Source of the DNA: Desulfobacula sp.
GTDB lineage: Bacteria; Desulfobacterota; Desulfobacteria; Desulfobacterales; Desulfobacteraceae
Direction of reading: 5' to 3'
Assembly: GCF_030145145.1 (NCBI RefSeq)
Contig: NZ_JAQYWD010000001.1
Location: forward strand, 62,001 to 126,000
Length of the DNA stretch: 64,000 bases
Shown here: positions 1 through 64,000 of the stretch, in pieces
Position numbering within the stretch: the stretch's first letter is position 1
Layout: every line of letters starts with the position of its first letter
Notes under the pieces: generated by a model
The model's input: only the letters and a program-made list of their open reading frames with translations
The model's database searches: none
What the model was told of the DNA's origin: nothing
Program-made: the position numbers and the translations under genes

Positions 1-524
1 GCATGGATGTGGTCAAGTCTGGAATAGAAAAATTCAGGGGGCAGTTGAATATTGAATCTTTTATAGGAAAAGGAACAAAATTTACCGTTAGTCTGCCCCT
101 GACGCTTGCGATTATTGATGGTATGCTGGTCGGCGTGGATGTCGAAAAATATGTTATCCCAACCAGTGCTATTCAAAAAGTGTTCAAACCCGGTAAAGAT
201 GACTATTTCACGGTGGAGGGAAAAGGCGAGATGGTTATGGACCGTGGCAGACTGATTCCCGTCATCCGGCTGAATGAAATTTTTAATAGCAGCAGTCAGA
301 AAAAATCCCTTCAAGACTGCCTTGTTGTCGTGGTTGAATCCAAAGGAGAAAAAAGAGCCCTTCTTATTGATGAGCTTTTAGGTAAAGACGAGTATGTCAT
401 TAAAAGCCTGGGCAATCGTCTTGAGGATATTGAGGGGCTTGCTGGAGGAGCGATTCTTGCTGACGGTCGTGTGGGCCTCATCCTTGACATCCATGGAATC
501 TTCAGTATTGTTTCGAAAGCGTGA
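1..524 (+). CDS. cheA: CheA histidine kinase, C-terminal part (start outside window)
   Basis: About 173 residues of the C-terminus of a chemotaxis kinase that phosphorylates CheY and CheB. The start lies upstream of the window. The visible part begins at the end of the ATPase domain (GMDVVKSGIEKFRGQ, then GTKFTVSLPLTLAIIDG) and continues through the CheW-like coupling domain to the stop. It is very close to the C-terminus of the second cheA on the opposite strand; most positions are identical, including LLGKDEYVIKSLG and GRVGLILDIHGIFSI. The two are therefore recent paralogues. A CheY gene follows after 41 bp. Confidence 0.93.
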   Translation, partial: MDVVKSGIEKFRGQLNIESFIGKGTKFTVSLPLTLAIIDGMLVGVDVEKYVIPTSAIQKVFKPGKDDYFTVEGKGEMVMDRGRLIPVIRLNEIFNSSSQKKSLQDCLVVVVESKGEKRALLIDELLGKDEYVIKSLGNRLEDIEGLAGGAILADGRVGLILDIHGIFSIVSKA

Positions 525-565
525 GCACCGGCTGTTAAACGAAAAAGGAAAAAAAGGGAAAAAAT

Positions 566-991
566 ATGTCATATTCAATATTGATAGTGGACGATTCTTT
601 ACCCATGCGATCGGTTATAAAACGAACATTAAAAGCTGCCGGTTATGGCAGCTCAGAATTGCTTGAAGCCGCCAATGGCAAAGACGCACTTGAGTTGATG
701 AACAATAGTTGGGTTGATATGATCATAACCGATTACAATATGCCTGTCATGAATGGCCTTGAGTTGATCAAAGCGTTAAAAAAAGATGACCTGTCAAAAG
801 ACATTCCGGTTGTTGTGGTCTCAACTGAGGGGAATGCGTCAAAAATTAAGGAATTTATGAGTTCCGGTGCACACGGCTATATCACCAAACCGTTTACAGC
901 TGAGACCATCAGAGATTTAATCGTCACTATTCTGGGAGAAGTAAATTATGAAGAAGATTTTGATGACAGCGATGAAGGCTTTGATTTTTGA
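566..991 (+). CDS. cheY: CheY-like single-domain response regulator
   Basis: A 141-aa stand-alone receiver. All key receiver residues are visible: the acidic pair in ILIVDDS, the phospho-acceptor Asp in MIITDYNMPVMNG, the switch Thr in VVVSTEGNASK and the Lys in GYITKPF. No output domain follows the receiver, only an acidic tail (EEDFDDSDEGFDF). It lies between cheA and cheR, so it is the expected phosphorylation target of the upstream kinase. A GGGAAAA tract before the ATG may serve as the ribosome site. Whether it acts on a flagellar switch or on another output cannot be told from this window. Confidence 0.93.
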   Translation: MSYSILIVDDSLPMRSVIKRTLKAAGYGSSELLEAANGKDALELMNNSWVDMIITDYNMPVMNGLELIKALKKDDLSKDIPVVVVSTEGNASKIKEFMSSGAHGYITKPFTAETIRDLIVTILGEVNYEEDFDDSDEGFDF

Positions 992-1026
992 AGTTAATGT
1001 AAGCGAAAACTGGACGGAATCTATTT

Positions 1027-1809
1027 ATGGTATCTGAAACAAATCTCAGTCCTGAACAGCATCAAAAACTTTCCAGGATTGTTTATAAAGAATCCGGCAT
1101 TGTTCTTAATGAAAATAAATACAGCCTTCTGGTGGCAAGGCTGGCCAAAAGAATGAGGATAATGAAAATATCCTCTGTTTCTGATTATATGGATTTGATA
1201 TCGCGTGATCCGGATGAGTTCGGTGAATTTATTGATGCGACCACGACCAATCATACCTATTTTTTCAGAGAAAACAAACATTGCGAATATATGGTCAAGG
1301 GGCTGGACAAAAAAAAACCGTTAAAGATTTGGAGCGCTGCATCTTCCAGCGGTGAAGAAGCGTTTTCCATCGCAATTCAATTGCTGGCCAATTCATTTAC
1401 ATTCAACATTTTTGCGTCTGATGTTTCTGATTCCATGCTGAAACTTGGTCAGCGGGCAATTTATCCAAATGATCGGGTGAAGAATGTCCCCGTATCCCTT
1501 CTGCACACTTATTTCCAAAAAGGGAAAAATATATGGGCGGATCATGTCAAGGTCAAACCCGTGGTTCGGCAATTGGTCACATTTTCAAAATTTAATCTAT
1601 TGTCAGACAAACCTGTAGATACATTTGATATTATTTTTTGCAGGAACGTCATGATTTATTTTGATACGCAGACAAGACAAAAGGTTGTCGACCGCCTTTG
1701 CAGCGCATTAAAGCCGGGTGGCTATTTATTTGTGGGGTTGTCTGAAAGCCTTAATGGGCTTGAGCACACCTTGAAAACAATTCTACCGAGCGGCTATCAA
1801 AAAAAATGA
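1027..1809 (+). CDS. cheR: CheR chemoreceptor methyltransferase
   Basis: A 260-aa SAM-dependent methyltransferase that would methylate glutamates on chemoreceptors for adaptation. It has the N-terminal helical domain (LSPEQHQKLSRIVYKESGI), the SAM-binding segment IWSAASSSGEEAFSIAI, the family motif DIIFCRNVMIYFD and the C-terminal GYLFVGLSESL. Length is normal for the family. It sits 35 bp after cheY. A frameshifted remnant of a second cheR with nearly the same N-terminus lies at 6424-6566, so this appears to be the only intact cheR serving both clusters in the window. Confidence 0.95.
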   Translation: MVSETNLSPEQHQKLSRIVYKESGIVLNENKYSLLVARLAKRMRIMKISSVSDYMDLISRDPDEFGEFIDATTTNHTYFFRENKHCEYMVKGLDKKKPLKIWSAASSSGEEAFSIAIQLLANSFTFNIFASDVSDSMLKLGQRAIYPNDRVKNVPVSLLHTYFQKGKNIWADHVKVKPVVRQLVTFSKFNLLSDKPVDTFDIIFCRNVMIYFDTQTRQKVVDRLCSALKPGGYLFVGLSESLNGLEHTLKTILPSGYQKK

Positions 1810-1877
1810 TACAATGAAGGCGACCAATATTGGCGGTATTTTTTTATATCAGTTATTAATTAGATGGAGGTATTTCA

Positions 1878-2816
1878 ATGGCGGAAAAGCCTGTAATAAG
1901 AATTGGTTATTTGAAGATAACAGACCATCTTATCCTGGGTGTTAGTGATCTCAAATTAAAAAAAGGAATGGAAAAATTTGAGCATTGCACACTTGAACCG
2001 GTGGTTAAAAATGGGTGGAATGAGGTTGCAGATGCGCTTTCAGTGAAATCACTTGATGGTGCATTGATCCTTGCACCTACGGCCATGGATCTGTTTAAAT
2101 CCGGTGTGGGTTTAACCTTACTGCTTTATGCACACAAATCCGGAAGTATTCTCGTAAAAAGCAAAAATGCCAACATTGAGAAGGTTGAGGATTTTGCTGG
2201 TAAAACAGTTTTGATACCCTACCAATTATCCATCCATAATATGCTGTTTCACAGGCTTCTATCAAAGAAAGGCCTGAAAGCCGGGCGCTCCACAGAAAAG
2301 GGGATTGATGTAACCCTGGAAGTTGTGGCTCCTTTCCAGATGCCCGAAGCCATCCAATATGATGAAGAGGGAGAGATCGGTGGTTTTATTGTGGCCGAAC
2401 CCTTTGGATCACAGGTCATTGCCCAGGGGTATGGTGAAGAGTTTTGCCTGTCAAAAGATTTGTGGCCGGGACATCCTTGTTGTGTTTTTGTCATGAGATC
2501 AGAGATGGTTGAAAAATATCCCGAAGCCATTCAAGAAATCTGCAAAAGTTTTGTGAGATCGGGGCTTGCCATTGATGCCCAGCCAGAACCAGCCTCTATT
2601 ATTGGTGGTAATTTTTTATCTCAGAATACAGATGTGATCAGAAAGGTGCTAACCCAGCCCCCGGACCGGATAACCACCGGTGAATTATTTCCTGTATTAG
2701 AAGACCTTGATATCATTCAAAAATATATGATGGACAAAATGAAGATTATGACCAGTCTTATTGATCTTGAAAAATTTGTAAATACTGAATTTGCCATCAA
2801 AGCAGGTGCAAAATAA
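1878..2816 (+). CDS. Cytoplasmic NrtA/NasS-like substrate-binding protein in chemotaxis cluster
   Basis: A 312-aa protein of the nitrate/sulfonate/bicarbonate (NrtA, SsuA, NMT1) binding-protein fold. Features of the fold are LILAPTAMDLF, the LSIHNMLFHRLL segment and HPCCVFVM. It has no signal peptide, lipobox or N-terminal membrane helix: the protein starts MAEKPVIRIGYLKITDH. It should therefore be cytoplasmic, like the nitrate sensor NasS, rather than part of an ABC importer; no permease or ATPase is adjacent. The start has a clear GGAGG 8 nt upstream. Its closest relative here is the C-terminal two thirds of the receiver fusion at 4469-5848. I infer a soluble ligand sensor feeding the Che pathway; the ligand is unknown. 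Confidence 0.8.
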   Translation: MAEKPVIRIGYLKITDHLILGVSDLKLKKGMEKFEHCTLEPVVKNGWNEVADALSVKSLDGALILAPTAMDLFKSGVGLTLLLYAHKSGSILVKSKNANIEKVEDFAGKTVLIPYQLSIHNMLFHRLLSKKGLKAGRSTEKGIDVTLEVVAPFQMPEAIQYDEEGEIGGFIVAEPFGSQVIAQGYGEEFCLSKDLWPGHPCCVFVMRSEMVEKYPEAIQEICKSFVRSGLAIDAQPEPASIIGGNFLSQNTDVIRKVLTQPPDRITTGELFPVLEDLDIIQKYMMDKMKIMTSLIDLEKFVNTEFAIKAGAK

Positions 2817-2822
2817 AAACGG

Positions 2823-4124
2823 TTATTTGGCAGAATCAATAAATTTATATATTTGTGACATCACTTTTTTACTCCATTTTGATTTTCCTGAGATTGTCTG
2901 AACACCATCCTGGTTTAATCGATTTGTGGATTCTTCTGCACTCAGCCCTTCTGTTTTAAGGCGTATGATTGTTTTCAGGACAGCCGCTTTGTGTTTTTTT
3001 AGATTTTTTTTCGGCGTGATATCTGGTTTTAAAGACGGAGTCTCAGCAATAAGGGCCGACAAATCATCTGTGGGGGCCAAGAAATCAAGGGAATTAAGTA
3101 CAGACAGATCGTCCATTTCTTGTGGTATTTCCACGGAAGAGATATTGTCAATTAACAATGAAAGGTCATCTGTCTGGTGTTCTGTTTCCAGTAATGCCTG
3201 GTTTGAATCTTTTTCTATTAAAATCGATAAATTGTCTATATCACCTGGACGCGGTTTAGGATCATCCAGAATTTTTGCTTGATTATCAATCTCAAATGGT
3301 TTCTTTATGTTTTCCTGATCGGATACCCGGGGCAGTTCCTCTTGGTCAATGAGCGAATATAGATCATCTAATGTTGCTTCACTCGTCAATGAATTTGCCT
3401 TCATTTTTTCTGGAGGGGGGGGGGCATCCACAAAGGGGGTGTCACCAAGTACATCTCCTTTGATCAAATCAGTCAGATCATCCATGTCGGTTTTGCTGTT
3501 TTCTAACCGATCATAGGGTGGGTCTGAAGAATCAAATACGCCTGATATATCCTGTTGCTCGAAGTTGGCTAACTCTTCTGAAAGGTTACTTGCCAGATTT
3601 GCTTCATTTTGTGTCAGTACCTGTGATGCCTGAAGTGCCATTTCTTTTGTTTGTGAATCATTGATTTGGAGTTGGTTCATTTTCAGAAGCGCATTGGCTA
3701 TATTATTCATTGCCATGGCTTTTTTTTCTTCAGCCAAAGCCCTTTTTTCATGGGCTGTGGCAATCCTTTTTTGTTGAGTTGTGATTTCATCAATCAGTGA
3801 TTTAATGAGGTTTAGTCCCTCTTTGGTTACCCGAAGATTTTCATCAGTCGGTTTCAGGCAATGGCTGTCAATCTTTGCGGTATCGTCTGCCTGTCCCGGA
3901 TTTTTAAGTTTCCGGTCTATCTCCGACGGCAGCATCCCTTCGTCTAAAGATGCCTTTATATTGATTAAGATCGGAATTGTATTTCGGGAATAGTAGTCTT
4001 GCCCGTCAGCACAGTCAAAGGGTAACCATGGGCTGAACCGCTTTAATATGAATTTTAAGGTAGCGGTTCCCAAATTCAATTCTTGTGCGATGTCGTTAAT
4101 TGATAATGGTTTTTCCTGGATCAT
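2823..4124 (-). CDS. MerR-like HTH protein with six DDLxxLI motifs and recombinase-like C-terminus
   Basis: A 433-aa protein not assignable to a named family. The start chosen is the ATG preceded by GGAGGTAGAA; a TTG lies four codons upstream. In order: a MerR-like helix-turn-helix (residues 6-75, SINDIAQELNLGTATLKFIL); a charged coiled coil (about 105-190); a low-complexity acidic and Pro-rich region (about 190-370) with the short motif [D][DN]Lxx[L][I] six times, near residues 214, 252, 296, 318, 337 and 352; and a basic C-terminal segment (376-433) resembling the DNA-contacting Recombinase domain of serine recombinases (TEGLSAEESTNRLNQDGV, GKSKWSKKV). The motifs resemble the FliM N-terminal CheY-binding peptide. 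Its stop is 6 bp from the convergent stop of the NasS-like gene. It ends the minus-strand chemotaxis cluster. Confidence 0.7.
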   Translation of the reverse strand: MIQEKPLSINDIAQELNLGTATLKFILKRFSPWLPFDCADGQDYYSRNTIPILINIKASLDEGMLPSEIDRKLKNPGQADDTAKIDSHCLKPTDENLRVTKEGLNLIKSLIDEITTQQKRIATAHEKRALAEEKKAMAMNNIANALLKMNQLQINDSQTKEMALQASQVLTQNEANLASNLSEELANFEQQDISGVFDSSDPPYDRLENSKTDMDDLTDLIKGDVLGDTPFVDAPPPPEKMKANSLTSEATLDDLYSLIDQEELPRVSDQENIKKPFEIDNQAKILDDPKPRPGDIDNLSILIEKDSNQALLETEHQTDDLSLLIDNISSVEIPQEMDDLSVLNSLDFLAPTDDLSALIAETPSLKPDITPKKNLKKHKAAVLKTIIRLKTEGLSAEESTNRLNQDGVQTISGKSKWSKKVMSQIYKFIDSAK

Positions 4125-4140
4125 TTCTACCTCCAAAAAA

Positions 4141-4281
4141 GTTATCCATTCTTCCAGCGTTCAATCTTCTCACAGGCATTATTTGCAGATTTCACAAGCG
4201 TTTTAATATCCACCGGTTTTTTTGAAATAATCTTCAAAGCCCGCCTCCCGGATCAACAACCAAAATTTTTTTCTCCAACAT
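4141..4281 (-). pseudogene. Response regulator receiver remnant with internal deletion
   Basis: A good ribosome site (AAGGAGCACA) and ATG at 4281 begin a receiver-type N-terminus, MLEKKILVVD. The next bases encode the C-terminal end of a receiver, REAGFEDYF then KKPVDIKTLVKSANNACEK, ending at a stop at 4141. About 90 residues of the receiver are missing at the junction, and a run of seven A's breaks the frame between EDYF and KKPVD. This is a dead single-domain response regulator, consistent with its place between the REC-NasS gene and the MerR-like gene. Confidence 0.7.
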
Positions 4282-4284
4282 TGT

Positions 4285-4468
4285 GCTCCTTTTTAATCAT
4301 TTTTCTCCAATTTTGAATCGGATATGCTGCGGCTTTTTTTGTTCCATGGTCGTCAGCACGGCTGTCCGCATTCATTGTGATCTTTATCAGTGATTTAATA
4401 ATACCCGAATCGTCTTTAAGAGATCCTCTTTACCTGTCTTGTCGGCCTCATCAAAAGTTTATCTCCTG
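4285..4468. other. Degenerate spacer between REC-NasS gene and receiver remnant
   Basis: No intact gene is visible here. On the minus strand one frame reads FDEADKTGKEDLLKTIRVLL before a stop, which resembles the last helix of another receiver domain. A short open frame of about 40 codons follows without a recognisable product. The stretch is probably decayed coding DNA of the chemotaxis cluster. Confidence 0.35.
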
Positions 4469-5848
4469 TTAATTCCGATGCGGTAATGATTTCTCTGCAA
4501 AGCCTGAATAAATGAACTGCTCAAGGTCAATGATCTTACCGATCCCCATAACATCATGCATATATTTCTGAATGGTATCAAAGTCCTCAATAACCGGGTA
4601 AAGATCATCCATCTTTATTGCCATTGGCTGAGAGAAAACCCTTTGGAGAACTTCCGGTTTCAAGCCAATCGTTCCATCGGGATCAAGAAATTGAACACCA
4701 ATGTTTGACGCCCGTTTTTTATCATTTTCAATATATTTTCCGGTCTCTATCAGAAGGGATACAAACTCCTGCGCAGCATCCGGAAACTTATCAATGAAAT
4801 CATTCTGCATGGCAACGATACAGCAGGGATGGTCTTTCCATCTTGAGGAGGAAATAAATTCAAGATTTCCTATTTCAGCGACCATGGCTTTAGTGGCGAT
4901 GGGTTCTGCCACCATAAATCCTGCAACATCTTCATTCGCCTGCATGATCCCCGGCATTTTTATGGGGGGAACAACCTCAAATCTCACATTGATGGCCTCT
5001 TTCCCAGGCACCCCGGGTTTTAAGCCAAGCTCCCTTAAAAACTGATGGGCCAGCATATGATGCACAGACATCTTATGGGGAATATCCACAACCTTATATT
5101 TATAAAAACTCTGCAAAGAATCAAACCTCTGATCATAGCGTCTGCTCCGCACAAAGGTACTTCCATTTTTATGGGCGAGAAGAACCAGCTTTATGGGTGA
5201 GTCATAGGCAAACAGGTCCATGGCAATGGGGGCCAGAACAAATGCGCAGTCGATCTGACCATTCTCCAACCCCTCCTGGATGGGATTCCATCCCGCCTTT
5301 TTATCCGTCTTCAGTTCAAAATACTTAGGGGTTACCTCACCCGTTGAAATCCTGTGTTTGAGGGCACCTAAAACCAGATGGTCTGTGATCTGTATGTGAG
5401 CCACGGTTAACTCAACCTTGTTGTCAATCATCTTTCGATTTTTACGATTGTCAATTTTTTTTGTTTCAGGGGAAAATGCTTTTCGTATCCCTTCCTTTAT
5501 CTGCTCAGCATCAAATGGTTTTGGCACATGACCGTTACCGCCTGCTTCCATAATGGTGATCTGCTGACCTTTATCCGCTTGGGCCGTTGCCATGATAAAT
5601 GGAAGATTTTTGTATGTTTCCTGGCCTCTTAACCATTGAAGAAACTCAAGCCCATCTTTTTTGGGCATGTTCCAATCGCTTATCACAAGGTCTGGATTTT
5701 CCTGTTTTACTTTTTTGATGCCATCATCCCCATTGACAGCCATTATAATATTCTCAAATCCCGCCTGTTTTAGAATCTGCTTGAACATAACCCGCATTGT
5801 TCCGGAATCGTCTGCAACAAGAATTTTAATATTTGGATCTATCACCAT
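4469..5848 (-). CDS. Receiver domain fused to NasS/NrtA-like binding domain
   Basis: A 459-aa fusion. Residues 1-125 are a full receiver: ILVADDS, the phospho-acceptor Asp in LVISDWNMPKKDG, IMATAQ and GHVPKPF. Residues 140-455 are an NrtA/NasS-like substrate-binding fold with no signal peptide (VAHIQITDHLVLG, FVLAPIAMDLF, MSVHHMLAHQFL, HPCCIVAMQNDF). Inference: phosphorylation of the receiver and ligand binding are coupled in one cytoplasmic molecule. NasS-NasT is the known precedent for an NrtA-like sensor working with a regulator, but there the two are separate and NasT carries an ANTAR output. No ANTAR or DNA-binding output is seen here. The start follows AGGAG. The gene lies downstream of the CheD-like gene and is paralogous to 1878-2816. 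Confidence 0.82.
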   Translation of the reverse strand: MVIDPNIKILVADDSGTMRVMFKQILKQAGFENIIMAVNGDDGIKKVKQENPDLVISDWNMPKKDGLEFLQWLRGQETYKNLPFIMATAQADKGQQITIMEAGGNGHVPKPFDAEQIKEGIRKAFSPETKKIDNRKNRKMIDNKVELTVAHIQITDHLVLGALKHRISTGEVTPKYFELKTDKKAGWNPIQEGLENGQIDCAFVLAPIAMDLFAYDSPIKLVLLAHKNGSTFVRSRRYDQRFDSLQSFYKYKVVDIPHKMSVHHMLAHQFLRELGLKPGVPGKEAINVRFEVVPPIKMPGIMQANEDVAGFMVAEPIATKAMVAEIGNLEFISSSRWKDHPCCIVAMQNDFIDKFPDAAQEFVSLLIETGKYIENDKKRASNIGVQFLDPDGTIGLKPEVLQRVFSQPMAIKMDDLYPVIEDFDTIQKYMHDVMGIGKIIDLEQFIYSGFAEKSLPHRN

Positions 5849-5914
5849 TACATCACTCCTGTATTTATAGTACCATATCTGATTGTTAAATTAGTGATAC
5901 TCCCTATAATCTCT

Positions 5915-6427
5915 TCATTGATAGGGGTACCAGTCCTGGTCCCGAAGTCTGTCAACCTTTAAAATGGCCACTTCATTGGTTTTTGTATTGAACACCACTT
6001 TTCTGCCTTTTTCCCCACCAACATCCTGGGAAGTGATCGATATCTGGTTTTTTAAAAGGATCTTTCTGGCAATATCAATATTTTTCCTTCCGACATCTTC
6101 ATTGCTTTTTTCAGGATGATATGCGCCCCCATATATTTGCGCCTCAAGAGATTTGATTAAAGATTTCCGGGCCAGCATCATTTTCAGCAGGGTAATTGTC
6201 GCAATATTGCCATACAATGCAGTGGTTTTCCCTTTTGTGGCAATATAGGGGAAAATAAAATGATTCATACCGCCGATCCTTTTCTCCCTGTCAAAAATAC
6301 AAATCGAGACACCAGACCCCAGGACCGTGGATATGCCGACGGAATGGTCCGGCACTAGAATATATCCGGGTTCTAAAAGGTAATGGTTGGCCAGTGAATT
6401 TTCACTGGAATGATTATCCTGATTCAT
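5915..6427 (-). CDS. CheD-like protein lacking the catalytic cysteine
   Basis: A 170-aa member of the CheD receptor glutamine deamidase family. The ATG at 6427 is chosen because AGAGGAG lies just upstream; the in-frame extension to 6514 overlaps a dead cheR. Family features seen are LVPDHSVGISTVLGSG, the His in GGMNHFIFP, GGAYHPE and ITSQDVGGEKGRKV. The invariant Cys of the LGSC motif is Gly here (LGSG), whereas the intact CheD at 9010-9489 keeps LGSC. It is therefore unlikely to deamidate receptors and may act as a binding partner of a CheC/CheX-type phosphatase or of the neighbouring REC-NasS protein. Confidence 0.78.
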   Translation of the reverse strand: MNQDNHSSENSLANHYLLEPGYILVPDHSVGISTVLGSGVSICIFDREKRIGGMNHFIFPYIATKGKTTALYGNIATITLLKMMLARKSLIKSLEAQIYGGAYHPEKSNEDVGRKNIDIARKILLKNQISITSQDVGGEKGRKVVFNTKTNEVAILKVDRLRDQDWYPYQ

Positions 6428-6566
6428 ACACTCCTCTTTATTCTTTTGGCAAGTCTGGCAACCAGAAGGCTGCATTTTTTTCATTGAGGACCACGCCGGA
6501 TTCTTTATCAACAATTTGGGAAAGTTTTTTGTGTTGCCCAGGACTCAGTTCTGTTTCGGTTACCAT
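6424..6566 (-). pseudogene. cheR: Truncated, frameshifted cheR remnant
   Basis: From the ATG at 6566 the frame reads MVTETELSPGQHKKLSQIV then KESGVVLNE. This matches the first 30 residues of the intact CheR at 1027-1809 almost residue for residue. One base is then missing from an A run; after a one-base shift the match resumes as CSLLVARLAKRI. It stops at a TGA that overlaps the CheD-like start codon. Everything beyond about residue 45 is gone. The minus-strand cluster once had its own cheR between cheB and the cheD-like gene. Confidence 0.82.
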
Positions 6567-6590
6567 AAAATAGGTCCATTCAATTATAAT

Positions 6591-7637
6591 TTACATTGTT
6601 TCCAAAAGCGATATGGCCTTATTGGCAATCGCGTTGATATCCTGAACATAATCAACCGCACCGATGTTTATTGCTTCCTTGGGCATGCCGAAAACCACAC
6701 TGGAGCGTTCATCCTGGGCAATATTTACGGCACCCGCCTTTTTCATGTCCAGCATTCCGGCAGCCCCATCTTTGCCCATACCAGTCAAAATGATGCCCAG
6801 GGCATTGGCCCCGGCAAATCTGGCAACGGATTTGAACAGGACATCCACCGCAGGCCGCTGATAATGGACAAGGGGGCCGGTTTTAACCGCTACATAATAT
6901 CTGGCACCACTTCGTTTCAAGATCATATGGTAATTGCCCGGTGCGATCAAAACCTGGCCGTTTATAACCGTATCCCCATTCTGCGCTTCCTTGACCCTCA
7001 TTTGGCAAAGTTCATTCAGTCGCTGGGCAAAGGAGGTGGTAAACTGGGCTGGCATGTGCTGGACTACCACAATCCCTGGGGTATTGTGGGGCAATCGGGT
7101 CAATACATTCTTTATCGCTTCCGTTCCACCGGTAGAAGCACCAATGGCAATGATTTTATTTGTTGTGGCTGCAAGGGCCATTGATCCAATGGACGTTAAC
7201 GGTTTTTTCTGGGTGTTTTGAACGGGTGAAGTCATTATTTTTGCCCCATAAACCGCCCTGATTTTTTCTGCAAGCTGCAGGCTCATATCCCCTACTGAAT
7301 AAGCCGTGCTCGGTTTTGAAATTACCTCAAGGGCACCTAAAGAAAGTGCCTCAAGGGCAATTTTGCTGCCTTTGCTCGAAAGAGAACTGACAATAATAAC
7401 CGGAAGGGGATAGTATTTCATCAGTTTTTTTAAAAAGGTGATACCGTCCATTCTTGGCATTTCAATGTCAAGGGTAATCACATCGGGTTTCAGCTTGATG
7501 ATTTTTTCCCTGGCAACATAGGGGTCCGGCGCAGTACCGATAACGATAATTCCCCTCTGTTTAGACAATTGTTCAGAAAAAACTTTTCTGACAACAGCCG
7601 AATCATCTACAACCAGAACTTTGATATCATTGGGCAT
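6591..7637 (-). CDS. cheB: CheB protein-glutamate methylesterase/deamidase
   Basis: A 348-aa two-domain adaptation enzyme that removes methyl groups from chemoreceptors when phosphorylated by CheA. The start taken is the ATG with GGAGA upstream; a TTG lies five codons earlier. The receiver is at residues 1-125 (VLVVDDSAVVRK, ITLDIEMPRMDG, VIIVSS). The catalytic domain is at about 160-345 with the Ser in GASTGGTEAI, the His in VVVQHMPAQFT and the Asp in GMGKDGAAGM. Length and order are typical. It lies between cheX and the dead cheR, 23 bp after the cheX stop. Confidence 0.95.
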   Translation of the reverse strand: MPNDIKVLVVDDSAVVRKVFSEQLSKQRGIIVIGTAPDPYVAREKIIKLKPDVITLDIEMPRMDGITFLKKLMKYYPLPVIIVSSLSSKGSKIALEALSLGALEVISKPSTAYSVGDMSLQLAEKIRAVYGAKIMTSPVQNTQKKPLTSIGSMALAATTNKIIAIGASTGGTEAIKNVLTRLPHNTPGIVVVQHMPAQFTTSFAQRLNELCQMRVKEAQNGDTVINGQVLIAPGNYHMILKRSGARYYVAVKTGPLVHYQRPAVDVLFKSVARFAGANALGIILTGMGKDGAAGMLDMKKAGAVNIAQDERSSVVFGMPKEAINIGAVDYVQDINAIANKAISLLETM

Positions 7638-7660
7638 ATAAAGGCTCTCCAATCTTTCAC

Positions 7661-8107
7661 TTAGTCCATTATTATGGTAATTGCCATTTTTGATTCAGTG
7701 GTTTCAACAATGGTAAACACCTGTTTTTCTGAAATTTCTGATGGATCCATCATTTCAGGGATGCCCAGTTCAAACGGAACTTTAGATTTTGTTTTACTCA
7801 AGGCATTGCCGCAGACCATGTTCAGCATTTCTGTTAATGTCCCTGAAAGATGATCTTGTGTAAGATTTTCACTGACCTCTCCCATAAAATTCTCCGCCAT
7901 TTCTGCCGCAAGAATTTCAGGTGCCATGAGAATCAGGCTTCCGGAAGCATCCCCTGTAAATACCAGCCTGCAGACCAGATTGTTTTTTTTATCCATTTTA
8001 CACTGAGCAAGTGTCGCTTCCCGGCCAAATTCAACAGGCAAAAAAAACATGGTTTCCATGACTTCAGAAATCGAAGCCTCCATCGCTGTCATCAAAATTG
8101 TCTTCAT
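7661..8107 (-). CDS. cheX: CheX-type CheY-P phosphatase
   Basis: A 148-aa protein of the CheC/CheX/FliY phosphatase family, which dephosphorylates CheY-P. It carries the catalytic ExxN motif once (TEMLNMVCGNALSK, Glu then Asn three residues later), as CheX does. The rest shows the family alpha/beta pattern (CRLVFTGDASGSLILM, KQVFTIVETTESKMAI). The ATG at 8107 is preferred because GGAG lies upstream; an in-frame TTG is five codons earlier. It sits between the HDOD gene and cheB. Confidence 0.85.
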   Translation of the reverse strand: MKTILMTAMEASISEVMETMFFLPVEFGREATLAQCKMDKKNNLVCRLVFTGDASGSLILMAPEILAAEMAENFMGEVSENLTQDHLSGTLTEMLNMVCGNALSKTKSKVPFELGIPEMMDPSEISEKQVFTIVETTESKMAITIIMD

Positions 8108-8164
8108 AATGTATTTCTCCAAGAATATTCACCATTAAATCTCTGATTGCTTCACCTGTTTTTT

Positions 8165-9013
8165 TTAAGCCATATGTAAGAGTGTGTCTACTTCCTGCAT
8201 ATTTATGCCGAACTCAGCAATAATCATTAAAACATCCGCCGCAGACAACCCCAGGTTTTTCATCACCTGATGTTTAAACCGATATGAAAGGCCATCAGAT
8301 CCCACCCCGTTTCCTATCATCATGCAGATGCAGTCCGCAAGATAAACCGCTGCAATGTCCTTGTCGTAAATTTTGCTTTCGTCGGTCAGGTGATGGTGCC
8401 GGATGATGTTGATCATCCGGGGGCTGAACTTCCACATTTTTGTAATCATGGCACCCAGTTCAGCATGATCAATACCCAGAATCTTTTTTTCCGCTTCCAG
8501 GAAGCTGAAGTTTCTGGTATCAACCAAACGCGTAATTTCCTGAGATGCATTCGCTACATGGTTTCCTAAAACATTTTTTCCAATATCTTTAATCAGAGCG
8601 GATGTGAATATGACGTTTTTATTTTTTAAGGACAGCTTCTCGGCCACCAGTTTGGCGACCACGGCTGAAGACACGGAATACTTCCACATATCGCCTTCAA
8701 TTAAGCCATATCCCTCCTGGCTTCCGGAAAGGGCTCTGGCACCTGATTTTATGAGTGCAAGTTCAATCACCTGATCCGTGCCCAGCATATTCACGGCATC
8801 TTTAATGGATTCTACTGGATTTTTAAGGCCAAAATAGGCAGCATTACACGTTTTTAAAACGCTGGCAGTGATAACCGGGTCATATTGAATCACATTGGCA
8901 ATATCTTCCATTGAACTGTCCGGGTTATCCACCACAGCCAGAAGTTGATGGGCCACAGCAGGAATAGGTGTCAGATCTTTGATCTGTTTCATAAGCGTCT
9001 GAAGGGATGTCAT
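8165..9013 (-). CDS. HDOD domain signalling protein
   Basis: A 282-aa HDOD protein: an HD-related fold used in signalling, usually without nuclease or phosphodiesterase activity. Seen are DLTPIPAVAHQLLAVVDNPD at residues 14-33, DPVITASVLKTCNAAYFG, FTSALIKDIGKNVLG and the GIDHAELGAMI segment. Its ATG overlaps the cheD stop (ATGA), so the two are translationally coupled. Such proteins are frequent in deltaproteobacterial chemotaxis operons, but its exact role here is unknown. Confidence 0.9.
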   Translation of the reverse strand: MTSLQTLMKQIKDLTPIPAVAHQLLAVVDNPDSSMEDIANVIQYDPVITASVLKTCNAAYFGLKNPVESIKDAVNMLGTDQVIELALIKSGARALSGSQEGYGLIEGDMWKYSVSSAVVAKLVAEKLSLKNKNVIFTSALIKDIGKNVLGNHVANASQEITRLVDTRNFSFLEAEKKILGIDHAELGAMITKMWKFSPRMINIIRHHHLTDESKIYDKDIAAVYLADCICMMIGNGVGSDGLSYRFKHQVMKNLGLSAADVLMIIAEFGINMQEVDTLLHMA

Positions 9014-9489
9014 ATCCTCACCTCCTTGGCCCCGGACGTTTTGACATAGATGTCTCCTGTCGCAATTTCAATCCTGACGGTCCGATTGGTGTTCCCGCCA
9101 ACATCCTGCTTGTTGATTATCACATTATTCTTAAAAAACATTTTTTTTAGGGCCATGTAATTTCTTTTGCCGATATTGAAAAAGCCTGCCTGATCCAGGA
9201 TTTCTGCACCGCCTGCAACATAGATCGTCATTCGTTGCTTGGCTGCGCCCAGATTATAAGCGGTTTTAAACAACCTGGGTATTCCGGAATCTGCAAACAT
9301 ATAGGGCCTTGCCGTTGCCTTTGTCTTGTCAATGGAAGACTCGGGGAGCATATAGTGAAGGATTCCGCCAACCTTGACGGCAGGATCGTAAATGACAAGC
9401 CCGATACAGGAACCAAGAGAATAGGTGATAATCGATTCCTTTGGGTTATTGCTCACCTTCATATCTGCAACACCAACTATCTGTTTCAT
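9010..9489 (-). CDS. cheD: CheD chemoreceptor glutamine deamidase
   Basis: A 159-aa CheD that converts receptor glutamines to glutamates and couples to CheC/CheX. It has the catalytic Cys in TYSLGSCIGLVIYD, the His in GGILHYMLPE, and the family GG-A-E segment (YVAGGAEILD) with INKQDVGGNTNRTV near the end. Length is normal. It follows cheA by 44 bp and overlaps the HDOD gene by 4 bp. Unlike the paralogue at 5915-6427, its active site is intact. Confidence 0.94.
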   Translation of the reverse strand: MKQIVGVADMKVSNNPKESIITYSLGSCIGLVIYDPAVKVGGILHYMLPESSIDKTKATARPYMFADSGIPRLFKTAYNLGAAKQRMTIYVAGGAEILDQAGFFNIGKRNYMALKKMFFKNNVIINKQDVGGNTNRTVRIEIATGDIYVKTSGAKEVRI

Positions 9490-9533
9490 TCTGTATCCCT
9501 TTTATTCGCTCAAATTCGAAGCTTTTAAATTCA

Positions 9534-12059
9534 TCACCTAGACTCAATTGAAAAAATACCATGGATATCTAGAATCAACCCGACTCTTCCATCAGAAAGA
9601 ATGGCACCGCCAGCTATCCCATCCACCTCTTCAAGGTTGCTGCCCAGACTTTTAATGACATATTCGTCCTTGCCCAAAAGTTCATCTATGAACAGGGCTC
9701 TTTTTTCACCTTTTGATTCCACAACCACCACAAGACCGTCTTGAACAGATTTCTTGTGATGACTGCTACCATAGATTTCATTTAAACGAATCATGGGGAT
9801 CAGGCTTCCACGGTCTTTGACCATCTCGTCTTCGCCGGCAACCGTAAAATAATCCTCTTTTTCAGGCTTAAATGCTTTTTGAATGGCAATTGTCGGAATC
9901 ACGTATTTTTCTTGATTAACCCGGATCAACATTCCATCAATAATCGCAAGTGTCAAAGGAAGGCTGATCGTAAATTTTGTGCCACGGCCTTTTTCAGAGG
10001 CAATGCTCAATTGACCTCTAAATTTTTCTATGCCGGACTTGACCACATCCATGCCCACCCCCCTGCCTGACACATCCGTGATTTCCTGGGCCGTGGAAAA
10101 GCCAGGCTGAAGAATCAAATCATATGTTTGCGCATCAGTCAGTTGTTCATTGCCGGTAATAAGACCCGTCTCTTTTGCCTTTTCAAGAATTCTGCCTTTA
10201 TCCAGCCCTTTACCATCATCTTGGATTTCGATAAGGATATGTCCCCCCCTATGGTAGGCGCGAAGAGTAATTTTACCCTGGGACGGCTTTTCATTTTCAA
10301 GACGGTCTGATGTAGATTCAATCCCATGATCACAGGAGTTTCTGATCATATGCACCATGGGTTCATACAGTGCATCGACCACATTTCTGTCTATCTCCGT
10401 ATCTTCTCCGACCATCTTCAAATTAATCTCTTTGCCTGATTTTTTTGCTAAATCCCTGACAAGTCGTATCATTTTCATAAACGTGGCTTTTATGGGGATC
10501 ATCCGCATGGACATGGCAATGTTCTGCATATTGGTGACGATCAGACCCAATTGTGACACGTTTTGGCTAAGAGACGGATCATTTATTGTTTTTTGTTTCA
10601 ACATAGACTGGGCAATAACAAGCTCTCCTGCATAATCCACAAGGTCATCCAGCTTTTGAGTGCTCACTTTTACCTGGGCATCCACTTTCTTTTTAGGCTG
10701 GTTTTGATCAATCAGAGCGGAGGCAACCTGATGGGGTTGAACCATTTTTTCTTCAACCAGTATTTCTCCAATTCTTTTCTCCGGTTGGATTTTCTGAATC
10801 TCAAGGGCCTGGTCCAGGGAGTTCTGACCCACTATTTTTTTCTTGACCAATATCTCCCCCAACGGTTCCTTGTCTCCTTTTGTCAGAGAAACCTGAAGGG
10901 TTTGAAGTTTATCTCTTAAACCATTCACATCAATATCATCATCCGGCGGCATGACTCCTTTATCTGTTCCCTGGCTGACCCTGGCGATGAGGTTTTTTAA
11001 CGTATCCACTGACTCAAGGATGACATCCGTGGCCCTATCATTAATTAAAAATTCTCCGCTGCGGGCACTATCCAAAAGATTTTCTGTGGCATGGGCAAGC
11101 TTGTTTATTTTGGTCAGGGATAAAAATCCAGACACCCCTTTGATGGTATGAAAGGGGCGGAAGATATCGTTGATAATATCCATATTGGAAGGGTCCTGCT
11201 CCAGGTCAATCAAATTTACTTCAATGGTATCCAGATTTTCCAGGGCTTCAGATACGAAATCCGTCAGGATTTCCATATCATCATCTGATATTTTCTCGGG
11301 TGATCTTTTTTCTGGATCTGTCTGAATTTTAATGGCAGGCTTGTCTTTAGGATCCATCTCTTTGATTTTTTGCTCTTCCATGAAGTTACTTTCTAATAAT
11401 TCCAAAACATCAGAATAATCAAAGGCAAAGGGTTCCCCTCTTTTTAAATGATTGAATATCGACTTAAGGAGTACCAACCCTTCTTCAATCGGCTGTGTAT
11501 TGTATATATCCTCAAGGATCATTTTTTCTAAATAGGTTTTGCAGGCCATACAAGTTTGATGAAATGCGCGGGGTTCAATCTCTTTTGAAACGTCAATGAG
11601 TCCGTCCAGGCTATTGAGCATGTCGTCAAGATCAGGAACATTTCCTGGACAAAACCCACTGATCATTCGGCTGAACTCATCCAGTTTTTTTTCTAATTGT
11701 TCAAAATAATCAGGTATAGGGTCTGTTACAGTTTTAGTTGAACTTTTTTCTACCATCTCACCGATCCGCCCATCTTCATCTAAATTTTGAAATGATCTTG
11801 AAAGACCAGAGATAAATGCCTCCAAAGCAGTTATTTGCTCAATACTGGTTTTGGAATTATTCTGTATGCTGCTGTTAATTATATTCTGAGCCTTTATAAT
11901 TTCTCTGGCTTCCAGTGTTAATGAGAATCCCATACAATGTGTGTGAATGTTTTTCAGTATTGGCAACAAAACAGACAAACTTTCTGGTTCTTCCGGATCG
12001 GCCAGAACAAGTTCGCAGGAAAACTTTTCAATCAAATCTTTAATACGCGCATAAGACAT
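9534..12059 (-). CDS. cheA: CheA chemotaxis histidine kinase with long N-terminal extension
   Basis: An 841-aa kinase taking the second of two adjacent ATGs, 6 nt after AAGGTG. Domains by approximate residue: 1-255 an unusual helical acidic extension without a clear family; 260-375 the HPt domain with the phospho-accepting His near 304 (FRPFHTIKGVSGF); 400-452 two tandem units of the form LGEILVxxKxV...AL, as seen at the N-termini of type II secretion ATPases; 460-525 dimerisation; 525-690 HATPase (HMIRNSCDHGIES, DDGKGLD, GRGVGMDVV); 690-835 the CheW-like domain. The HPt is normally at the N-terminus, so the extension is notable. It is the paralogue of the kinase at 1-524. Upstream is cheW and downstream cheD. 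Confidence 0.93.
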   Translation of the reverse strand: MSYARIKDLIEKFSCELVLADPEEPESLSVLLPILKNIHTHCMGFSLTLEAREIIKAQNIINSSIQNNSKTSIEQITALEAFISGLSRSFQNLDEDGRIGEMVEKSSTKTVTDPIPDYFEQLEKKLDEFSRMISGFCPGNVPDLDDMLNSLDGLIDVSKEIEPRAFHQTCMACKTYLEKMILEDIYNTQPIEEGLVLLKSIFNHLKRGEPFAFDYSDVLELLESNFMEEQKIKEMDPKDKPAIKIQTDPEKRSPEKISDDDMEILTDFVSEALENLDTIEVNLIDLEQDPSNMDIINDIFRPFHTIKGVSGFLSLTKINKLAHATENLLDSARSGEFLINDRATDVILESVDTLKNLIARVSQGTDKGVMPPDDDIDVNGLRDKLQTLQVSLTKGDKEPLGEILVKKKIVGQNSLDQALEIQKIQPEKRIGEILVEEKMVQPHQVASALIDQNQPKKKVDAQVKVSTQKLDDLVDYAGELVIAQSMLKQKTINDPSLSQNVSQLGLIVTNMQNIAMSMRMIPIKATFMKMIRLVRDLAKKSGKEINLKMVGEDTEIDRNVVDALYEPMVHMIRNSCDHGIESTSDRLENEKPSQGKITLRAYHRGGHILIEIQDDGKGLDKGRILEKAKETGLITGNEQLTDAQTYDLILQPGFSTAQEITDVSGRGVGMDVVKSGIEKFRGQLSIASEKGRGTKFTISLPLTLAIIDGMLIRVNQEKYVIPTIAIQKAFKPEKEDYFTVAGEDEMVKDRGSLIPMIRLNEIYGSSHHKKSVQDGLVVVVESKGEKRALFIDELLGKDEYVIKSLGSNLEEVDGIAGGAILSDGRVGLILDIHGIFSIESR

Positions 12060-12328
12060 CATAAACACCTTGTTTTTATATTTTTCAAAGATAACCCTCC
12101 AAAAAAATATCATTAATTTTGTAGCAAATATCCATTAGAGGATCTGAAATGTTAAATTTTATGTTGCCTATTGTCATCTTGTGTTGTCGTTTGAAATTCA
12201 GGAATTTAGGACCCAATAGTATTTTTTCCTGTCTTGGCTGTTTTAGGTTTAGAAGAAATGGTTTTCATTCGATTATGGCCACCAAAGGTGTTGTCCTGGT
12301 TTTATTTAAATTCTTAATAAAAAAAAAT
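12060..12328. other. Spacer between cheW and cheA
   Basis: About 270 bases with no gene that I can support. A minus-strand 20-codon frame (MKTISSKPKTAKTGKN) has no ribosome site. The spacing is large for an operon, so cheA may have its own promoter here. I see no convincing promoter boxes. Confidence 0.4.
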
Positions 12329-12841
12329 TTACGATGCTTTATTTAGGTCATCTATTTCCTCGATTGACAGCACCTTATCAATATTCAGTAAAATTTTAAC
12401 CCCCCCGTTTATTTTTGCCAGACCCAGGATATAGGCCGTATCCAATGCAGTGCCAAAGGCCGGGGTATCTTCAATTTCGTTTTCCTGGATATTTAATACT
12501 TCTGAGACCGCATCGACCACAATGCCGATTAACACCGTGCTGGTTTCCAACTCTATTTCCACAACAATGATACAGGTCCGATCCGTATAGGGAATCTCCC
12601 CCATATTAAATTTCAACCGGAGATCCATCACTGGGATAACCTTTCCCCGCAGGTTGATAACCCCTTTTAAGAATGCAGGCGTTCTTGGCACAGACGTGAT
12701 GGGCATCATGCCGATGATTTCCTTCACCTTGAGAATACCAATTCCATATTCTTCTTCATCGAGTGAAAATGTCAGGTATTTTCCGGTTTTAATTGTCGTT
12801 TCCTTAATTGCCTGGTTCATTGTTTTAGTCAATTGATCCAT
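12329..12841 (-). CDS. cheW: CheW coupling protein
   Basis: A 170-aa SH3-like adaptor that links chemoreceptors to CheA. Typical segments: YLTFSLDEEEYGIGILKVKE, PAFLKGVINLRGKVIPVMDL, IVVEIELETSTVLIGIVVD and VKILLNIDKVLS. A strong GGAGG precedes the ATG. It starts 2 bp after the stop of the small upstream protein, so the two are cotranscribed. It is the only cheW in the window. Confidence 0.95.
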   Translation of the reverse strand: MDQLTKTMNQAIKETTIKTGKYLTFSLDEEEYGIGILKVKEIIGMMPITSVPRTPAFLKGVINLRGKVIPVMDLRLKFNMGEIPYTDRTCIIVVEIELETSTVLIGIVVDAVSEVLNIQENEIEDTPAFGTALDTAYILGLAKINGGVKILLNIDKVLSIEEIDDLNKAS

Positions 12842-12843
12842 CT

Positions 12844-13257
12844 TTAGTTTCCTCCATTATTATTTGAAACGATTTTAATTTTTTTTTCTTGCTGGGTCAT
12901 CTTGATTAATACCGCACAAAGGTCATCATAGGTGTCGTTTACATAGGTGAAATATCTTGGAAAAAAATGGTGGGCGACCGATGTTGTGGCATTTGAATCA
13001 TCCGGAAGAATCAGGAGAATGCGTTTGCCTTCCAGCAAGTCAATCAGTGAGGTTAATTCTTTTAAGCGATCTTTAGAATCTGTAAACAAAACAAAAATTT
13101 CTTGATCGTAAAGAGAAACCTGTTTCAATCTTGTTTTGAACCCATTAAACGTCTGGAAGGTTTCAATTTCGAGCCCTTTGAAATTTTGTTTGATAAGTTT
13201 TCTAAAGGTTGTACCTTTACTGGATGCATTCTGATGAACAAAAAGTATAAGTTTCAT
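12844..13257 (-). CDS. Hypothetical protein heading the chemotaxis operon
   Basis: 137 aa, not recognised. The pattern of hydrophobic strands and helices (MKLILFVHQNASSKG, QEIFVLFTDSKD, GKRILLILPDDSN) suggests a receiver- or flavodoxin-like alpha/beta fold, but the acidic pair, phospho-acceptor and Lys of receivers are absent. It is the first gene of the minus-strand operon and is only 2 bp from cheW, so a chemotaxis-related role is likely. The C-terminus is basic and polar (KKIKIVSNNNGGN). Confidence 0.65.
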   Translation of the reverse strand: MKLILFVHQNASSKGTTFRKLIKQNFKGLEIETFQTFNGFKTRLKQVSLYDQEIFVLFTDSKDRLKELTSLIDLLEGKRILLILPDDSNATTSVAHHFFPRYFTYVNDTYDDLCAVLIKMTQQEKKIKIVSNNNGGN

Positions 13258-13311
13258 ATAAACTCATTTCTAAATTAAGTTGAATTTTTATATTCTCTAA
13301 AATCCATACAT

Positions 13312-13327
13312 TACAAAATGCATGCCA
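13312..13327 (-). promoter_or_regulatory. Candidate sigma-54 promoter of minus-strand che operon
   Basis: The minus strand reads TGGCATGCATTTTGTA, against the consensus TGGCAC-N5-TTGCW. The -24 GG is perfect and the -12 GC reads GT. It would place the start of transcription about 43 bp before the first gene of the operon. An NtrC-type regulator gene lies 180 bp upstream. The match is imperfect in an AT-rich region. Confidence 0.35.
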
Positions 13328-13509
13328 TGGCATAAAATTATTTTTTTGTTTAATTTCAGGTAGTTAAATATATATGGGTTTATTTGAAATTCTTAAGAAT
13401 CGAACAATATTATTTTGATTGAAAAGATAACTATCTGAATTTATATTTTATTTTCTATAAAACGTGAAGCTATCGCAAAGATAGGAATGTCGCAAGGATG
13501 GGACAGGCT

Positions 13510-14913
13510 TTAAATGCCTTTTAAATCATACTGCTGCATAAGCCTATAAAGCTGACTTCTTGAAAGACCGGATATTTTGCATGATTCTTTTATGTTTCCT
13601 TTAGTGCCGGACAACAAATCTTGTAAATACGCGGATTTTGTTTTTTCAAGATGGTCTTTAAATGGAAGTTTGCTTTGATGCATTTTTTCTTTTGCAAAAG
13701 GATCGGGGGGTTGGGTGTGTTTATTCTTAAGTGTTTTGAATTTCTTTTTAATATTAGATGCTCGAATATGTTCCGGAAGATGATGAGGGAAAAGCTTACT
13801 ACCGTATCCCGCTTTACTGCATACCAAATCAATCGTATTAATAAGTTCTCTTACATTTCCAGGCCATTCATACATTTGAATCTCTTCTAAAAAATCTTGT
13901 GACATGGTGCAGGTATTTTTTTCAGCAAGATCACTTTTCTGTTCCATACGACTGAGAGCAATCGATTGTATATCTTTTTCACGGTCTCTTAAGGGTGGAA
14001 GATGTATATTTATCGAAAACAATCTAAAAAAAAGGTCTTCTCTGAATTGATTTTTATCGACCATCTCTGTCAAATCACAATGGGTTGCACTGATCAACCT
14101 GAAATCACTGTTTATTTCTTTTTTACTGCCAACCGGTCTGAATCGCTTTTCCTGGAGAGCTCTTAAAAATTTTTTTTGCATACCCATAGGAAGTTCACCC
14201 ACTTCATCCAAAAACAGGGTGCCTTTGTCTGCCATTTTAATCAGTCCGATTTTATCTGAATCCGCACCCGTAAAGGCCCCTTTTATATGACCAAAGAGTG
14301 TACTTTCAACTAAATATTCCGGTAAGGAAGTACAGTCAAGGACCACAAAATCAGATTGAGATTGTTTGCTGTTATTATGAATAGCCCTTGAAAATAATTC
14401 TTTACCAGTCCCGGTTTCTCCTGTAATTAGAACGGGAAGATCATTACATGCTGCTGAAGAAACTTGATCAAAGCAATTTAATATTTGCCGGCATTGACCA
14501 ATGATGGCGCCCTTGTTGATAGGCATATTTTGAATTTTGGAAAGCTTTTGCTCTCTGTATTCCAATGCTCGAGCCAGAGATAATTTAAACTCCGTATGTG
14601 AACCGCCTTTTTGAATATAATCCCATGCCTTTGACCGCATGGCAAGTTCAGCTCCATCTGAACTTCCCTCTCCCGTCATGATGATTACTTCCGGGGCCGT
14701 AGAACAACCTCGTATATGCTTAATCGCGTTGAGCCCATTGCCGTCAGGAAGCTTAACATCAAGAAAAACAATATCAAAATCATCTGTAGATACTTTGTCG
14801 ATGCCTTCTTTGAGGGTTAAAGAAAGCTCGACCATATGATCCATTCTGGTAAAAATCTTACCAAGAGTCCTGCAGACCTGGTGATCATCATCAATAATTA
14901 GAATTTTTGACAT
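13510..14913 (-). CDS. Sigma-54-dependent response regulator (NtrC family)
   Basis: 467 aa. Receiver at 1-120 (ILIIDDDHQVC, IVFLDVKLPDGNG, VIIMTGEG, WDYIQKG). AAA+ domain at about 137-365 with Walker A GETGTGKELF, the sigma-54 contact loop GAFTGAD, Walker B GTLFLDEVGELP and the arginine finger region FREDLFFRL. Fis-type helix-turn-helix at the end (ESCKISGLSRSQLYRLMQQY). It activates sigma-54 promoters when phosphorylated. The kinase gene is 9 bp upstream, so they form a two-component pair. Targets are unknown; the che operon is one possibility. Confidence 0.94.
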   Translation of the reverse strand: MSKILIIDDDHQVCRTLGKIFTRMDHMVELSLTLKEGIDKVSTDDFDIVFLDVKLPDGNGLNAIKHIRGCSTAPEVIIMTGEGSSDGAELAMRSKAWDYIQKGGSHTEFKLSLARALEYREQKLSKIQNMPINKGAIIGQCRQILNCFDQVSSAACNDLPVLITGETGTGKELFSRAIHNNSKQSQSDFVVLDCTSLPEYLVESTLFGHIKGAFTGADSDKIGLIKMADKGTLFLDEVGELPMGMQKKFLRALQEKRFRPVGSKKEINSDFRLISATHCDLTEMVDKNQFREDLFFRLFSINIHLPPLRDREKDIQSIALSRMEQKSDLAEKNTCTMSQDFLEEIQMYEWPGNVRELINTIDLVCSKAGYGSKLFPHHLPEHIRASNIKKKFKTLKNKHTQPPDPFAKEKMHQSKLPFKDHLEKTKSAYLQDLLSGTKGNIKESCKISGLSRSQLYRLMQQYDLKGI

Positions 14914-14922
14914 TTTGTTATC

Positions 14923-17040
14923 CTAAAAGTATTCAATCCTTTGATTGTCATCCAGAACCCTTCTCACTTCCTTGGCCATGTCAGAACCGATGGGGGGTTC
15001 ATCATCAACCAGTAAGATATGCTCAGTTCCGGTTTCAACAGGCACCTGTTCAAAATTTGGTTCTACAATCTCAGAAGTTTTCAGCAATGGTAGGTAAACT
15101 TGAAAGGTTGTACCCACTCCAGGCTCACTCATAACGTTGATATCACCTTTATGTTCTTTTACAATTCCGTACGCCACTGACAAGCCAAGTCCCATACCCT
15201 TGCCATTTTCTTTGGTGGTGAAATAGGGCTCAAAAATTTTATCTAAATGTGCTTTGTCGATTCCAATACCATTGTCTGAAACAGACAGCATTGCATAATC
15301 GCCGGGCGGTAGCATAAAATTGGTTAGTCCATGTTTTATCTTGATTTCCCGGACCTCAACACCTATCTTTCCCCCACTATTTTGAACAGCATGATAAGCA
15401 TTCGTGATAAGGTTCATTCCAATTTGATGCATCTGTGAAGGGTCTGCCAACACGAGACCACAATCCTGTTGCAGGAACTGGTTAATATCGATATTCATCG
15501 GAATTGAAGCACGGCTGAGTTTAAGGACTTCTTTTAGTACATGTTGCATCCTCACTGGTATCAGTTTGTGCTCATGCGGGCGACTAAAAGCAAGAATCTG
15601 TTTTACAAGTTCGCGGCCTCGCTTTCCTGCAATCATAATTTCGCTGGCATTTTCTCTTTCCGGACTGTTGACCGGCAGGTCTTCTGTGAGCATTTCCGCT
15701 AAACCGATAATCGGGAATAGGATGTTGTTGAAGTCATGGGCGATGCCTCCAGCAAGGTTTCCAATAGATACCATTTTTTGGGGGTGCTGAATTTGTTTTT
15801 CCAATTGTTTTTGTCCGGTTATATCCCGAAGGAAACAGATATAGCAACCGCCATCATCATCTCGATATTGAACACTGACCTTAACGTCAAAGACTGTCTC
15901 ATCTTTTCGACGATGCCGGCTTTCAAATCGGTCTTTTTTAGTCTCGGTTATCTTTATCAGACGGTTCGATATCTTCGCCGCTTCGGTCCCAACAACTTCG
16001 AGATCCGAAATGTTCATTTTTAACAGTTCATCTGGACTATAACCACTCATCCGGCAATACGTTTCATTCACTTCAAGTAGTTTTCCATTTTTATCTGACA
16101 ACCAAAATCCATCCATGGCTGTCTGGAGAATCGCTTTATGTTGTTCTTCCCTTGCCCGTAGTGATTTAATCGCATCTTTATCTTCCGAAATATCCGTCAA
16201 AGAAAGAAGGACCTTTTTATTTCCATTTATGTCCAAAAGGGAAGTGGATATAAGAAGGTCCATGACGGTTTCATTGCCATTGATTAGAAAGGTCATCTGC
16301 CCTTCTTTAAGGGAGGGTTCACCTGTTTGAAAGGTTGACAGCGTCAGTGATCTCAATGGGCATTGGGAACATTCCAGCTCTTGTCCACACCCTTCAGCAC
16401 CAAAAGAATTCAGGCAATTGAAGGCATCACCACACAGGGTAAGCGAAAGGGCTTCTTTGGATAGATCGAGTCTTTTGAAAAGGAAGCCTACAGGGAATGA
16501 GCAGATAAGGCTAATCAGTGAAATATTAATAACGAACATCAGCCACTCTTGATGAGGTCTGTTAAAAACACCTGCCCAGGCAGCATTATCGGCATCTACA
16601 AGTGAATAAATGACCAGAAGAACAACTGCGTTGAGTATGATTGATAGCACTGCACCCCATTTATTGAAAAAAATAGCAGACATGATGCTAATCATCAAAA
16701 GCCATGCAGATCTTTCATAGTGAGGGCCAAGAAAAATAAAAAATGAAACCATCAATATATAAGCCAATAAAAGCCAGAGATATGGTACAAGTTTTGATGA
16801 CCCTTTTTTAAAAAAATAAACAAACGCAATGATAAGATAGATAATCAAGTCTATAACGATTAATGTATAGACTTTTTTTTGAAGAAAAATTGGCAGGGTG
16901 AATATCATTCCAATTGGAAAAGCGATTAATGCAAACAGCATCATGGCATTTATCAGCCAAAGCCTGGAATTTTTTAATCCAGCCACGGTATTTATATCTG
17001 GTAAATACCAGATGTACTTTTTAAAGAAACTTTTAGTCAT
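14923..17040 (-). CDS. Membrane PAS histidine kinase with internally deleted receiver
   Basis: 705 aa. About six membrane helices (residues 25-195), then a Cys-rich linker (CGDAFNCLNS, GCGQELECSQCP), a PAS domain (about 290-405), HisKA with the phospho-His in GGIAHDFNNILFP, and HATPase (GMGLGLSVAYGIVKEHKG). The C-terminus begins a receiver, HILLVDDEPPI, then jumps in frame to what is normally its last helix (GSDMAKEVRRVLDD) and stops. About 90 residues, including the phospho-acceptor Asp, are absent. The kinase core is intact and should phosphorylate the regulator downstream, but internal phosphorelay is lost. Confidence 0.9.
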   Translation of the reverse strand: MTKSFFKKYIWYLPDINTVAGLKNSRLWLINAMMLFALIAFPIGMIFTLPIFLQKKVYTLIVIDLIIYLIIAFVYFFKKGSSKLVPYLWLLLAYILMVSFFIFLGPHYERSAWLLMISIMSAIFFNKWGAVLSIILNAVVLLVIYSLVDADNAAWAGVFNRPHQEWLMFVINISLISLICSFPVGFLFKRLDLSKEALSLTLCGDAFNCLNSFGAEGCGQELECSQCPLRSLTLSTFQTGEPSLKEGQMTFLINGNETVMDLLISTSLLDINGNKKVLLSLTDISEDKDAIKSLRAREEQHKAILQTAMDGFWLSDKNGKLLEVNETYCRMSGYSPDELLKMNISDLEVVGTEAAKISNRLIKITETKKDRFESRHRRKDETVFDVKVSVQYRDDDGGCYICFLRDITGQKQLEKQIQHPQKMVSIGNLAGGIAHDFNNILFPIIGLAEMLTEDLPVNSPERENASEIMIAGKRGRELVKQILAFSRPHEHKLIPVRMQHVLKEVLKLSRASIPMNIDINQFLQQDCGLVLADPSQMHQIGMNLITNAYHAVQNSGGKIGVEVREIKIKHGLTNFMLPPGDYAMLSVSDNGIGIDKAHLDKIFEPYFTTKENGKGMGLGLSVAYGIVKEHKGDINVMSEPGVGTTFQVYLPLLKTSEIVEPNFEQVPVETGTEHILLVDDEPPIGSDMAKEVRRVLDDNQRIEYF

Positions 17041-17075
17041 GACTGTTCCTTGGAATCAGAATCGCTTGCACTAGC

Positions 17076-17402
17076 TTAATCATGATAAATTTCTAAATCA
17101 GGCGAATGCTTATGGGCACATTTTTGGCAGATGCTGTGGCTAAATTCCACTACAGCATTGGTCATGTCGCCAAGAATAAACGGATTATTATTATCAGCTG
17201 TTTCCATCCACAGTTGATTTTTTCTATTGATTTCATTTTTTCTGGCATAATCAGGTAGTAAAGAAAATTCAGCATTACTTTTTAAAAGAGCATTATGGAT
17301 AATCGGAGCAGAGGAAATAGTGACTGTAATTGCTGTTTTTTCTTTAAGATGGGATTCCACGTGCAAAGCAGCTTCTTTAGAACGAGTTTTAATATATTTC
17401 AT
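17076..17402 (-). CDS. Small protein with SHxICxxC tail, upstream of kinase
   Basis: 108 aa. The second half matches a tail common in deltaproteobacterial PAS and receiver proteins: LLP, then CxxCKKIR, then EFSHSICxxC and an LYPDL-like end. Here LLP and EFSHSICQKCAHKHSPDL are kept, but the first CxxC is replaced (LLPDYARKNEI). The N-terminal half is not recognised. It lies 35 bp before the kinase gene and is probably cotranscribed. It may be a decayed signalling protein fragment that is still open. Confidence 0.5.
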   Translation of the reverse strand: MKYIKTRSKEAALHVESHLKEKTAITVTISSAPIIHNALLKSNAEFSLLPDYARKNEINRKNQLWMETADNNNPFILGDMTNAVVEFSHSICQKCAHKHSPDLEIYHD

Positions 17403-17713
17403 CCTCCGTATTTTTCAGAGTATCTTCAACATACGCAAAAGATATCCTCATTTGAAAAAATATGGTATTAATAATAGATATAACAAAAAAATACAATTCT
17501 TTTGTTAGAATTTGAGTAAGGTCAAACTTCCCTGAACTGGCAACGTTATTATGATAAAATTTCATGATTCTTTTGCCAAAAAAACACGAAAATAAGAATT
17601 GATAAAACGGATTAACAGTGCATCAAAATAGACCCATTGATTACATTTACCATGGTATTGTTTGTTACAAATTTATTTTGAACACTTCAAATAATGTTGT
17701 ATATGAATGTTGG
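17403..17713. other. AT-rich intergenic region
   Basis: Roughly 310 bases with no open frame worth reporting. It should contain the promoter of the minus-strand kinase operon near 17403-17500, and it separates that operon from the end of the next minus-strand gene. No clear terminator hairpin was seen. Confidence 0.5.
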
Positions 17714-18589
17714 CTAGGATTTCAAGCAGCACGTAACTGCGTCTTCAATAGAGGCAAACTCAAACTGAAATCCATTATCCAGTAACCGTTTTGGCATAAC
17801 CGTCTGCCCGGAGGTGATGATCTGGGCTCCCTCGCCGTAGAGCAGGCGAAGAACAAACATCGGGACCGGTAAAATGGTCGGCCTTGAAAGGGCCTTACCC
17901 AGGGCCCGGGTCAACCCAAGGTTGGTGGTCGGATTAGGGGCGGTCATATTATAGACGCCTTCATAGGTTGAATCATTCATGGCTGCTTGAAAAACCCGGG
18001 CCAGATCTTTTATATGTATCCAGGAAAAAGGCTGGCTGCCATTACCAATGGTGCCGCCCAGACCCAGTTTGAACGGTAAAAGCATCTTTTTCACAATCCC
18101 TCCCCCCTGTCCGAGAACGACACCAAAACGAAAAATGGCAGTGCGACAGCCAAACGCCTTTGCCCTTAAGGCTTCTTGTTCCCAGTCCCGGGACAGGTGC
18201 CCCAGAAAATCATCGGCCGGCACATGGTCATCTTCGGTATGAATGCCTGTGGCAGCATAATAACCAATGGCAGACGTCGAGAGAAACACGCTGGGAAGCG
18301 GTTTCATTAAGGCGCAGGCATTCACCAGTTTTTCGGTCAGGCCTACCCGGCTGTCATACATGATTTTCTTGTATTTTTCAGTCCAGCGACTGATCACAGG
18401 TGCTCCGGCCAGGTTAATGACAGCACTGGCCCCCTGCATATGTTTTGCCAGCTCCCCGGGTGACAAGGCAAATTCTTTGCGGCCCAAGCGGATGATTTCC
18501 CAGCCGGTTTCCTGGAATTTACGGCACAAATTGGAACCGACAAAACCACTGGCCCCGCTCATTGCGATGATATAACGGTTTTCCTTCAT
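17714..18589 (-). CDS. TIGR01777-family NAD(P)-binding epimerase-like protein
   Basis: 291 aa, an extended SDR of the YfcH/TIGR01777 group. It has the nucleotide motif GASGFVGSNLCRKF at residues 11-24, VINLAGAPV, the SDR segment LSTSAIGYYAATG and the group-specific C-terminal DUF1731 part (LPVPMFVLRLLYGEGAQII). Substrate and reaction are unknown for the group. It lies 132 bp after the MFS gene on the same strand and could be the last gene of that operon or independent. Confidence 0.88.
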   Translation of the reverse strand: MKENRYIIAMSGASGFVGSNLCRKFQETGWEIIRLGRKEFALSPGELAKHMQGASAVINLAGAPVISRWTEKYKKIMYDSRVGLTEKLVNACALMKPLPSVFLSTSAIGYYAATGIHTEDDHVPADDFLGHLSRDWEQEALRAKAFGCRTAIFRFGVVLGQGGGIVKKMLLPFKLGLGGTIGNGSQPFSWIHIKDLARVFQAAMNDSTYEGVYNMTAPNPTTNLGLTRALGKALSRPTILPVPMFVLRLLYGEGAQIITSGQTVMPKRLLDNGFQFEFASIEDAVTCCLKS

Positions 18590-18721
18590 TTGAATCCCCT
18601 AAAACTAACGTCCTAAAATTGAGTAAATTCAGTTTCAATATTGTGACGTATTCTGAAAACGGTTTCAAGAATTTTTTATCTTTAACCGCCGTGACCATTT
18701 CCGGTAACAGGTCTGTCATCT

Positions 18722-20011
18722 TTAAACGGGACTCTGTGTATAAAGGGGATCCTTCTTAACGGCCACTTCTGTTCCATTATTTTTCTGGTGTGGATCAATT
18801 TGCAGGGCGATTTGAGAGGTGTGATTGATAATCCTGAAGTCCACCTGATCTTCCACCGGGATAATTCGGGCAAATTCATTCTGCCTTAAAAGAAAAGATA
18901 CAGCTGTAAACGTCATACCGGCTGCTGAAAAATAGACAAAGAATCCACTGGGATTGTCCAGCAGCGCCATGACGGATGATGAAATCATGGGGCCCATCAT
19001 GGAGCCGATACCATGAAACAGCAAAAGAGCAGAGCTGACAGTGACCACATCCCTGGGTTCAAACATATCATGGGTCCTTGCCACGGCCACAGGATAGATG
19101 CTGAACATCAGCCCGCCAAAAAGACTGGCGCCGGCCATGAAAAGTCCGAAAGAATGTTGAGATGCCAGAATCATCAATCCGCTGATAATGGCAAAGAGTC
19201 CGCCGATTACAGGTATCACAATGGATCTGTCACATCGATCTGAAAGGCTACCCAGGGGCAACTGAAATAAAAGTCCTCCCAATACCGTAATCATCATGAA
19301 ACTGGACAATTGGGAGACAGTTAAACCCAGTTGCTGGCAAAAGACCGGCCCCATGGTATAAAAGGCACTGGAGGTCAAACCGGCGGCAAAACATCCGAGC
19401 AGCCCCAGGGGAGCCCGTTTCATAATTGTTTTCAGCCCCACAGACCTCACATCCGCCAGGCGGGGATGTCGGGTACGGGTCATTGCAACCGGTATAATAC
19501 AAGACACCAATAACAAACCGATAATAAAAAACAGGCTCTGGCCTGCCACATTGCCCAGGTTGAGCAACTGCTGAGCGGCACTGCTGCCCAGGAAATATAT
19601 CACCATGTAAATGGAAAACACCCGTCCCCGCGTCTGGGGGGTGGCGCTTTCGTTCAGCCAGCTTTCAATGATCATGAACAGCCCAATGGTTGCAATTCCG
19701 GTAAAAAATCTTAACGCTGCCCAGGCAAAAGCAGAAACATAATAACCATGGAGCATGACCATGGCCGTGGCAAGGGCAGCAAAAACACCAAAAGATCGAA
19801 TGTGGCCGATGCGCTTCATCAGATGGCTGCAATAAATGGTGCCCACAGCAGAACCGATAAAATAAGCGGTTAAAATCAATCCGGTTGTCTGGGTTGAAAA
19901 TCCTTCAAGGGTCAGCCTTAGGCTTAAAAAGGTTGACAATAATCCCAATCCCATTGCCATGATCAGCACAGCAGTATAAAGGGCCATAAACGATTTTAAT
20001 ATGGATGTCAT
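18722..20011 (-). CDS. MFS transporter, likely product exporter (YcaD-like)
   Basis: 429 aa, about 12 membrane helices. It starts MTSILKSFMALYTAVLIM; an earlier in-frame ATG at 20041 lacks a ribosome site. MFS signatures: GSAVGTIYCSHLMKRIGHIR between helices 2 and 3, then LPLGSLSDRCDRSIVIP in the second half. It is most like the YcaD group of putative drug/metabolite exporters. It follows the decarboxylase, ligase and transferase genes in what looks like one operon, so I infer export of their product. Direction and substrate are not shown by the sequence. Confidence 0.85.
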   Translation of the reverse strand: MTSILKSFMALYTAVLIMAMGLGLLSTFLSLRLTLEGFSTQTTGLILTAYFIGSAVGTIYCSHLMKRIGHIRSFGVFAALATAMVMLHGYYVSAFAWAALRFFTGIATIGLFMIIESWLNESATPQTRGRVFSIYMVIYFLGSSAAQQLLNLGNVAGQSLFFIIGLLLVSCIIPVAMTRTRHPRLADVRSVGLKTIMKRAPLGLLGCFAAGLTSSAFYTMGPVFCQQLGLTVSQLSSFMMITVLGGLLFQLPLGSLSDRCDRSIVIPVIGGLFAIISGLMILASQHSFGLFMAGASLFGGLMFSIYPVAVARTHDMFEPRDVVTVSSALLLFHGIGSMMGPMISSSVMALLDNPSGFFVYFSAAGMTFTAVSFLLRQNEFARIIPVEDQVDFRIINHTSQIALQIDPHQKNNGTEVAVKKDPLYTQSPV

Positions 20012-20052
20012 AACACAGGTTCCAATAAGTTTTTCATACATGTTAAAGGGGG

Positions 20053-21330
20053 TTAAATGGTAACAACTTCAGGCAGGGGTTTGATGAAGTGTTGACCGAG
20101 ACTATAGGTATACGCGCCCTGACATGGAATCATCAGGAGATCTCCCGGCGTGATGTCCTTGCCAAAATAGGTATATCCCCATACATCATGGGGGGTGCAC
20201 AAAGCGCCTAAAATATCACAGGGTTTTTCCGTTAATGCGCTTTGGCTGAGATTGAGTATGGGGAAATAATCGGTTTCAAACCGTTCCCAGCCAATGGCAT
20301 TGGTGCCGGCGTCGGTGATGACCAGATCATGATTTTTTTTATCGATTACCGTAAAAAAGAGATGCATGGCACTGTGGCAAATCCATCTGCCGGGTTCAAA
20401 ACAGATGCGGCAGTTAACCCAGGGGAAAATATGGGTATTGATGGTTTTAAAAAGGATCTGGGCAAACAGTTCTATGGGGGTTGAGGGTCTCCGATAATGC
20501 GCATTGCCATGCAATACATCCTTGTTGTCGGCACGTTGGCGAAGACCTTCATCGGTGCCTGCAAACTGAAGCCACTCTCCTTCTTCCGGCCAGTAGCCGC
20601 CGCCAATATCTATAAATTCAATGCACTGATTAAACCGGGCGGGCATTTTCTTGAGGGTTTTGCCAAGCAAGACAATAAATGCCAGTTGCCTGTCCGGTGT
20701 CAGATTCCAGCTCGAATGAAATTGAAGCCCCTTAAACTGGATATTGGGCAGGTTTTTCACCTGATTCCAGAAGGCAGGCAATTGTTCCGGGAGAATGCCG
20801 AATTTTCTCCACAGCCCGTTTGGGTTTGTGGTTAACCGGATACCCACCCGGACAGGTGGCGTGGCGTCTGGTTCAGAAACCAGTGCTTTAAGCCGTTCAA
20901 GCTCCCCAAAACTGTCTAAAAGAAGGGTGGTCCTGTCTTTATGGGCAATGGCCAGGGCCAGCTCTTCATTGGTTTTACCCGGCCCGCTGAAGATAATATC
21001 CCGGGCGTTTAACGCCAGGGCAGATGTCAATTCTACTCCGCTGGAGACATCCAGGCCAAACCCGGATTCGACCAGGGTGGCAGACACATCCGGATGGTTA
21101 TTGCTTTTCATGGCAAAATAAAAGGCAGTTCCGGGGAAAAAACGGTTAAATGCTTCTGACAAGTGTTTCGCATTCTGTTTTAACGTGGCAGATTCCAGAA
21201 TCCACAGGGGGGAGCCATGGTTTTGAACCATTGCCTGATACGTGTGTTTACGGTCAAAATAGCCACGAACAAACGGCTCCAGGACATCCCTTGGCAAAAA
21301 AGGGGTGCCCGGCAGGGGGTGATCAGACAT
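20053..21330 (-). CDS. Type III PLP-dependent amino acid decarboxylase
   Basis: 425 aa of the ornithine/diaminopimelate/carboxynorspermidine decarboxylase fold. Visible: the PLP Lys in FYFAMKSNNHP, HSSW where HxGS is usual, the glycine loop EFIDIGGGYW, the EPGR motif (CFEPGRWICHSA), the catalytic Cys and Asp in GALCTPHD, and the Tyr in GAYTYSLG. It should decarboxylate an amino acid or a carboxylated polyamine. The divergence around HSSW and a long insert (GTDEGLRQRADNK) make the substrate uncertain. It starts 6 bp after the ATP-grasp stop. Confidence 0.88.
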   Translation of the reverse strand: MSDHPLPGTPFLPRDVLEPFVRGYFDRKHTYQAMVQNHGSPLWILESATLKQNAKHLSEAFNRFFPGTAFYFAMKSNNHPDVSATLVESGFGLDVSSGVELTSALALNARDIIFSGPGKTNEELALAIAHKDRTTLLLDSFGELERLKALVSEPDATPPVRVGIRLTTNPNGLWRKFGILPEQLPAFWNQVKNLPNIQFKGLQFHSSWNLTPDRQLAFIVLLGKTLKKMPARFNQCIEFIDIGGGYWPEEGEWLQFAGTDEGLRQRADNKDVLHGNAHYRRPSTPIELFAQILFKTINTHIFPWVNCRICFEPGRWICHSAMHLFFTVIDKKNHDLVITDAGTNAIGWERFETDYFPILNLSQSALTEKPCDILGALCTPHDVWGYTYFGKDITPGDLLMIPCQGAYTYSLGQHFIKPLPEVVTI

Positions 21331-21336
21331 GACAGG

Positions 21337-22620
21337 TTATGATGCCTCCGACAAATGGGTTGGCTTTTGATGGGGTTCGATATGGATATCTATTGTTCGG
21401 GCAATACTAAGGGCCTGGGATTCAGGATATTTGCCATTTGACGGCTCAATGATCACATGTCCCAAAGACCAGGAGTCGTAGTCATCTGGCGGTAATGTAA
21501 TTTGCCGGCCCGGTTTTTTGGTTAATAAAATATGTTTTACCCGGGTGTCTGCCAGCAGATGGCGGGTTTCTATTCCTCTGAGGGTGCCGCTTTTGTCTGC
21601 ATGGAGTCGGATTCCCACATGGGGTGTAACCGTATCATACCGGGTGAGTTCCAAAGGCGAGTGTCGTGCAAAATCAAGGCTTAGTTTCAGTATATCCGTC
21701 CCGGTGGACATCTTTAACAGATAGGGCAGACAATCCCCCCCGGGCCGGGGGGTCAGTTCAATCAACTGAATGGTGTTGCCGGAAACAATGAAATCAACCA
21801 TACAGATGCCTCTGTTGATTCCCAGGGCCTGTGCACTTTTCAGCAGGAGCTGATCCACCGCATCAGGATTGATCGAGTGGGGCAGCTGTCCGGGCAGCAC
21901 ATACCCAATGATAGTGCCGAATGGCCTGAAGGGTGATTTGATTTTTCTGGTCATCCGGATGATATGGATGGCATTATTTTCACAGATGAAATCACAACTG
22001 TATTCAGTCCCCTGGATCAATTCCTCGGCAAGCATCAGGTGTGTTTGGCCAGGGGATTTTTCAAACAGGGGATTTTGTGCCCTGTTTTCCAGACCGTTGT
22101 GTATGAGATTAAAGGCTGCATGACACTCCGGCTTACTGGTACACTTGAAAACAAGTTCACTGCCGCTCCCTGTCAAGGGTTTTAAAACGCATCCGGATGT
22201 GACGGAACGAAAAAAGGCCAGGACATCTGAAATGGTTTTTATGGGGGCGACCCTGGGGCATCCGATACCATGGCGCGTCCAAATCTGTTTGGACACATAC
22301 TTGTCCCTGCAGTTTTGAATGGTTTTTACCGACGGATAATCAAGGCCCCATTTTTCCGCAATACAGGCTGTAAGGGCCATTGACTCGCAATCAAAACAAT
22401 AAATACCCTCAATGGCCTGATCCCATGTCTTCACGTGCTTGTTCAATCGTTCAAGGACCTGAAACGTGTCAGATAGATTTACCAGAATCTCTTCCTTGGG
22501 AGAGGGGCATGCTTCTTGTGCAGCCTGCCGGATCCCGGGTGCGGTGACAAACAGAGTCCTTCCAGGACAGGACGTCCGGATCCATTGGATATAATCGGAT
22601 GTTGTACCGACCACCAGCAT
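21337..22620 (-). CDS. ATP-grasp ligase of the small-molecule operon
   Basis: 427 aa. The start is taken as MLVVGTTSDYI, which puts it 4 bp after the upstream stop; an earlier ATG would overlap. It shows an N-terminal pre-ATP-grasp alpha/beta domain, then the ATP-grasp core: CVLKPLTGSGSELVFKC, LAEELIQGTEYSCDFI, GICMVDFIVSGNTIQLIELTPRPGGDCL. This fold joins a carboxylate to an amine through an acyl phosphate. Given the neighbouring decarboxylase and acyltransferase-like gene, it may form an amide on the decarboxylated amine. Confidence 0.85.
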   Translation of the reverse strand: MLVVGTTSDYIQWIRTSCPGRTLFVTAPGIRQAAQEACPSPKEEILVNLSDTFQVLERLNKHVKTWDQAIEGIYCFDCESMALTACIAEKWGLDYPSVKTIQNCRDKYVSKQIWTRHGIGCPRVAPIKTISDVLAFFRSVTSGCVLKPLTGSGSELVFKCTSKPECHAAFNLIHNGLENRAQNPLFEKSPGQTHLMLAEELIQGTEYSCDFICENNAIHIIRMTRKIKSPFRPFGTIIGYVLPGQLPHSINPDAVDQLLLKSAQALGINRGICMVDFIVSGNTIQLIELTPRPGGDCLPYLLKMSTGTDILKLSLDFARHSPLELTRYDTVTPHVGIRLHADKSGTLRGIETRHLLADTRVKHILLTKKPGRQITLPPDDYDSWSLGHVIIEPSNGKYPESQALSIARTIDIHIEPHQKPTHLSEAS

Positions 22621-22624
22621 GATT

Positions 22625-23593
22625 TTATGCACAGATTTTTTGTTCCTTTGTTTCAAAGGTCAGGTCCATATAATTAAACGATGGATGGTGGTTTAATTCA
22701 TACAAGGGTCGGGGCGTGAGATGGAACCGCTCTTTCCAGTTAAAATCGCCGCAGAGAAAGTCAACAGAATCAATTCCCTGGCAGCAGGACCAGTCCATAT
22801 GATGGAGATTGATAAGCTTGGCCACCCCTGGGAAATCCGGGTTTGTCCCCCCGGCCAGCAATGTGTAGGCGTTTTTATACACCGCTCCCATGTCCACGGC
22901 AGCAATGGACCCATCAATAAGCACTGTAGTGATCCTCATCATTCCCATCCGGGTGAGAAACATGGCAAGATTTTCAAAGGAATGGTAAAATCTTGGATCA
23001 CTAAAGTAAGAGGCTTCTCCAAAGGATTCCCTGTTCAGTTTGACAAGGTGGGCTAAATCCTTTGATTGGTTGAATCTAAACGTCACCTTCCGGGCATGGA
23101 GTTTTTTCAACTCTGCATTGAGCTTTTTTCTGGATTTACCGGAAAAAGAGAGCAGATAATTTTCAAAGGAAAATCCATATAAACCCGGATGAAAAAAATA
23201 TCCGATTTCGTCCGGCATTAGGCGGTTCGACAAACCCAAAACGGCATTCCAGCAAAGATAGCGAAGATGCAACGGTCCTGGAACGGAGTCCAGTAAATTT
23301 TCTATAACCTTAGGCGTTTCTGCGATGATCCGGTTTTGCTCGAGCCAGGTTTTTCCCTGCCACGTTTCTCCGGGAAACTGAACATATTGTTGTTTTTCCC
23401 CGTCCCAGCACAGGGCCAGAAGTCCCACAGGCCGCTGATTTTTTTCAACCACATGAAAGTGCAGGGGTCTGGAAAACGCATCCTGAAAACAGGAGCGGAC
23501 CTGCCACAAATCAAACAGTCCTCTGGCTGGCCAGAGTTTTTCCCATATCTGTCTGCACTGTTCAGGATCTTCGTAGATAATGGTCTTCATCAT
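22625..23593 (-). CDS. GNAT/FemAB-like acyltransferase
   Basis: 322 aa, similar in layout to the double-GNAT BioF2/FemAB-like group (Acetyltransf_6): LHFHVVEKNQRPVGLLALCW in the first half, YLLSFSGKSRKKLNAELKKL in the middle, then ITTVLIDGSIAAVDMGAVY and YTLLAGGTNPDF. Members move acyl or aminoacyl groups to amines. It starts 4 bp after the SpeD-like stop. I cannot tell donor or acceptor. The order transferase, ligase, decarboxylase, exporter suggests one pathway. Confidence 0.8.
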   Translation of the reverse strand: MMKTIIYEDPEQCRQIWEKLWPARGLFDLWQVRSCFQDAFSRPLHFHVVEKNQRPVGLLALCWDGEKQQYVQFPGETWQGKTWLEQNRIIAETPKVIENLLDSVPGPLHLRYLCWNAVLGLSNRLMPDEIGYFFHPGLYGFSFENYLLSFSGKSRKKLNAELKKLHARKVTFRFNQSKDLAHLVKLNRESFGEASYFSDPRFYHSFENLAMFLTRMGMMRITTVLIDGSIAAVDMGAVYKNAYTLLAGGTNPDFPGVAKLINLHHMDWSCCQGIDSVDFLCGDFNWKERFHLTPRPLYELNHHPSFNYMDLTFETKEQKICA

Positions 23594-23597
23594 TTAC

Positions 23598-23996
23598 TCA
23601 GTATCTGTGGGTGACGTTCAGATTGGAGAACGACCCACCAAAATAAGTTTGGGCAAAGGATTTAACGGTCTCAGGGTCATAGGCCTTACAGCTAAAGACA
23701 TCCAGATAGGTGGTATTGGTTTTGTTTGCAAAATGGGCGGATATAAGAGAGGTCTCTATCAACTGAACCATTGAAAATCCGGCCACTTTTTCATCTTCTC
23801 CAAAATGAACCACCTGGGTTTCCCCGAACCGTTTCATTTCAATCAGGTCACATAATTCAACTACAAATTGTTTGATCAGGTCAGCATCCCTGATCTTGGC
23901 GGGGTCACAGTCATAGATATCAATGGCGGATGCAATCCCCCATACCTCAGGGACAGTATCCATTTTAAGGGGTGTTTCAGCTGTCAGAGTATTCAT
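23598..23996 (-). CDS. SpeD-like (AdoMet decarboxylase family) protein with altered processing site
   Basis: 132 aa, resembling the S-adenosylmethionine decarboxylase fold. The family block normally reads ISESHLTIHSF, where the Ser after Glu is cleaved to form the pyruvoyl cofactor. Here it reads LIETSLISAHF, with Thr at the processing Ser and Ser at the next His. The later catalytic-acid Cys is kept (YLDVFSCKAYDP). Either processing occurs differently or this is a non-pyruvoyl paralogue with a binding role. The start overlaps the stop of the upstream small gene by 4 bp. No spermidine synthase gene is nearby. Confidence 0.72.
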   Translation of the reverse strand: MNTLTAETPLKMDTVPEVWGIASAIDIYDCDPAKIRDADLIKQFVVELCDLIEMKRFGETQVVHFGEDEKVAGFSMVQLIETSLISAHFANKTNTTYLDVFSCKAYDPETVKSFAQTYFGGSFSNLNVTHRY

Positions 23997-24199
23997 CGTC
24001 TTTTCTCCTTTCTTTTTTTGTCCAGGGTGCTGAACAGGCTACCATTTTCTTTGTCAGTGTCTTTCCATTGGGACCGTTTGCTGAGTTTCTTTCGACGCTG
24101 CTGCATTTCCGTCTGGTCTTCCTCACACAAGTCCTCATCATAAAAATCTTTGAATTTCGGGTTTTTATGCCTTGTTCTCCGATTGTTTTCTCTGGTCAT
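23993..24199 (-). CDS. Small highly charged protein, first gene of operon
   Basis: 68 aa, no recognised family. The ATG at 24199 has AGGA 6 nt upstream. The protein is extremely hydrophilic, with an acidic patch in the middle (FYDEDLCEEDQTE) between basic stretches and a KKRKEKRR end. Its TGA overlaps the ATG of the SpeD-like gene (ATGA), and it lies about 55 bp downstream of the sigma-54-type promoter. These two facts support it as a real gene. The function is not predictable. Confidence 0.6.
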   Translation of the reverse strand: MTRENNRRTRHKNPKFKDFYDEDLCEEDQTEMQQRRKKLSKRSQWKDTDKENGSLFSTLDKKRKEKRR

Positions 24200-24263
24200 T
24201 GTTTTCCTCATAAGGATCTATAAATAATTAGCCGGTATTGCTCGCGGACCTGAATTTCCCTTT

Positions 24264-24279
24264 AGCAACTGTTGTGCCG
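24264..24279 (-). promoter_or_regulatory. Sigma-54 (-24/-12) promoter of small-molecule operon
   Basis: The minus strand reads CGGCACAACAGTTGCT, matching TGGCACR-N4-TTGCW at 15 of 16 positions, with GG and GC correctly spaced. The predicted start of transcription is about 54 bp before the 68-aa gene. A sigma-54 activator gene is divergent from it. This is the best regulatory match in the window. Confidence 0.75.
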
Positions 24280-24368
24280 CACCTTGTTGTTTTTTTAAAA
24301 AAGACGGATGTTCAATTAAATCAGCGGGTTCCATGGATGACTGCCAGGATGGGACGAAATAAAATTCA

Positions 24369-24472
24369 GTAATTTTTATCCGAATTATGAAAATTGGTAT
24401 TTTTTTACTTGATTTGTGGTCATTTTCAGGTATCATCAACAAATAGTGGGATTGTTTTGGTAAAAAATTACC
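24369..24472. promoter_or_regulatory. Candidate activator-binding sites between divergent genes
   Basis: A perfect 5-4-5 inverted repeat, GGTAAAAAATTACC, lies at 24459-24472. Weaker 14-nt look-alikes are at 24397-24410 (GGTATTTTTTTACT) and 24369-24382 (AGTAATTTTTATCC). They lie roughly 100-220 bp upstream of the sigma-54 start site, the usual distance for enhancer sites. The AT-richness means the weaker two could be chance. Confidence 0.35.
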
Positions 24473-24491
24473 GATCAAAGAAAGGGTCCAT

Positions 24492-25922
24492 ATGTTAATC
24501 AGGGTAGCCTGTGCCATCAAAGAAAAAAAACTGCAGGCAGATCTTGAAAAAAGATTGTCTGATTTTGATGTGCAGTTGAAAATATTCGGAAACAACAAGG
24601 CCCAGTGGCAGGAGCTGGTTCGCAGTTGTGGGGATGTGTTTTTAGTCAGTAAATCCCTGATCCCCCGGCCCATTGAATCCAGTGTGACGCTGCTGAACAA
24701 TCTACCGGAAAAGCCTACCACCATTATTCTTGATGACCGGGAATCCTCGGAAGAACATGCAAATCTTCTGGCATCCGGGGCAGATGTCGTTTTATATACC
24801 GGCATTTCCCAGGACAGCCTGATGGAGGCCATTGAAAGTACCCTGGAATCCAGACGACAGTTTTATTATGTGGATCGCCTTGACCAGCGGGGCAGGATAA
24901 AACCCAGATTAAACGACTTTGTCTCAAACAGTGAAGATATGCAGCGGTTTCTTGAAGAAGTTCAACAGGTCGTTACCAGCGACGCCAGCCTGCTGCTTCT
25001 CGGAGAAACAGGTGTGGGCAAAGAACATCTGTCCAAGGCCATCCATGCTGAAAGTCACAGGGCTCAGGGCCCTTTTATCCCGATCAATATGGCGGCCATA
25101 CCCGAGCAACTCATGGAAAGTGAATTATTCGGTCATGAACAAGGTGCGTTTACGGGTGCGGTCCGGTCCCGGCGGGGGGCTTTTGAACTGGCCCATGGCG
25201 GCACCATCTTTTTAGATGAAATCGGAGAAATGTCCCTGCAGATGCAATCCAAACTGCTTCGGGTCCTCCAGGATTTTGAATTTACACCAGTGGGTAGTGA
25301 AAGCCCTGTATGGGTTGATGTAAGGGTCATTGCCGCCACCAACAAGGATTTGGAAAAAGGCATTTTAAAAAACGCCTTCCGCCAGGATCTTTATTATCGA
25401 ATCGGCGTAATCTCTCTGACTATTCCCCCCTTGAGAAAACGGAAGCAGGATATCCCTTCCCTGGCCAACCATTTTTTGAATATGCACAATATAAAAATCG
25501 GCCGTGAAATCCATCGGTTTTCCCGGGCAGCCATGGAAGCCCTTTGCCAATATCCCTGGCCCGGGAACATCCGGGAGTTGATGAATGTCATTGAACGCGC
25601 CGTCCTTTTATGCCGGTCCGACGTTATATCCGTTAACAATTTTCCCGGCACTTTCCAGGAAAGTGCTTCCTTGATAGGGGACTTTCCCGAGGGCCCGTCA
25701 AGTTTAAAGGATCTGGAGATGGATGCCTGGAAAGGGAAGACCCTTTCCGAGGTCAGGAAACGGGTGATCCGGAATGTTGAAAAAAAATATCTTGAAATGG
25801 TCCTTGGCCAAACCCATGGAAAAATCGGGGAGGCCGCAAAGATTGCCGGAATTCACCCAAGGGGGTTGTATGGAAAAATGAAACAGCTGGGACTTGACAA
25901 GACCGACTTTAAATCCCGGTAA
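24492..25922 (+). CDS. Sigma-54-dependent transcriptional activator, divergent to operon
   Basis: 476 aa. The N-terminal 130 residues look like a degenerate receiver (MLIRVACAIKEKKL, PTTIILDDRESSEEH) without the usual acidic pair, so phosphorylation is unlikely. AAA+ domain at about 145-375: Walker A GETGVGKEHL, the sigma-54 loop GAFTGAV, Walker B GTIFLDEIGEMS, and FRQDLYYRIG. Fis-type helix-turn-helix at the end (GEAAKIAGIHPRGLYGKMKQLG). It is transcribed away from the small-molecule operon, which has a -24/-12 promoter, so it is the probable activator. The inverted repeat at 24459-24472 just before its start could also mediate autoregulation. Confidence 0.92.
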   Translation: MLIRVACAIKEKKLQADLEKRLSDFDVQLKIFGNNKAQWQELVRSCGDVFLVSKSLIPRPIESSVTLLNNLPEKPTTIILDDRESSEEHANLLASGADVVLYTGISQDSLMEAIESTLESRRQFYYVDRLDQRGRIKPRLNDFVSNSEDMQRFLEEVQQVVTSDASLLLLGETGVGKEHLSKAIHAESHRAQGPFIPINMAAIPEQLMESELFGHEQGAFTGAVRSRRGAFELAHGGTIFLDEIGEMSLQMQSKLLRVLQDFEFTPVGSESPVWVDVRVIAATNKDLEKGILKNAFRQDLYYRIGVISLTIPPLRKRKQDIPSLANHFLNMHNIKIGREIHRFSRAAMEALCQYPWPGNIRELMNVIERAVLLCRSDVISVNNFPGTFQESASLIGDFPEGPSSLKDLEMDAWKGKTLSEVRKRVIRNVEKKYLEMVLGQTHGKIGEAAKIAGIHPRGLYGKMKQLGLDKTDFKSR

Positions 25923-25936
25923 AGCGGGGTGAGTTG

Positions 25937-27142
25937 TCAGCGTCCGTCCCGGACAATACTGCCTTCTGCCATGATCAGCAAGGGGAATGCCCCCAAATGA
26001 AAGGGGTCCGTGCCCCAGACAATCAAGCTGGCCAGTTTCCCGGGCTCAAGTGTTCCCAGGCAGTCATCTATTCCCAAGATAGCGGCATTTTTACGGGTAA
26101 TTAAAGATATGGCATCTTCCGGTGTCATTCCGTGGATTAAAAAATATTTCAAAGAATCCCGAAGATGATGCGCCAGGATGACCGGATGGTCTGTCATGAG
26201 TCCGAAATCGGCATTGGACTGCATCAAAGATGCCGCATTTTTATAGGATGCATTTTTGAGTTCTACCTTATAATCAAATGATCCCACAGGGCCATATACA
26301 ATCGGAATATTATTTTTTGCAAGGGCATTAAAAATGTCAACGTCACATATGTCACAGGCATGTTCCGCTGTAACGGTTATGTTGAACCGCTGCTTCATAT
26401 CGATGAGGTACAGGGCATCATCCGCCTTATGAACATGGACCTTTGCACTAATTTCCCCTTTGAGAAGTTTAAAAACAGCCCATTGTTCCGTTGACAATGC
26501 AATGTCATAGGCCCGCTGGATCAGGGTCAGGTGCTGCTGGTTTTTTGGACCTGACAGATCAAGAACAGCCTGTTCCTTTTTAATTCGAGCCTGTTCTTCC
26601 TTTCTGAGGATTTCCAGAAAATAATTTTCCAGCAGGGCGGTGGTTCCCATGCGGGTGCTGGGCCTTTTCCCTTTCCAGGTCGTCGCCGCCCGGGGGTTGT
26701 ATCCCAGGGCCATCTTGACCCCACACTCCCTGATTACGGCGGATTTTCGATTTGGGGAAAAATTTCTAATGACCATGGCCTGTCCACCCAGAATGTTTGA
26801 ACTTCCCGGCAGGACACAACTGTAGAGCACCCCAAAATCCACGGCTTCACTAAATGCCCGGTCATCAAAATAAATACTGTTGACGGGGTTATGCAATGGG
26901 GTGAAGGCGTTGAGGGTATCGTCCACCTCTGATTCCCCGGCCGGTTCTCCCTGCCGCTCCATGCCGATATGGGAATGAGGGTCAATAAAGGCCGGGGTGA
27001 CAACGCCCGATACATCGGATTTGTAATTTTTGGAACTCACTTCGACAATTTTATTGCCGTGCACCACAATGGATTTCCGGCGCGTTTTTATTCTGCCGTC
27101 ATAGAGAAGGTCCGCGCCAATAATGAATTCTTTTCCAGCCAT
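25937..27142 (-). CDS. Amidohydrolase (imidazolonepropionase-like)
   Basis: 401 aa from the ATG at 27142, which has a strong AAGGAGG; an upstream in-frame extension lacks one. A metal-dependent hydrolase of the amidohydrolase superfamily: HxH in FIDPHSHIGM, later His residues in KVHVHKADD and VTAEHACDI, the Asp in LMTDHPVILAHH, and the typical end LGTLEPGKLASLIVWG. It belongs with imidazolonepropionase-related enzymes that cleave C-N bonds in rings or dipeptides; the substrate is unknown. Its stop faces the activator gene's stop across 14 bp. Confidence 0.88.
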   Translation of the reverse strand: MAGKEFIIGADLLYDGRIKTRRKSIVVHGNKIVEVSSKNYKSDVSGVVTPAFIDPHSHIGMERQGEPAGESEVDDTLNAFTPLHNPVNSIYFDDRAFSEAVDFGVLYSCVLPGSSNILGGQAMVIRNFSPNRKSAVIRECGVKMALGYNPRAATTWKGKRPSTRMGTTALLENYFLEILRKEEQARIKKEQAVLDLSGPKNQQHLTLIQRAYDIALSTEQWAVFKLLKGEISAKVHVHKADDALYLIDMKQRFNITVTAEHACDICDVDIFNALAKNNIPIVYGPVGSFDYKVELKNASYKNAASLMQSNADFGLMTDHPVILAHHLRDSLKYFLIHGMTPEDAISLITRKNAAILGIDDCLGTLEPGKLASLIVWGTDPFHLGAFPLLIMAEGSIVRDGR

Positions 27143-27305
27143 CCCAGCCTCCTTATTCCTTTGATTTTTTCTCAGAAAAATTATATTCTTTTGTATTACA
27201 ATTGATGCAAACAAATTACAATATGCTGCTTTCACAATATGGGATCCATGGACTTGACCAGGCCGGAATCCGTTGAAAAAAAGCCGTAAATCAGGAGAGG
27301 TCCGC

Positions 27306-27896
27306 ATGTATATCCCGTTCCATTACCAGGTATCTGAATATGACTGTGTTCCCACGGCCATGATCAATGCCGTCAGCTATCTGTTTCACAGAAAAGAGGT
27401 CCCCCCCATGGTCATTCGGCACATTTACATGTACTGCATGGACACGGTGAGTCGGGATGCCAGATTTGGCATTGGCGGGACCAGTAAACTGGCTGTGCGG
27501 CTCATGGGAAACTGGCTTCATTCCTATAAAATGAAAAAATTTTCAGTTGACACTGAATTTTTAGACATGGAAAGGGTCACCCTGGAAACGGGCGGTCGAA
27601 TCCATACCTGTCTGGAACAAGGGGGGATTGTGCTGTGCAATATGCTTTTAACCCCCCAAGAGGAGCATTATATCATGATTACCGCCATTGAAGGGGAATG
27701 GGTCTATTGTTTTGATTCATATCTCAGGACCTCTGTACGGGGGATGCAAGGAAAAGTGAAGGTCCTCAAATCGCTGGACGGGCGGGCACCCAATTTGAGA
27801 ATTAAAAAAGACTGGCTTGGCCGTGCACAGATCCGTCGATTCTGTCTGGGTCCCTTCCACATCAGAGAAAGCCTTCTGATATGGCGGAATTCCTGA
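27306..27896 (+). CDS. Peptidase C39-like protein
   Basis: 196 aa. The start is placed at MYIPFHYQVSEYDC, after AGGAGAGG. It has the papain-like C39 pattern: Cys14 in YDCVPTAMINAVSYLF, a His in EEHYIMITAIEG and an Asp in VYCFDSY. No signal peptide or ABC transporter domain is attached, so it is not a bacteriocin exporter. Such stand-alone domains are often annotated as putative cysteine peptidases of unknown target. It is divergent from the amidohydrolase. Confidence 0.75.
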   Translation: MYIPFHYQVSEYDCVPTAMINAVSYLFHRKEVPPMVIRHIYMYCMDTVSRDARFGIGGTSKLAVRLMGNWLHSYKMKKFSVDTEFLDMERVTLETGGRIHTCLEQGGIVLCNMLLTPQEEHYIMITAIEGEWVYCFDSYLRTSVRGMQGKVKVLKSLDGRAPNLRIKKDWLGRAQIRRFCLGPFHIRESLLIWRNS

Positions 27897-28112
27897 TCAC
27901 ACATCTAATACACGGTCAATTAAATATTTTCTGCGGGACTATGGGCTCTTTTTTTGTGATTTCTTAAAGTTTAAAAGCGTGTTGTCTTGAATAAAAAGGA
28001 CAGCTTTGATATCTTTATTCGTTGAGTGTTGAGTAAGGGAAGCATTTTTTGCTTACAGTTTAACGGCAATTCTGTAAGCGGTTAATTTTTATCCATTGCA
28101 GGAAGATTTAAG

Positions 28113-29207
28113 ATGTCACTGGTTCAGGAAAGACGACCTACCCGCCAAATTTGTATCGGCAATGTCAACATCGGTTCCAAGGCACCGATTTCAGTTCAAT
28201 CCATGACCAATACCCAGACCCAGGATGTGGCGGCGACGGTGAGCCAGATCCTGGCCCTTGAAAGGGCCGGCTGTGAAATTATCCGGGTGGCGGTTCCGGA
28301 TATGGATGCCGCAAAGGCCATTGAAAAAATCAAACAACATATTTCCATTCCTCTCATCGCTGATATTCACTTTGATTTCAGGCTGGCCCTGGCATCTGCA
28401 GCGGCAGGGGCGGATGCGTTAAGAATCAATCCCGGGAATATCGGAGAAGCTGAAAAAATCAAGGCGGTAGTGGCGTGTGCAAGAGAGCACCACATCCCCA
28501 TCAGAATCGGTGTGAATGCCGGCTCCCTTGAGCGGGAGATTGAACACCGCCTGGGAACAACGGCGGAAGCCATGGTTGAAAGTGCGCTGGGCAACATCAA
28601 AATTCTTGAGGACCTGGATTTCCATGACATCAAGGTTTCCCTGAAAGCCTCGGATGTTTCAAGAACCGTAAAGGCGTATCAGCTGTTGGCATCAAAAACA
28701 GATGTACCGTTTCATGTCGGGGTAACCGAGGCCGGTGGCCTGTATGCGGGGATCACAAAGTCGGCCATCGGTATTGGTATGCTGCTGGCCCAGGGGCTGG
28801 GTGATACCCTCCGGGTTTCCTTGACAAGGGATCCGGTGGAAGAAATCAGGACCGGCTATGAGATTTTAAGGGCCCTGGGAATCAGAAACCGGGGACCGGA
28901 ACTGATCTCCTGTCCCACCTGTGGACGGTGTAAAATTGATCTTTTTAAAATTGCCGAACAAGTAGAAAAGTCTTTACTTGAGCGGTCTTCCCAGATTAAA
29001 GTTGCGATTATGGGATGTATGGTAAATGGACCCGGTGAAGCAAAAGAGGCAGATATCGGTATCGCAGGTGGTGACGGCAAGGGGATTCTATTTAAACGAG
29101 GACGGGTGATACGAAAAATAGACCAGGATAAACTTGTGGATCAATTGCTGAGCGAAATAGACAATATGACAAAGAATTCGGAGGAACTGAATGGCAAAAA
29201 AGGTTAA
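28113..29207 (+). CDS. ispG: 4-hydroxy-3-methylbut-2-enyl diphosphate synthase
   Basis: 364 aa. It catalyses the penultimate step of the MEP isoprenoid pathway, reducing the cyclic diphosphate MEcPP to HMBPP with a [4Fe-4S] cluster. Seen are the TIM-barrel N-terminus (VGSKAPISVQSM-type segment, PLIADIHFDFRLAL, LRINPGNIG) and the cluster Cys residues in SCPTCGRC and MGCMVNGPGEAKEADIGIAGG. It is full-length. The 3' end overlaps proS by 17 bp, so the two are coupled. A 216-bp region upstream should hold the promoter. Confidence 0.96.
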   Translation: MSLVQERRPTRQICIGNVNIGSKAPISVQSMTNTQTQDVAATVSQILALERAGCEIIRVAVPDMDAAKAIEKIKQHISIPLIADIHFDFRLALASAAAGADALRINPGNIGEAEKIKAVVACAREHHIPIRIGVNAGSLEREIEHRLGTTAEAMVESALGNIKILEDLDFHDIKVSLKASDVSRTVKAYQLLASKTDVPFHVGVTEAGGLYAGITKSAIGIGMLLAQGLGDTLRVSLTRDPVEEIRTGYEILRALGIRNRGPELISCPTCGRCKIDLFKIAEQVEKSLLERSSQIKVAIMGCMVNGPGEAKEADIGIAGGDGKGILFKRGRVIRKIDQDKLVDQLLSEIDNMTKNSEELNGKKG

Positions 29208-30702
29208 ATCAGCAATTACGCCAACCCGGGAACAAGACTATCCCGCCTGGTATCAGGAAGTGATTAAAGCCGCGGATATGGCGGAGAATTCGCCGGTCCG
29301 GGGATGCATGGTGATAAAACCATGGGGGTATGCAATTTGGGAAAACATCATGCATGAGATGGATGTCATGTTCAAGGAAACCGGCGTAAAAAATGCCTAT
29401 TTCCCTTTGTTTATCCCGTTAAGCTACCTGGAAAAAGAAGCAGAGCATGTGGAAGGGTTTGCCAAAGAGTGTGCCGTAGTCACCCACCACAGGCTTGAAC
29501 CAGACGGCGAAGGCGGGTTAAGACCGGCGGGAAAACTGGCCGAGCCGTTAATCGTTCGTCCCACATCTGAAACCATTATCGGGGAATCCATGGCCCGATG
29601 GATATCCAGTTACCGGGACCTTCCCATTCTGTTGAACCAGTGGGCCAATGTGGTTCGATGGGAGATGCGGACCCGGATGTTTTTAAGGACCAGTGAATTT
29701 TTATGGCAGGAAGGTCATACTGCCCATGCCACGGAAGAGGACGCAAGGGAAAGAACCCTTCTCATGCTGGACGTGTATACAAAATTTGTTGAAGACTATC
29801 TGGCCATGCCCGTGATCCGGGGGAAAAAAACACCTTCCGAGCGCTTTCCCGGGGCAGAAGATACCACCTGTATTGAAGCCATGATGCAGGATAAAAGAGC
29901 GCTTCAGGCCGGAACATCCCATTTCCTGGGTCAGAATTTTGCAAAGGGATCTGATATTAAATTCCAGAATGAAGAGGGTAAAGAAGCCTATGCATGGACC
30001 ACCTCCTGGGGATCCTCCACCCGAATGATCGGTGGGATGATCATGGTACACTCCGATGATGACGGCCTGGTGCTGCCACCCCGGGTGGCACCGGCCCATG
30101 TCGTGATTCTGCCGATCTTTAAAAAGAATGAAGACCGCCGAACCATTATGGAAAGTGCCCAAAGCCTGAAAGACGCATTGGAAGAAAAACAATTCCATGG
30201 TAGAAAGGTTGTGGTTGAAATTGATGACCGGGATACGGGCGGTGCCAGGGGCTGGGACTGGGTGAAAAAAGGGGTGCCGGTCCGGATTGAACTGGGTCCC
30301 AGGGACCTGGAGCAAAACAGTGTTTTCATGGCCAGGAGGGACACCCCCTCTCACCAGAAAAATTCCATGGACAGGGACGACTTTATCCATCAGATTACGG
30401 ATATCCTGGACAATATTCAGGATACGCTTTTTAACCGGGCCCAGGCCCGCAGAAAAGAAAATACCATTGAGATGGATGATAAAAAAGCCTTTTACAAATT
30501 GTTTAAAAAAGCCGGGGGATACGATAATGGCGCGTTTGTCATGGCCCACTGGTGTGGGGCAGATGCCTGTGAGGAAACCATAAAAAAAGATCTGTCCGTC
30601 ACCATCCGTTGTATCCCTTTTGACAGCCCGACCGAAGAGGGGAGGTGTATCTGTTGTGATCATCCCAGTTCAAGGCGGGTGCTTTTTGCAAAAGCCTATT
30701 AA
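29191..30702 (+). CDS. proS: Prolyl-tRNA synthetase, archaeal/eukaryotic type
   Basis: 503 aa, a class II synthetase charging tRNA-Pro. It is the short type without the bacterial editing insertion: it begins with TREQDYPAWYQEVIKAADM and has the motifs RPTSETIIGESMARWI, NQWANVVRWEMRTRMFLRT and TTSWGSSTRMIGG. It ends with the type-specific Cys-containing tail (CGADACEE, CICCDHPSS, terminal Tyr). GGAGG precedes the ATG within ispG. This type occurs in a minority of bacteria including many sulfate reducers. Confidence 0.96.
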   Translation: MAKKVKSAITPTREQDYPAWYQEVIKAADMAENSPVRGCMVIKPWGYAIWENIMHEMDVMFKETGVKNAYFPLFIPLSYLEKEAEHVEGFAKECAVVTHHRLEPDGEGGLRPAGKLAEPLIVRPTSETIIGESMARWISSYRDLPILLNQWANVVRWEMRTRMFLRTSEFLWQEGHTAHATEEDARERTLLMLDVYTKFVEDYLAMPVIRGKKTPSERFPGAEDTTCIEAMMQDKRALQAGTSHFLGQNFAKGSDIKFQNEEGKEAYAWTTSWGSSTRMIGGMIMVHSDDDGLVLPPRVAPAHVVILPIFKKNEDRRTIMESAQSLKDALEEKQFHGRKVVVEIDDRDTGGARGWDWVKKGVPVRIELGPRDLEQNSVFMARRDTPSHQKNSMDRDDFIHQITDILDNIQDTLFNRAQARRKENTIEMDDKKAFYKLFKKAGGYDNGAFVMAHWCGADACEETIKKDLSVTIRCIPFDSPTEEGRCICCDHPSSRRVLFAKAY

Positions 30703-30711
30703 GCAACACCA

Positions 30712-32865
30712 ATGATCAGAATTACCGACATACTGGATAAAATAGAAGAGTATAATCCTGGCGGAGATTTGAATATTATAGACCGGGCCTATATTTACTC
30801 GGCAAGGGTTCATGACGGGCAGGTCCGACTTTCCGGGGAACCCTATCTGTCCCATCCCCTTGAAGTGGCCAATATTTTAGCAGATATGCGGCTGGATGTT
30901 GAGAGCATTGCCGCAGCCCTCCTGCATGATGTCATTGAAGATACACCGGCAACAAAAGAGGACATTGAAGAAATGTTCGGTCCCGGGGTTGCCCATATTG
31001 TTTCCGGTGTCACAAAATTGTCCGTCCTGCCCCATTCCACCAAAATTGCCCAGCAGGCGGAAAGCCTGCGGAAAATGATTCTGGCCATGGCAGATGATAT
31101 CCGGGTGGTTCTCATCAAGCTTGCGGACAGAATTCATAACATGAGGACCCTAAAGTATCACCCCACCCCTGAAAAACAGGCTGCCATTGCCCAGGAAACC
31201 CTGGATATTTATGCCCCCATTGCGGCACGTCTGGGGATTTTCTGGATAAAGTATGAATTGGAGGAAATCGCGTTTTATTATACCTTGAGGGATGAATATG
31301 AACGCATGGACGCCCTGGTGAATAAAGCCAGGCATGAAAAAGAAGATTACATCAAGGTGGTCAATGAGAAACTGCATGACAAAATGAAGGAAATGGGTCT
31401 GGAAGCTGAAATAAAGGGTCGGTATAAACAGCATTACAGTATTTATCAGAAAATGATATCCCAGAATCTGGAATTTGAAGAGGTCTATGATGTCATTGCG
31501 TTCAGGATCATCCTGGATACGGTTCCCCAGTGCTATGCCGCCATGGGTGCCATCCATTCCATGTGGAAGCCGATTTACTATAAAATAAAAGATTATATCG
31601 GTAACCCCAAACCCAATATGTATCAATCCATTCACACAACAGTGGTGGGGCCAAAAGGGGAGCGGGTTGAAATTCAGATCAGGACCCAGGATATGGACAA
31701 GATCGCAGAATCCGGAATCGCTGCTCACTGGAGCTATAAAGAAGGCACAAAGGTTGACGAAAATACCGGGGAGCTGTTCGCCTGGATTAGAAATCTTGTG
31801 GAAAATCAGGAAAATTATAATGACCCGGATGAATTTCTGGAAAATGTTCGCATTGATCTGTATCCTGATGAAATATATGTGTTCACGCCCCAGGGAGAGA
31901 TCAAGATCCTGCCCAAAAAAGCCACACCCGTGGATTTTGCTTATCTGATCCATACCGAGGTGGGGGCCGAATGTACCGGTGCAAAGGTTGACGGAAAATT
32001 GGTGCCCCTTACCCACCAGCTGAAAACAGGGGATACCATTGAAATTATTACAACCAAGGGCCATACCCCAAGCCTTGACTGGCTCAATTTTGTAAAAACC
32101 GTAAAGGCCAGAACCAAAATCCGGGCCTGGATCAATACCCGGGAAAAAGAGAGAAGTTATTCCCTGGGGCGGGAGATGTGCGAAAAAACATTCAGAAAAA
32201 AAAGCCAGAATTTTAATGCCCTGGTTAAATCCGGGGAGATTAAAAAAGTGGCGGATATTTTCGGGTTTAAAAAGGTGGATGATCTCATCGCCCATGTGGG
32301 GTTTGGAAAAATTACCCCGCTTCAGATCTTGAACAAGGCACTGCCTGAACTGGAAAAACAGGAACCCAGAGACAGCAGTTCACCCCAGCGTCAGTCTGGA
32401 AAGCGACCCAAAAAAGACAGCACCGGGGTCATTGTAAAAGGGCTTAACGATATTCTTGTAAAATTTTCAAAATGTTGCAGCCCGCTTCCCGGAGAACCCA
32501 TTATCGGGTATATCACCCAGGGCCAGGGGGTGACCATTCATCGGAAAGGATGCCTTAATGTGCTGAAAATGAGCAATGAGCGCAAGATTGAAGTCCAATG
32601 GAGTGAGGGGCTTACCGAGTCCTATCCGGCCAGTATCAAGATCAAGACCGATGACCAGTTTGGCCTTTTAGCAGAGATTGCCTCGGTGATCAGCAAACAT
32701 AAATCAAATATCTTAAACGCAAAGACGGAAACCCTGGAAACAGGTGTGAGTCTGTTTTATTTTAGTATTATGGTGGAAAGTTCTGATCAACTGCGAAGAA
32801 TCATGTCGGATATCCGGAAAATTAAAAAGGGGACAGATGTCAAACGGGTCGTCAGAAACGATTAA
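30712..32865 (+). CDS. Bifunctional (p)ppGpp synthetase/hydrolase, RelA/SpoT
   Basis: 717 aa stringent-response enzyme. HD hydrolase domain at about 20-175 with HDVIEDT and KLADRIHNMRTL, apparently active. Synthetase domain at about 230-340 (YDVIAFRIILDTV, YQSIHTTVVGPKGE, EIQIRTQDMDKIAE). TGS at about 380-440 (YVFTPQGEIKILPK, PVDFAYLIHTEVG). A helical region and the conserved Cys-containing motif FSKCCSPLPGEPIIGY follow, then a C-terminal ACT domain. Full-length Rel type. It starts 9 bp after proS. Confidence 0.96.
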   Translation: MIRITDILDKIEEYNPGGDLNIIDRAYIYSARVHDGQVRLSGEPYLSHPLEVANILADMRLDVESIAAALLHDVIEDTPATKEDIEEMFGPGVAHIVSGVTKLSVLPHSTKIAQQAESLRKMILAMADDIRVVLIKLADRIHNMRTLKYHPTPEKQAAIAQETLDIYAPIAARLGIFWIKYELEEIAFYYTLRDEYERMDALVNKARHEKEDYIKVVNEKLHDKMKEMGLEAEIKGRYKQHYSIYQKMISQNLEFEEVYDVIAFRIILDTVPQCYAAMGAIHSMWKPIYYKIKDYIGNPKPNMYQSIHTTVVGPKGERVEIQIRTQDMDKIAESGIAAHWSYKEGTKVDENTGELFAWIRNLVENQENYNDPDEFLENVRIDLYPDEIYVFTPQGEIKILPKKATPVDFAYLIHTEVGAECTGAKVDGKLVPLTHQLKTGDTIEIITTKGHTPSLDWLNFVKTVKARTKIRAWINTREKERSYSLGREMCEKTFRKKSQNFNALVKSGEIKKVADIFGFKKVDDLIAHVGFGKITPLQILNKALPELEKQEPRDSSSPQRQSGKRPKKDSTGVIVKGLNDILVKFSKCCSPLPGEPIIGYITQGQGVTIHRKGCLNVLKMSNERKIEVQWSEGLTESYPASIKIKTDDQFGLLAEIASVISKHKSNILNAKTETLETGVSLFYFSIMVESSDQLRRIMSDIRKIKKGTDVKRVVRND

Positions 32866-32879
32866 AGAAAGGAAATTTT

Positions 32880-35800
32880 GTGAAGTCCAGTGCCCTTGAA
32901 GTGAATTTATCCGACACAAAGGTTGATGTCACCATTAACGCAAAATATGAGGTTCTTTTGGAGATTGTGGCATCCTATGTGGGCATCTTGAACCGGATGA
33001 ATATCTTTCTAAAAGAACTGTCACATCCCTATAAAAACTGGGAGTTTATTGTCAGTGAAGCCCGGCATTTTTCCCTTCAAAATTTTTATTTGTACAAGTC
33101 TCATCCAGATGGCGATAAGGCATTGGATCTTTTTGTGGAGATCTTTTTAGCGTCGTTTGAATCAGAATCAAACGTAATGGTGAAGACAAGCGCAGCAGAT
33201 AATTTAATGCTGTTTTTACAGCATATTGTCAAGGAATCCGCGCAGGATCTTGACCGGTTTCTGCCGGTGATCGAAACAGCCGTACAAAAAATCCAAGCCT
33301 ATGAAGGTCAGGACTTTTATCTGTTTGTCAAATCTTATTATCAGCCGGATAAAATAGCAAAAAATCTGTTGGACTGTCTTAAGGGCGATCAAGTGATTTT
33401 TGCATCCTTAAACCGGTTTCTGGTGAAGTTTTATGGGTATTCGTTTGATTACTGGCTGAACCAGGAGGACCCGATTTTTTGGATCGGCCGAAGTATTGAC
33501 GTGGGCCAACTGGATCCGGGGTTACAATCTATTTTAAAAGCAGTATCCCACACCCGCATTGGGTTGTGGCAAAAAAAACTCGAAACCATTGTTCAGACAG
33601 TGGACCCATCGTCCCGCCATGCAACATATGAGTTGACCCGTCTGTTGAGCTATCAGGAGTTTGTCAGTCACATCTGGGCCGTCCCCCAAAAAATAATGGC
33701 CCAAAGTGGGGATGATATTGGTGGCTTCCACCTGAAATTGACCTTTCTTTTTTATATCATTCATATTCCCGGACTTTCCACCATTCATGTCCAGGCCCTG
33801 CGCGAGATTAACACCACCCTGACCCATCTGATCGGTGACAGGGATTTTAAAAAGGATATCAATATCATCAACCAGACCTTTTCCCTGCTCAAAGAGCATA
33901 AGGGAAAATACCCTGAAACGGTTCTGGACTGCATCCATAAAATAGGGGATTCGGTTTATAAAACATCCAATATTGAGCTGATCAACTACTTTATAGACCG
34001 GGCGGTTGATCACGGGTTTCAGTTTCCCATGATTGAAGGGACTGGTGATGACTGGCAGGTAAAATGCAATTCTGCGCATGTGAGAAATATCCGGGTGTTT
34101 CTGGATCTCATCGGGCAACATCCCAAAAAGTCACGAAGACTGTTATCGGCGTTGATCATTTCGCTGTCCATTGGTGGGGTTTTTATCAAAGATACCGATC
34201 TGTTCCCCAGGGATATTACCCGGTTTTTAAATGCCGATATTGAACCGGTTTTTAATCTGGTCAAGCAGCTGTCACGCTTATTGCCGGCCTTTTTTAATGA
34301 AATTGGTGCCGAGGGACAGCTCCGGGAAATTTCCACCCGGCTGGACGAGGCCTGTCTGAGGAAGGACCGGTTAATTCATTTTTTAAGGAAGCAATGCCAT
34401 GTTGAAAGCTCAAGCCGGATCGTGGATTTTATCAAAGAAGTCATTCTTTTCTGGAAGACCGGAAATAAACAGCAGCTGGAACCTTATGTTCCCCCGTCAA
34501 TTTATGGTGAAATCCAGGAATCAGGACCCTTTGTTGACGGGCCTAAAACGATTCTCAACCGCCTGGAATCAAAAGGAATATCCCTTCCAAAAGACTATCT
34601 GATCTACACGGAAGAGGCCATCAATACGTTCATTGATGGGATTGAGGGCGTGACGGATCTGGACAGATTAAGGATGAAATTGATTTTTGGGTTCTACCGG
34701 CTCCTGGGCCAGAAATATCGGGTCGATAACCTGGAATTGAAAAAATATCTGTCTTCGTTCCATTCTGAAAACCTGCCGGATACCAGTAACCTTCTTTTGG
34801 TAATGGAAGAAAAAAATCTGGAAAATAAAATCCTGTCCATGATGTCCCACATGAAAGAATTGAAAAAAATTATTCTTTCGGACCACCAGTATGAGGCCAA
34901 TGAAGCGATATATCGTAAGCGCCATTTTGCCGTTGATATTCCATCCATGTACGGCAGTTACAATGAAGCAAAATTTGATGCCCTGGGATTGACCCTGAGG
35001 GTTGAAAGCATCCTGAATGTTTGGTTTGAAGAATTGGTTAATGCCATTGATCTTCGAGTCATCACCAAGTCTACCTTTAAACGGATTTACAATGTCCTGC
35101 ATCTGTTCAGGACGGCATTGGATCTGGACGGCATTGTCTCCAACCAGCTGGATGTCCAGATGGATTTTTTAAAATTTTCCATGGATATCAGAACCTGTAC
35201 CTTTACCCAGTACCTGGATATTTTCAAGGGATTTACACGGGCGGTGTCCGATATCATCCATGATCATTTCAATAATATTCATTCGAGTAATTTATCCCAG
35301 ATCGAATCCCGTCTTGGAACGGACCAGATCCTTAAAAAATATCTGCCCACCGGATCAAAAAACAAACCATTAAAACTGGACCAGCGGGTGGCTGAAATCT
35401 TTTTCAGGGATCGGATTGCCACTTCTTTAGGGCTGCAGCAACTGGATGTGTTTTTAAACCGAATTTTACAGACCCTGTTTCAACAGTCTGAAAAATTATC
35501 CCAGGCCCATTTGAGCCGTTTGTTAAATTATGATCCCAAATGCGCTGTCATAGAAGTCGACAGCGCTGATCCCATCAGCAATAATATCATCTTTCTAGGG
35601 AATAAAGGATTAAACCTCATAAAATTAAAGAAAATCGGTTCTCCGGTTCCAGAAGGGTTTATTATTACCACAGAAGTGTTTAAGTGCCGTGAAATCATCA
35701 AGCATTATAAACCCGCCACCATCAATTTCAAACAGTCTGTGGAAAAAATGGTGGCCAGCCTTGAAAAACGAACTAAAAAACGGTTTGGAGATCCCCAAAA

Positions 35801-37052
35801 TCCTTTGCTGTTATCCGTTCGGAGCGGGTCGTCCATTTCACAGCCCGGAATGCTGGACTCATTTTTAAATGTGGGGCTCAATGAGGAAATCGCTGCCAGC
35901 GTTGCCGGCCTCCGAAAGAACCCATGGTTTGCCTGGGACAGCTACCGGCGATTTATTCAAGGATATGGCATGGCGTTTGGCATCAAAAGGGATGAGTTTG
36001 ACCATATCATCTATTCCAAAAAAAAGGCGTGCGGGGTCGAGTTCAAACGATTTTTCACCGGTGACCAGATGAAAGTTGTGGCCCTTGACTATAAACAATT
36101 GCTGCTGGATTCCGGGATTAAGTTGATCAAATCTCCCCTTGACCAGTTGTTTCTGGCCATTGACAAGGTGTTTTCATCCTGGGAATCCAAAAGAGGAAAG
36201 GATTACCGGCGGATAATGGGGATATCCAATGACTGGGGGACGGCTGTTACGGTTCAGTCCATGGTGTTTGGAAATCTGTCCCGGTTGTCGGGGTCAGGTG
36301 TGGTGTTCAGCCATAGCCCAAGGCTTCCGGGAGATACCATCCGGTTGTGGGGGGATTTTACCATTGGCAACCAGGGAGAGGATGTCGTGTCAGGACTCGT
36401 AAAAACCCTTCCCATTTCAGAGGTCCAACGGGAGTTGGAAAACCGGGATTCAAAGATCAGCCTTGAAAACAATTTTCCCCGTATCTATATGGAATTAAAA
36501 AAAATAGTGCATGTCCTGGTATATGATGAAGGGTGGAATCCCCAGGAAATTGAGTTCACCTTTGAAGGCGAAAACAGTGAGGACCTTTTCATCCTCCAGG
36601 CACGGGACATGTCCCTGAGGGATCGAAAGAAAATTGTGGATTTTGATGTGAGTCCGGAGCTTCTTGACAAAACATATCTGGGGCAGGGAATCGGTGTCAG
36701 CGGCGGGGCCATGAGCGGCCGAATTGTTTTTACCCTGGAGGAAATTGATGCGTTCAGACAGCGTCAACCCGAGACCCGGCTGATTTTATTGAGAAATGAT
36801 ACAGTGCCGGATGATATCCTGGAAATTGATGCCGCAGACGGGATTTTGACGGCCAGGGGCGGCTTAACCTCCCATGCTGCTGTGGTGACCTATAGCCTGG
36901 GAAAAACCTGTGTGGTGGGATGTGAAAATCTTGTTTGCAATGAATCCGAAAAAAAGTGTATGCTCAATGGGGTTAAAATGGTCACCGGCGACTACATCAG
37001 TATTAACGGTCAAAAGGGATCCGTATATAAGGGGTCCCTTAACATCAATTAA
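32880..37052 (+). CDS. Giant PPDK-like protein: unknown N-half, ATP-grasp and phospho-His domains, no PEP barrel
   Basis: 1390 aa with a GTG start behind AAAGGAAA. Residues 1-890 are helical and not recognised. Residues about 905-1230 match the ATP-binding domain of pyruvate phosphate dikinase (GNKGLNLIKLKKIGSPVPEG, LLSVRSGSSISQPGMLDS, NDWGTAVTVQSMVFGN, NQGEDVVSG). Residues about 1265-1385 are the swivelling phospho-His domain, His1332 in GGLTSHAAVVTYSLGKTCVVG. The C-terminal PEP/pyruvate TIM barrel of true PPDK and PEP synthase is missing, so the phosphate acceptor is unknown; the N-terminal half may provide it. It is cotranscribed with rel and gap. Its last third is the source of a duplicated fragment at 48591-48798. 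Confidence 0.85.
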   Translation: MKSSALEVNLSDTKVDVTINAKYEVLLEIVASYVGILNRMNIFLKELSHPYKNWEFIVSEARHFSLQNFYLYKSHPDGDKALDLFVEIFLASFESESNVMVKTSAADNLMLFLQHIVKESAQDLDRFLPVIETAVQKIQAYEGQDFYLFVKSYYQPDKIAKNLLDCLKGDQVIFASLNRFLVKFYGYSFDYWLNQEDPIFWIGRSIDVGQLDPGLQSILKAVSHTRIGLWQKKLETIVQTVDPSSRHATYELTRLLSYQEFVSHIWAVPQKIMAQSGDDIGGFHLKLTFLFYIIHIPGLSTIHVQALREINTTLTHLIGDRDFKKDINIINQTFSLLKEHKGKYPETVLDCIHKIGDSVYKTSNIELINYFIDRAVDHGFQFPMIEGTGDDWQVKCNSAHVRNIRVFLDLIGQHPKKSRRLLSALIISLSIGGVFIKDTDLFPRDITRFLNADIEPVFNLVKQLSRLLPAFFNEIGAEGQLREISTRLDEACLRKDRLIHFLRKQCHVESSSRIVDFIKEVILFWKTGNKQQLEPYVPPSIYGEIQESGPFVDGPKTILNRLESKGISLPKDYLIYTEEAINTFIDGIEGVTDLDRLRMKLIFGFYRLLGQKYRVDNLELKKYLSSFHSENLPDTSNLLLVMEEKNLENKILSMMSHMKELKKIILSDHQYEANEAIYRKRHFAVDIPSMYGSYNEAKFDALGLTLRVESILNVWFEELVNAIDLRVITKSTFKRIYNVLHLFRTALDLDGIVSNQLDVQMDFLKFSMDIRTCTFTQYLDIFKGFTRAVSDIIHDHFNNIHSSNLSQIESRLGTDQILKKYLPTGSKNKPLKLDQRVAEIFFRDRIATSLGLQQLDVFLNRILQTLFQQSEKLSQAHLSRLLNYDPKCAVIEVDSADPISNNIIFLGNKGLNLIKLKKIGSPVPEGFIITTEVFKCREIIKHYKPATINFKQSVEKMVASLEKRTKKRFGDPQNPLLLSVRSGSSISQPGMLDSFLNVGLNEEIAASVAGLRKNPWFAWDSYRRFIQGYGMAFGIKRDEFDHIIYSKKKACGVEFKRFFTGDQMKVVALDYKQLLLDSGIKLIKSPLDQLFLAIDKVFSSWESKRGKDYRRIMGISNDWGTAVTVQSMVFGNLSRLSGSGVVFSHSPRLPGDTIRLWGDFTIGNQGEDVVSGLVKTLPISEVQRELENRDSKISLENNFPRIYMELKKIVHVLVYDEGWNPQEIEFTFEGENSEDLFILQARDMSLRDRKKIVDFDVSPELLDKTYLGQGIGVSGGAMSGRIVFTLEEIDAFRQRQPETRLILLRNDTVPDDILEIDAADGILTARGGLTSHAAVVTYSLGKTCVVGCENLVCNESEKKCMLNGVKMVTGDYISINGQKGSVYKGSLNIN
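36668..36875 (+). repeat. Direct repeat copy 1 (inside PPDK-like gene)
   Basis: These 208 bases recur without indels at 48591-48798, in the same orientation; in the last 140 only about three differ. The shared block covers the segment from LGQGIG to the catalytic GGLTSH of the phospho-His domain. It is functional coding sequence here and a dead fragment in the other copy. Confidence 0.9.
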
Positions 37053-37079
37053 ACAAACAGTATTGAAACGAGGGTACTT

Positions 37080-38330
37080 ATGAATACAAACGGCTCTAGA
37101 ACACTGGGTATTAACGGACTGGGAAGAATTGGCAAGCTTTCTTTGTGGCATCATGCCGGCAGAAAGTACTTTGATAATATTGTGATCAATGTCGGCCGTG
37201 AGGTCGGCCAATCTTTTCAAGATATGATTCATTATCTGGAAAGAGATTCAACCTATGGACGATTGGAGTCCTTTCTTCATGGATATCAGGCAAAATCGGT
37301 CATCAGTGATGTGGATGAAGCCACGGCTTCATTAACGGTGAATGGTGTAAAGGTAAAGATTCTGCGGCAGCATAGAAACCCAAGAGAGATTGAATGGGCA
37401 GCCCATAATGCCGGCATTGTGGTGGATACGACCGGCCAGTTCCTGGATCCTTCCCTGGGTGTGGATGCCGCCAAGGGCTCTATCCGGGGGCACATTGAAG
37501 CCGGTGCCCAAAAAGTAATTGCCTCGGCTCCCTTTAAACTCAAAGAGGGGGTGGGCATGCCTGAAGATGCCGTGACAACCGTGATGGGAATCAATGACGG
37601 AGACTATGATCCCATCCGGCATAATATTATTTCCAATGCCTCCTGCACCACCACCTGCCTTTCCCATATGATCAAACCCCTGCTGGATTATTTTGGCATT
37701 GAGCGGATCCTTTCTGCATCCATGGCAACCGTGCATGCGGCCACAGGATCTCAGCAAGTGTTGGACCGGCTGCCGAAAACCGATGCCAAGGATTTGAGAA
37801 AAAACCGGTCGATCCTGAATAACATTATTTTGACCACAACCGGTGCGGCAAAAGCATTGCAGCTGGTTATCCCGGAAATGGCAACCATTGGATTTATTGC
37901 AGAATCCGTGAGAATCCCTACAGCCACGGGATCTTTGATTATTCTGGTGATGAACTTTCAGGAAGAAATCAATAAAAAGTCCATTCGAAGAGAAATGATT
38001 AACTCAATTTATGAAAATGCCGTAACCGCCAATACAAACGGATACCTGATGTTTACCCAGAAACAAAATGTTTCTTCTGATATTATCGGAACACCAAAGG
38101 CGGCTGCTGTTATTGAAGGCCATGAAACCCATACGCGCACGGGCTCCATTAACATTAACCTTGAAAATGTGCGGGGGATTGATAAAACCATATTGGACCA
38201 GATCAAAGATCAGGTGACCAGCATTCAGGTGACCCAGGCCGTTATTTACGGCTGGTATGACAATGAAATGGCAAGCTATGTCAATATGCTGGGGGACCGG
38301 GTCGTGTCCATTGCCGAAGCCATGCATTAA
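37080..38330 (+). CDS. gap: Glyceraldehyde-3-phosphate dehydrogenase, long type
   Basis: 416 aa. It has the NAD-binding start GINGLGRIGKLSLWHHAG, the catalytic Cys in SNASCTTTCLSHMI, ATVHAATGSQQ, the TTTGAAKALQLVIPE segment and the conserved YGWYDNEMASYVNM end. It is longer than the usual 330-340 aa and has an extended N-terminal part (DMIHYLERDSTYGRLES), like the group of atypical GAPDHs found beside PPDK-like genes in deltaproteobacteria. Expected role: glycolysis or gluconeogenesis. A terminator follows. Confidence 0.9.
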   Translation: MNTNGSRTLGINGLGRIGKLSLWHHAGRKYFDNIVINVGREVGQSFQDMIHYLERDSTYGRLESFLHGYQAKSVISDVDEATASLTVNGVKVKILRQHRNPREIEWAAHNAGIVVDTTGQFLDPSLGVDAAKGSIRGHIEAGAQKVIASAPFKLKEGVGMPEDAVTTVMGINDGDYDPIRHNIISNASCTTTCLSHMIKPLLDYFGIERILSASMATVHAATGSQQVLDRLPKTDAKDLRKNRSILNNIILTTTGAAKALQLVIPEMATIGFIAESVRIPTATGSLIILVMNFQEEINKKSIRREMINSIYENAVTANTNGYLMFTQKQNVSSDIIGTPKAAAVIEGHETHTRTGSININLENVRGIDKTILDQIKDQVTSIQVTQAVIYGWYDNEMASYVNMLGDRVVSIAEAMH

Positions 38331-38357
38331 AACATCACGTATTCCGTTTTTTCTAAT

Positions 38358-38383
38358 CACCCTGGCAGGGGTCTTGTTTTTTT
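38358..38383 (+). terminator. Intrinsic terminator after gap
   Basis: CCCTGGCAGGG hairpin followed by TCTTGTTTTTTT, about 30 bp past the gap stop. It probably ends the ispG-to-gap transcript. Confidence 0.6.
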
Positions 38384-38416
38384 AACAAGTTTTGGCCATG
38401 CTTAAGAAAAAGACTC

Positions 38417-38444
38417 TGCCGTTTTCCATTGGTGAAAAACGGCA
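38417..38444 (-). terminator. Hairpin terminator on the minus strand
   Basis: A perfect 9-bp stem, TGCCGTTTT with AAAACGGCA, around an 11-nt loop. On the minus strand a T-rich run (GAGTCTTTTTC) follows, so it suits termination of leftward transcription coming through the dnaJ fragment. Confidence 0.55.
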
Positions 38445-38463
38445 TTACGCGGTTGATTCGATT

Positions 38464-38699
38464 TCATTCTAAAAGGGAAGATAATGTCTAATTTTATTTA
38501 TAAGAGATGGCTTTGTTTCAATCTTCAGATACAGATCTCCGGTTTCTCCTTTACCTTTCTCCCCCATACCCGGAAGACGGATTTGTTGACCATGACATAC
38601 ATTGGGCGGAATTTTCACAACTAACTTTTTAGATCGCCATGTATGATAAGATGAAATTTAAATGCCAGATCACGATAAGCAGCCCTTATTTGTTCCGTG
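38464..38699 (-). pseudogene. dnaJ-like gene fragment with internal deletion
   Basis: Bases 38464-38653 match the 3' end of the intact DnaJ-family gene (from 49041) at roughly 94 percent. Bases 38650-38699 then match an internal part near its 5' end (49735-49784). The roughly 500 bases between these are missing, joined at a shared ATG. Neither start nor J-domain HPD is complete, so it is dead. Confidence 0.85.
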
Positions 38700-39102
38700 T
38701 TAGGACTGCAAATTTTATAGCTTGAACGAAAGGGATTGTCTTTTGATCCATCTCCTGCGTTGCATCAAATGCCCGATAGGCTGGACCGCGAACGGCCTGT
38801 AACGCAACAGATAAGCAAACTTGACTTGCCTGAAAAGTGAAAATTAAATTATTTTCTTGTGACACTTTGTTATCTGATTTCTTCAGTACTATTCATTTTA
38901 TCTTTTTGAAATAATAAAATATATTTCTTTCAGATGCTATTTCTTATGAATAATCGGGCGATTATATAGAATCATTATTTATTCTTCCTATATCGTCATG
39001 GTTTGCAATTCAAACTATCAATTGGATAATCATTTTTTATTATAATATGAATACGGAGTTGATAATTTAAACGCAATAGAGCTTAGATATTTGGAGTAAC
39101 CT
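38700..39102. other. Intergenic region before the oxidoreductase
   Basis: About 400 bases, AT-rich in the right half, with no supportable gene. It must contain the promoter for the plus-strand cassette. GGAG at 39092-39095 serves as the ribosome site for the TTG start. No transposase fragment or terminal inverted repeat was recognised. Confidence 0.5.
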
Positions 39103-41106
39103 TTGGATACCCACATCACCCCAACAATCTGTAGAATATGCAAAGAAAATTGCGGCGTACTTGTCCGTCAGGCCCATGAGGGTGACCTTCGCATTATGGG
39201 AAACCCGGATCATCCTTTGAGTAAAGGGTTTATCTGTTTCCGGGGGCAGCAGTTTTCTGATATCAGAAACCATCCGGAACGGCTTTCTAAACCTCTGTTA
39301 CGGCAAAAAGGGGGATGGAAGCCGATCCCATATGAAGATGCCATGGATATCATGGCCGAAAAATTTAACCGCTGCCGCAAGATGTATGGTGCCCAAAGCG
39401 TCGCATTTTTAAAAGGAGAGGCCTTGAAGCATCAGGAAATCAGAGGATATATGAAACATCTGGCCCATGCCTTTGGTAGTCCCAATTATATGTCTGTGGG
39501 CAGTCTTTGCCATCAATCTCTGGCCATGGGGCATGGCTTGACATATGGCGGCATCCCCAAACCGGATTTTCAAAAAATAAAAAGTGCCGTTCTCTGGGGA
39601 ACCAATGTTGCCGTATCTTCTCCGCGTCTTTTTTCCCGTATTAGAAAAGCCGTTAAAAAAGGGTTAAAGCTTGTGGTGGTGGATCCTTGAGAGACCCGGA
39701 CCACGAACCTGGCAGACGTTCACCTGAAAATTACGCCCGGCAGCGACGGCCTGCTGGCGCTTTCGTTTTTAAAGGCCGGCATGGAAAAATATAACCGGTC
39801 AGCCGATCCGGCCCGGGAAAAAGGATGGGACCGATTCAAAAAAGAAATTGAAACCGCAACCTATGGTGAATTGTTGGAAAAAACCGGTATTACGGAAACC
39901 GAATTTTTCAATGCCACACAAATGGTGTTTGAAAATCTGCCGGGCTGGAATCTCGGAGGCGTGGCCCTTGAATTACAGCCGTCAGGGCTGCAAACCATTC
40001 GGTCAATTGCCTGTCTCCAGTCTATTGTGGACCCGCAGACCGCTCCGACATCCGTTCTGTTTCCTTTAAACAGGCTTCCAGGTCAGGATAATTATCCACA
40101 AATGGTCGACCCTGTAGGACTTTCGCAGGCATCACTTTATGTAAAGAAGCAAAAGGAAGCGCAGGCCATGTTTCTGCCGGATGCGATCCTGAAAAACGAG
40201 CCATATCCTTTGCGGGCCATGCTCTTAGCCGGTACCAATCCAGTGCTCACATTCCCGGACGCTGCATTGCAGCGGAAAATGTTCAGACAACTTGATTTTC
40301 TGGCGGTCGCGGATTTGTTCATGACCGAAACCGCCCAGGAGGCCGATCTGGTTCTGCCGGCAGCCGACTACCTGGATTGCCTTGAGTTGCACGACTACGG
40401 AGCCGCCGGAAAACCTTATCTGGGATTGGTCAATCCTGTGGCCCAGAAAGGGCCGGGGTGGCCGGTCTGGAAGTGGATCTTTAAACTGGCCGACAAACTG
40501 GAACTGAATGATTTTTTTCCATGGGAAACCAATGAACAGGCATTGCAGTACAAACTGGACCACACGGGTGTTTTTCTGGAAGATCTCAAAAACGATCGCT
40601 CGTCTGTCATCCGGTATCCGTCCGATGCCACAAAAATAATACCCCGCAGTAAGATCCAATATTTTTCACAGGACGCTCAGGATGCCGCATCCGCCGGGTT
40701 GCCCACGCCGAAATCCTTTGAACTGCCATTTTATACCAGCAAACAATATCCAGTCTGGCTGAGTACCGGAGATCGAGTCAACGCCTTTCAACACAGCCAG
40801 TTTAGAGGGTCGCAGATCCATTTGAGAAAACAAGGCGGGCCAAGAGTGGACCTTCATCCTGATCAGTCTACAGCCCTGGGTATAAGGAGCGGAGATCCGA
40901 TACAGATCGTTACCCGTTATGGGAAACTGGCGGTCAAGGCCCATGTCACCGACCAGGTCCGGCCGGACTGCATCCGGATGACCCATGGATGGAAAACCCC
41001 CAATATTAACGACATTACCGGAATGGAATATTTTGATCCCCTGTCCGGTTTTCCATGGTGCCGAGCTCTGCCGGCGCGCATCGAAGTATGTGAGGGCCAA
41101 TCATGA
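39103..41106 (+). pseudogene. Molybdopterin oxidoreductase interrupted by an in-frame TGA
   Basis: A 667-codon frame from a TTG start (GGAG upstream) broken only by TGA at 39688-39690; both halves are otherwise intact. First half: the [4Fe-4S] ligands CRICKENC and KGFICFRG, and SVGSLCHQSLAMGHG. The TGA directly follows VVVDP where the family has Arg (DPRxTRTT), and the frame continues ETRTTNLADVHLKITPG. Second half: AMLLAGTNPVLTFPD, TETAQEADLVLPAADYL, and the C-terminal molybdopterin dinucleotide domain (HPDQSTALGIRSGDPI). A CGA to TGA change is the simplest explanation; recoding or a base-calling error are alternatives. The last codons overlap the UroD-like gene (ATGA). Predicted role: redox chemistry on the imported or demethylated compound. 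Confidence 0.7.
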
Positions 41107-42176
41107 TTGACTTGTCAAAAAAAGATAAATTAACGGCTAAAGAACGGATGATGAACCTGATTGCGGGCAAACCCCTGGATCGGGTTCCGTTCATCCCGTT
41201 TGCCAGTGGATTCTCTGCAAGGGTGTTTCAAGTGGACCGTGGAAAATTTTATCGGGATCCCAAAACCGCGTTTGCCGCTGGTATGAACCTGACGAAAACA
41301 TACCCATGGATGAATTCAAGCCCCACTTACGGCTGGGCTGACCGGGGGGGCTGGGAATTCGGCGGCAGCATTCTCTGGCCGGACAACAATTGTTATCCAA
41401 GTCCTTTGTCGCCGGAACCGGTTATCACCGATCCTGGTGAGGTGGACACGCTCCTGGATCCGGATCCTGATACGGCAGGAATGATGCCTTTAATTTCACA
41501 ATTTAACCTGATCAACCGCGAATACGGATTCCCCGCATCGTTGCCGGGAGGGACTCCCACCACATTCTCAGCCGGTATTGCAGGATTATCCAATCTGATG
41601 CGATGGATGATCAAATATCCGGAAACCGTATTAAAGCTCCAGCGCAAAGTCACAGATTTCCTGATAAGGTGCGCACAAAAGACGATTCATGCATATGGCG
41701 GTGAAAACTGTAGTCTTTTTTGTGCCCTGCCGGTGGAGGCCAATGACCTGATTTCGGAAAAATCCTTTGAGACCTTTTGCAAGCCGTATGTAGAAGAATT
41801 GTTGATTTACTATATGTCATGCGGCGTAAGAAAAGTAACAGTCCATCTTTGCGGAAACCATACCAGAAACCTGAAATACTGGAAGGATATGCCCCTGCCG
41901 AAAAGAACCATTTTTTCCATTGGTCATGAGATGGACCTTGAAAAAACCGGTCGGACCATCGGCAGCGATCACATCCTGGCCGGTAATATCAGCAGCGGCG
42001 TTCTCAAGTCAGGCTCTCCCGAAGCAGTTGAAGAAGAAACCTGTCGCTGTCTTAGTGCCGGAATGAAACATGCCGGTGGTTTTATCCTGATGCCGTCCTG
42101 TGAGCTTCCCCCGGATACCCCTTTTGAAAATATCGATGCCGTGGGCCGGGCCATTCGGAAGGCCGGTTATTATTAA
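41103..42176 (+). CDS. Uroporphyrinogen decarboxylase-family methyltransferase
   Basis: 357 aa of the UroD/MtaA superfamily, which includes zinc-dependent methyl-cobamide transferases. The zinc-type ligands are present: HxC in VTVHLCGNHTRN and a distal Cys in LMPSCELPPDTPFENI. The N-terminus (LTAKERMMNLIAGKPLDRVP) is typical of the methyltransferase rather than the haem branch, and no other haem genes are near. It overlaps the oxidoreductase stop by 4 bp and precedes an importer. It is probably a substrate- or cofactor-specific methyltransferase partnered with the corrinoid protein at 47516-48208. Confidence 0.85.
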   Translation: MIDLSKKDKLTAKERMMNLIAGKPLDRVPFIPFASGFSARVFQVDRGKFYRDPKTAFAAGMNLTKTYPWMNSSPTYGWADRGGWEFGGSILWPDNNCYPSPLSPEPVITDPGEVDTLLDPDPDTAGMMPLISQFNLINREYGFPASLPGGTPTTFSAGIAGLSNLMRWMIKYPETVLKLQRKVTDFLIRCAQKTIHAYGGENCSLFCALPVEANDLISEKSFETFCKPYVEELLIYYMSCGVRKVTVHLCGNHTRNLKYWKDMPLPKRTIFSIGHEMDLEKTGRTIGSDHILAGNISSGVLKSGSPEAVEEETCRCLSAGMKHAGGFILMPSCELPPDTPFENIDAVGRAIRKAGYY

Positions 42177-42218
42177 CCACAGCATCTGCAGCAACATATT
42201 ATTAGGATACATTATATT

Positions 42219-43004
42219 ATGGAAATGAATGTCCAGAATCTTAAAAAGGTTGTGAACAATAGCAAATTGGGCAGTATGACGATTCTGGCGGATCTGAATA
42301 TCAGGATCACCGCAGGGGAGTTCGTTTCAGTTGTCGGACCCAGCGGGTGCGGCAAAACAACCTTATTGGAGATTGTGGCCGGACTCCAGGAAAAAACCGA
42401 AGGGAATATTATGATTGACAATATTCCCATAGATAAAAGCTGTGCCAACCGGGCCATTGTGTTTCAACAGTATGGGCTTTTCCCCTGGCTGACCGTGAAA
42501 AAAAATATTGAATACGGCCCGAAAATCCGGGGCGTGAGCAGGGCACAGAGACGGCATATCAGCCGGATTTATATCGAAATGGTCGGCCTTGAAGGATTTG
42601 AAACCCATTATCCCCATGAATTATCCGGCGGTATGCAGCAGCGGGTAGCACTGGCAAGAGCCATGGCAAACAAGCCGGATATCCTGCTTTTGGATGAGCC
42701 GTTCTCGGCTCTGGATGCCCAGACACGTGAAAACTGTCAACTGGAACTGCTCGCCCTGTGGCGTAAAACTCATGTCACGGTCTTGTTTGTTACCCATGAT
42801 ATCGGCGAGGCACTCTATCTTTCAGACCGGGTGTTTGTCATGTCTGCCCACCCGGGTACCATCCAGGCCTGCATTCCGGTTGACCTGGAACGCCCAAGAA
42901 TCCCATCGGTGCGGATGACATCATCATTTTATCAAAAAGAAAAGCTGATCAGGAACATGATCGGCAACAGGAATAACATCAATGAAAACAAAGTTCTGGC
43001 ATAG
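42219..43004 (+). CDS. ABC transporter ATP-binding protein (SsuB/TauB type)
   Basis: 261 aa ATPase of a nitrate/sulfonate/taurine-type importer. Walker A GPSGCGKTTLLE, Q-loop FQQYGLFPWLTV, signature LSGGMQQRVALARA, Walker B DILLLDEPFSALD and the switch His in LFVTHDIGEAL. Full-length. It overlaps the permease gene by 23 bp, and a 42-bp gap separates it from the UroD-like gene. Confidence 0.95.
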   Translation: MEMNVQNLKKVVNNSKLGSMTILADLNIRITAGEFVSVVGPSGCGKTTLLEIVAGLQEKTEGNIMIDNIPIDKSCANRAIVFQQYGLFPWLTVKKNIEYGPKIRGVSRAQRRHISRIYIEMVGLEGFETHYPHELSGGMQQRVALARAMANKPDILLLDEPFSALDAQTRENCQLELLALWRKTHVTVLFVTHDIGEALYLSDRVFVMSAHPGTIQACIPVDLERPRIPSVRMTSSFYQKEKLIRNMIGNRNNINENKVLA

Positions 43005-43746
43005 CATCGTTTTACCGATTTTGATCCTGATTGTCTGGGATCTGTTTACACGGTTCAGTACTATTTCTCCGTTTATTCTGCCGGACCCGCTTTCAATTGC
43101 AATAAAATTTATTGAAAATATGAAAAACGGAGAGTTTTTTAGTAATACCATGATTAGTCTGAAAAGAAGTATGGGTGGCTTTCTGGTCGGCAGTTTTCTG
43201 GGAATTGCCTCTGGAATTCTGATCGGCTGGTCAACATTCTGGGAGCATTTAACCGATCTTTTGATTAATTTTGTTCGTTCCGTTCCCAAAACAGCATTGG
43301 CACCCCTTTTTATCGTGTGGTTCGGAATCGGTGATACATCCAAAATTTTGCTGATCGCATTCAGTTCTTACTTTTTTACCGTTATCCCGACCATTGAAGG
43401 GGTAAAGAATGTGGATACCATACTGGTCAAATCGGCTCAATCCATGGGCGCCGGCCAGTGGCAGATTATGACAACGGTTATTTTACCCGCTTCTCTGCCC
43501 TCTATATTCGCAGGCATAAGGCTTGCGGTGACCACCTCCCTGCTTGTTCTGGTCATGGTGGAGATTATTGCCGGAAATGACGGACTTGGGTTCATGCTGG
43601 AAGAAGCCAGAGGCAACCTGAATATGGCGACCATGTTTGCAACACTTTTGTTGTTGGGCATCCTGGGGTATGCGCTGGACAGCTTCATGCAGTTTATGGG
43701 AAAAATCCTGATGCCCTGGCGAAAAGGAAAAACCATCTCTGTTTAA
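42982..43746 (+). CDS. ABC transporter permease (SsuC/TauC type)
   Basis: 254 aa with about six membrane helices and the BPD_transp_1 EAA-type loop (SAQSMGAGQWQIMTTVILPASLP split across a helix turn). It starts MKTKFWHSIVLPILILIVWD. Closest in form to the sulfonate/taurine/nitrate permeases. It lies between the ATPase and the binding protein, so this is a complete importer. Confidence 0.94.
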   Translation: MKTKFWHSIVLPILILIVWDLFTRFSTISPFILPDPLSIAIKFIENMKNGEFFSNTMISLKRSMGGFLVGSFLGIASGILIGWSTFWEHLTDLLINFVRSVPKTALAPLFIVWFGIGDTSKILLIAFSSYFFTVIPTIEGVKNVDTILVKSAQSMGAGQWQIMTTVILPASLPSIFAGIRLAVTTSLLVLVMVEIIAGNDGLGFMLEEARGNLNMATMFATLLLLGILGYALDSFMQFMGKILMPWRKGKTISV

Positions 43747-43781
43747 TCATCATCTAAATTCAAAAAATTAAGGAGTTTGTA

Positions 43782-44747
43782 ATGTTAATTGAAAAGAAAA
43801 GTAGTAGAACTGTTTTAATTGTGTTTTTGATCGTATCCTTTATCCTTACGGCAGGCAATGGCCTGGCCCAGAGTAACGATAAGATGAAAATTACCTATGC
43901 CTCATTTCTTGATTTTCTTATGGATCTTCCCATTGCCATTGAAATGGGATATTTCAATGACCTGGGACTTGAACTTGAAGCACTGGATATCGCCAGCAGT
44001 CCAACCCGAAACGGCCTGTTGCCTAAGCAGGACATCAACGGGGCATTTCTGCCAAGCCAGACCGCTCTTTTTTACGCGGAAAAAGGCATTCATATGGTCA
44101 TGGTATGCGGGATCGGGAACCGGACGTTTGATTTTGCCGTCCGTTCCGATTCGCCGATACAGAATATTTCGGATTTTGAAGGGAAAACCATTGCCAGTGT
44201 ACACAACCCCTCCAATCCGCGTCTGGCCCTGGACTATGATATGGATCAGGCAGGGGTCAAGGCGAACGTCATTGCTACCAAATCTGCGGCAGATCGTCTG
44301 TCCATGCTCATGAGCGGCAAGGTTGATGTTATCATGTCGGCACCGTCGACAGAAGCCCGGCTGGGAGATGGTATACGGATTGTCCATTCCTGCTCAACCA
44401 GCAAGTATCTGTGGAATTCGTGCGGCTGGTGGTTTAAACCTGATTATATAAAAGCGCATCCAGAGGCGATTGAAAAATTTGTAAAAGGTCTTTCCATGGC
44501 CCGGGAGATGATTATCAATGATCCCAAAAAAGCCATAAAGGTATTTTCCAAATACAACAAGCTGAATGATGCCGGTTTTAAAAAGCCGTTTGAACTGCCT
44601 CAGTTTGATAATCCCCCGGCGGTTTATGCTTATGGTTTGAACAAAACCTATGTGATGATGAAAGACTACAAAATTTTAAAAACCAATCTGGATATTGATC
44701 ATATGGTGAATTCACGTTTTGCCAAGGTCTTGAGCCAGGACTATTAG
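43782..44747 (+). CDS. ABC transporter substrate-binding protein (NMT1/SsuA-like)
   Basis: 321 aa. A Sec signal peptide is visible (SRTVLIVFLIVSFILTAGNG, probable cleavage after GLA). The mature part has the SsuA/NrtA fold (KITYASFLDFLMDLPIAIEM, LPSQTALFYAEKGIHMVMV, SDFEGKTIASV, LSMLMSGKVDVIMSAPS). It is periplasmic and delivers the substrate to the adjacent permease. AAGGAG lies upstream. The ligand cannot be read from the sequence; an organic sulfonate or a methylated amine-like compound is plausible given the neighbouring genes. In contrast to the NasS-like proteins of region 1, this one is exported. Confidence 0.93.
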   Translation: MLIEKKSSRTVLIVFLIVSFILTAGNGLAQSNDKMKITYASFLDFLMDLPIAIEMGYFNDLGLELEALDIASSPTRNGLLPKQDINGAFLPSQTALFYAEKGIHMVMVCGIGNRTFDFAVRSDSPIQNISDFEGKTIASVHNPSNPRLALDYDMDQAGVKANVIATKSAADRLSMLMSGKVDVIMSAPSTEARLGDGIRIVHSCSTSKYLWNSCGWWFKPDYIKAHPEAIEKFVKGLSMAREMIINDPKKAIKVFSKYNKLNDAGFKKPFELPQFDNPPAVYAYGLNKTYVMMKDYKILKTNLDIDHMVNSRFAKVLSQDY

Positions 44748-44760
44748 ATATTATTTTCAC

Positions 44761-44800
44761 GCCCCCAACACGGCAGAAGCAAACTGGCTTTAATGGGGGC
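44761..44800. terminator. Possible bidirectional terminator between converging operons
   Basis: GCCCCCA at 44761-44767 pairs with TGGGGGC at 44794-44800, leaving a 26-nt loop. It lies between the stop codons of the importer and the corrinoid activator. No strong T run follows, so termination is inferred mainly from position. Confidence 0.4.
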
Positions 44801-44807
44801 CAAAATA

Positions 44808-46487
44808 TTAAAACCCAAGACATCGAATAAAGGTTTGTTCAAATTCGGGGTGGCCGGACAGTTCCACCACCTGGACGGTTTTGACCAGGTGATCCATTTC
44901 CTCCCGGAATGCAGTATTGGTCAAAAACGCCTGGGCACCGGTTTTGGAGGTATTGCCCACATAGGAGACCTTATTTTTAAAAACTTCGGGTAGCAGTTTG
45001 ATACGGATCAATCCGTCCGCGGATAAATGATAACCGAATGCTCCGGCTATCAATACCTGGTCCACCTGTTCCGGTGATATTCCCGTTTCTTTCAGCAGAA
45101 AGGCAATGCCGGCCTGGATGGCGCCTTTGGCCAGTTGCACCTGTCGGACATCTTTCTGGGTTAAGTGAACATTTTTTGAAACATTGAACTGCCGGGATTT
45201 TGAGTTTTCAGACAGGGCAGCCAGCAGATGGGGGTCCATCTCTTTGGCATCCGGAGCAGCCAGTCGGCCGGTGGGCAGCAGGACCCCGTGGCGGACCAAT
45301 TCGGCCACAAGATCGATAAGGCCGCTGCCACAAAGCCCCTGGGGTTCACCATCGGCAATTGTGGACAATGAAATATGGCCGGTATCGGACAGGGACACCC
45401 GTTCAATCGCTCCGGGGCCTGCCACCATGCCGCAGCTGATGTTCATGCCCTCCAGGGCCGGCCCGGCTGCTGTAGAGGTGGCCATCAGTCGGCCATTTTC
45501 GGCCAGAATAATTTCACCATTAGTACCGATATCCACTAAAAGGCTGATACCGGACCTTTTGTGAAGCATCAGCCCTAAAATACCCGAGGTCAAGTCCGCG
45601 CCGACATAGGCGGAGATCACCGGGGGCAGATACACCCGGGCAAAGGTGGCCAGTTCAAGTCCGATATCTGCTGCTTTAAGTGTTTGGTTTCCAGTGATTT
45701 CAGGGGTATAAGGATACCGCCCAAGAGAAACCGGGCTGACCCCGCAGGCCAGGTGCAGCATGCAGGTATTCCCGCTGAAAACAGACTCATAGATATTATT
45801 TGGCTGGATGCCGGTCTTGTTACACACGGTACCGACCATTTGATTCAGGCAGGTTACAAAAGCGTTCTGAAGGGTTTGCAATCCTTTTTGTGTATCTGCA
45901 AATTTGATTCTGGACAGCACATCCTGGGCAAAATTGGCCTGGGGATTCAACGCAGAGACCGATCCTTTTTCCCGGCTGGTTTTGAGATCGATAAGGCTGG
46001 CCACCAGCGTGGTCGTACCTATATCCACGGCCATCCCGAAAATATGTTCCCGGGTATCTCCGGGTTCGGTGCCGATACAATCGTGTCCTGTAAAAATTTC
46101 AGTAAGGTTCTTTTTTGGGTCAAATTTTTTTGATATCGCCGGGGCAAACCCTTTGGCATCGCAGTGCCCGTGATCCAGAACCGATGCCGGGTCTTTTACC
46201 GTATGAATATTCGGAAGACGATCGATTTCAATGTCTTTCAGAATCCGGGTCTGGCAGGCCAGAACCCATCCCTGCGACACAGCAGTGGGGTGTAAGACGG
46301 TATCTTCAGGGGTTAAAATATGGTTGTTGGCTCCATGCGACAGTTTTACCCGGCATTTTCCGCAGACACCGGTCTGGTTGCAGGGAGACTCAATGGGCAG
46401 ATCGGCCATACGCGCGGCATCCATTATACTGGTGCCGACCGGAACCTTTATTGTGGTATATAAATTTTTAAACGTAACATTTGGCAT
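44808..46487 (-). CDS. Corrinoid activation protein (ferredoxin domain plus DUF4445/ASKHA)
   Basis: 559 aa (ATG at 46487; a TTG lies two codons earlier). Residues 1-90 are a [2Fe-2S] ferredoxin domain with Cys at about 36, 42, 45 and 78 (SPCNQTGVCGKC, VLACQTRI). The rest is the DUF4445/ASKHA ATPase-like region (GMAVDIGTTTLVASLIDL, SLLVDIGTNGEIILAENG, GLCGSGLIDLVAEL, VLIAGAFGYHLS). Proteins of this build reactivate corrinoid proteins by ATP-driven reduction of Co(II) to Co(I). It is the last gene of a three-gene operon with the methyltransferase and corrinoid protein, which fits that role exactly. Confidence 0.92.
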   Translation of the reverse strand: MPNVTFKNLYTTIKVPVGTSIMDAARMADLPIESPCNQTGVCGKCRVKLSHGANNHILTPEDTVLHPTAVSQGWVLACQTRILKDIEIDRLPNIHTVKDPASVLDHGHCDAKGFAPAISKKFDPKKNLTEIFTGHDCIGTEPGDTREHIFGMAVDIGTTTLVASLIDLKTSREKGSVSALNPQANFAQDVLSRIKFADTQKGLQTLQNAFVTCLNQMVGTVCNKTGIQPNNIYESVFSGNTCMLHLACGVSPVSLGRYPYTPEITGNQTLKAADIGLELATFARVYLPPVISAYVGADLTSGILGLMLHKRSGISLLVDIGTNGEIILAENGRLMATSTAAGPALEGMNISCGMVAGPGAIERVSLSDTGHISLSTIADGEPQGLCGSGLIDLVAELVRHGVLLPTGRLAAPDAKEMDPHLLAALSENSKSRQFNVSKNVHLTQKDVRQVQLAKGAIQAGIAFLLKETGISPEQVDQVLIAGAFGYHLSADGLIRIKLLPEVFKNKVSYVGNTSKTGAQAFLTNTAFREEMDHLVKTVQVVELSGHPEFEQTFIRCLGF

Positions 46488-46503
46488 ATTCAAGGGGGTC
46501 CAA

Positions 46504-47550
46504 TCAGATATTTTTTTCTTTTGTGTCAGGGGAGGTGTTAAAGGTTGCCACTAGATTGGACAGGCATTTGAGATTGGCAAGGGGGGTTAGCGGTGAAATT
46601 CCACAGGCCGGGGCCAGGATATCCACCCCGTTACGCAAGCAGGATCTGCCCGCCTTTTCCACTTTTTCCGGTGTGCCCAGCTCCAGGGTATAGGTGCTGA
46701 TATTTCCCATGGTGACTTTGTCCGGGGCCAGGCCGTGCAGACTGGTGATCCCCACCACTGAATCCACGCTGATCACCTGGGCATCCATTTCCTTGATCAG
46801 GGTGCCGGTTTTTTTTATTTTTCCGCAGATGTGGACAATAACCGGAACATTTTTTACCTCCTGGAAATGGCGGGTCATCCGGTTTAAATACGGCAGCACG
46901 AATTCGGAAAATGCAGTGGGACCTAACAGGTCTCCGGTTGCGCTGGGATCGGCAATGCAGATTATTTCTGCACCGGCATCGATCATGGCATCACCAAACC
47001 GGATCACCTGGTCGGTGCAGAACCTTGTCAGTTCATGGATTGCTTTCTTGTCCCGGTGTACAGACCGATAATAGCGCATTGGGTCCACAAGGCTTGTGGC
47101 CAGGCTGGCCGGCCCGGGCAGATTGGCCAGTATCGGCAGGTCTGTTTCGGCCTGTTTTAGTATCCGAATGGCATCGCAGCAGACTGCGGCCCGTCCAATT
47201 CCGGTATCAAGGGGGGACAGGCGGTCCATGTCTGCCATGTTTTTCATGGGGTATCGGATGACATGGGGCTCCCGCGTCTGATGACCCAGATCCACTCCGG
47301 CCCCCATGCCTTCGGCTTCCACGGTCATACAAAAGGGAACGCCAAGATTCTCTATACCGGCCAGATCGGCCATGCCCCGTGTGAGTTGTGCCATCAGGCA
47401 CGGGTCTTCATGGGCACTCGGCCAGTATACGTTAAGAAGCTGCATGACATCTTTCACCGCCATGGTCATCATTCCCCCGGGGCAGATCAGAGGGGGTCTG
47501 TCGACCGGTTCTTTTTTAACGGTTTTCATCAAACGCTGATAGGGCGTCAC
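46504..47550 (-). CDS. MtaA/MtbA-like corrinoid:cofactor methyltransferase (UroD family)
   Basis: 348 aa. The GTG at 47550 is chosen because AAGGAG precedes it; it overlaps the corrinoid gene end by 35 bp. Family features: VTPYQRLMKTVKKEPVDRPP, ILANLPGPASLATSLVDP, IICIADPSATGDLLG, and zinc-type ligands HxC in VPVIVHICGKIKK plus a Cys in ILAPACGISPLTPL. It resembles MtaA/MtbA, which move the methyl group between a corrinoid protein and a thiol or pterin cofactor. It is distinct from the UroD-like protein at 41103-42176, so the cassette has two. Confidence 0.88.
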   Translation of the reverse strand: MTPYQRLMKTVKKEPVDRPPLICPGGMMTMAVKDVMQLLNVYWPSAHEDPCLMAQLTRGMADLAGIENLGVPFCMTVEAEGMGAGVDLGHQTREPHVIRYPMKNMADMDRLSPLDTGIGRAAVCCDAIRILKQAETDLPILANLPGPASLATSLVDPMRYYRSVHRDKKAIHELTRFCTDQVIRFGDAMIDAGAEIICIADPSATGDLLGPTAFSEFVLPYLNRMTRHFQEVKNVPVIVHICGKIKKTGTLIKEMDAQVISVDSVVGITSLHGLAPDKVTMGNISTYTLELGTPEKVEKAGRSCLRNGVDILAPACGISPLTPLANLKCLSNLVATFNTSPDTKEKNI

Positions 47551-48208
47551 ACGATTTCTCCTTATTACAGAGTTTTTTTGCCACGGCAACGGTTTGGGAC
47601 GCGTTGGCCGCATACCCGTCAGCTCCGATACGATCTGCAAACCCCTGGGATATCGGTCCGCCGCCTACCAGGATTTTAAATCGGTCACGGATGCCTTCTT
47701 TTTTGAGCATCTCGATCACCGAGGCCATGCCGTCCATGGTGGTGGTCATAAGGGTGGAAAGACAGATCAGGGTGGCATTCACTTCTTTTGCCTTTTCAAT
47801 AAAATCCGCCAGGGGAACATTCTTGCCTAAATCATGGATTTCAAAACCGGAAACATCCAGCATGATTTTAACCAGATTTTTACCTATATCATGGGTGTCT
47901 CCTTCTACCACACCGATAACACATCCGATTTTTTTTTCACTTGCTTCGTGCTTGATATAGGGCTTTAAAATATCCAGAGCCAGATAAAGGACGTCCGAGC
48001 AGATCAGCAGCTCCGGCACGAAATATTCCTCTTTGTCATAAAGGTCTCCGGCCTGATTCATACCTTTTACAAGGCCGTTATTGATTGCATCCAAAGCATC
48101 CTGACCGGTTTCAAGAACTTCTTTGGCGACCTGGACAGCCTTGTCTTCATTCATGTTTAAAACGCTGTCTGCCAGATCTGTTAAAATATCTTTTCTCGAT
48201 CTAACCAT
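47516..48208 (-). CDS. Corrinoid (B12-binding) protein of methyltransferase system
   Basis: 230 aa, a MtaC/MtbC/MttC-type methyl carrier. Residues 1-90 form the helical cap (KAVQVAKEVLETGQDAL, YDKEEYFVPELLICSDVL). Residues 92-215 are the B12-binding domain with His106 in the DxHxxG motif (VVEGDTHDIGKNLVKIML), LICLSTLMTTTMDGM and ILVGGGPISQGFADRIG. GGAGAGAG precedes the ATG. It is the first gene of the operon. Confidence 0.94.
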   Translation of the reverse strand: MVRSRKDILTDLADSVLNMNEDKAVQVAKEVLETGQDALDAINNGLVKGMNQAGDLYDKEEYFVPELLICSDVLYLALDILKPYIKHEASEKKIGCVIGVVEGDTHDIGKNLVKIMLDVSGFEIHDLGKNVPLADFIEKAKEVNATLICLSTLMTTTMDGMASVIEMLKKEGIRDRFKILVGGGPISQGFADRIGADGYAANASQTVAVAKKLCNKEKSCDALSAFDENR

Positions 48209-48234
48209 TGCTCTCTCCTTTTGCTTTTTTCCGT

Positions 48235-48268
48235 TGACGTGAACTGTTTTCCTATGGTGGCCACGTCA
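48235..48268. promoter_or_regulatory. Inverted repeat upstream of corrinoid operon
   Basis: TGACGTG at 48235-48241 and CACGTCA at 48262-48268 form a perfect 7-bp inverted repeat with a 20-nt spacer, 27-60 bp before the corrinoid gene start. It could be an operator with two half-sites or a leader hairpin. No regulator gene is in the cassette. Confidence 0.35.
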
Positions 48269-48590
48269 GGGTTAAATGCAAGAGAATAATCCATGATTCA
48301 TGAATAGGTCAAATTGATAATCCAGATGTAAATAGAATGTTCAATAGAAACGGGCAATAGATTAGAAACGGAAATTCAATTAAATGGTCAAAAACCATTA
48401 ACTAGTAGTAAATTATAAAAGTCTAGATTTTTTTTGCAATAATATGAAATAGTTACGGTGTGAATTTAATCAAAAATTGTTGAGGCGCCGGAATGACAAA
48501 AAAACTTAAAATCTGGTCCTAAACCGCTTTCAGCATATTCTTCAGAAATCGAAAAATTGGGCTTGATCATCGTTTCGGCCAATACCCCGT

Positions 48591-49014
48591 CAAACCATAT
48601 CTGGGCCAGGGAATCGGGTTCAGCGGTGGGGCCATGAGCGGTTGAATCGTTTTTACCCTGGAGGAAATTGATGCGTTCAGACAGCGTCAACCCGAGACCC
48701 GGCTGATTTTATTGAGAAATGATACGGTGCCGGATGATATCCTGGAAATTGATGCAGCAGACGGGATTTTGACGGCCAGGGGCGGTTTAACCTCCCATTG
48801 GGAGATGATCAGTGCGGGAAAAGCAATTTTCAGAGTGCTCTTTGATACCTATTTGCTGGCTCTCCAGGTCAATCATTTTTCAGGCGTGTTCAAAAAGAGT
48901 GAAAATCCCACAGTAACCCTGTGGGTCAACGCAGATCAACGCCGGATTCCTGTAAGAATAAAGATAAAGGTGTTTATCGGAAGTGTGATCTTTGATCTTG
49001 TTTCAGCGAACTGA
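48591..49014 (+). pseudogene. Chimeric remnant: PPDK-like fragment joined to DUF3108 C-terminus
   Basis: Bases 48591-48798 are the repeat of 36668-36875, in frame but with a stop where the intact gene has Arg (GGC CGA became GGT TGA). Directly after GGLTSH the frame runs on into about 70 residues resembling the end of a DUF3108 protein (SGVFKKSENPTVTLWVNADQ then RRIPVRIKIKVFIGSV) and stops at 49014. Neither half has a start. It is the right boundary of the accessory cassette. Confidence 0.8.
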
Positions 49015-49045
49015 CCCGATCAATGGATAAGGCATCTTTTTCATC

Positions 49046-49834
49046 CTAAAAGGGAAGATAATGTCTAATTTTATTTATAAGAGACGGCTTTGTTTCAATC
49101 TTCAGATACAGATCTCCGGCGCCTCCTTTACCTTTCTCCCCCATACCCGGAAGACGGATTTGTTGACCATGATATACATTGGGCGGAATTTTCACCACTA
49201 ATTTCTTAGATCTCCATGTATGATAATATGCATAGGGACCCCCTTTTCTGGCAAGATCAGGATCAATCTGAATTGTATCATGGAAATCTTTACCTTGCAG
49301 TGGAATACTTGCACCGGATATGTTTTGCAGTAATGTCCGGGCAAGCCAGGCCATTTTGCCGGGGAAATTAAATTTAAATGGGATTTTACCCGCATTCAAT
49401 GTGCCGAAAAAGAAAAACCCTTTAACATTGAAATTATTGTCTTTAAATTCAAACCCCTTTCCTTTTTTGCCAGAAAACTCTTTAGAAAGGTCATTAAAAC
49501 TTCTAAATCCAAAAGCGGTTGCAAGTTCGTCAAATACCTTATGGATGTCGGTTCCTGAAAAAATATCCTGATCTGAATAGTTTTTTCGAAAATGTGTATA
49601 CGCCTGGGCAGAACCGTATTGTTGTTGCAGGGAATCATAATCACGCCTTTTTTTGACGTCAGACAATACAGCATATGCTTCATTTAGCTGTTTCATTTTA
49701 TCCGATGTATCAGAATCTCCTTTATTTCTATCCGGATGAAATTTAAATGCCAGATCACGATACGCAGCCCTTATCTGTTCCGTGCCAGCATCTTTTGAAA
49801 CCCCTAAAAGGTCATAATAATCTTGGTTTGCCAT
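49046..49834 (-). CDS. DnaJ-family co-chaperone (CbpA-like)
   Basis: 262 aa. J domain at residues 4-70 with HPD (LAFKFHPDRNKG). The middle has no Cys-rich zinc domain; the C-terminal part is the DnaJ substrate-binding type (KLVVKIPPNVYHGQQIRLPGM, GAGDLYLKIETKP). It should stimulate an Hsp70. The macrodomain gene lies 9 bp upstream on the same strand. A truncated copy lies at 38464-38699. Confidence 0.92.
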   Translation of the reverse strand: MANQDYYDLLGVSKDAGTEQIRAAYRDLAFKFHPDRNKGDSDTSDKMKQLNEAYAVLSDVKKRRDYDSLQQQYGSAQAYTHFRKNYSDQDIFSGTDIHKVFDELATAFGFRSFNDLSKEFSGKKGKGFEFKDNNFNVKGFFFFGTLNAGKIPFKFNFPGKMAWLARTLLQNISGASIPLQGKDFHDTIQIDPDLARKGGPYAYYHTWRSKKLVVKIPPNVYHGQQIRLPGMGEKGKGGAGDLYLKIETKPSLINKIRHYLPF

Positions 49835-49843
49835 AATTTTAGC

Positions 49844-50365
49844 TTAAATTGGATTTGAGCGCTCAAGCGCTGCCATCCAAAGGGCGGTCACTTTGTCACT
49901 GAACAGATAAAAATATGTCATCAATGATTGATACGCTGGCCTTTTGCATACTGCAACAGCAATTCCGGCGGCCTCTTGTGGGGGATAACCATAAACGCCA
50001 CATGAAATGGCCGGAAATGCAATTGATTCACACCCATGGGACATCGCCAGATCCAGGCTGTTTTGATATGCTGACGAGAGAAGCGTTTCAGGATTTTTAT
50101 CAATGCCATATCTGGGCCCCACAGTATGAATGACATATTTTGCCCTTAGATTCCCGGCTTCAGTAATTCTTGCTTCCCCGGTTGGACACCGAATCCCGTT
50201 TTCCGCGGTGACTTTTTTACATGCTTCCAGCAGTTTTGGACCGGCGGCTCTGTGAATAGCACCATCCACCCCACCGCCCCCAAGCATTTGGGAATTGGCG
50301 GCATTGACAATAACATCTACAGCGGCTTGAGTGATATCACCCTGGACAATTTTTATCGCACCCAT
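49844..50365 (-). CDS. Macrodomain protein (O-acetyl-ADP-ribose deacetylase-like)
   Basis: 173 aa from the ATG with CAGGAG upstream. A typical YmdB/MacroD-type domain: [58 protein letters not shown] and [17 protein letters not shown]. These remove ADP-ribose or acetyl-ADP-ribose. It probably shares a transcript with the dnaJ gene. No ADP-ribosyltransferase gene is nearby. Confidence 0.95.
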
Positions 50366-50479
50366 ATTTTTTATTCTCCTGTTTACCAATCGATCGGGGT
50401 CCCCCAAAAAAACGGATGATGTGTTTTTTGTTCATCCTTTTTCAATATCACAGTTTTACTGAAACGTATTTTCAGTGTC

Positions 50480-51748
50480 CTAAAATTTTACACGAAAACC
50501 GGAAAGTATGGCATTGATGTCTTCAAAATCCGTATTATCCCGGTCCAGTTTGTGCAATCGATACCCCAGATAATACTCTGTTCCCCAAGCCGTTATATTT
50601 TGGACAAACTGAGCGCCAAAAGTGGAGGCCTCATCGTTGTTCATGGCAATGTCGTCAAAAAAACCGTAATCCACCGAAAAAGCTGTTTTTCCAATGGAGA
50701 AAAAATCGGCTTGGTAACCGAGTTTACTATAAAAAAACAGGCCGTCACCATCGGTATCGGTTTTATATTTTCTTTGTCCGCCTGAAAGGGTCAAGCTGAT
50801 ACCGCTGTCGTGAAGCGCGGAGAAAGACGAGCTGATCTGGTAGTCTGTCTTTGCTGAGGTTGATGCAGGATCGGCATATGCGGCGGATGCACCGACCTTA
50901 AACCGGTCCAGTTTGGTATTATATTTAATGGCAACATCCCCCCCGCCGTCGGCGATATAAGAGGTCGCAGCTGAAAAACCGTTAAAAGAGGGGGTGTCAT
51001 ATCGAATTCTTTCATCGCGGCCCAGGCCGTCCATATTTGAGAAGGCATTACCAATCTTGGTTGTGCTTAACGCTGTTGTGTTGTTATCATAGAAAAGCTG
51101 TCCGCCCGCCATGTCGGCCACGCCAGAGTACCCCACAACGGTTGTCCCGGAAAAATCGGTTTCGCTTGTTCCATCCGATGCGGTTGAACCGAAGCCAATG
51201 GATAATTTTCCATAGGGTGTGGAACTCAAATAGAGATCCAGGTGACGTTTGGTAAAATTATTGTTACTGGCACCTCGTTGATTGTTCTGATTCACATCTG
51301 CGGTGGAGTTGGATTCGAACTGAACCTCGATTTTTGTACCGATCTCCAGGGCTTCCGAGGCGTTGGCAGATCCTTTAATACCGATACGTGTGGATGAATT
51401 ATCATTATCCACTTGATAGATATCTGTATTGTCACCGTCATCTGAAATTAAAACGCCTCTGTTGACTTGTCCGTAAAGTGTCACGCTGGTGTTTTTATTT
51501 CCTGATTTTATAAGTCCTTTAGACGTATCCGCACTTTGGACTGCTTTTTGTGTTTCCTCGGATGTTGTTCGAATTTCATTTACCTGTTTTTGCAATGCTT
51601 CAATCTGGGCCTGCTGTTCAAGGATGATTCTTTCCAAGCGTTCCAGGGTTGCTTTCTCATCCGCCCCTGCCTCTTTGATTATTCCTGTCACTGGGAAACA
51701 GGTCATTAAAAAAACTGAAAATAAAATAAATAATTTAAATTTTGACAT
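50480..51748 (-). CDS. Outer-membrane porin
   Basis: 422 aa. The ATG at 51748 follows AAGGAGG. Signal peptide (KLFILFSVFLMTCFPVTG), then a short coiled coil (about 30-75, LERLERIILEQQAQIEALQK), then a beta-barrel region rich in alternating residues (SVTLYGQVNRGVLISDDG, TRIGIKGSANASEALEIGTK, HLDLYLSSTPYGKLSIGFG). It ends in FRVKF with a terminal Phe, as in outer-membrane proteins. A general diffusion porin of the Gram-negative porin type. It lies downstream of the RND genes but has a 200-bp gap and is not a TolC homologue. Confidence 0.9.
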   Translation of the reverse strand: MSKFKLFILFSVFLMTCFPVTGIIKEAGADEKATLERLERIILEQQAQIEALQKQVNEIRTTSEETQKAVQSADTSKGLIKSGNKNTSVTLYGQVNRGVLISDDGDNTDIYQVDNDNSSTRIGIKGSANASEALEIGTKIEVQFESNSTADVNQNNQRGASNNNFTKRHLDLYLSSTPYGKLSIGFGSTASDGTSETDFSGTTVVGYSGVADMAGGQLFYDNNTTALSTTKIGNAFSNMDGLGRDERIRYDTPSFNGFSAATSYIADGGGDVAIKYNTKLDRFKVGASAAYADPASTSAKTDYQISSSFSALHDSGISLTLSGGQRKYKTDTDGDGLFFYSKLGYQADFFSIGKTAFSVDYGFFDDIAMNNDEASTFGAQFVQNITAWGTEYYLGYRLHKLDRDNTDFEDINAILSGFRVKF

Positions 51749-51949
51749 GACAACCTCCTTGATTCCAAAATGTCTCGATCCGGCAGTATATTCGGCATGC
51801 TTGCGGAACAACAGGCCATCTGGAATTCAGAATAAAAATTATACGTTGCAGGGGTTAATTTTTATTTATATCTGTATCCGGCAAAAAAGTCACGGATGAA
51901 TTCATTTTCATGTATCGGTCGGTATCTTCCCGTTAGAACTGGCTGGAAC

Positions 51950-54900
51950 CTATTCCAGGAAAAAGGCCCTGGTTTTGCTGTAGCCCAGCACGAGGCTGGA
52001 TTTGACGTCATCTATCAATGCATAGAGTGTCGGGACAACCACCAGCGTCAGGATGGTGGAAATCATTAATCCGAAAATAACCACAATTGCCATGGATCTC
52101 CACCACTGGCTGGACTCACTGGCCGTGGAAAGGGCCATGACATGGAAATCGTAACTGATACCGGTGACCATGGGCAAAAGCCCCAGTATGGTGGTAATGG
52201 CGGTTAAAACAACCGGTCTCAACCGGGTGGCACCGGCAGAAAGAACAGCGTCCCGGACGCTAAAGCCACTGTCCCGGAGCTTATTGGTATAATCGATGAG
52301 CACGATGGCATTGTTGACAACCACACCGGCAAGGGAGATGATGCCCACCCCTGTCATGATAATGCCAAAGGGGGAATTGATCACGGCAAGTCCCCAGAAG
52401 GCGCCGCCCAAAGAAAGGATAACCGAAGTGAGAATGATCACCGGTTGGATGACGGAGTTGAACAGGGTCACCAGGATCAGGAAGATTAAAAACAGGGCAA
52501 TCACAAACGCTTTTGTCAGAAAGGCTTCGGATTCTTTCTGGCTTTCATCCTCACCGGTGAATTTGTAGCGATAACCGGTGGGCAGCTCAATATCTTCAAG
52601 CAGTTTCAGGGCCTGCATCCGGGCAACGCTTCCCGTGGTTTTGGATTCATCCACATTTGCTTTGACCGTGACAACGCGTTCGTGGTTTTTTCGAACGATG
52701 TCCCCAATAGTGCCTTTGTATTCAATACCGGCCAGGGTGGTCAGCGGAACGATTTCTCCCCCGGGCGTGGGGATCATGAGTTTATGGAGGACATCTGTCA
52801 CCTGTCGGTCGGATTCGGTGAGTTTTACCACGATGTCATAATCTTCATCCCCTTCATAATACGTGGATACATCAAGCCCGTTATAGGCTGTTTTTAACGC
52901 AGATCCGATGGCACTGGTGGTCAGGCCGAAAAGAGCGGCCTTTTGCCGGTCAATCTTCACCTGTACACTGGGGAGTCCCCCCTGGTAGTCATCCCGGACG
53001 TCTTTTACATGGGGAATATTCTCCACTACTTTTTTCATTTGTTCAGCGATTTTACTTAATACCTCAAAGTTGTCGCCGGAGATTTCAATATTGATGGGAG
53101 GACCTGTGGGCGGACCTTCCTGTTGCTGATCCACAGTGATTTTTACCCCGGCAATATCCTTTACCCGAAGCCTTAATTCCTCCAGGTCTTCTTTGGTGGG
53201 GGATTTCCTGTCTTCAAAGTCAATAAACTGGATCCCGATATGGTTGGGAAGGTTGGCATCAAAAATAGAGCCGCCTGAATTTTGAACCACCCGGGTAAAG
53301 ATATGCTCAATATTATTGATATTGCCGGGCGCCATAAAAGGGTCGCCCCCAGCGGTTTCATGGGCCTGAAATTTCATGGCCTCCCCATAGTCAGCTCCTT
53401 GATGGCCGGTAATGGCTATTTCCACTTTTTTAACGGTCCTGTCGATAAAATCAAGGTCTGCCCCTTCCGGCGGATCAATGTTAACATAGACAGATCCCGG
53501 GTCAATGGACGGGAAAAATTCCACGGGTTTTTCAATGCCGATTTTTAATAACCAGATCTGGATAAGAAGGATCAACACGGCAAAAGATGCGACCAATACC
53601 GTTAGTTTATTATTCAGGGCCGTGTTCAATAGTTTTGAATAAAGGTTTAATATCGGTCCCTTGATATCAATGGGGGTTTCTCCCTGGGCCTCAATTTCTT
53701 TGGCAGAGAGGGTCTCCGTGTTGATGTGTGTTTTTACCCGCATAAAAAAAGCACACATGGCAGGGTTGATGATAAGGGCCACAAAAAGGGAAGAAGAAAG
53801 GGTAATGATGAGCGTAATGGGAAGGTACTTCATGAACTCTCCCATAATACCCGGCCAGAAAATCATCGGGAAAAAAGCTGCCAGGGTGGTGAGGGTGGAG
53901 CCGATCACCGGCCAGGCCACCTCGCCTGTGGCTTTCATGGCCGCTTCCACCCTTGGTACGCCCTGCTGCATGTAGCGGTAAATGTTTTCAACGATAACAA
54001 TGGCATTGTCCACCAGCATGCCCAGTGCCAGGGTTAAAGAGAACAGGACAATCATGTTCAGGGTAATTCCCATGGCATAGAGTACGGTAAACGACAGAAA
54101 CATGGAAAAAGGGATGGCAATTCCCACCAGTAAGGCATTCCTGAATCCCAGGGCAATAAACAGGACGATCACCACAAGGATAAGCCCCGAGATAATATTG
54201 TTTTCAAGGTCAGCCACCATCAGCCGGATATCTTTTGATTTATTCATCAGCTTGGTAATAGTGGTGTTTTTGGGAAAGGACAGTTTTGCCTCTTCTACGA
54301 GGAGGTCTATTTTATCGGAAATAAAAATAATATTTTCACCGACCCGTTTTTTCACGGATAGGGTAACCGAGTCCACACCGTTCAGGCGGGATAGCGACGT
54401 TGCTTCCTTGATACCGTCTACAACGGTGGCCACATCCTTCAGGTAAATGGGATTGCCGCTATGGGTGGCCACAACAAGGGTGAGGATCTCTTCCGGCGTT
54501 TCAAATTCACCGGGAACCTTCAACTGATACCTGCCGTCTCCCAGGGTGATGGCCCCGCCGGATGTGTTTTGATTTTCACTGACAACGGCCTGCTGCAAAG
54601 CGGTAATGGGAATCCTGTAATAGGCCAGTTTATCCGGATCCACCTCTACTCTGATTTCCCTTTCCTGGCCGCCGGTGACTTCCGCTTCCAGAACCCCGGG
54701 CACCGCCTCAATATCATCTTTGAGATCATCAGCGATCTGCTTGAGCATTCCCGGACCGCAGGTCCCTGCCAAAGAAAAGATAACAATGGGCATATCCGAG
54801 AAATTGACTTCAAAAACAGACGGATCATTTTCAAGATCAGATGGAAGATCATTTTTGGCCTCATCCACTTTATCCTTGACCTTGGTCAATACCTCACTGA

Positions 54901-55201
54901 TGTCCGTACCCGGCAAAAATTCAATATTGATCCGGGATAAGCCCTGGGAACTGACCGAACTGATGTTTTTTACCTTGTCCAGGCCTTTGAGTTTTTTTTC
55001 AATCTTTATGGTAATACCGGTTTCAATGTCTGAGGCGGAAACGCCCCGATATTCTGTCTGTACAAACACATAGGGAATCGTGATATCCGGTTCACTCTCC
55101 CGGGGCAGTTCCTGATACGAATAGATGCCGATTCCTAAGATAATCAGGGCCATCACCAGTACGCTGATTCTGTTTTTTGTGGCAGTATCAGAAACAATCA
55201 T
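51950..55201 (-). CDS. RND-family efflux pump, inner-membrane subunit
   Basis: 1083 aa with the AcrB/HAE layout: one N-terminal helix, two large periplasmic loops and helix groups near residues 335-480 and 870-1060. Seen are GRYQLKVPGEFETPEEI, LALGMLVDNAIVIVENIYRY, GVVVNNAIVLIDYTN and TRLRPVVLTAITTILGLLPM. It resembles the HAE subgroup (acriflavin-like) rather than metal RND pumps. Its start overlaps the adaptor stop by 4 bp. The outer-membrane channel is not adjacent. Confidence 0.95.
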   Translation of the reverse strand: MIVSDTATKNRISVLVMALIILGIGIYSYQELPRESEPDITIPYVFVQTEYRGVSASDIETGITIKIEKKLKGLDKVKNISSVSSQGLSRINIEFLPGTDISEVLTKVKDKVDEAKNDLPSDLENDPSVFEVNFSDMPIVIFSLAGTCGPGMLKQIADDLKDDIEAVPGVLEAEVTGGQEREIRVEVDPDKLAYYRIPITALQQAVVSENQNTSGGAITLGDGRYQLKVPGEFETPEEILTLVVATHSGNPIYLKDVATVVDGIKEATSLSRLNGVDSVTLSVKKRVGENIIFISDKIDLLVEEAKLSFPKNTTITKLMNKSKDIRLMVADLENNIISGLILVVIVLFIALGFRNALLVGIAIPFSMFLSFTVLYAMGITLNMIVLFSLTLALGMLVDNAIVIVENIYRYMQQGVPRVEAAMKATGEVAWPVIGSTLTTLAAFFPMIFWPGIMGEFMKYLPITLIITLSSSLFVALIINPAMCAFFMRVKTHINTETLSAKEIEAQGETPIDIKGPILNLYSKLLNTALNNKLTVLVASFAVLILLIQIWLLKIGIEKPVEFFPSIDPGSVYVNIDPPEGADLDFIDRTVKKVEIAITGHQGADYGEAMKFQAHETAGGDPFMAPGNINNIEHIFTRVVQNSGGSIFDANLPNHIGIQFIDFEDRKSPTKEDLEELRLRVKDIAGVKITVDQQQEGPPTGPPINIEISGDNFEVLSKIAEQMKKVVENIPHVKDVRDDYQGGLPSVQVKIDRQKAALFGLTTSAIGSALKTAYNGLDVSTYYEGDEDYDIVVKLTESDRQVTDVLHKLMIPTPGGEIVPLTTLAGIEYKGTIGDIVRKNHERVVTVKANVDESKTTGSVARMQALKLLEDIELPTGYRYKFTGEDESQKESEAFLTKAFVIALFLIFLILVTLFNSVIQPVIILTSVILSLGGAFWGLAVINSPFGIIMTGVGIISLAGVVVNNAIVLIDYTNKLRDSGFSVRDAVLSAGATRLRPVVLTAITTILGLLPMVTGISYDFHVMALSTASESSQWWRSMAIVVIFGLMISTILTLVVVPTLYALIDDVKSSLVLGYSKTRAFFLE

Positions 55202-56352
55202 TGGGAGAGTTCCTCCATATCCCGGATGGTTTTTGTCACATTCACCTGTTCGCCGTCTTCAATAATTCGATGACCGACCACTACCACCTTTTCTCCCGGA
55301 TTAAGCCCCTGGGGGATCTGTATTCTCCAACCGTCCAGAAATCCCGGGCGAACCGGTCTGAATTGGACCACCCCCTCTTTTTCAACATACACCCCCATGG
55401 CTTTATCGAGGGTGACAAGGGAATATATGGGAACGGAAAGTCCTTGGGGATCCTGTTTTTTGATAATTTTTACCCTGACAAACATATCCGGAAGGATGTG
55501 ACCATTTGAATTGTTCACCTGGATTTCAAGTTTATATAAACGGGCCATGGAATCGGCGGTTTTGTAAAGATAATGGTATGTACCGGTATAGGATTTTCCC
55601 CCCAGGGCATCAATGGTCATGTCAAAGGTTTTAAGATTTCGAACGGCATCCACATCAGATTCCGGAATACCCACTTCAACTTTCAATTTATCGATTTGCA
55701 GGACCTGGGCAACGGGATCACCGGGATTTAAAAAGGTGCCGTTTTCAATATGGACACGGTCAACGATCCCTTTCATGGGGGACAGGATTGTGCAGCGGCT
55801 TAGGTTGAGGCTGGCATTGTCAAAGGCGGCTTTCCGGTTTTTGACCAGGGCAACGGCATCATCCAGTTGGGACTGGGTAACAAAGTTTTTTTTTAACAGC
55901 GTGATTAACCTTTTTTGGGTGGCCAGGGCGGAATCATAAGATGCCAGGGCAGAATCATAGGAATTTTGATAATCCCTTTTATCAATGACGGCCAGAACAT
56001 CCCCTTTTTTGACATGACGACCCTCGGTCATTTTTTTGTTGACGATTTTCCCTTTGATTTCAGAGACCACTTCCAGGGATATCCATGGTTTTGCAACACC
56101 GGGAAGACTTAATTTTTCCATGACCATGGCAGGTTCAAGTTCCATGGTCACCACGTTGGTCAGTGCTTTGGTGGTGGTCTTTTCTCTGGCTTGTTTTTCA
56201 GCCAGATCTGCTTTCCGTGTTGAAATTTTTTTACCTAACGGCAAGACAATCAACCCAATTATCAGCAAGACCACGGCAAAAGGGATGAATTTCCAGATGA
56301 GCCTTCGGATTTTTCTTCCCATGGGTTTTGGGGTATCAGGGGTGGTTTCCAT
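55198..56352 (-). CDS. RND efflux periplasmic adaptor (membrane fusion protein)
   Basis: 384 aa. A short cytoplasmic start, one membrane helix (FIPFAVVLLIIGLIVLPLG), then the HlyD-type layout: half-lipoyl (VVSEIKGKIVNKKMTEGRHV), hairpin coil (about 125-185), second half-lipoyl (CTILSPMKGIVDRVHIENGT) and beta-barrel domains. It links the pump to an outer-membrane channel. It is the first gene of a two-gene operon with the pump. Confidence 0.94.
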   Translation of the reverse strand: METTPDTPKPMGRKIRRLIWKFIPFAVVLLIIGLIVLPLGKKISTRKADLAEKQAREKTTTKALTNVVTMELEPAMVMEKLSLPGVAKPWISLEVVSEIKGKIVNKKMTEGRHVKKGDVLAVIDKRDYQNSYDSALASYDSALATQKRLITLLKKNFVTQSQLDDAVALVKNRKAAFDNASLNLSRCTILSPMKGIVDRVHIENGTFLNPGDPVAQVLQIDKLKVEVGIPESDVDAVRNLKTFDMTIDALGGKSYTGTYHYLYKTADSMARLYKLEIQVNNSNGHILPDMFVRVKIIKKQDPQGLSVPIYSLVTLDKAMGVYVEKEGVVQFRPVRPGFLDGWRIQIPQGLNPGEKVVVVGHRIIEDGEQVNVTKTIRDMEELSQ

Positions 56353-56377
56353 ACAGACATCCTTATGTGGTTAAAAA

Positions 56378-56393
56378 ATTGTTACGCAACAAT
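56378..56393. promoter_or_regulatory. Candidate operator before RND operon
   Basis: A perfect 6-4-6 inverted repeat (ATTGTT ACGC AACAAT), 26-41 bp upstream of the adaptor start. Size and position fit a TetR- or MarR-type operator. No such regulator is encoded within the window. Confidence 0.4.
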
Positions 56394-56531
56394 ACGGCCA
56401 TCCTCGCAGATTTTAAGGGGCCTTTTTCAGTTGAGCATCAACACCGGTTACGATATTACCATTACCGGCAATTTTAAGTAAATTTCGATGCTACAATAAT
56501 CGTAAACAAAAGTATAGTGGTGGTGTGATTT

Positions 56532-57359
56532 TTATCGATTCAGATCTCTGTCAATGGCCATATCGGTATATGGCAGTTGAATATAATTGAAAACCCTGGC
56601 TGTTTTGGGCATGGAAAATCGCTTAAACAGTCTGGAAATATTAATACCGATGCCAACATAAATATTTCTTTCCCGGTTTTTATGGTCCGGGTATCCTCTT
56701 GCATAGTAGCCCAGGTGCAACTCTAAATATTTCAGGATAGTTGTTTGGGCAAAATGAAATCCATCAAATTTCAGCGCCATAAGAAATTTCTGGTGATCAT
56801 AGTCAGTGGAAATGTCAAACTGATTAAATTTCGGCTGGTATTCAATTCTGAAATCAATTTTTTCTGACAGGCCAGGATGGGAACGCAGCACATATCCGGT
56901 TACACTGCCAACCAAATTCATGATAAAATCTTCGTAGGCAAATCCATAATGGCTGAACGCATCCCCGATCTCCATCCAGGTCGCCATTCCAAAAGAAGAT
57001 AACGCACCCAGCGCAGCCCCTTGCCGGGTGGAATACCCTTTGTCTTCGTAGATGGCCGCCAGGACACGGGAAAGGGTGTATGCAAAGTAAAAATGCCCGA
57101 GCTTATCCATGCCGCCATTTTTTGTGGTGTCTGAAAACCATCCTTCACTTTTTTTTTTCGGATCATTTTTAAAATAATCCCAGTTTATCATTCCCCATGT
57201 GGTAATGGCGGTCAATCCGATAACATTTGAAAGGACAAGTGTTTCTTCTTTTGAAAAATGGGTTTCCATTCCCGGCAGATCCGTTGGCGACAATACCAGG
57301 ATAAAAAGGAAAACAAAAAACAAGTTCTTCAGATGTTGTGGGGTAATAAACCCATGCAT
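56532..57359 (-). CDS. DUF2279 family membrane-associated protein
   Basis: 275 aa; GGAGG lies before the ATG at 57359. One N-terminal hydrophobic stretch (NLFFVFLFILVLSPTDLPG), probably a signal peptide. The DUF2279 block is MDKLGHFYFAYTLSRVLAAIYE, then MATWMEIGDAFSHYGFAYED and NLVGSVTGYVLRSHPG. A C-terminal half with beta-strand character (FLMALKFDGFHFAQTTILK, ERNIYVGIGINISRLF) suggests association with the outer membrane. Function unknown. Confidence 0.82.
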   Translation of the reverse strand: MHGFITPQHLKNLFFVFLFILVLSPTDLPGMETHFSKEETLVLSNVIGLTAITTWGMINWDYFKNDPKKKSEGWFSDTTKNGGMDKLGHFYFAYTLSRVLAAIYEDKGYSTRQGAALGALSSFGMATWMEIGDAFSHYGFAYEDFIMNLVGSVTGYVLRSHPGLSEKIDFRIEYQPKFNQFDISTDYDHQKFLMALKFDGFHFAQTTILKYLELHLGYYARGYPDHKNRERNIYVGIGINISRLFKRFSMPKTARVFNYIQLPYTDMAIDRDLNR

Positions 57360-57574
57360 GGTGCCTCCACATCTTCGTTTATCCTGAAAGATATCATTTT
57401 TTTTGCGTTGATGCACCTGTTATGTGAAATCCTATTTTCCCGGCCTTGAATACGGGTCCGTTTTTTTAATGACGGGAAGAATCAATTTGATTCTTTCCAA
57501 AGAAGATGGTAGCAGATATTAGGTGTTTAAAGGGATCAATACTGCTCTTGGAAATTTAATGTGGAGACCCGGGT

Positions 57575-58075
57575 ATGAAAGATGAGGAAAAATCAAAAAA
57601 AGCGCTGATATCAGAGCTTAAAATGCTCCGCCAAAAATACACAGGATTAAAGGACATTTTTTTAAAAACCCAAGACATTACACTTGTCGGTGGCAATGAA
57701 ACCATTCTGGTGGTGGATGACAATGAGGATATACGGAAAACGATTGTGGCAATGCTTGAAAAATGCGGTTATACGGTTATTGAAGCAGATTCCTCCCGGA
57801 CCGCCATTGAGATTTTTAAATCCCATGGCAGCACCATCCACCTGGTATTATCAGATGTTGTCATGCCTGAAATCAGCGGGCCTGAAATGGTTAAGGCATT
57901 ATTTGGAATACAAAAGGAGATAAAGGTCGTTTTTATGTCCGGCTTTACAGAGGATGATGTTATTCTAGATGATGTGCTGAAAATTCTTCATTCACAAACT
58001 TCCTTCATTGAAAAACCATTCACTTTTCAGGAAATCTGCCTAGTTGTAAGACAGCAGCTTGACAAAAAACCATAA
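57575..58075 (+). CDS. Response regulator with N-terminal coiled-coil leader
   Basis: 166 aa. Residues 1-40 are charged helix (DEEKSKKALISELKMLRQKY). The receiver spans about 45-163: ILVVDDNEDIRKT, LVLSDVVMPEISG, VVFMSGFTEDDVI and FIEKPF. No output domain. This receiver resembles those found at the C-termini of hybrid kinases, so it may have been split from one. It lies 18 bp before the diguanylate cyclase and probably works with it. Confidence 0.88.
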   Translation: MKDEEKSKKALISELKMLRQKYTGLKDIFLKTQDITLVGGNETILVVDDNEDIRKTIVAMLEKCGYTVIEADSSRTAIEIFKSHGSTIHLVLSDVVMPEISGPEMVKALFGIQKEIKVVFMSGFTEDDVILDDVLKILHSQTSFIEKPFTFQEICLVVRQQLDKKP

Positions 58076-58093
58076 GATTTAAAGTGGGGTAAA

Positions 58094-59134
58094 ATGATAA
58101 ACAAGTCATATCCGGAGTCCATCGAAGAGTCAGGGGGGTATTTAAGGATTGCCCTGAAAAAGATTGCTCAATATAACCTTCCATATAACCCTATCTCCTA
58201 TTTGTTGTGGTATGAATATGCCACCGGGCGGAATGAAAACCTGATCAAAGACCTCGAAGTCTTCCTTAACGCCAAGGAAGTGATTACCATTGAGGTCGTC
58301 ACCCGGCTATTCAAAAAGCACATGGCCGACAGTCAGATTTTGATGGCTGAAAAAAAAACCAAGGACTTTAAAAAGATACTATTAGAAATGACCAAACACT
58401 TGAGTGAGTCCTGTAACGAAATCGGATCCCAGGGCAGTTTGTTAGATACCTTTGCCCAGGAGCTTGTTACGTCAGAATCCCTGGAGGACATCTCCGTCAT
58501 CGCGAATCGGATTGTTTTGGAAACAAAAGCGGTGGTTGAATCCAGCAAAAACCTGAAAACCCAATTGGATTCAACCGTGTCTGAAATCGACACGCTGAGT
58601 AAAGAACTTGAAGGAATAAAGCAGGTTGCCAAGACCGATATGTTGACCGGTCTTTTAAACCGGCGGGGATTTGACGGGGCCTTATATCCCGTCATGGAAG
58701 ATATAAAAACAACCCATGAGGCGTTGTCCGTCATTATGTTGGATATTGATCATTTTAAACGGGTAAATGATACCTATGGTCATCTGATAGGGGACAATGT
58801 TCTGAAAATGATCGGTAAATTAATAAAAGATTCTATTAAGGGCAAGGATATTGCGGCCCGGTTTGGGGGAGAAGAGTTTATTTTGACGCTGCCGCAGACA
58901 CCCCTGAAGGGCGCTTATGCACTGGCGGAACAAATCCGGTTAAATCTGCAGAAAATGAATTTGAAGATTAAAGATACGGGCGAGTCCATAGGACAAATTA
59001 CCATTTCCCTGGGCGTTGCATTGTACAAAGAGGGTGAATCCATTGAGGCGGTTATTCAAAGAGCGGACAATGCTTTGTACCATGCAAAGAATACCGGCAG
59101 GAATAAAACCGTCACAGAAGCGATGCTTGGGTAA
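58094..59134 (+). CDS. Diguanylate cyclase (GGDEF)
   Basis: 346 aa. Residues 1-170 are helical and belong to a group often fused to GGDEF (YNPISYLLWYEYATGRNENL, LFKKHMADSQ), with a coil leading into the cyclase. GGDEF domain at about 180-340: TDMLTGLLNRRGFDGAL, MLDIDHFKRVNDTYGHLIGD, and the active-site RFGGEEF near residue 260. The inhibitory RxxD site reads KGKD, so product inhibition may be weak. It makes c-di-GMP. The receiver gene upstream is a likely partner. Confidence 0.94.
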   Translation: MINKSYPESIEESGGYLRIALKKIAQYNLPYNPISYLLWYEYATGRNENLIKDLEVFLNAKEVITIEVVTRLFKKHMADSQILMAEKKTKDFKKILLEMTKHLSESCNEIGSQGSLLDTFAQELVTSESLEDISVIANRIVLETKAVVESSKNLKTQLDSTVSEIDTLSKELEGIKQVAKTDMLTGLLNRRGFDGALYPVMEDIKTTHEALSVIMLDIDHFKRVNDTYGHLIGDNVLKMIGKLIKDSIKGKDIAARFGGEEFILTLPQTPLKGAYALAEQIRLNLQKMNLKIKDTGESIGQITISLGVALYKEGESIEAVIQRADNALYHAKNTGRNKTVTEAMLG

Positions 59135-59138
59135 GGTG

Positions 59139-59399
59139 TTACGGCCCAGGCGTTTTTTTCAGCCGCTGGATAAGGTCTTTTTCCAGGTGCTGGATGATCA
59201 TTTTTAATGGTCGGCTTTCCTGAACCGGGCCGGAGTTGTTCCAACCCTTTTTCATTGCCCGGTCCTTTACTTCTTTAAATTGGGCCAGGGAATGGGCCAT
59301 TGATTTCCAGGCAAAGAGTTTTTGCAGAATGTGGCGTTCTTCAGGGGTCAGGTCTGTTGCTGTATCGATTGTTTTGCCATTGTCCGTTGTTATGATCAT
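59139..59399 (-). CDS. Hypothetical small protein
   Basis: 86 aa, not recognised. It is soluble and charged, with a helical C-terminus (LKMIIQHLEKDLIQRLKKTPG) and an ATPEERHIL-like segment (DLTPEERHILQKLFAWKSMA). It lies on the strand of the HD and prfB genes, 77 bp after the HD stop, and its stop is 4 bp from the cyclase stop. It may be the last gene of that operon. Confidence 0.55.
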   Translation of the reverse strand: MIITTDNGKTIDTATDLTPEERHILQKLFAWKSMAHSLAQFKEVKDRAMKKGWNNSGPVQESRPLKMIIQHLEKDLIQRLKKTPGP

Positions 59400-59476
59400 T
59401 TTAGGGTTTCCCGGCGGGTGAAACCGTTTTTTATACGGATTGCCTTTTGGTATAAAGAAAGTGCTTTCACCAGTGG

Positions 59477-60025
59477 TTACAGGTTGAACTCTTCAGCCCA
59501 GATCGAAAATCGTTTTGCATGGTCCGGGTGTATTTTTTCTAATTCTGCAATGATCTGGGGGGGGGTCATCTTTTTGTCTGCATACAGGGGATTTTTAGAG
59601 TGATATTTGTCGGCAACACAGATGATTTTTTCTTCAATGCTGATGGGCACCATATCCCTTGGGGGCAGCGGAAGCTTGTTCACCAGGATGTTTTCCCTGG
59701 TGATGCCGGCCCCGGTATGCCGCTCACAGACAAGGCCGTATTCCGGCGGCAGACCCTGTTCATCCAGAAGGTTTCGTCCCAGGTATCCGTGACAGATATA
59801 GGGCACCGTGCCCCTACAGCCGATGCTGTCTGCCCGGGTCAGAAATATGCCGATATCATGGAGCATGGCGGCGGTTCGAATAAATTCAATATCCGGTTTC
59901 AAATGCGGGAGGGTGTCGGCAATTTCAAGACTTTTTTCAGTGACGATCCGGCTGTGCTCAATCAGCACTTGATACAGTTTTGTGCCCGGCGTATAAAATT
60001 TGTTAATAAGGGTGAAAGGATCCAT
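59477..60025 (-). CDS. HD-domain phosphohydrolase-like protein
   Basis: 182 aa of the HDIG type (TIGR00295-like). Metal-site residues seen: HSRIVTEKSLEIADTLPHLK, HDIGIF, YICHGYLGRNLLDEQGLPPE and CERHTGAGITREN, then CVADKYHSKNP. Substrate unknown, probably a nucleotide. It starts 3 bp after the prfB stop, so it is cotranscribed with lnt and prfB. Confidence 0.9.
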   Translation of the reverse strand: MDPFTLINKFYTPGTKLYQVLIEHSRIVTEKSLEIADTLPHLKPDIEFIRTAAMLHDIGIFLTRADSIGCRGTVPYICHGYLGRNLLDEQGLPPEYGLVCERHTGAGITRENILVNKLPLPPRDMVPISIEEKIICVADKYHSKNPLYADKKMTPPQIIAELEKIHPDHAKRFSIWAEEFNL

Positions 60026-60028
60026 TTT

Positions 60029-61118
60029 TTATGAGAGCAGAACTCTTTCGATGAACGGGTCCAAATCGCCGTTCAGGACCCTGTCCACATCTCCCATTTC
60101 AAAATCGGTTCGATGGTCTTTAACCATCCGGTAGGGGTGAAGAACATAGGATCTGATCTGGCTTCCCCAGGCAATATCATCTTTGCCGTCATGAAGGGCC
60201 TGCATTTTTTTATCCTGTTTTCCCTTTTCCAGCTGGTACAGTCTTGATTTTAACACTTTAAAAGCAATTTCCTTGTTGCGGTGCTGGGAGGGTTCCTGCT
60301 GGCATTGAACCACCACGCCGCTGGGAATATGGGTGATTCTCACCGCACTGCTGGTCTTGTTCACATGTTGTCCGCCGGCACCACTGGCGCGGTACACATC
60401 AATTCTCAGGTCGGATTCATCAATCTCGATGTTAATTTCATCGTTTATTTCAGGATAAACAAATACAGAGGCAAATGAGGTATGGCGTTTTCCACTTGCA
60501 TTGTAGGGTGAAATCCTGACCAGGCGATGAACTCCGGATTCGACCTTCATGAACCCGTAACAATTTTCTCCGGAAACCCGAAGTGTTGCCCCTTTAATTC
60601 CGGCCTCATCCCCGGGTTGATAATCAATAATCTGAAACCGGTATCCCTTTTTATCCATCCATCGAGTGTACATGCGAAACAGCATTTCAGCCCAATCCTG
60701 GGAATCGGTTCCGCCGGCACCGGCATTGATGGAAACAAGGGCATCCCTTGAATCGTCTTCGCCATCAAGGGTGATCTCCACAGAGAATTTTTTTATTTTT
60801 TTCTCAAGTGCGGACAACAGGACAGACACCTCGAGTTCACTGTCTTTATCAGACTCTTCAAGGGCAAGCTCCAGAAGGATTTCAGCATCTTCAATCTCTT
60901 TGTAAATACTTTCCCAGGTTTCCAGAAGATTTGACAGGCGGGTTCTCTCTTTTAAAAGAGCGGTTGCCTGGTCCGTGTCATTCCAGAAATCTTCTTTGGA
61001 CATCATATGCTCGAGTTCGCGAAAGCGATTTTGTTTTACAGGGAGGTCAAAGATACTCCTTGAGTTTGTCGGCTTTGGTGTAAATCGATTGAATTGTCTG
61101 TTTTAGTTCTATACTCAT
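60029..61118 (-). CDS. prfB: Peptide chain release factor 2, with programmed +1 frameshift
   Basis: A 362-aa product made from two frames. Frame one starts at the ATG at 61118 (AGGAG upstream): MSIELKQTIQSIYTKADKLK, then EYL, then TGA at 61047-61049. After a +1 slip on CTT the frame reads DLPVKQNRFRELEHMMSKED and continues to 60029. RF2 terminates translation at UGA and UAA. The catalytic motif SGAGGQHVNKTSSAVRITH is intact. The stop-codon recognition tripeptide, normally SPF, reads SPY here (VRISPYNASGKRHTSF). Starting at the internal ATG at 61006 would lose the first domain and the autoregulation. Confidence 0.96.
61047..61061 (-). promoter_or_regulatory. prfB recoding site
   Basis: The minus strand reads AAG GAG TAT CTT TGA followed by C. 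This is the classical RF2 signal: a Shine-Dalgarno-like AAGGAG, the slippery CTT and an in-frame TGA with a poor C context. Low RF2 lets ribosomes slip +1 and make more RF2. Confidence 0.95.
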
Positions 61119-61129
61119 TTTGATGTCTC

Positions 61130-62698
61130 CTAAACTTTTTTTCTTATTCCTTTTAACATAAAAGCAAGACAGATTGCAACTATAGAGCTGATGGCAAAAA
61201 TATCCCCATATTTTGTATAGAAACTGATCCGTTGGAGCACAGGGACACGTCGTGTCAGTGTCTGGTCGGTGAACAGGGCAGTGGTTTCAAGGCGTTCTCC
61301 CTTGGGGTCAATAAAGCCTGAAATGCCGGTATTTGCAGCCCGTGCAACAGTCCTGCGGGTTTCTACTGCCCGAAATACGGCAATGGAAAGATGCTGCTGG
61401 GCAGCGGATGTCTTCCCAAACCAGGCATCATTGGTAATCGTGGTCAGAATATCAGCCCCGTTCATTACAAATTCAGCGGCAATGGCGGGAAACAAAATTT
61501 CAAAGCAGATCAATACCCCTGTTTTGTGTGTGGCCTTCAGGTCCTGGGTATGGAAAGTAAGGGGAATAAGGGGATGGTGACCCATGGAGAAATTGCCTGC
61601 CTGGGCCGTTATCTTACCTAAAAATGTCAGATAGTCACCCAGGGGGACATACTCGCCGAAAGGGACCAGGTGATGTTTGTCATAAGTGCCTGTAACAATG
61701 GAAAATTGGTTCAGCATGTAGGCGCGATTGTAAAATGAGGTGGTTTCATTATTCGACTCGAATGCCGGGCTTCCGATGAGAAAATGGGTCTTTAAGGATC
61801 GGACACATTGATCCACCTGGTTTGACAATAGTCTGTCAAATCCATAATAAAACGGTAGAGCGGTTTCCGGCCATATCACAAGATCAGGCATGCTTTTTGA
61901 TGCTGCGTGGGAAAGCCGGATATACTTTTCCACGGTCGTTGTTTTAAAGGCTTCATCCCATTTTAAGGTTTGTTTAATATTGCCTTGAACAAGGGCGATG
62001 GTCGTTTTTTGTGCGGTACGGATGTGAGAATCCAGGTCGGTGATGCAGTGGTAGCCGTAAAAAAAAGTACCGCACACCAGAAGGGTTGTGTATAAAGCAG
62101 CGATAAAAAAGGGCGGTTGAAATTTTTTTTTAAAAGACATCCAGATATCCGCCACGAGGACGTTCACCAGAACAATGAGAAAGGAGACCCCATAAACGCC
62201 TGAAAAATCGGCAATCTGGATGAACGAAAGATTCGCATACTGGCTGTATCCCAGTCCCCCCCAGGAAAAGCCTGTGAATGCAACGGCTCTGATATATTCA
62301 AGGCCGGTCCAGAGACAGGCGGCCAGCAAAGGGGCAACGCAGGCTGGGGGGGCTAATTTTTTTAACAGAAAGGCAAATATCGCCGGGTATAGCGAAAGGT
62401 AAAGACATAAAAGGGTGAGGGTGGAAACGGCAAACAGGGGATGGAGTCCGCCATAGACATGCACCGTAGGGACGATCCAGTAAAGAAGGGTTAAAAAATG
62501 GGCGAGCCCGATGGTAATTCCACTGTAAAAGGCCTCTTTTTTTGTCATGGTTCGGATGGACACAAGCCAGGGGACCAGGGCAAAAAAGACAAGAAAAGAG
62601 AGACCTGTCTTGGGAAAAGAAAGTGTCAATGCCAGACCGCTTGTCAAAGCTGGAAAATTTTTACTCAAAATACTATTGTTTTTTTCGTCCATCATCAT
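61130..62698 (-). CDS. lnt: Apolipoprotein N-acyltransferase
   Basis: 522 aa from the first of three successive ATGs at 62698; the longer open frame upstream has no homology pattern. An inner-membrane enzyme adding the third acyl chain to lipoproteins. It has about six to eight N-terminal helices (LTSGLALTLSFPKTGLSFLV, GFSWGGLGYSQYANLSFIQI) and a nitrilase domain with the catalytic Glu in LVIWPETALPFY, Lys in YDKHHLVPFGEYVP and Cys in VLICFEILFPAI. One C-terminal helix follows. It starts the operon with prfB. Confidence 0.93.
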   Translation of the reverse strand: MMMDEKNNSILSKNFPALTSGLALTLSFPKTGLSFLVFFALVPWLVSIRTMTKKEAFYSGITIGLAHFLTLLYWIVPTVHVYGGLHPLFAVSTLTLLCLYLSLYPAIFAFLLKKLAPPACVAPLLAACLWTGLEYIRAVAFTGFSWGGLGYSQYANLSFIQIADFSGVYGVSFLIVLVNVLVADIWMSFKKKFQPPFFIAALYTTLLVCGTFFYGYHCITDLDSHIRTAQKTTIALVQGNIKQTLKWDEAFKTTTVEKYIRLSHAASKSMPDLVIWPETALPFYYGFDRLLSNQVDQCVRSLKTHFLIGSPAFESNNETTSFYNRAYMLNQFSIVTGTYDKHHLVPFGEYVPLGDYLTFLGKITAQAGNFSMGHHPLIPLTFHTQDLKATHKTGVLICFEILFPAIAAEFVMNGADILTTITNDAWFGKTSAAQQHLSIAVFRAVETRRTVARAANTGISGFIDPKGERLETTALFTDQTLTRRVPVLQRISFYTKYGDIFAISSIVAICLAFMLKGIRKKV

Positions 62699-62786
62699 TA
62701 TTATCTTATAATATGTAAAAAATTTGTTATACTTAACAGTTAGTCGATAACCCGTCAAATCCGAACACCCGCAAAAGGTGATTTTT

Positions 62787-64000
62787 ATGAAAATAGAGCA
62801 CCCCAAAAACAGCGTAATCCAATATGCAAAGGACCACCCAGCGCCTGAGGATTCATCTGATGTGAATGAGCCGGGATTAAGCTTCCAGGAAATGAAATCG
62901 ATACTGGAATGTTCCCCTGCAGGGATCGGCATTATAAAGAACAGGGTTCTGGACTGGACCAATACAATGTTTCATTCCATGCTGGGGTATGAACCCAATT
63001 TTTTGAAAGGAAAAAACACAAGAATTCTCTATGCGGATCAGCAGGACTATGAAAGGGTTGGGCGGAATCTTTACGCCAATATAGACAAATATGGCAATGG
63101 GTTGGTTGAAACAAAACTGGTCAGAAAAGACGGGTCATTATTTGACTGCAGGATCAGGGCATCAAAATTGAATACGGAAGATCCGTTAAAGGGTATTATT
63201 ATGGTTATTACAGATATTTCAGAACTGAAATTGCTTCAGTTTCAGCTTCAACAGGCCCAGAAAATGGAGGCGATCGGCGTACTGGCCGGGGGGATATCCC
63301 ATGATTTTAACAACATTTTAATGGGGATTCAGGGGCATTTATCCCTCATGCAGATTGATGTTTCAGCAACGGAAAAAGTGACGGTCCATGCCAAACACAT
63401 TGGCCGACTTGTTAAAACGGCAGCAGAATTAACCAGTCGGTTACTGGGATTTGCCAGGGGGGGGAAATATCAGATTTCATCCGTGAATGTAAATGAACTG
63501 ATTCCCATGGCCCTGAATATTTTCAGGCCCACCCGAAAAGATATTCTGGTTCATGAAACCTATGAAGAAAATCTTTTCCCCATTGATGCGGACAACTCCC
63601 AGCTGGAGCAGGTGTTTTTAAACCTGTTGATCAATGCCTCCCAGGCCATGCCGGAATCCGGCGATCTTTTTGTGACGAGCCAAAATATCTTTATCGAACA
63701 AGACCATTCTTATCCGTTTGAGGTTCAACCGGGTCGATACATTAAGGTGACCATAAAAGACACGGGTATCGGCATGGATATGGAAACCCAGAAAAAGATT
63801 TTTGATCCATTTTTCTCAACAAAAGAAGTGGGCCATAAAAAAGGCCGGGGGCTTGGCTTGTCTACTGTTTTCGGCATCGTAAAAAATCATGGCGGTTTTA
63901 TTTTGGTGGACAGTGAAAAAGGAAAAGGGGCCAGTTTTAATATCTGTTTGCCGGCATCCAACAATATCCAGGTGAAAGAAATAAAAGACCCCCCCCCTCT
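62787..64000 (+). CDS. PAS histidine kinase, N-terminal part (runs off window)
   Basis: At least 404 residues, open to the window edge. The ATG at 62787 has AAGGTG upstream. PAS domain at about 35-150 (SILECSPAGIGIIKNRVLDW, MLGYEPNFLKGKNTR). HisKA with the phospho-His in GGISHDFNNILMGI, then HATPase (LLINASQAMPESG, DTGIGMDMETQKKIFDPFFS, KGRGLGLSTVFGIVKNHGG). No membrane helix, so cytoplasmic. Kinases of this type usually end in a receiver, which would lie beyond the window. Confidence 0.92.
   Translation, partial: MKIEHPKNSVIQYAKDHPAPEDSSDVNEPGLSFQEMKSILECSPAGIGIIKNRVLDWTNTMFHSMLGYEPNFLKGKNTRILYADQQDYERVGRNLYANIDKYGNGLVETKLVRKDGSLFDCRIRASKLNTEDPLKGIIMVITDISELKLLQFQLQQAQKMEAIGVLAGGISHDFNNILMGIQGHLSLMQIDVSATEKVTVHAKHIGRLVKTAAELTSRLLGFARGGKYQISSVNVNELIPMALNIFRPTRKDILVHETYEENLFPIDADNSQLEQVFLNLLINASQAMPESGDLFVTSQNIFIEQDHSYPFEVQPGRYIKVTIKDTGIGMDMETQKKIFDPFFSTKEVGHKKGRGLGLSTVFGIVKNHGGFILVDSEKGKGASFNICLPASNNIQVKEIKDPPP

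Follow-up and report, generated by a model that had tools for sequence, protein, structure and literature searches.

A four-gene cassette conserved over at least nine phyla and its candidate role in making putrescine amide conjugates

A conserved core of four genes was found in the window, the whole 64,000-nucleotide stretch of DNA analysed here from the sulfate reducer Desulfobacula sp., encoding a SpeD homologue (SPED), a double-GNAT protein modelled as FemX-like (GNAT), an ATP-grasp ligase (GRASP) and an alanine-racemase-fold (type III) PLP decarboxylase (PLPDC). We give about even credence to the reading that this cassette specifies a pathway, free of nonribosomal peptide synthetases, which both assembles a putrescine amide conjugate and decarboxylates it. 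The order SPED-GNAT-GRASP-PLPDC was detected in 62 out of the 80 loci of the collection scan, and 9 of the 18 loci without the full order start no more than 122 bases from a contig start. Judged by record titles, the cassette occurs in at least nine phyla. In an even sample of 247 genomes from the phylum, the window's own among them, GNAT, GRASP and PLPDC were found in the same 11 genomes and in no others at cut-offs of E 1e-40, 1e-60 and 1e-90, respectively. The same gene order was recovered in all nine newly fetched genomes of this sample, G202 having it spread over two contigs and G134 being a record already counted as L150. Out of 58 relatives, 19 carry GRASP (excluding a weak match in G046), 20 GNAT, 19 PLPDC and 18 all three, the exceptions to joint presence being G011 (contig end) and G033 (a remnant); in G012, G015, G016 and G020, GNAT is still present though on a different contig from the ligase. 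When four enzymes stay together across nine or more phyla and co-occur almost strictly, they normally have one conserved product. The neighbourhood search proposed in a preliminary description of this DNA, for ATP-grasp, SpeD-like and GNAT genes, did yield a conserved set, which takes in PLPDC and leaves outside the MFS and SDR genes that follow in the window.

Gene order and co-occurrence were observed directly, and for the reactions we infer the following route. SPED would turn L-ornithine into putrescine, as its residue signature and homology suggest. Going by their families, the FemX-like enzyme would move an amino acid, probably from aminoacyl-tRNA, toward the putrescine amide conjugate, in which GRASP would join a carboxylic or amino acid at the expense of ATP. 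PLPDC may then remove the alpha-carboxylate of the amino acid bound in the conjugate, in the manner of FigC, SbnH and BtrK, and the end product would be a small, amide-linked, polyamine-like molecule. The amine or polyamine conjugate of the preliminary description fits the evidence in outline, except that SPED appears to be of the SpeDC type and not an AdoMet decarboxylase, aminoacyl transfer is likelier, and the exporter is not conserved. It could name no described pathway with this gene set, and no description of the set was found in the open-licence literature searched. The E-64 pathway, as presented in passages of PMC12568646, employs an ATP-grasp enzyme, an amide synthetase and a PLP decarboxylase to give putrescine or agmatine amides, and resembles the proposed route in that no nonribosomal peptide synthetase is needed to form amides of a decarboxylated amine; however, it is fungal and uses other enzyme families, with no FemX-like or SpeDC enzyme in those passages. 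If the proposed route is correct, sulfate reducers and a large number of uncultured bacteria make a class of putrescine amides that has gone unrecorded, and the second, stand-alone SpeDC in genomes with a complete spermidine route would be explained.

The operon genes of the window were confirmed on the reverse strand by the ORF list and profile searches. The first encodes a small charged protein of 72 aa (CHG, 23993..24211, an ORF), followed by SPED (23598..23996; PF02675, E 1.6e-22), GNAT (22625..23593; PF13480), GRASP (21337..22656; PF13535, E 1.3e-14), PLPDC (20053..21330; profile and fold matches), an MFS transporter gene after an 11-base gap (18722..20041; PF07690) and an SDR oxidoreductase gene (17714..18589; TIGR01777, E 1.4e-88). 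Gaps range from -32 to +11 bases from CHG down to MFS, and 132 bases separate MFS from SDR. The genes and small gaps of the operon first described are real, but the membership of MFS and SDR was not confirmed, the conserved part being narrower (four genes). In the window, MFS is probably co-transcribed with the cassette, and SDR is probably not part of the unit. No tblastn match to either was found in the 24 loci fetched first (E 1e-4); in 90 further loci, SDR had no match and MFS a single one, in L086, with 32% identity and at a distance from the cassette. Both were discarded as pathway genes because they are not conserved with the cassette (24 plus 90 loci), and the exporter that had been counted as part of the set loses its place there, the window's MFS having no conserved linkage. 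Nevertheless, an MFS gene of different sequence lies 3' of PLPDC in 3 of 79 loci (L127, L134, L154), so export may still take place. No transporter family recurs as a neighbour in more than 8 of the 80 loci, which counts against the conjugate reading.

The closest relative of PLPDC, both by profile and by fold, is the N-citrylornithine decarboxylase FslC/FigC. By profile, SbnH and BtrK come next, with DapDC close behind; by fold, SbnH and BtrK rank 39 and 48, with diaminopimelate, lysine/ornithine and D-ornithine decarboxylases between FigC and these two, which also counts against the conjugate reading. FigC, SbnH and BtrK are decarboxylases of conjugated amino acids according to passages of PMC7857480. 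PLPDC shares with the enzymes of those passages the fold and the catalytic Lys and Cys (K75 and C378, in 49 of 49 rows), as well as an LCTP motif common to SbnH and BtrK, and has an invariant G-W-x-R-x-E stretch of its own. It differs from them in being approximately 22% identical, in its partner, an ATP-grasp ligase, and in a cassette without an NIS synthetase. The proximity to FigC also speaks for an unlikely alternative, a rhizoferrin- or staphyloferrin-like citryl-amine metal chelator in whose synthesis the ATP-grasp protein would replace the NIS synthetase. Indeed, PLPDC H381 (48/49) aligns with FigC H357 and SbnH K347, and W348 (49/49) with SbnH W309, with the register set by eye; these reference residues, whose numbers agree with passages of PMC7857480, are placed there at the citryl group. 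In addition, a citrate synthase II-type gene lies 3' of PLPDC, on the same strand, in L099, L105, L156 and L164. However, this amounts to 4 out of 110 ligase-bearing sequences (some being the same contig twice), and the four synthases are mutually 70-93% identical, so that shared local gene order may explain the linkage. Moreover, another gene stands between PLPDC and the citrate synthase in L156, and no IucA/IucC-type NIS synthetase was found among the ten window proteins scanned.

The AlphaFold model of GNAT (pLDDT 92.1) has a two-GNAT architecture, and its top Foldseek matches were Sbb17, FemX, Sba18 and A-PGS, with leading TM-scores of just 0.53-0.60; CoA-dependent GNATs appear in the same list, VipF at rank 16 and the clavulanate tandem GNAT at rank 20. 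The protein thus models as a FemX-like transferase of the aminoacyl-tRNA type, which makes aminoacyl transfer likelier than plain acylation. The GNAT/FemAB-like assignment made earlier fits PF13480 and this model. GNAT shares its two-GNAT architecture with FemX-type aminoacyl-tRNA-dependent transferases of natural products, a group with Sbb17 and Sba18 from the Foldseek list and DhpH-C and Orf11 from a review (PMC12945691); identity to this group is 10-14%, and tRNA use by GNAT is putative. Its W286-K287 pair, present in 54 of 54 rows, resembles the F-K of DhpH-C, which makes K287 a tentative counterpart of the catalytic lysines K305 of FemX and K329 of DhpH-C. A GNAT profile search against PDB gave nothing at E 0.01, and comparison with LPG-synthase relatives gave no useful match (probability 6%, E 0.006, 41 columns).

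The best profile matches of GRASP were 4dim and the L-amino acid ligase BL00235; its ATP-grasp domain scored above cut-off, and LAL_C2, with 21.1 bits, below its cut-off of 29.4. YgiC and YjfC of E. coli are ATP-grasp peptide-spermidine ligases; they would be like GRASP in ATP-grasp ligation of a polyamine, but are single enzymes and not a four-gene set. The resemblance of GRASP to L-amino acid ligases would also suit a compatible-solute or stress dipeptide pathway in which an acyltransferase works with an ATP-grasp enzyme, as for N-acetylglutaminylglutamine amide, and SPED and PLPDC trim the amino acids. By record title, several hosts come from marine or saline settings; nevertheless, a groundwater MAG is also among them (L094, by title), and the GNAT fold is FemX-like and not that of a plain acetyltransferase. 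We regard such a solute pathway as still less likely than the chelator.

SPED scored 32.1 bits against the NCBIfam AdoMet decarboxylase equivalog cut-off of 75.65, and this score, together with its residues, led us to reject it as an AdoMet decarboxylase for spermidine. The earlier SpeD-like label holds as homology (PF02675), but the protein has the SpeDC residue set instead. Q78, T82, S83, H88, F89, Y97 and C103 are invariant in 46 of 46 alignment rows; S83, H88 and C103 are the pyruvoyl Ser, His and Cys of the AdoMet_dc domain, and Q78, T82, F89 and Y97 match the Gln, Thr, Phe and Tyr called diagnostic for SpeDC in the text of Li et al. (2023, PMC10407285). The part of SpeD1-SpeD2 fusions to which SPED aligns is their C-terminal half, with 57-65% identity for fusions of the same genus, and the Desulfotignum phosphitoxidans fusion has a homologous C-terminal domain whose ornithine decarboxylase activity was shown, according to passages of PMC10407285. 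SPED differs from the SpeDC systems of those passages in standing alone, with the ligase, the FemX-like enzyme and the PLP decarboxylase as partners and not SpeE, HSS or CASDH. These diagnostic residues suggest that SPED is probably a pyruvoyl-dependent L-ornithine decarboxylase and the source of putrescine. A single-sequence search of SPED against PDB gave nothing at E 0.01.

The same signature would suit an alternative supply of ordinary polyamines, a reading to which we give a low probability, below that of the solute pathway. The PF02675 matches in G047, G049, G064 and G068 are confined to the cassette SPED, which may thus provide the ordinary polyamine supply there, and reduced cassettes adjoin spermidine genes. 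However, a SpeD1-SpeD2 fusion and one more SpeD are already encoded in the genome from which the window comes, and free polyamines are not known to be made with an ATP-grasp or FemX-like enzyme. Regarding cassettes without SPED, an unlinked SPED is found in G058, and in G016 the ligase has a SpeD1-SpeD2 fusion as its neighbour; by contrast, G059 and G060 have no PF02675 match in the genome and G044 only a canonical-type SpeD, so that no putrescine source is apparent in them, which counts against the conjugate reading.

Neither Pfam nor NCBIfam gave a family for CHG at E 0.1. Many Desulfobacteraceae loci have a CHG homologue at the corresponding place, but several cassettes have no CHG-like ORF there, which excludes CHG from the core; among the 16 loci whose frames were viewed, none was seen between the regulator and SPED in L094, L095, L097, L105, L107 and L108. 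By a criterion set after examples had been seen, small charged ORFs carrying a Trp close to the C-terminus adjoin the cassette in 28 out of 80 loci (20 being CHG relatives by profile and 8 not), compared with 9 elsewhere in 1.26 Mb; many cassettes have none, and 10 later-fetched loci, at a slightly wider length limit, gave one adjacent ORF (L156) and three distant ones. Out of ten small neighbours scanned, one, in L150 (the same as L159), was LysW-like above cut-off; with this single record and no family match for CHG, a LysW-type carrier, which would have a zinc ribbon and an acidic, Trp-containing tail, was rejected as a general rule. That the cassette yields no free metabolite but acts on a small charged protein, with the ligase and the FemX-like enzyme attaching a putrescine-derived group to it or building on it as a LysW/BtrI-like carrier, seems very improbable. 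A one-base difference in an A run sets the 3' end of CHG in another frame than in its nearest relative, L075.

The evidence is consistent with the sigma-54 control proposed at the outset, with a recurrent promoter and a divergent activator. In Desulfobacterota, this activator would turn the cassette on through the -24/-12 promoter. The activator gene (ACT, 24492..25922, forward strand; PF00158, E 1e-68, and HTH_8) encodes a sigma-54 AAA+ domain, a Fis-type HTH and GAFTGA. A profile search found no PF00072 receiver at E 0.1, in keeping with the claim that it lacks a working receiver, and an NtrC profile aligned from residue 16, below that profile's cut-off, which fits a decayed receiver. ACT is divergent from and adjacent to the cassette in many Desulfobacterota loci, and its combination with a -24/-12 promoter recurs mainly in that group; a TetR-type gene occupies its place in 13 loci.

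The promoter core GGCACAACAGTTGCT (24264..24278, reverse strand), reading 24278-24264, matches GGCACN5TTGCW exactly, as no other site in the window does. An exact match is also found in 20 of 100 shuffles (mean 0.20), so the match alone is weak evidence. The call is supported by where the site lies and by its recurrence: the upstream region of the window's cassette outscores 200 of 200 base shuffles for a -24/-12 site, and the best site reaches p <= 0.05 in 34 of 38 activator-type upstream regions, which are mutually related. "Near-perfect", as the promoter had been called, is slightly generous, with C instead of T ahead of the GG of the -24 box. The perfect inverted repeat reported between the divergent genes, GGTAA-N4-TTACC (24459..24472, forward strand), occurs nowhere else in the window and was found in 4 of 100 shuffles (mean 0.04). 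It is a likely activator (enhancer) site. At least 9 of its 10 positions are matched in 12 of the 38 activator-type upstream regions, and such a site may take part in activation in some Desulfobacterota. Imperfect repeat-like stretches lie at 24366-24384 and 24393-24408.

The core of the operon is a widespread four-enzyme cassette, encoded on the minus strand of the window by SPED (a SpeD-like, SpeDC-type protein with an AdoMet_dc domain; 23996-23598), GNAT (a double-GNAT, FemX-like protein, PF13480; 23593-22625), GRASP (an ATP-grasp ligase; 22656-21337) and PLPDC (a type III PLP decarboxylase; 21330-20053). These genes are preceded on the same strand by CHG, encoding a small charged protein (24211-23993), and followed by an MFS transporter gene (20041-18722) and, 132 bases further on, by one for a TIGR01777 SDR (18589-17714). 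The operon outlined in the preliminary description is real, with its genes in the places assigned to them, and no account of the cassette gene set was found in the literature searched. On our best reading, which takes every reaction of the pathway from the family membership of its enzymes, the cassette would make a decarboxylated amide conjugate of putrescine. The earlier proposal of an operon for an amine or polyamine conjugate thus stands as regards the operon itself; what is conserved in it is the four-enzyme core, and the window's MFS and SDR genes are not conserved with that core.

Scanning the genome collection with an alignment of the ligase yielded 92 relatives, and the 80 best were retained. 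In 62 of these 80 loci the order along the ligase strand was SPED-GNAT-GRASP-PLPDC, and the others had reduced sets: nine had GNAT-GRASP-PLPDC, eight had GRASP-PLPDC and one had only GRASP. Half of the 18 incomplete loci start at most 122 bases from the contig start, and the remaining nine (L076, L079, L080, L081, L102, L111, L117, L122 and L128) truly lack the neighbouring gene. By record title, complete sets come from Desulfobacterota, Nitrospirae, Zixiibacteriota, Planctomycetes (Phycisphaerae, Pirellulales), Omnitrophota, Krumholzibacteriia, Verrucomicrobia, Sumerlaeota and one alphaproteobacterial MAG; provided that these titles are correct, the complete cassette occurs in at least nine phyla. 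Pairwise identity of the ligases ranges from 32 to 79%, with a median of 40% (49 rows).

The enzymes also co-occur across genomes. Among 58 relative genomes, the ligase was present in 19 (leaving out a weak match in G046, E 1.7e-9), the GNAT in 20, the decarboxylase in 19 and all three in 18. The pattern is broken in G011, where the contig stops within the ligase gene, and in G033, which retains pieces of GNAT and decarboxylase without the ligase. The decayed copy in G033 (L070, 9376-11153) comprises a GNAT without its middle and a decarboxylase match without its start, with no ligase match. Where GNAT and ligase are on separate contigs (G012, G015, G016, G020), the GNAT is still there. In a check less tied to the choice of loci, using 247 genomes sampled evenly across the phylum with the own genome included, ligase, GNAT and decarboxylase were found at E 1e-60, 1e-40 and 1e-90, respectively, in 11 genomes each, and these were the identical 11 (Fisher p about 2e-19, with genomes treated as independent). 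Nine of the 11 were newly fetched, and all carry SPED-GNAT-GRASP-PLPDC, in two pieces in G202; since G134 is the same record as locus L150, eight of these nine are new.

The proposed supply of putrescine would rest on SPED, which aligns with the second half of same-genus two-domain SpeD1-SpeD2 fusion proteins (57-65% identity). The second domain of the Desulfotignum phosphitoxidans fusion decarboxylates L-ornithine, according to Li et al. (2023, PMC10407285), who name four central-region residues, Gln, Thr, Phe and Tyr, as SpeDC markers. These four residues and the pyruvoyl-forming Ser, His and Cys are invariant in all 46 aligned rows, namely the window protein, 41 of 50 listed stand-alone ORFs (one of them, L121 15421, outside a cassette) and four fusions. 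SPED is missing from some cassettes: it lies on another contig together with a GNAT in G018 and G020, and is present but unlinked in G058. In G016 a SpeD1-SpeD2 fusion lies next to the ligase, the sole SpeD of G044 is of the canonical type, and no PF02675 match was obtained in G059 and G060. In Desulfobacter latus, the second domain of the fusion is described as degraded (PMC10407285), whereas the cassette SPED (L098) keeps all SpeDC and pyruvoyl residues, a contrast that fits a putrescine-supply role without proving it. The own genome also encodes a SpeD1-SpeD2 protein (L074, contig C67, 7504-8484), in a cluster resembling the L051 spermidine operon, and thus holds another domain predicted to decarboxylate ornithine.

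The ligase profile best matched 4dim, deposited as phosphoribosylglycinamide synthetase, and the L-amino acid ligase BL00235; its match to the LAL C-terminal domain was under the cut-off. The decarboxylase profile ranked FslC/FigC first, followed by SbnH and BtrK, with diaminopimelate decarboxylases close behind. By fold (model pLDDT 90.3, from 49 rows comprising the window protein plus 48 of 58 listed ORFs), FigC was again first, but SbnH and BtrK fell to ranks 39 and 48, behind diaminopimelate, lysine/ornithine and D-ornithine decarboxylases. A C-T-P-x-D stretch at the catalytic Cys is common to the cassette decarboxylase, SbnH and BtrK. According to PMC7857480, FigC, SbnH, AcsE, MccE and BtrK group with diaminopimelate decarboxylase and act on conjugated amino acids, and FigC H357/SbnH K347 and SbnH W309 are placed at the citryl group. 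With the register of the alignment read by eye, cassette H381 (48 of the 49 rows) aligns with the former pair and W348 (49 of 49) with SbnH W309.

For the GNAT, profile comparison with PDB chains gave no match at E 0.01, and comparison with LPG-synthase relatives no useful one. The AlphaFold model, made from 54 rows, is confident (pLDDT 92.1, pTM 0.88); it placed Sbb17, FemX, Sba18 and A-PGS at the top Foldseek ranks (TM 0.53-0.60, 10-14% identity), and CoA-dependent tandem GNATs at ranks 16 and 20. A review (PMC12945691) describes aminoacyl-tRNA-dependent natural-product transferases that share this fold and whose catalytic Lys is K305 for FemX and, preceded by F328, K329 for DhpH-C. W286-K287, invariant in all 54 rows of the GNAT alignment (53 of 58 listed ORFs plus the window protein), is a possible counterpart.

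The exporter had been put forward as part of the gene set, and this did not hold for the conserved set. In tblastn at E 1e-4, loci L051-L074 (24, of which one is from the own genome) matched neither the window MFS nor the SDR; in the 90 loci L075-L164 the SDR had none and the MFS a single one (L086, 32% identical, not adjoining the cassette). Lacking cassette-linked matches in other loci, the window exporter lies outside the conserved unit. Nevertheless, in 3 of 79 loci a PF07690 gene of different sequence starts 32-101 bases past PLPDC on the same strand (L127 3745-5175, L134 12590-14269, L154 12662-14101), so that an exporter has been placed beside the cassette more than once.

The regulatory features described earlier were all recovered. 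ACT (24492-25922, plus strand) is divergent and encodes a Fis-type HTH together with a sigma-54 AAA+ domain that contains GAFTGA; Pfam gave no receiver (PF00072) match, though the NtrC profile can be aligned starting at residue 16 with a score under its cut-off. The -24/-12 core (24278-24264, minus strand) and the perfect 5-base inverted repeat GGTAA-N4-TTACC between ACT and the operon (24459-24472) are each the only exact pattern match in the window, with 0.20 (20 of 100 shuffles containing one) and 0.04 expected by shuffling, respectively. Most of the loci in which an activator with the same N-terminal domain is transcribed away from the cassette belong to Desulfobacterota, and L094, L134 and L142 are among a few from other groups; a TetR-type gene in the cassette direction takes this place in 13 of 80 loci (Pfam-confirmed in L112). 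The best sigma-54-like site reached p <= 0.05 (200 base shuffles each) in 34 of 38 activator-type upstream regions, and 12 of the 38 had a GGTAA-N4-TTACC-like site with at least 9/10 matches, counts that are not independent because the regions are mutually related. Beyond ACT lie an amidohydrolase gene (25937-27307) and a gene for a 207-aa protein without a Pfam family (27273-27896), with relatives in 4 and 6 of the 80 loci, mostly just past the activator.

In many Desulfobacteraceae loci a CHG relative is the first gene of the operon, and such relatives also occur in reduced CHG-GRASP-PLPDC sets adjoining spermidine genes; several other cassettes lack CHG. A Trp near the C-terminus recurs. 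By a criterion fixed after examples had been seen, charged, Trp-tailed ORFs adjoin the cassette in 28 of 80 loci (20 being CHG relatives) versus 9 elsewhere in 1.26 Mb; of the ORFs that it picked in ten later-fetched loci, one was adjacent and three were distant. In the relatives the frame closes earlier, in many cases just behind a Trp, whereas the window CHG (23993-24211) continues until it overlaps SPED by 4 bases, owing to an A run one base shorter than in its nearest relative, L075, a difference that may be genuine or may stem from the assembly. One single record (L150 8020-8307, the same as L159 5144-5431) encodes, upstream of the cassette, a zinc-ribbon protein resembling LysW, with PF21344 over cut-off.

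Several other genes lie near the cassette. Small proteins that combine paired Cys motifs with an acidic tail are encoded directly 3' of the decarboxylase in L083 (5306-5476), L084 (12552-12722), L086 (12560-12709) and L101 (12549-12746); a family scan of those of L084 and L101 gave no family over cut-off. A C39-peptidase-like gene lies 75-147 bases past PLPDC in L117, L122 and L128 (Pfam for L117 only), with a relative upstream in L123. In L110, L112 and L116 the cassette is followed by genes for a RimK-like ATP-grasp protein and for a fusion of GNAT and C39 peptidase, and L112 and L116 add an RLAN-domain gene (Pfam for L112 only). Finally, L099 (12695-13849), L105 (12676-13830), L156 (10301-11461, with another gene in between) and L164 (7148-8368) carry a citrate synthase II-type gene that is 3' of the cassette and in the same orientation.
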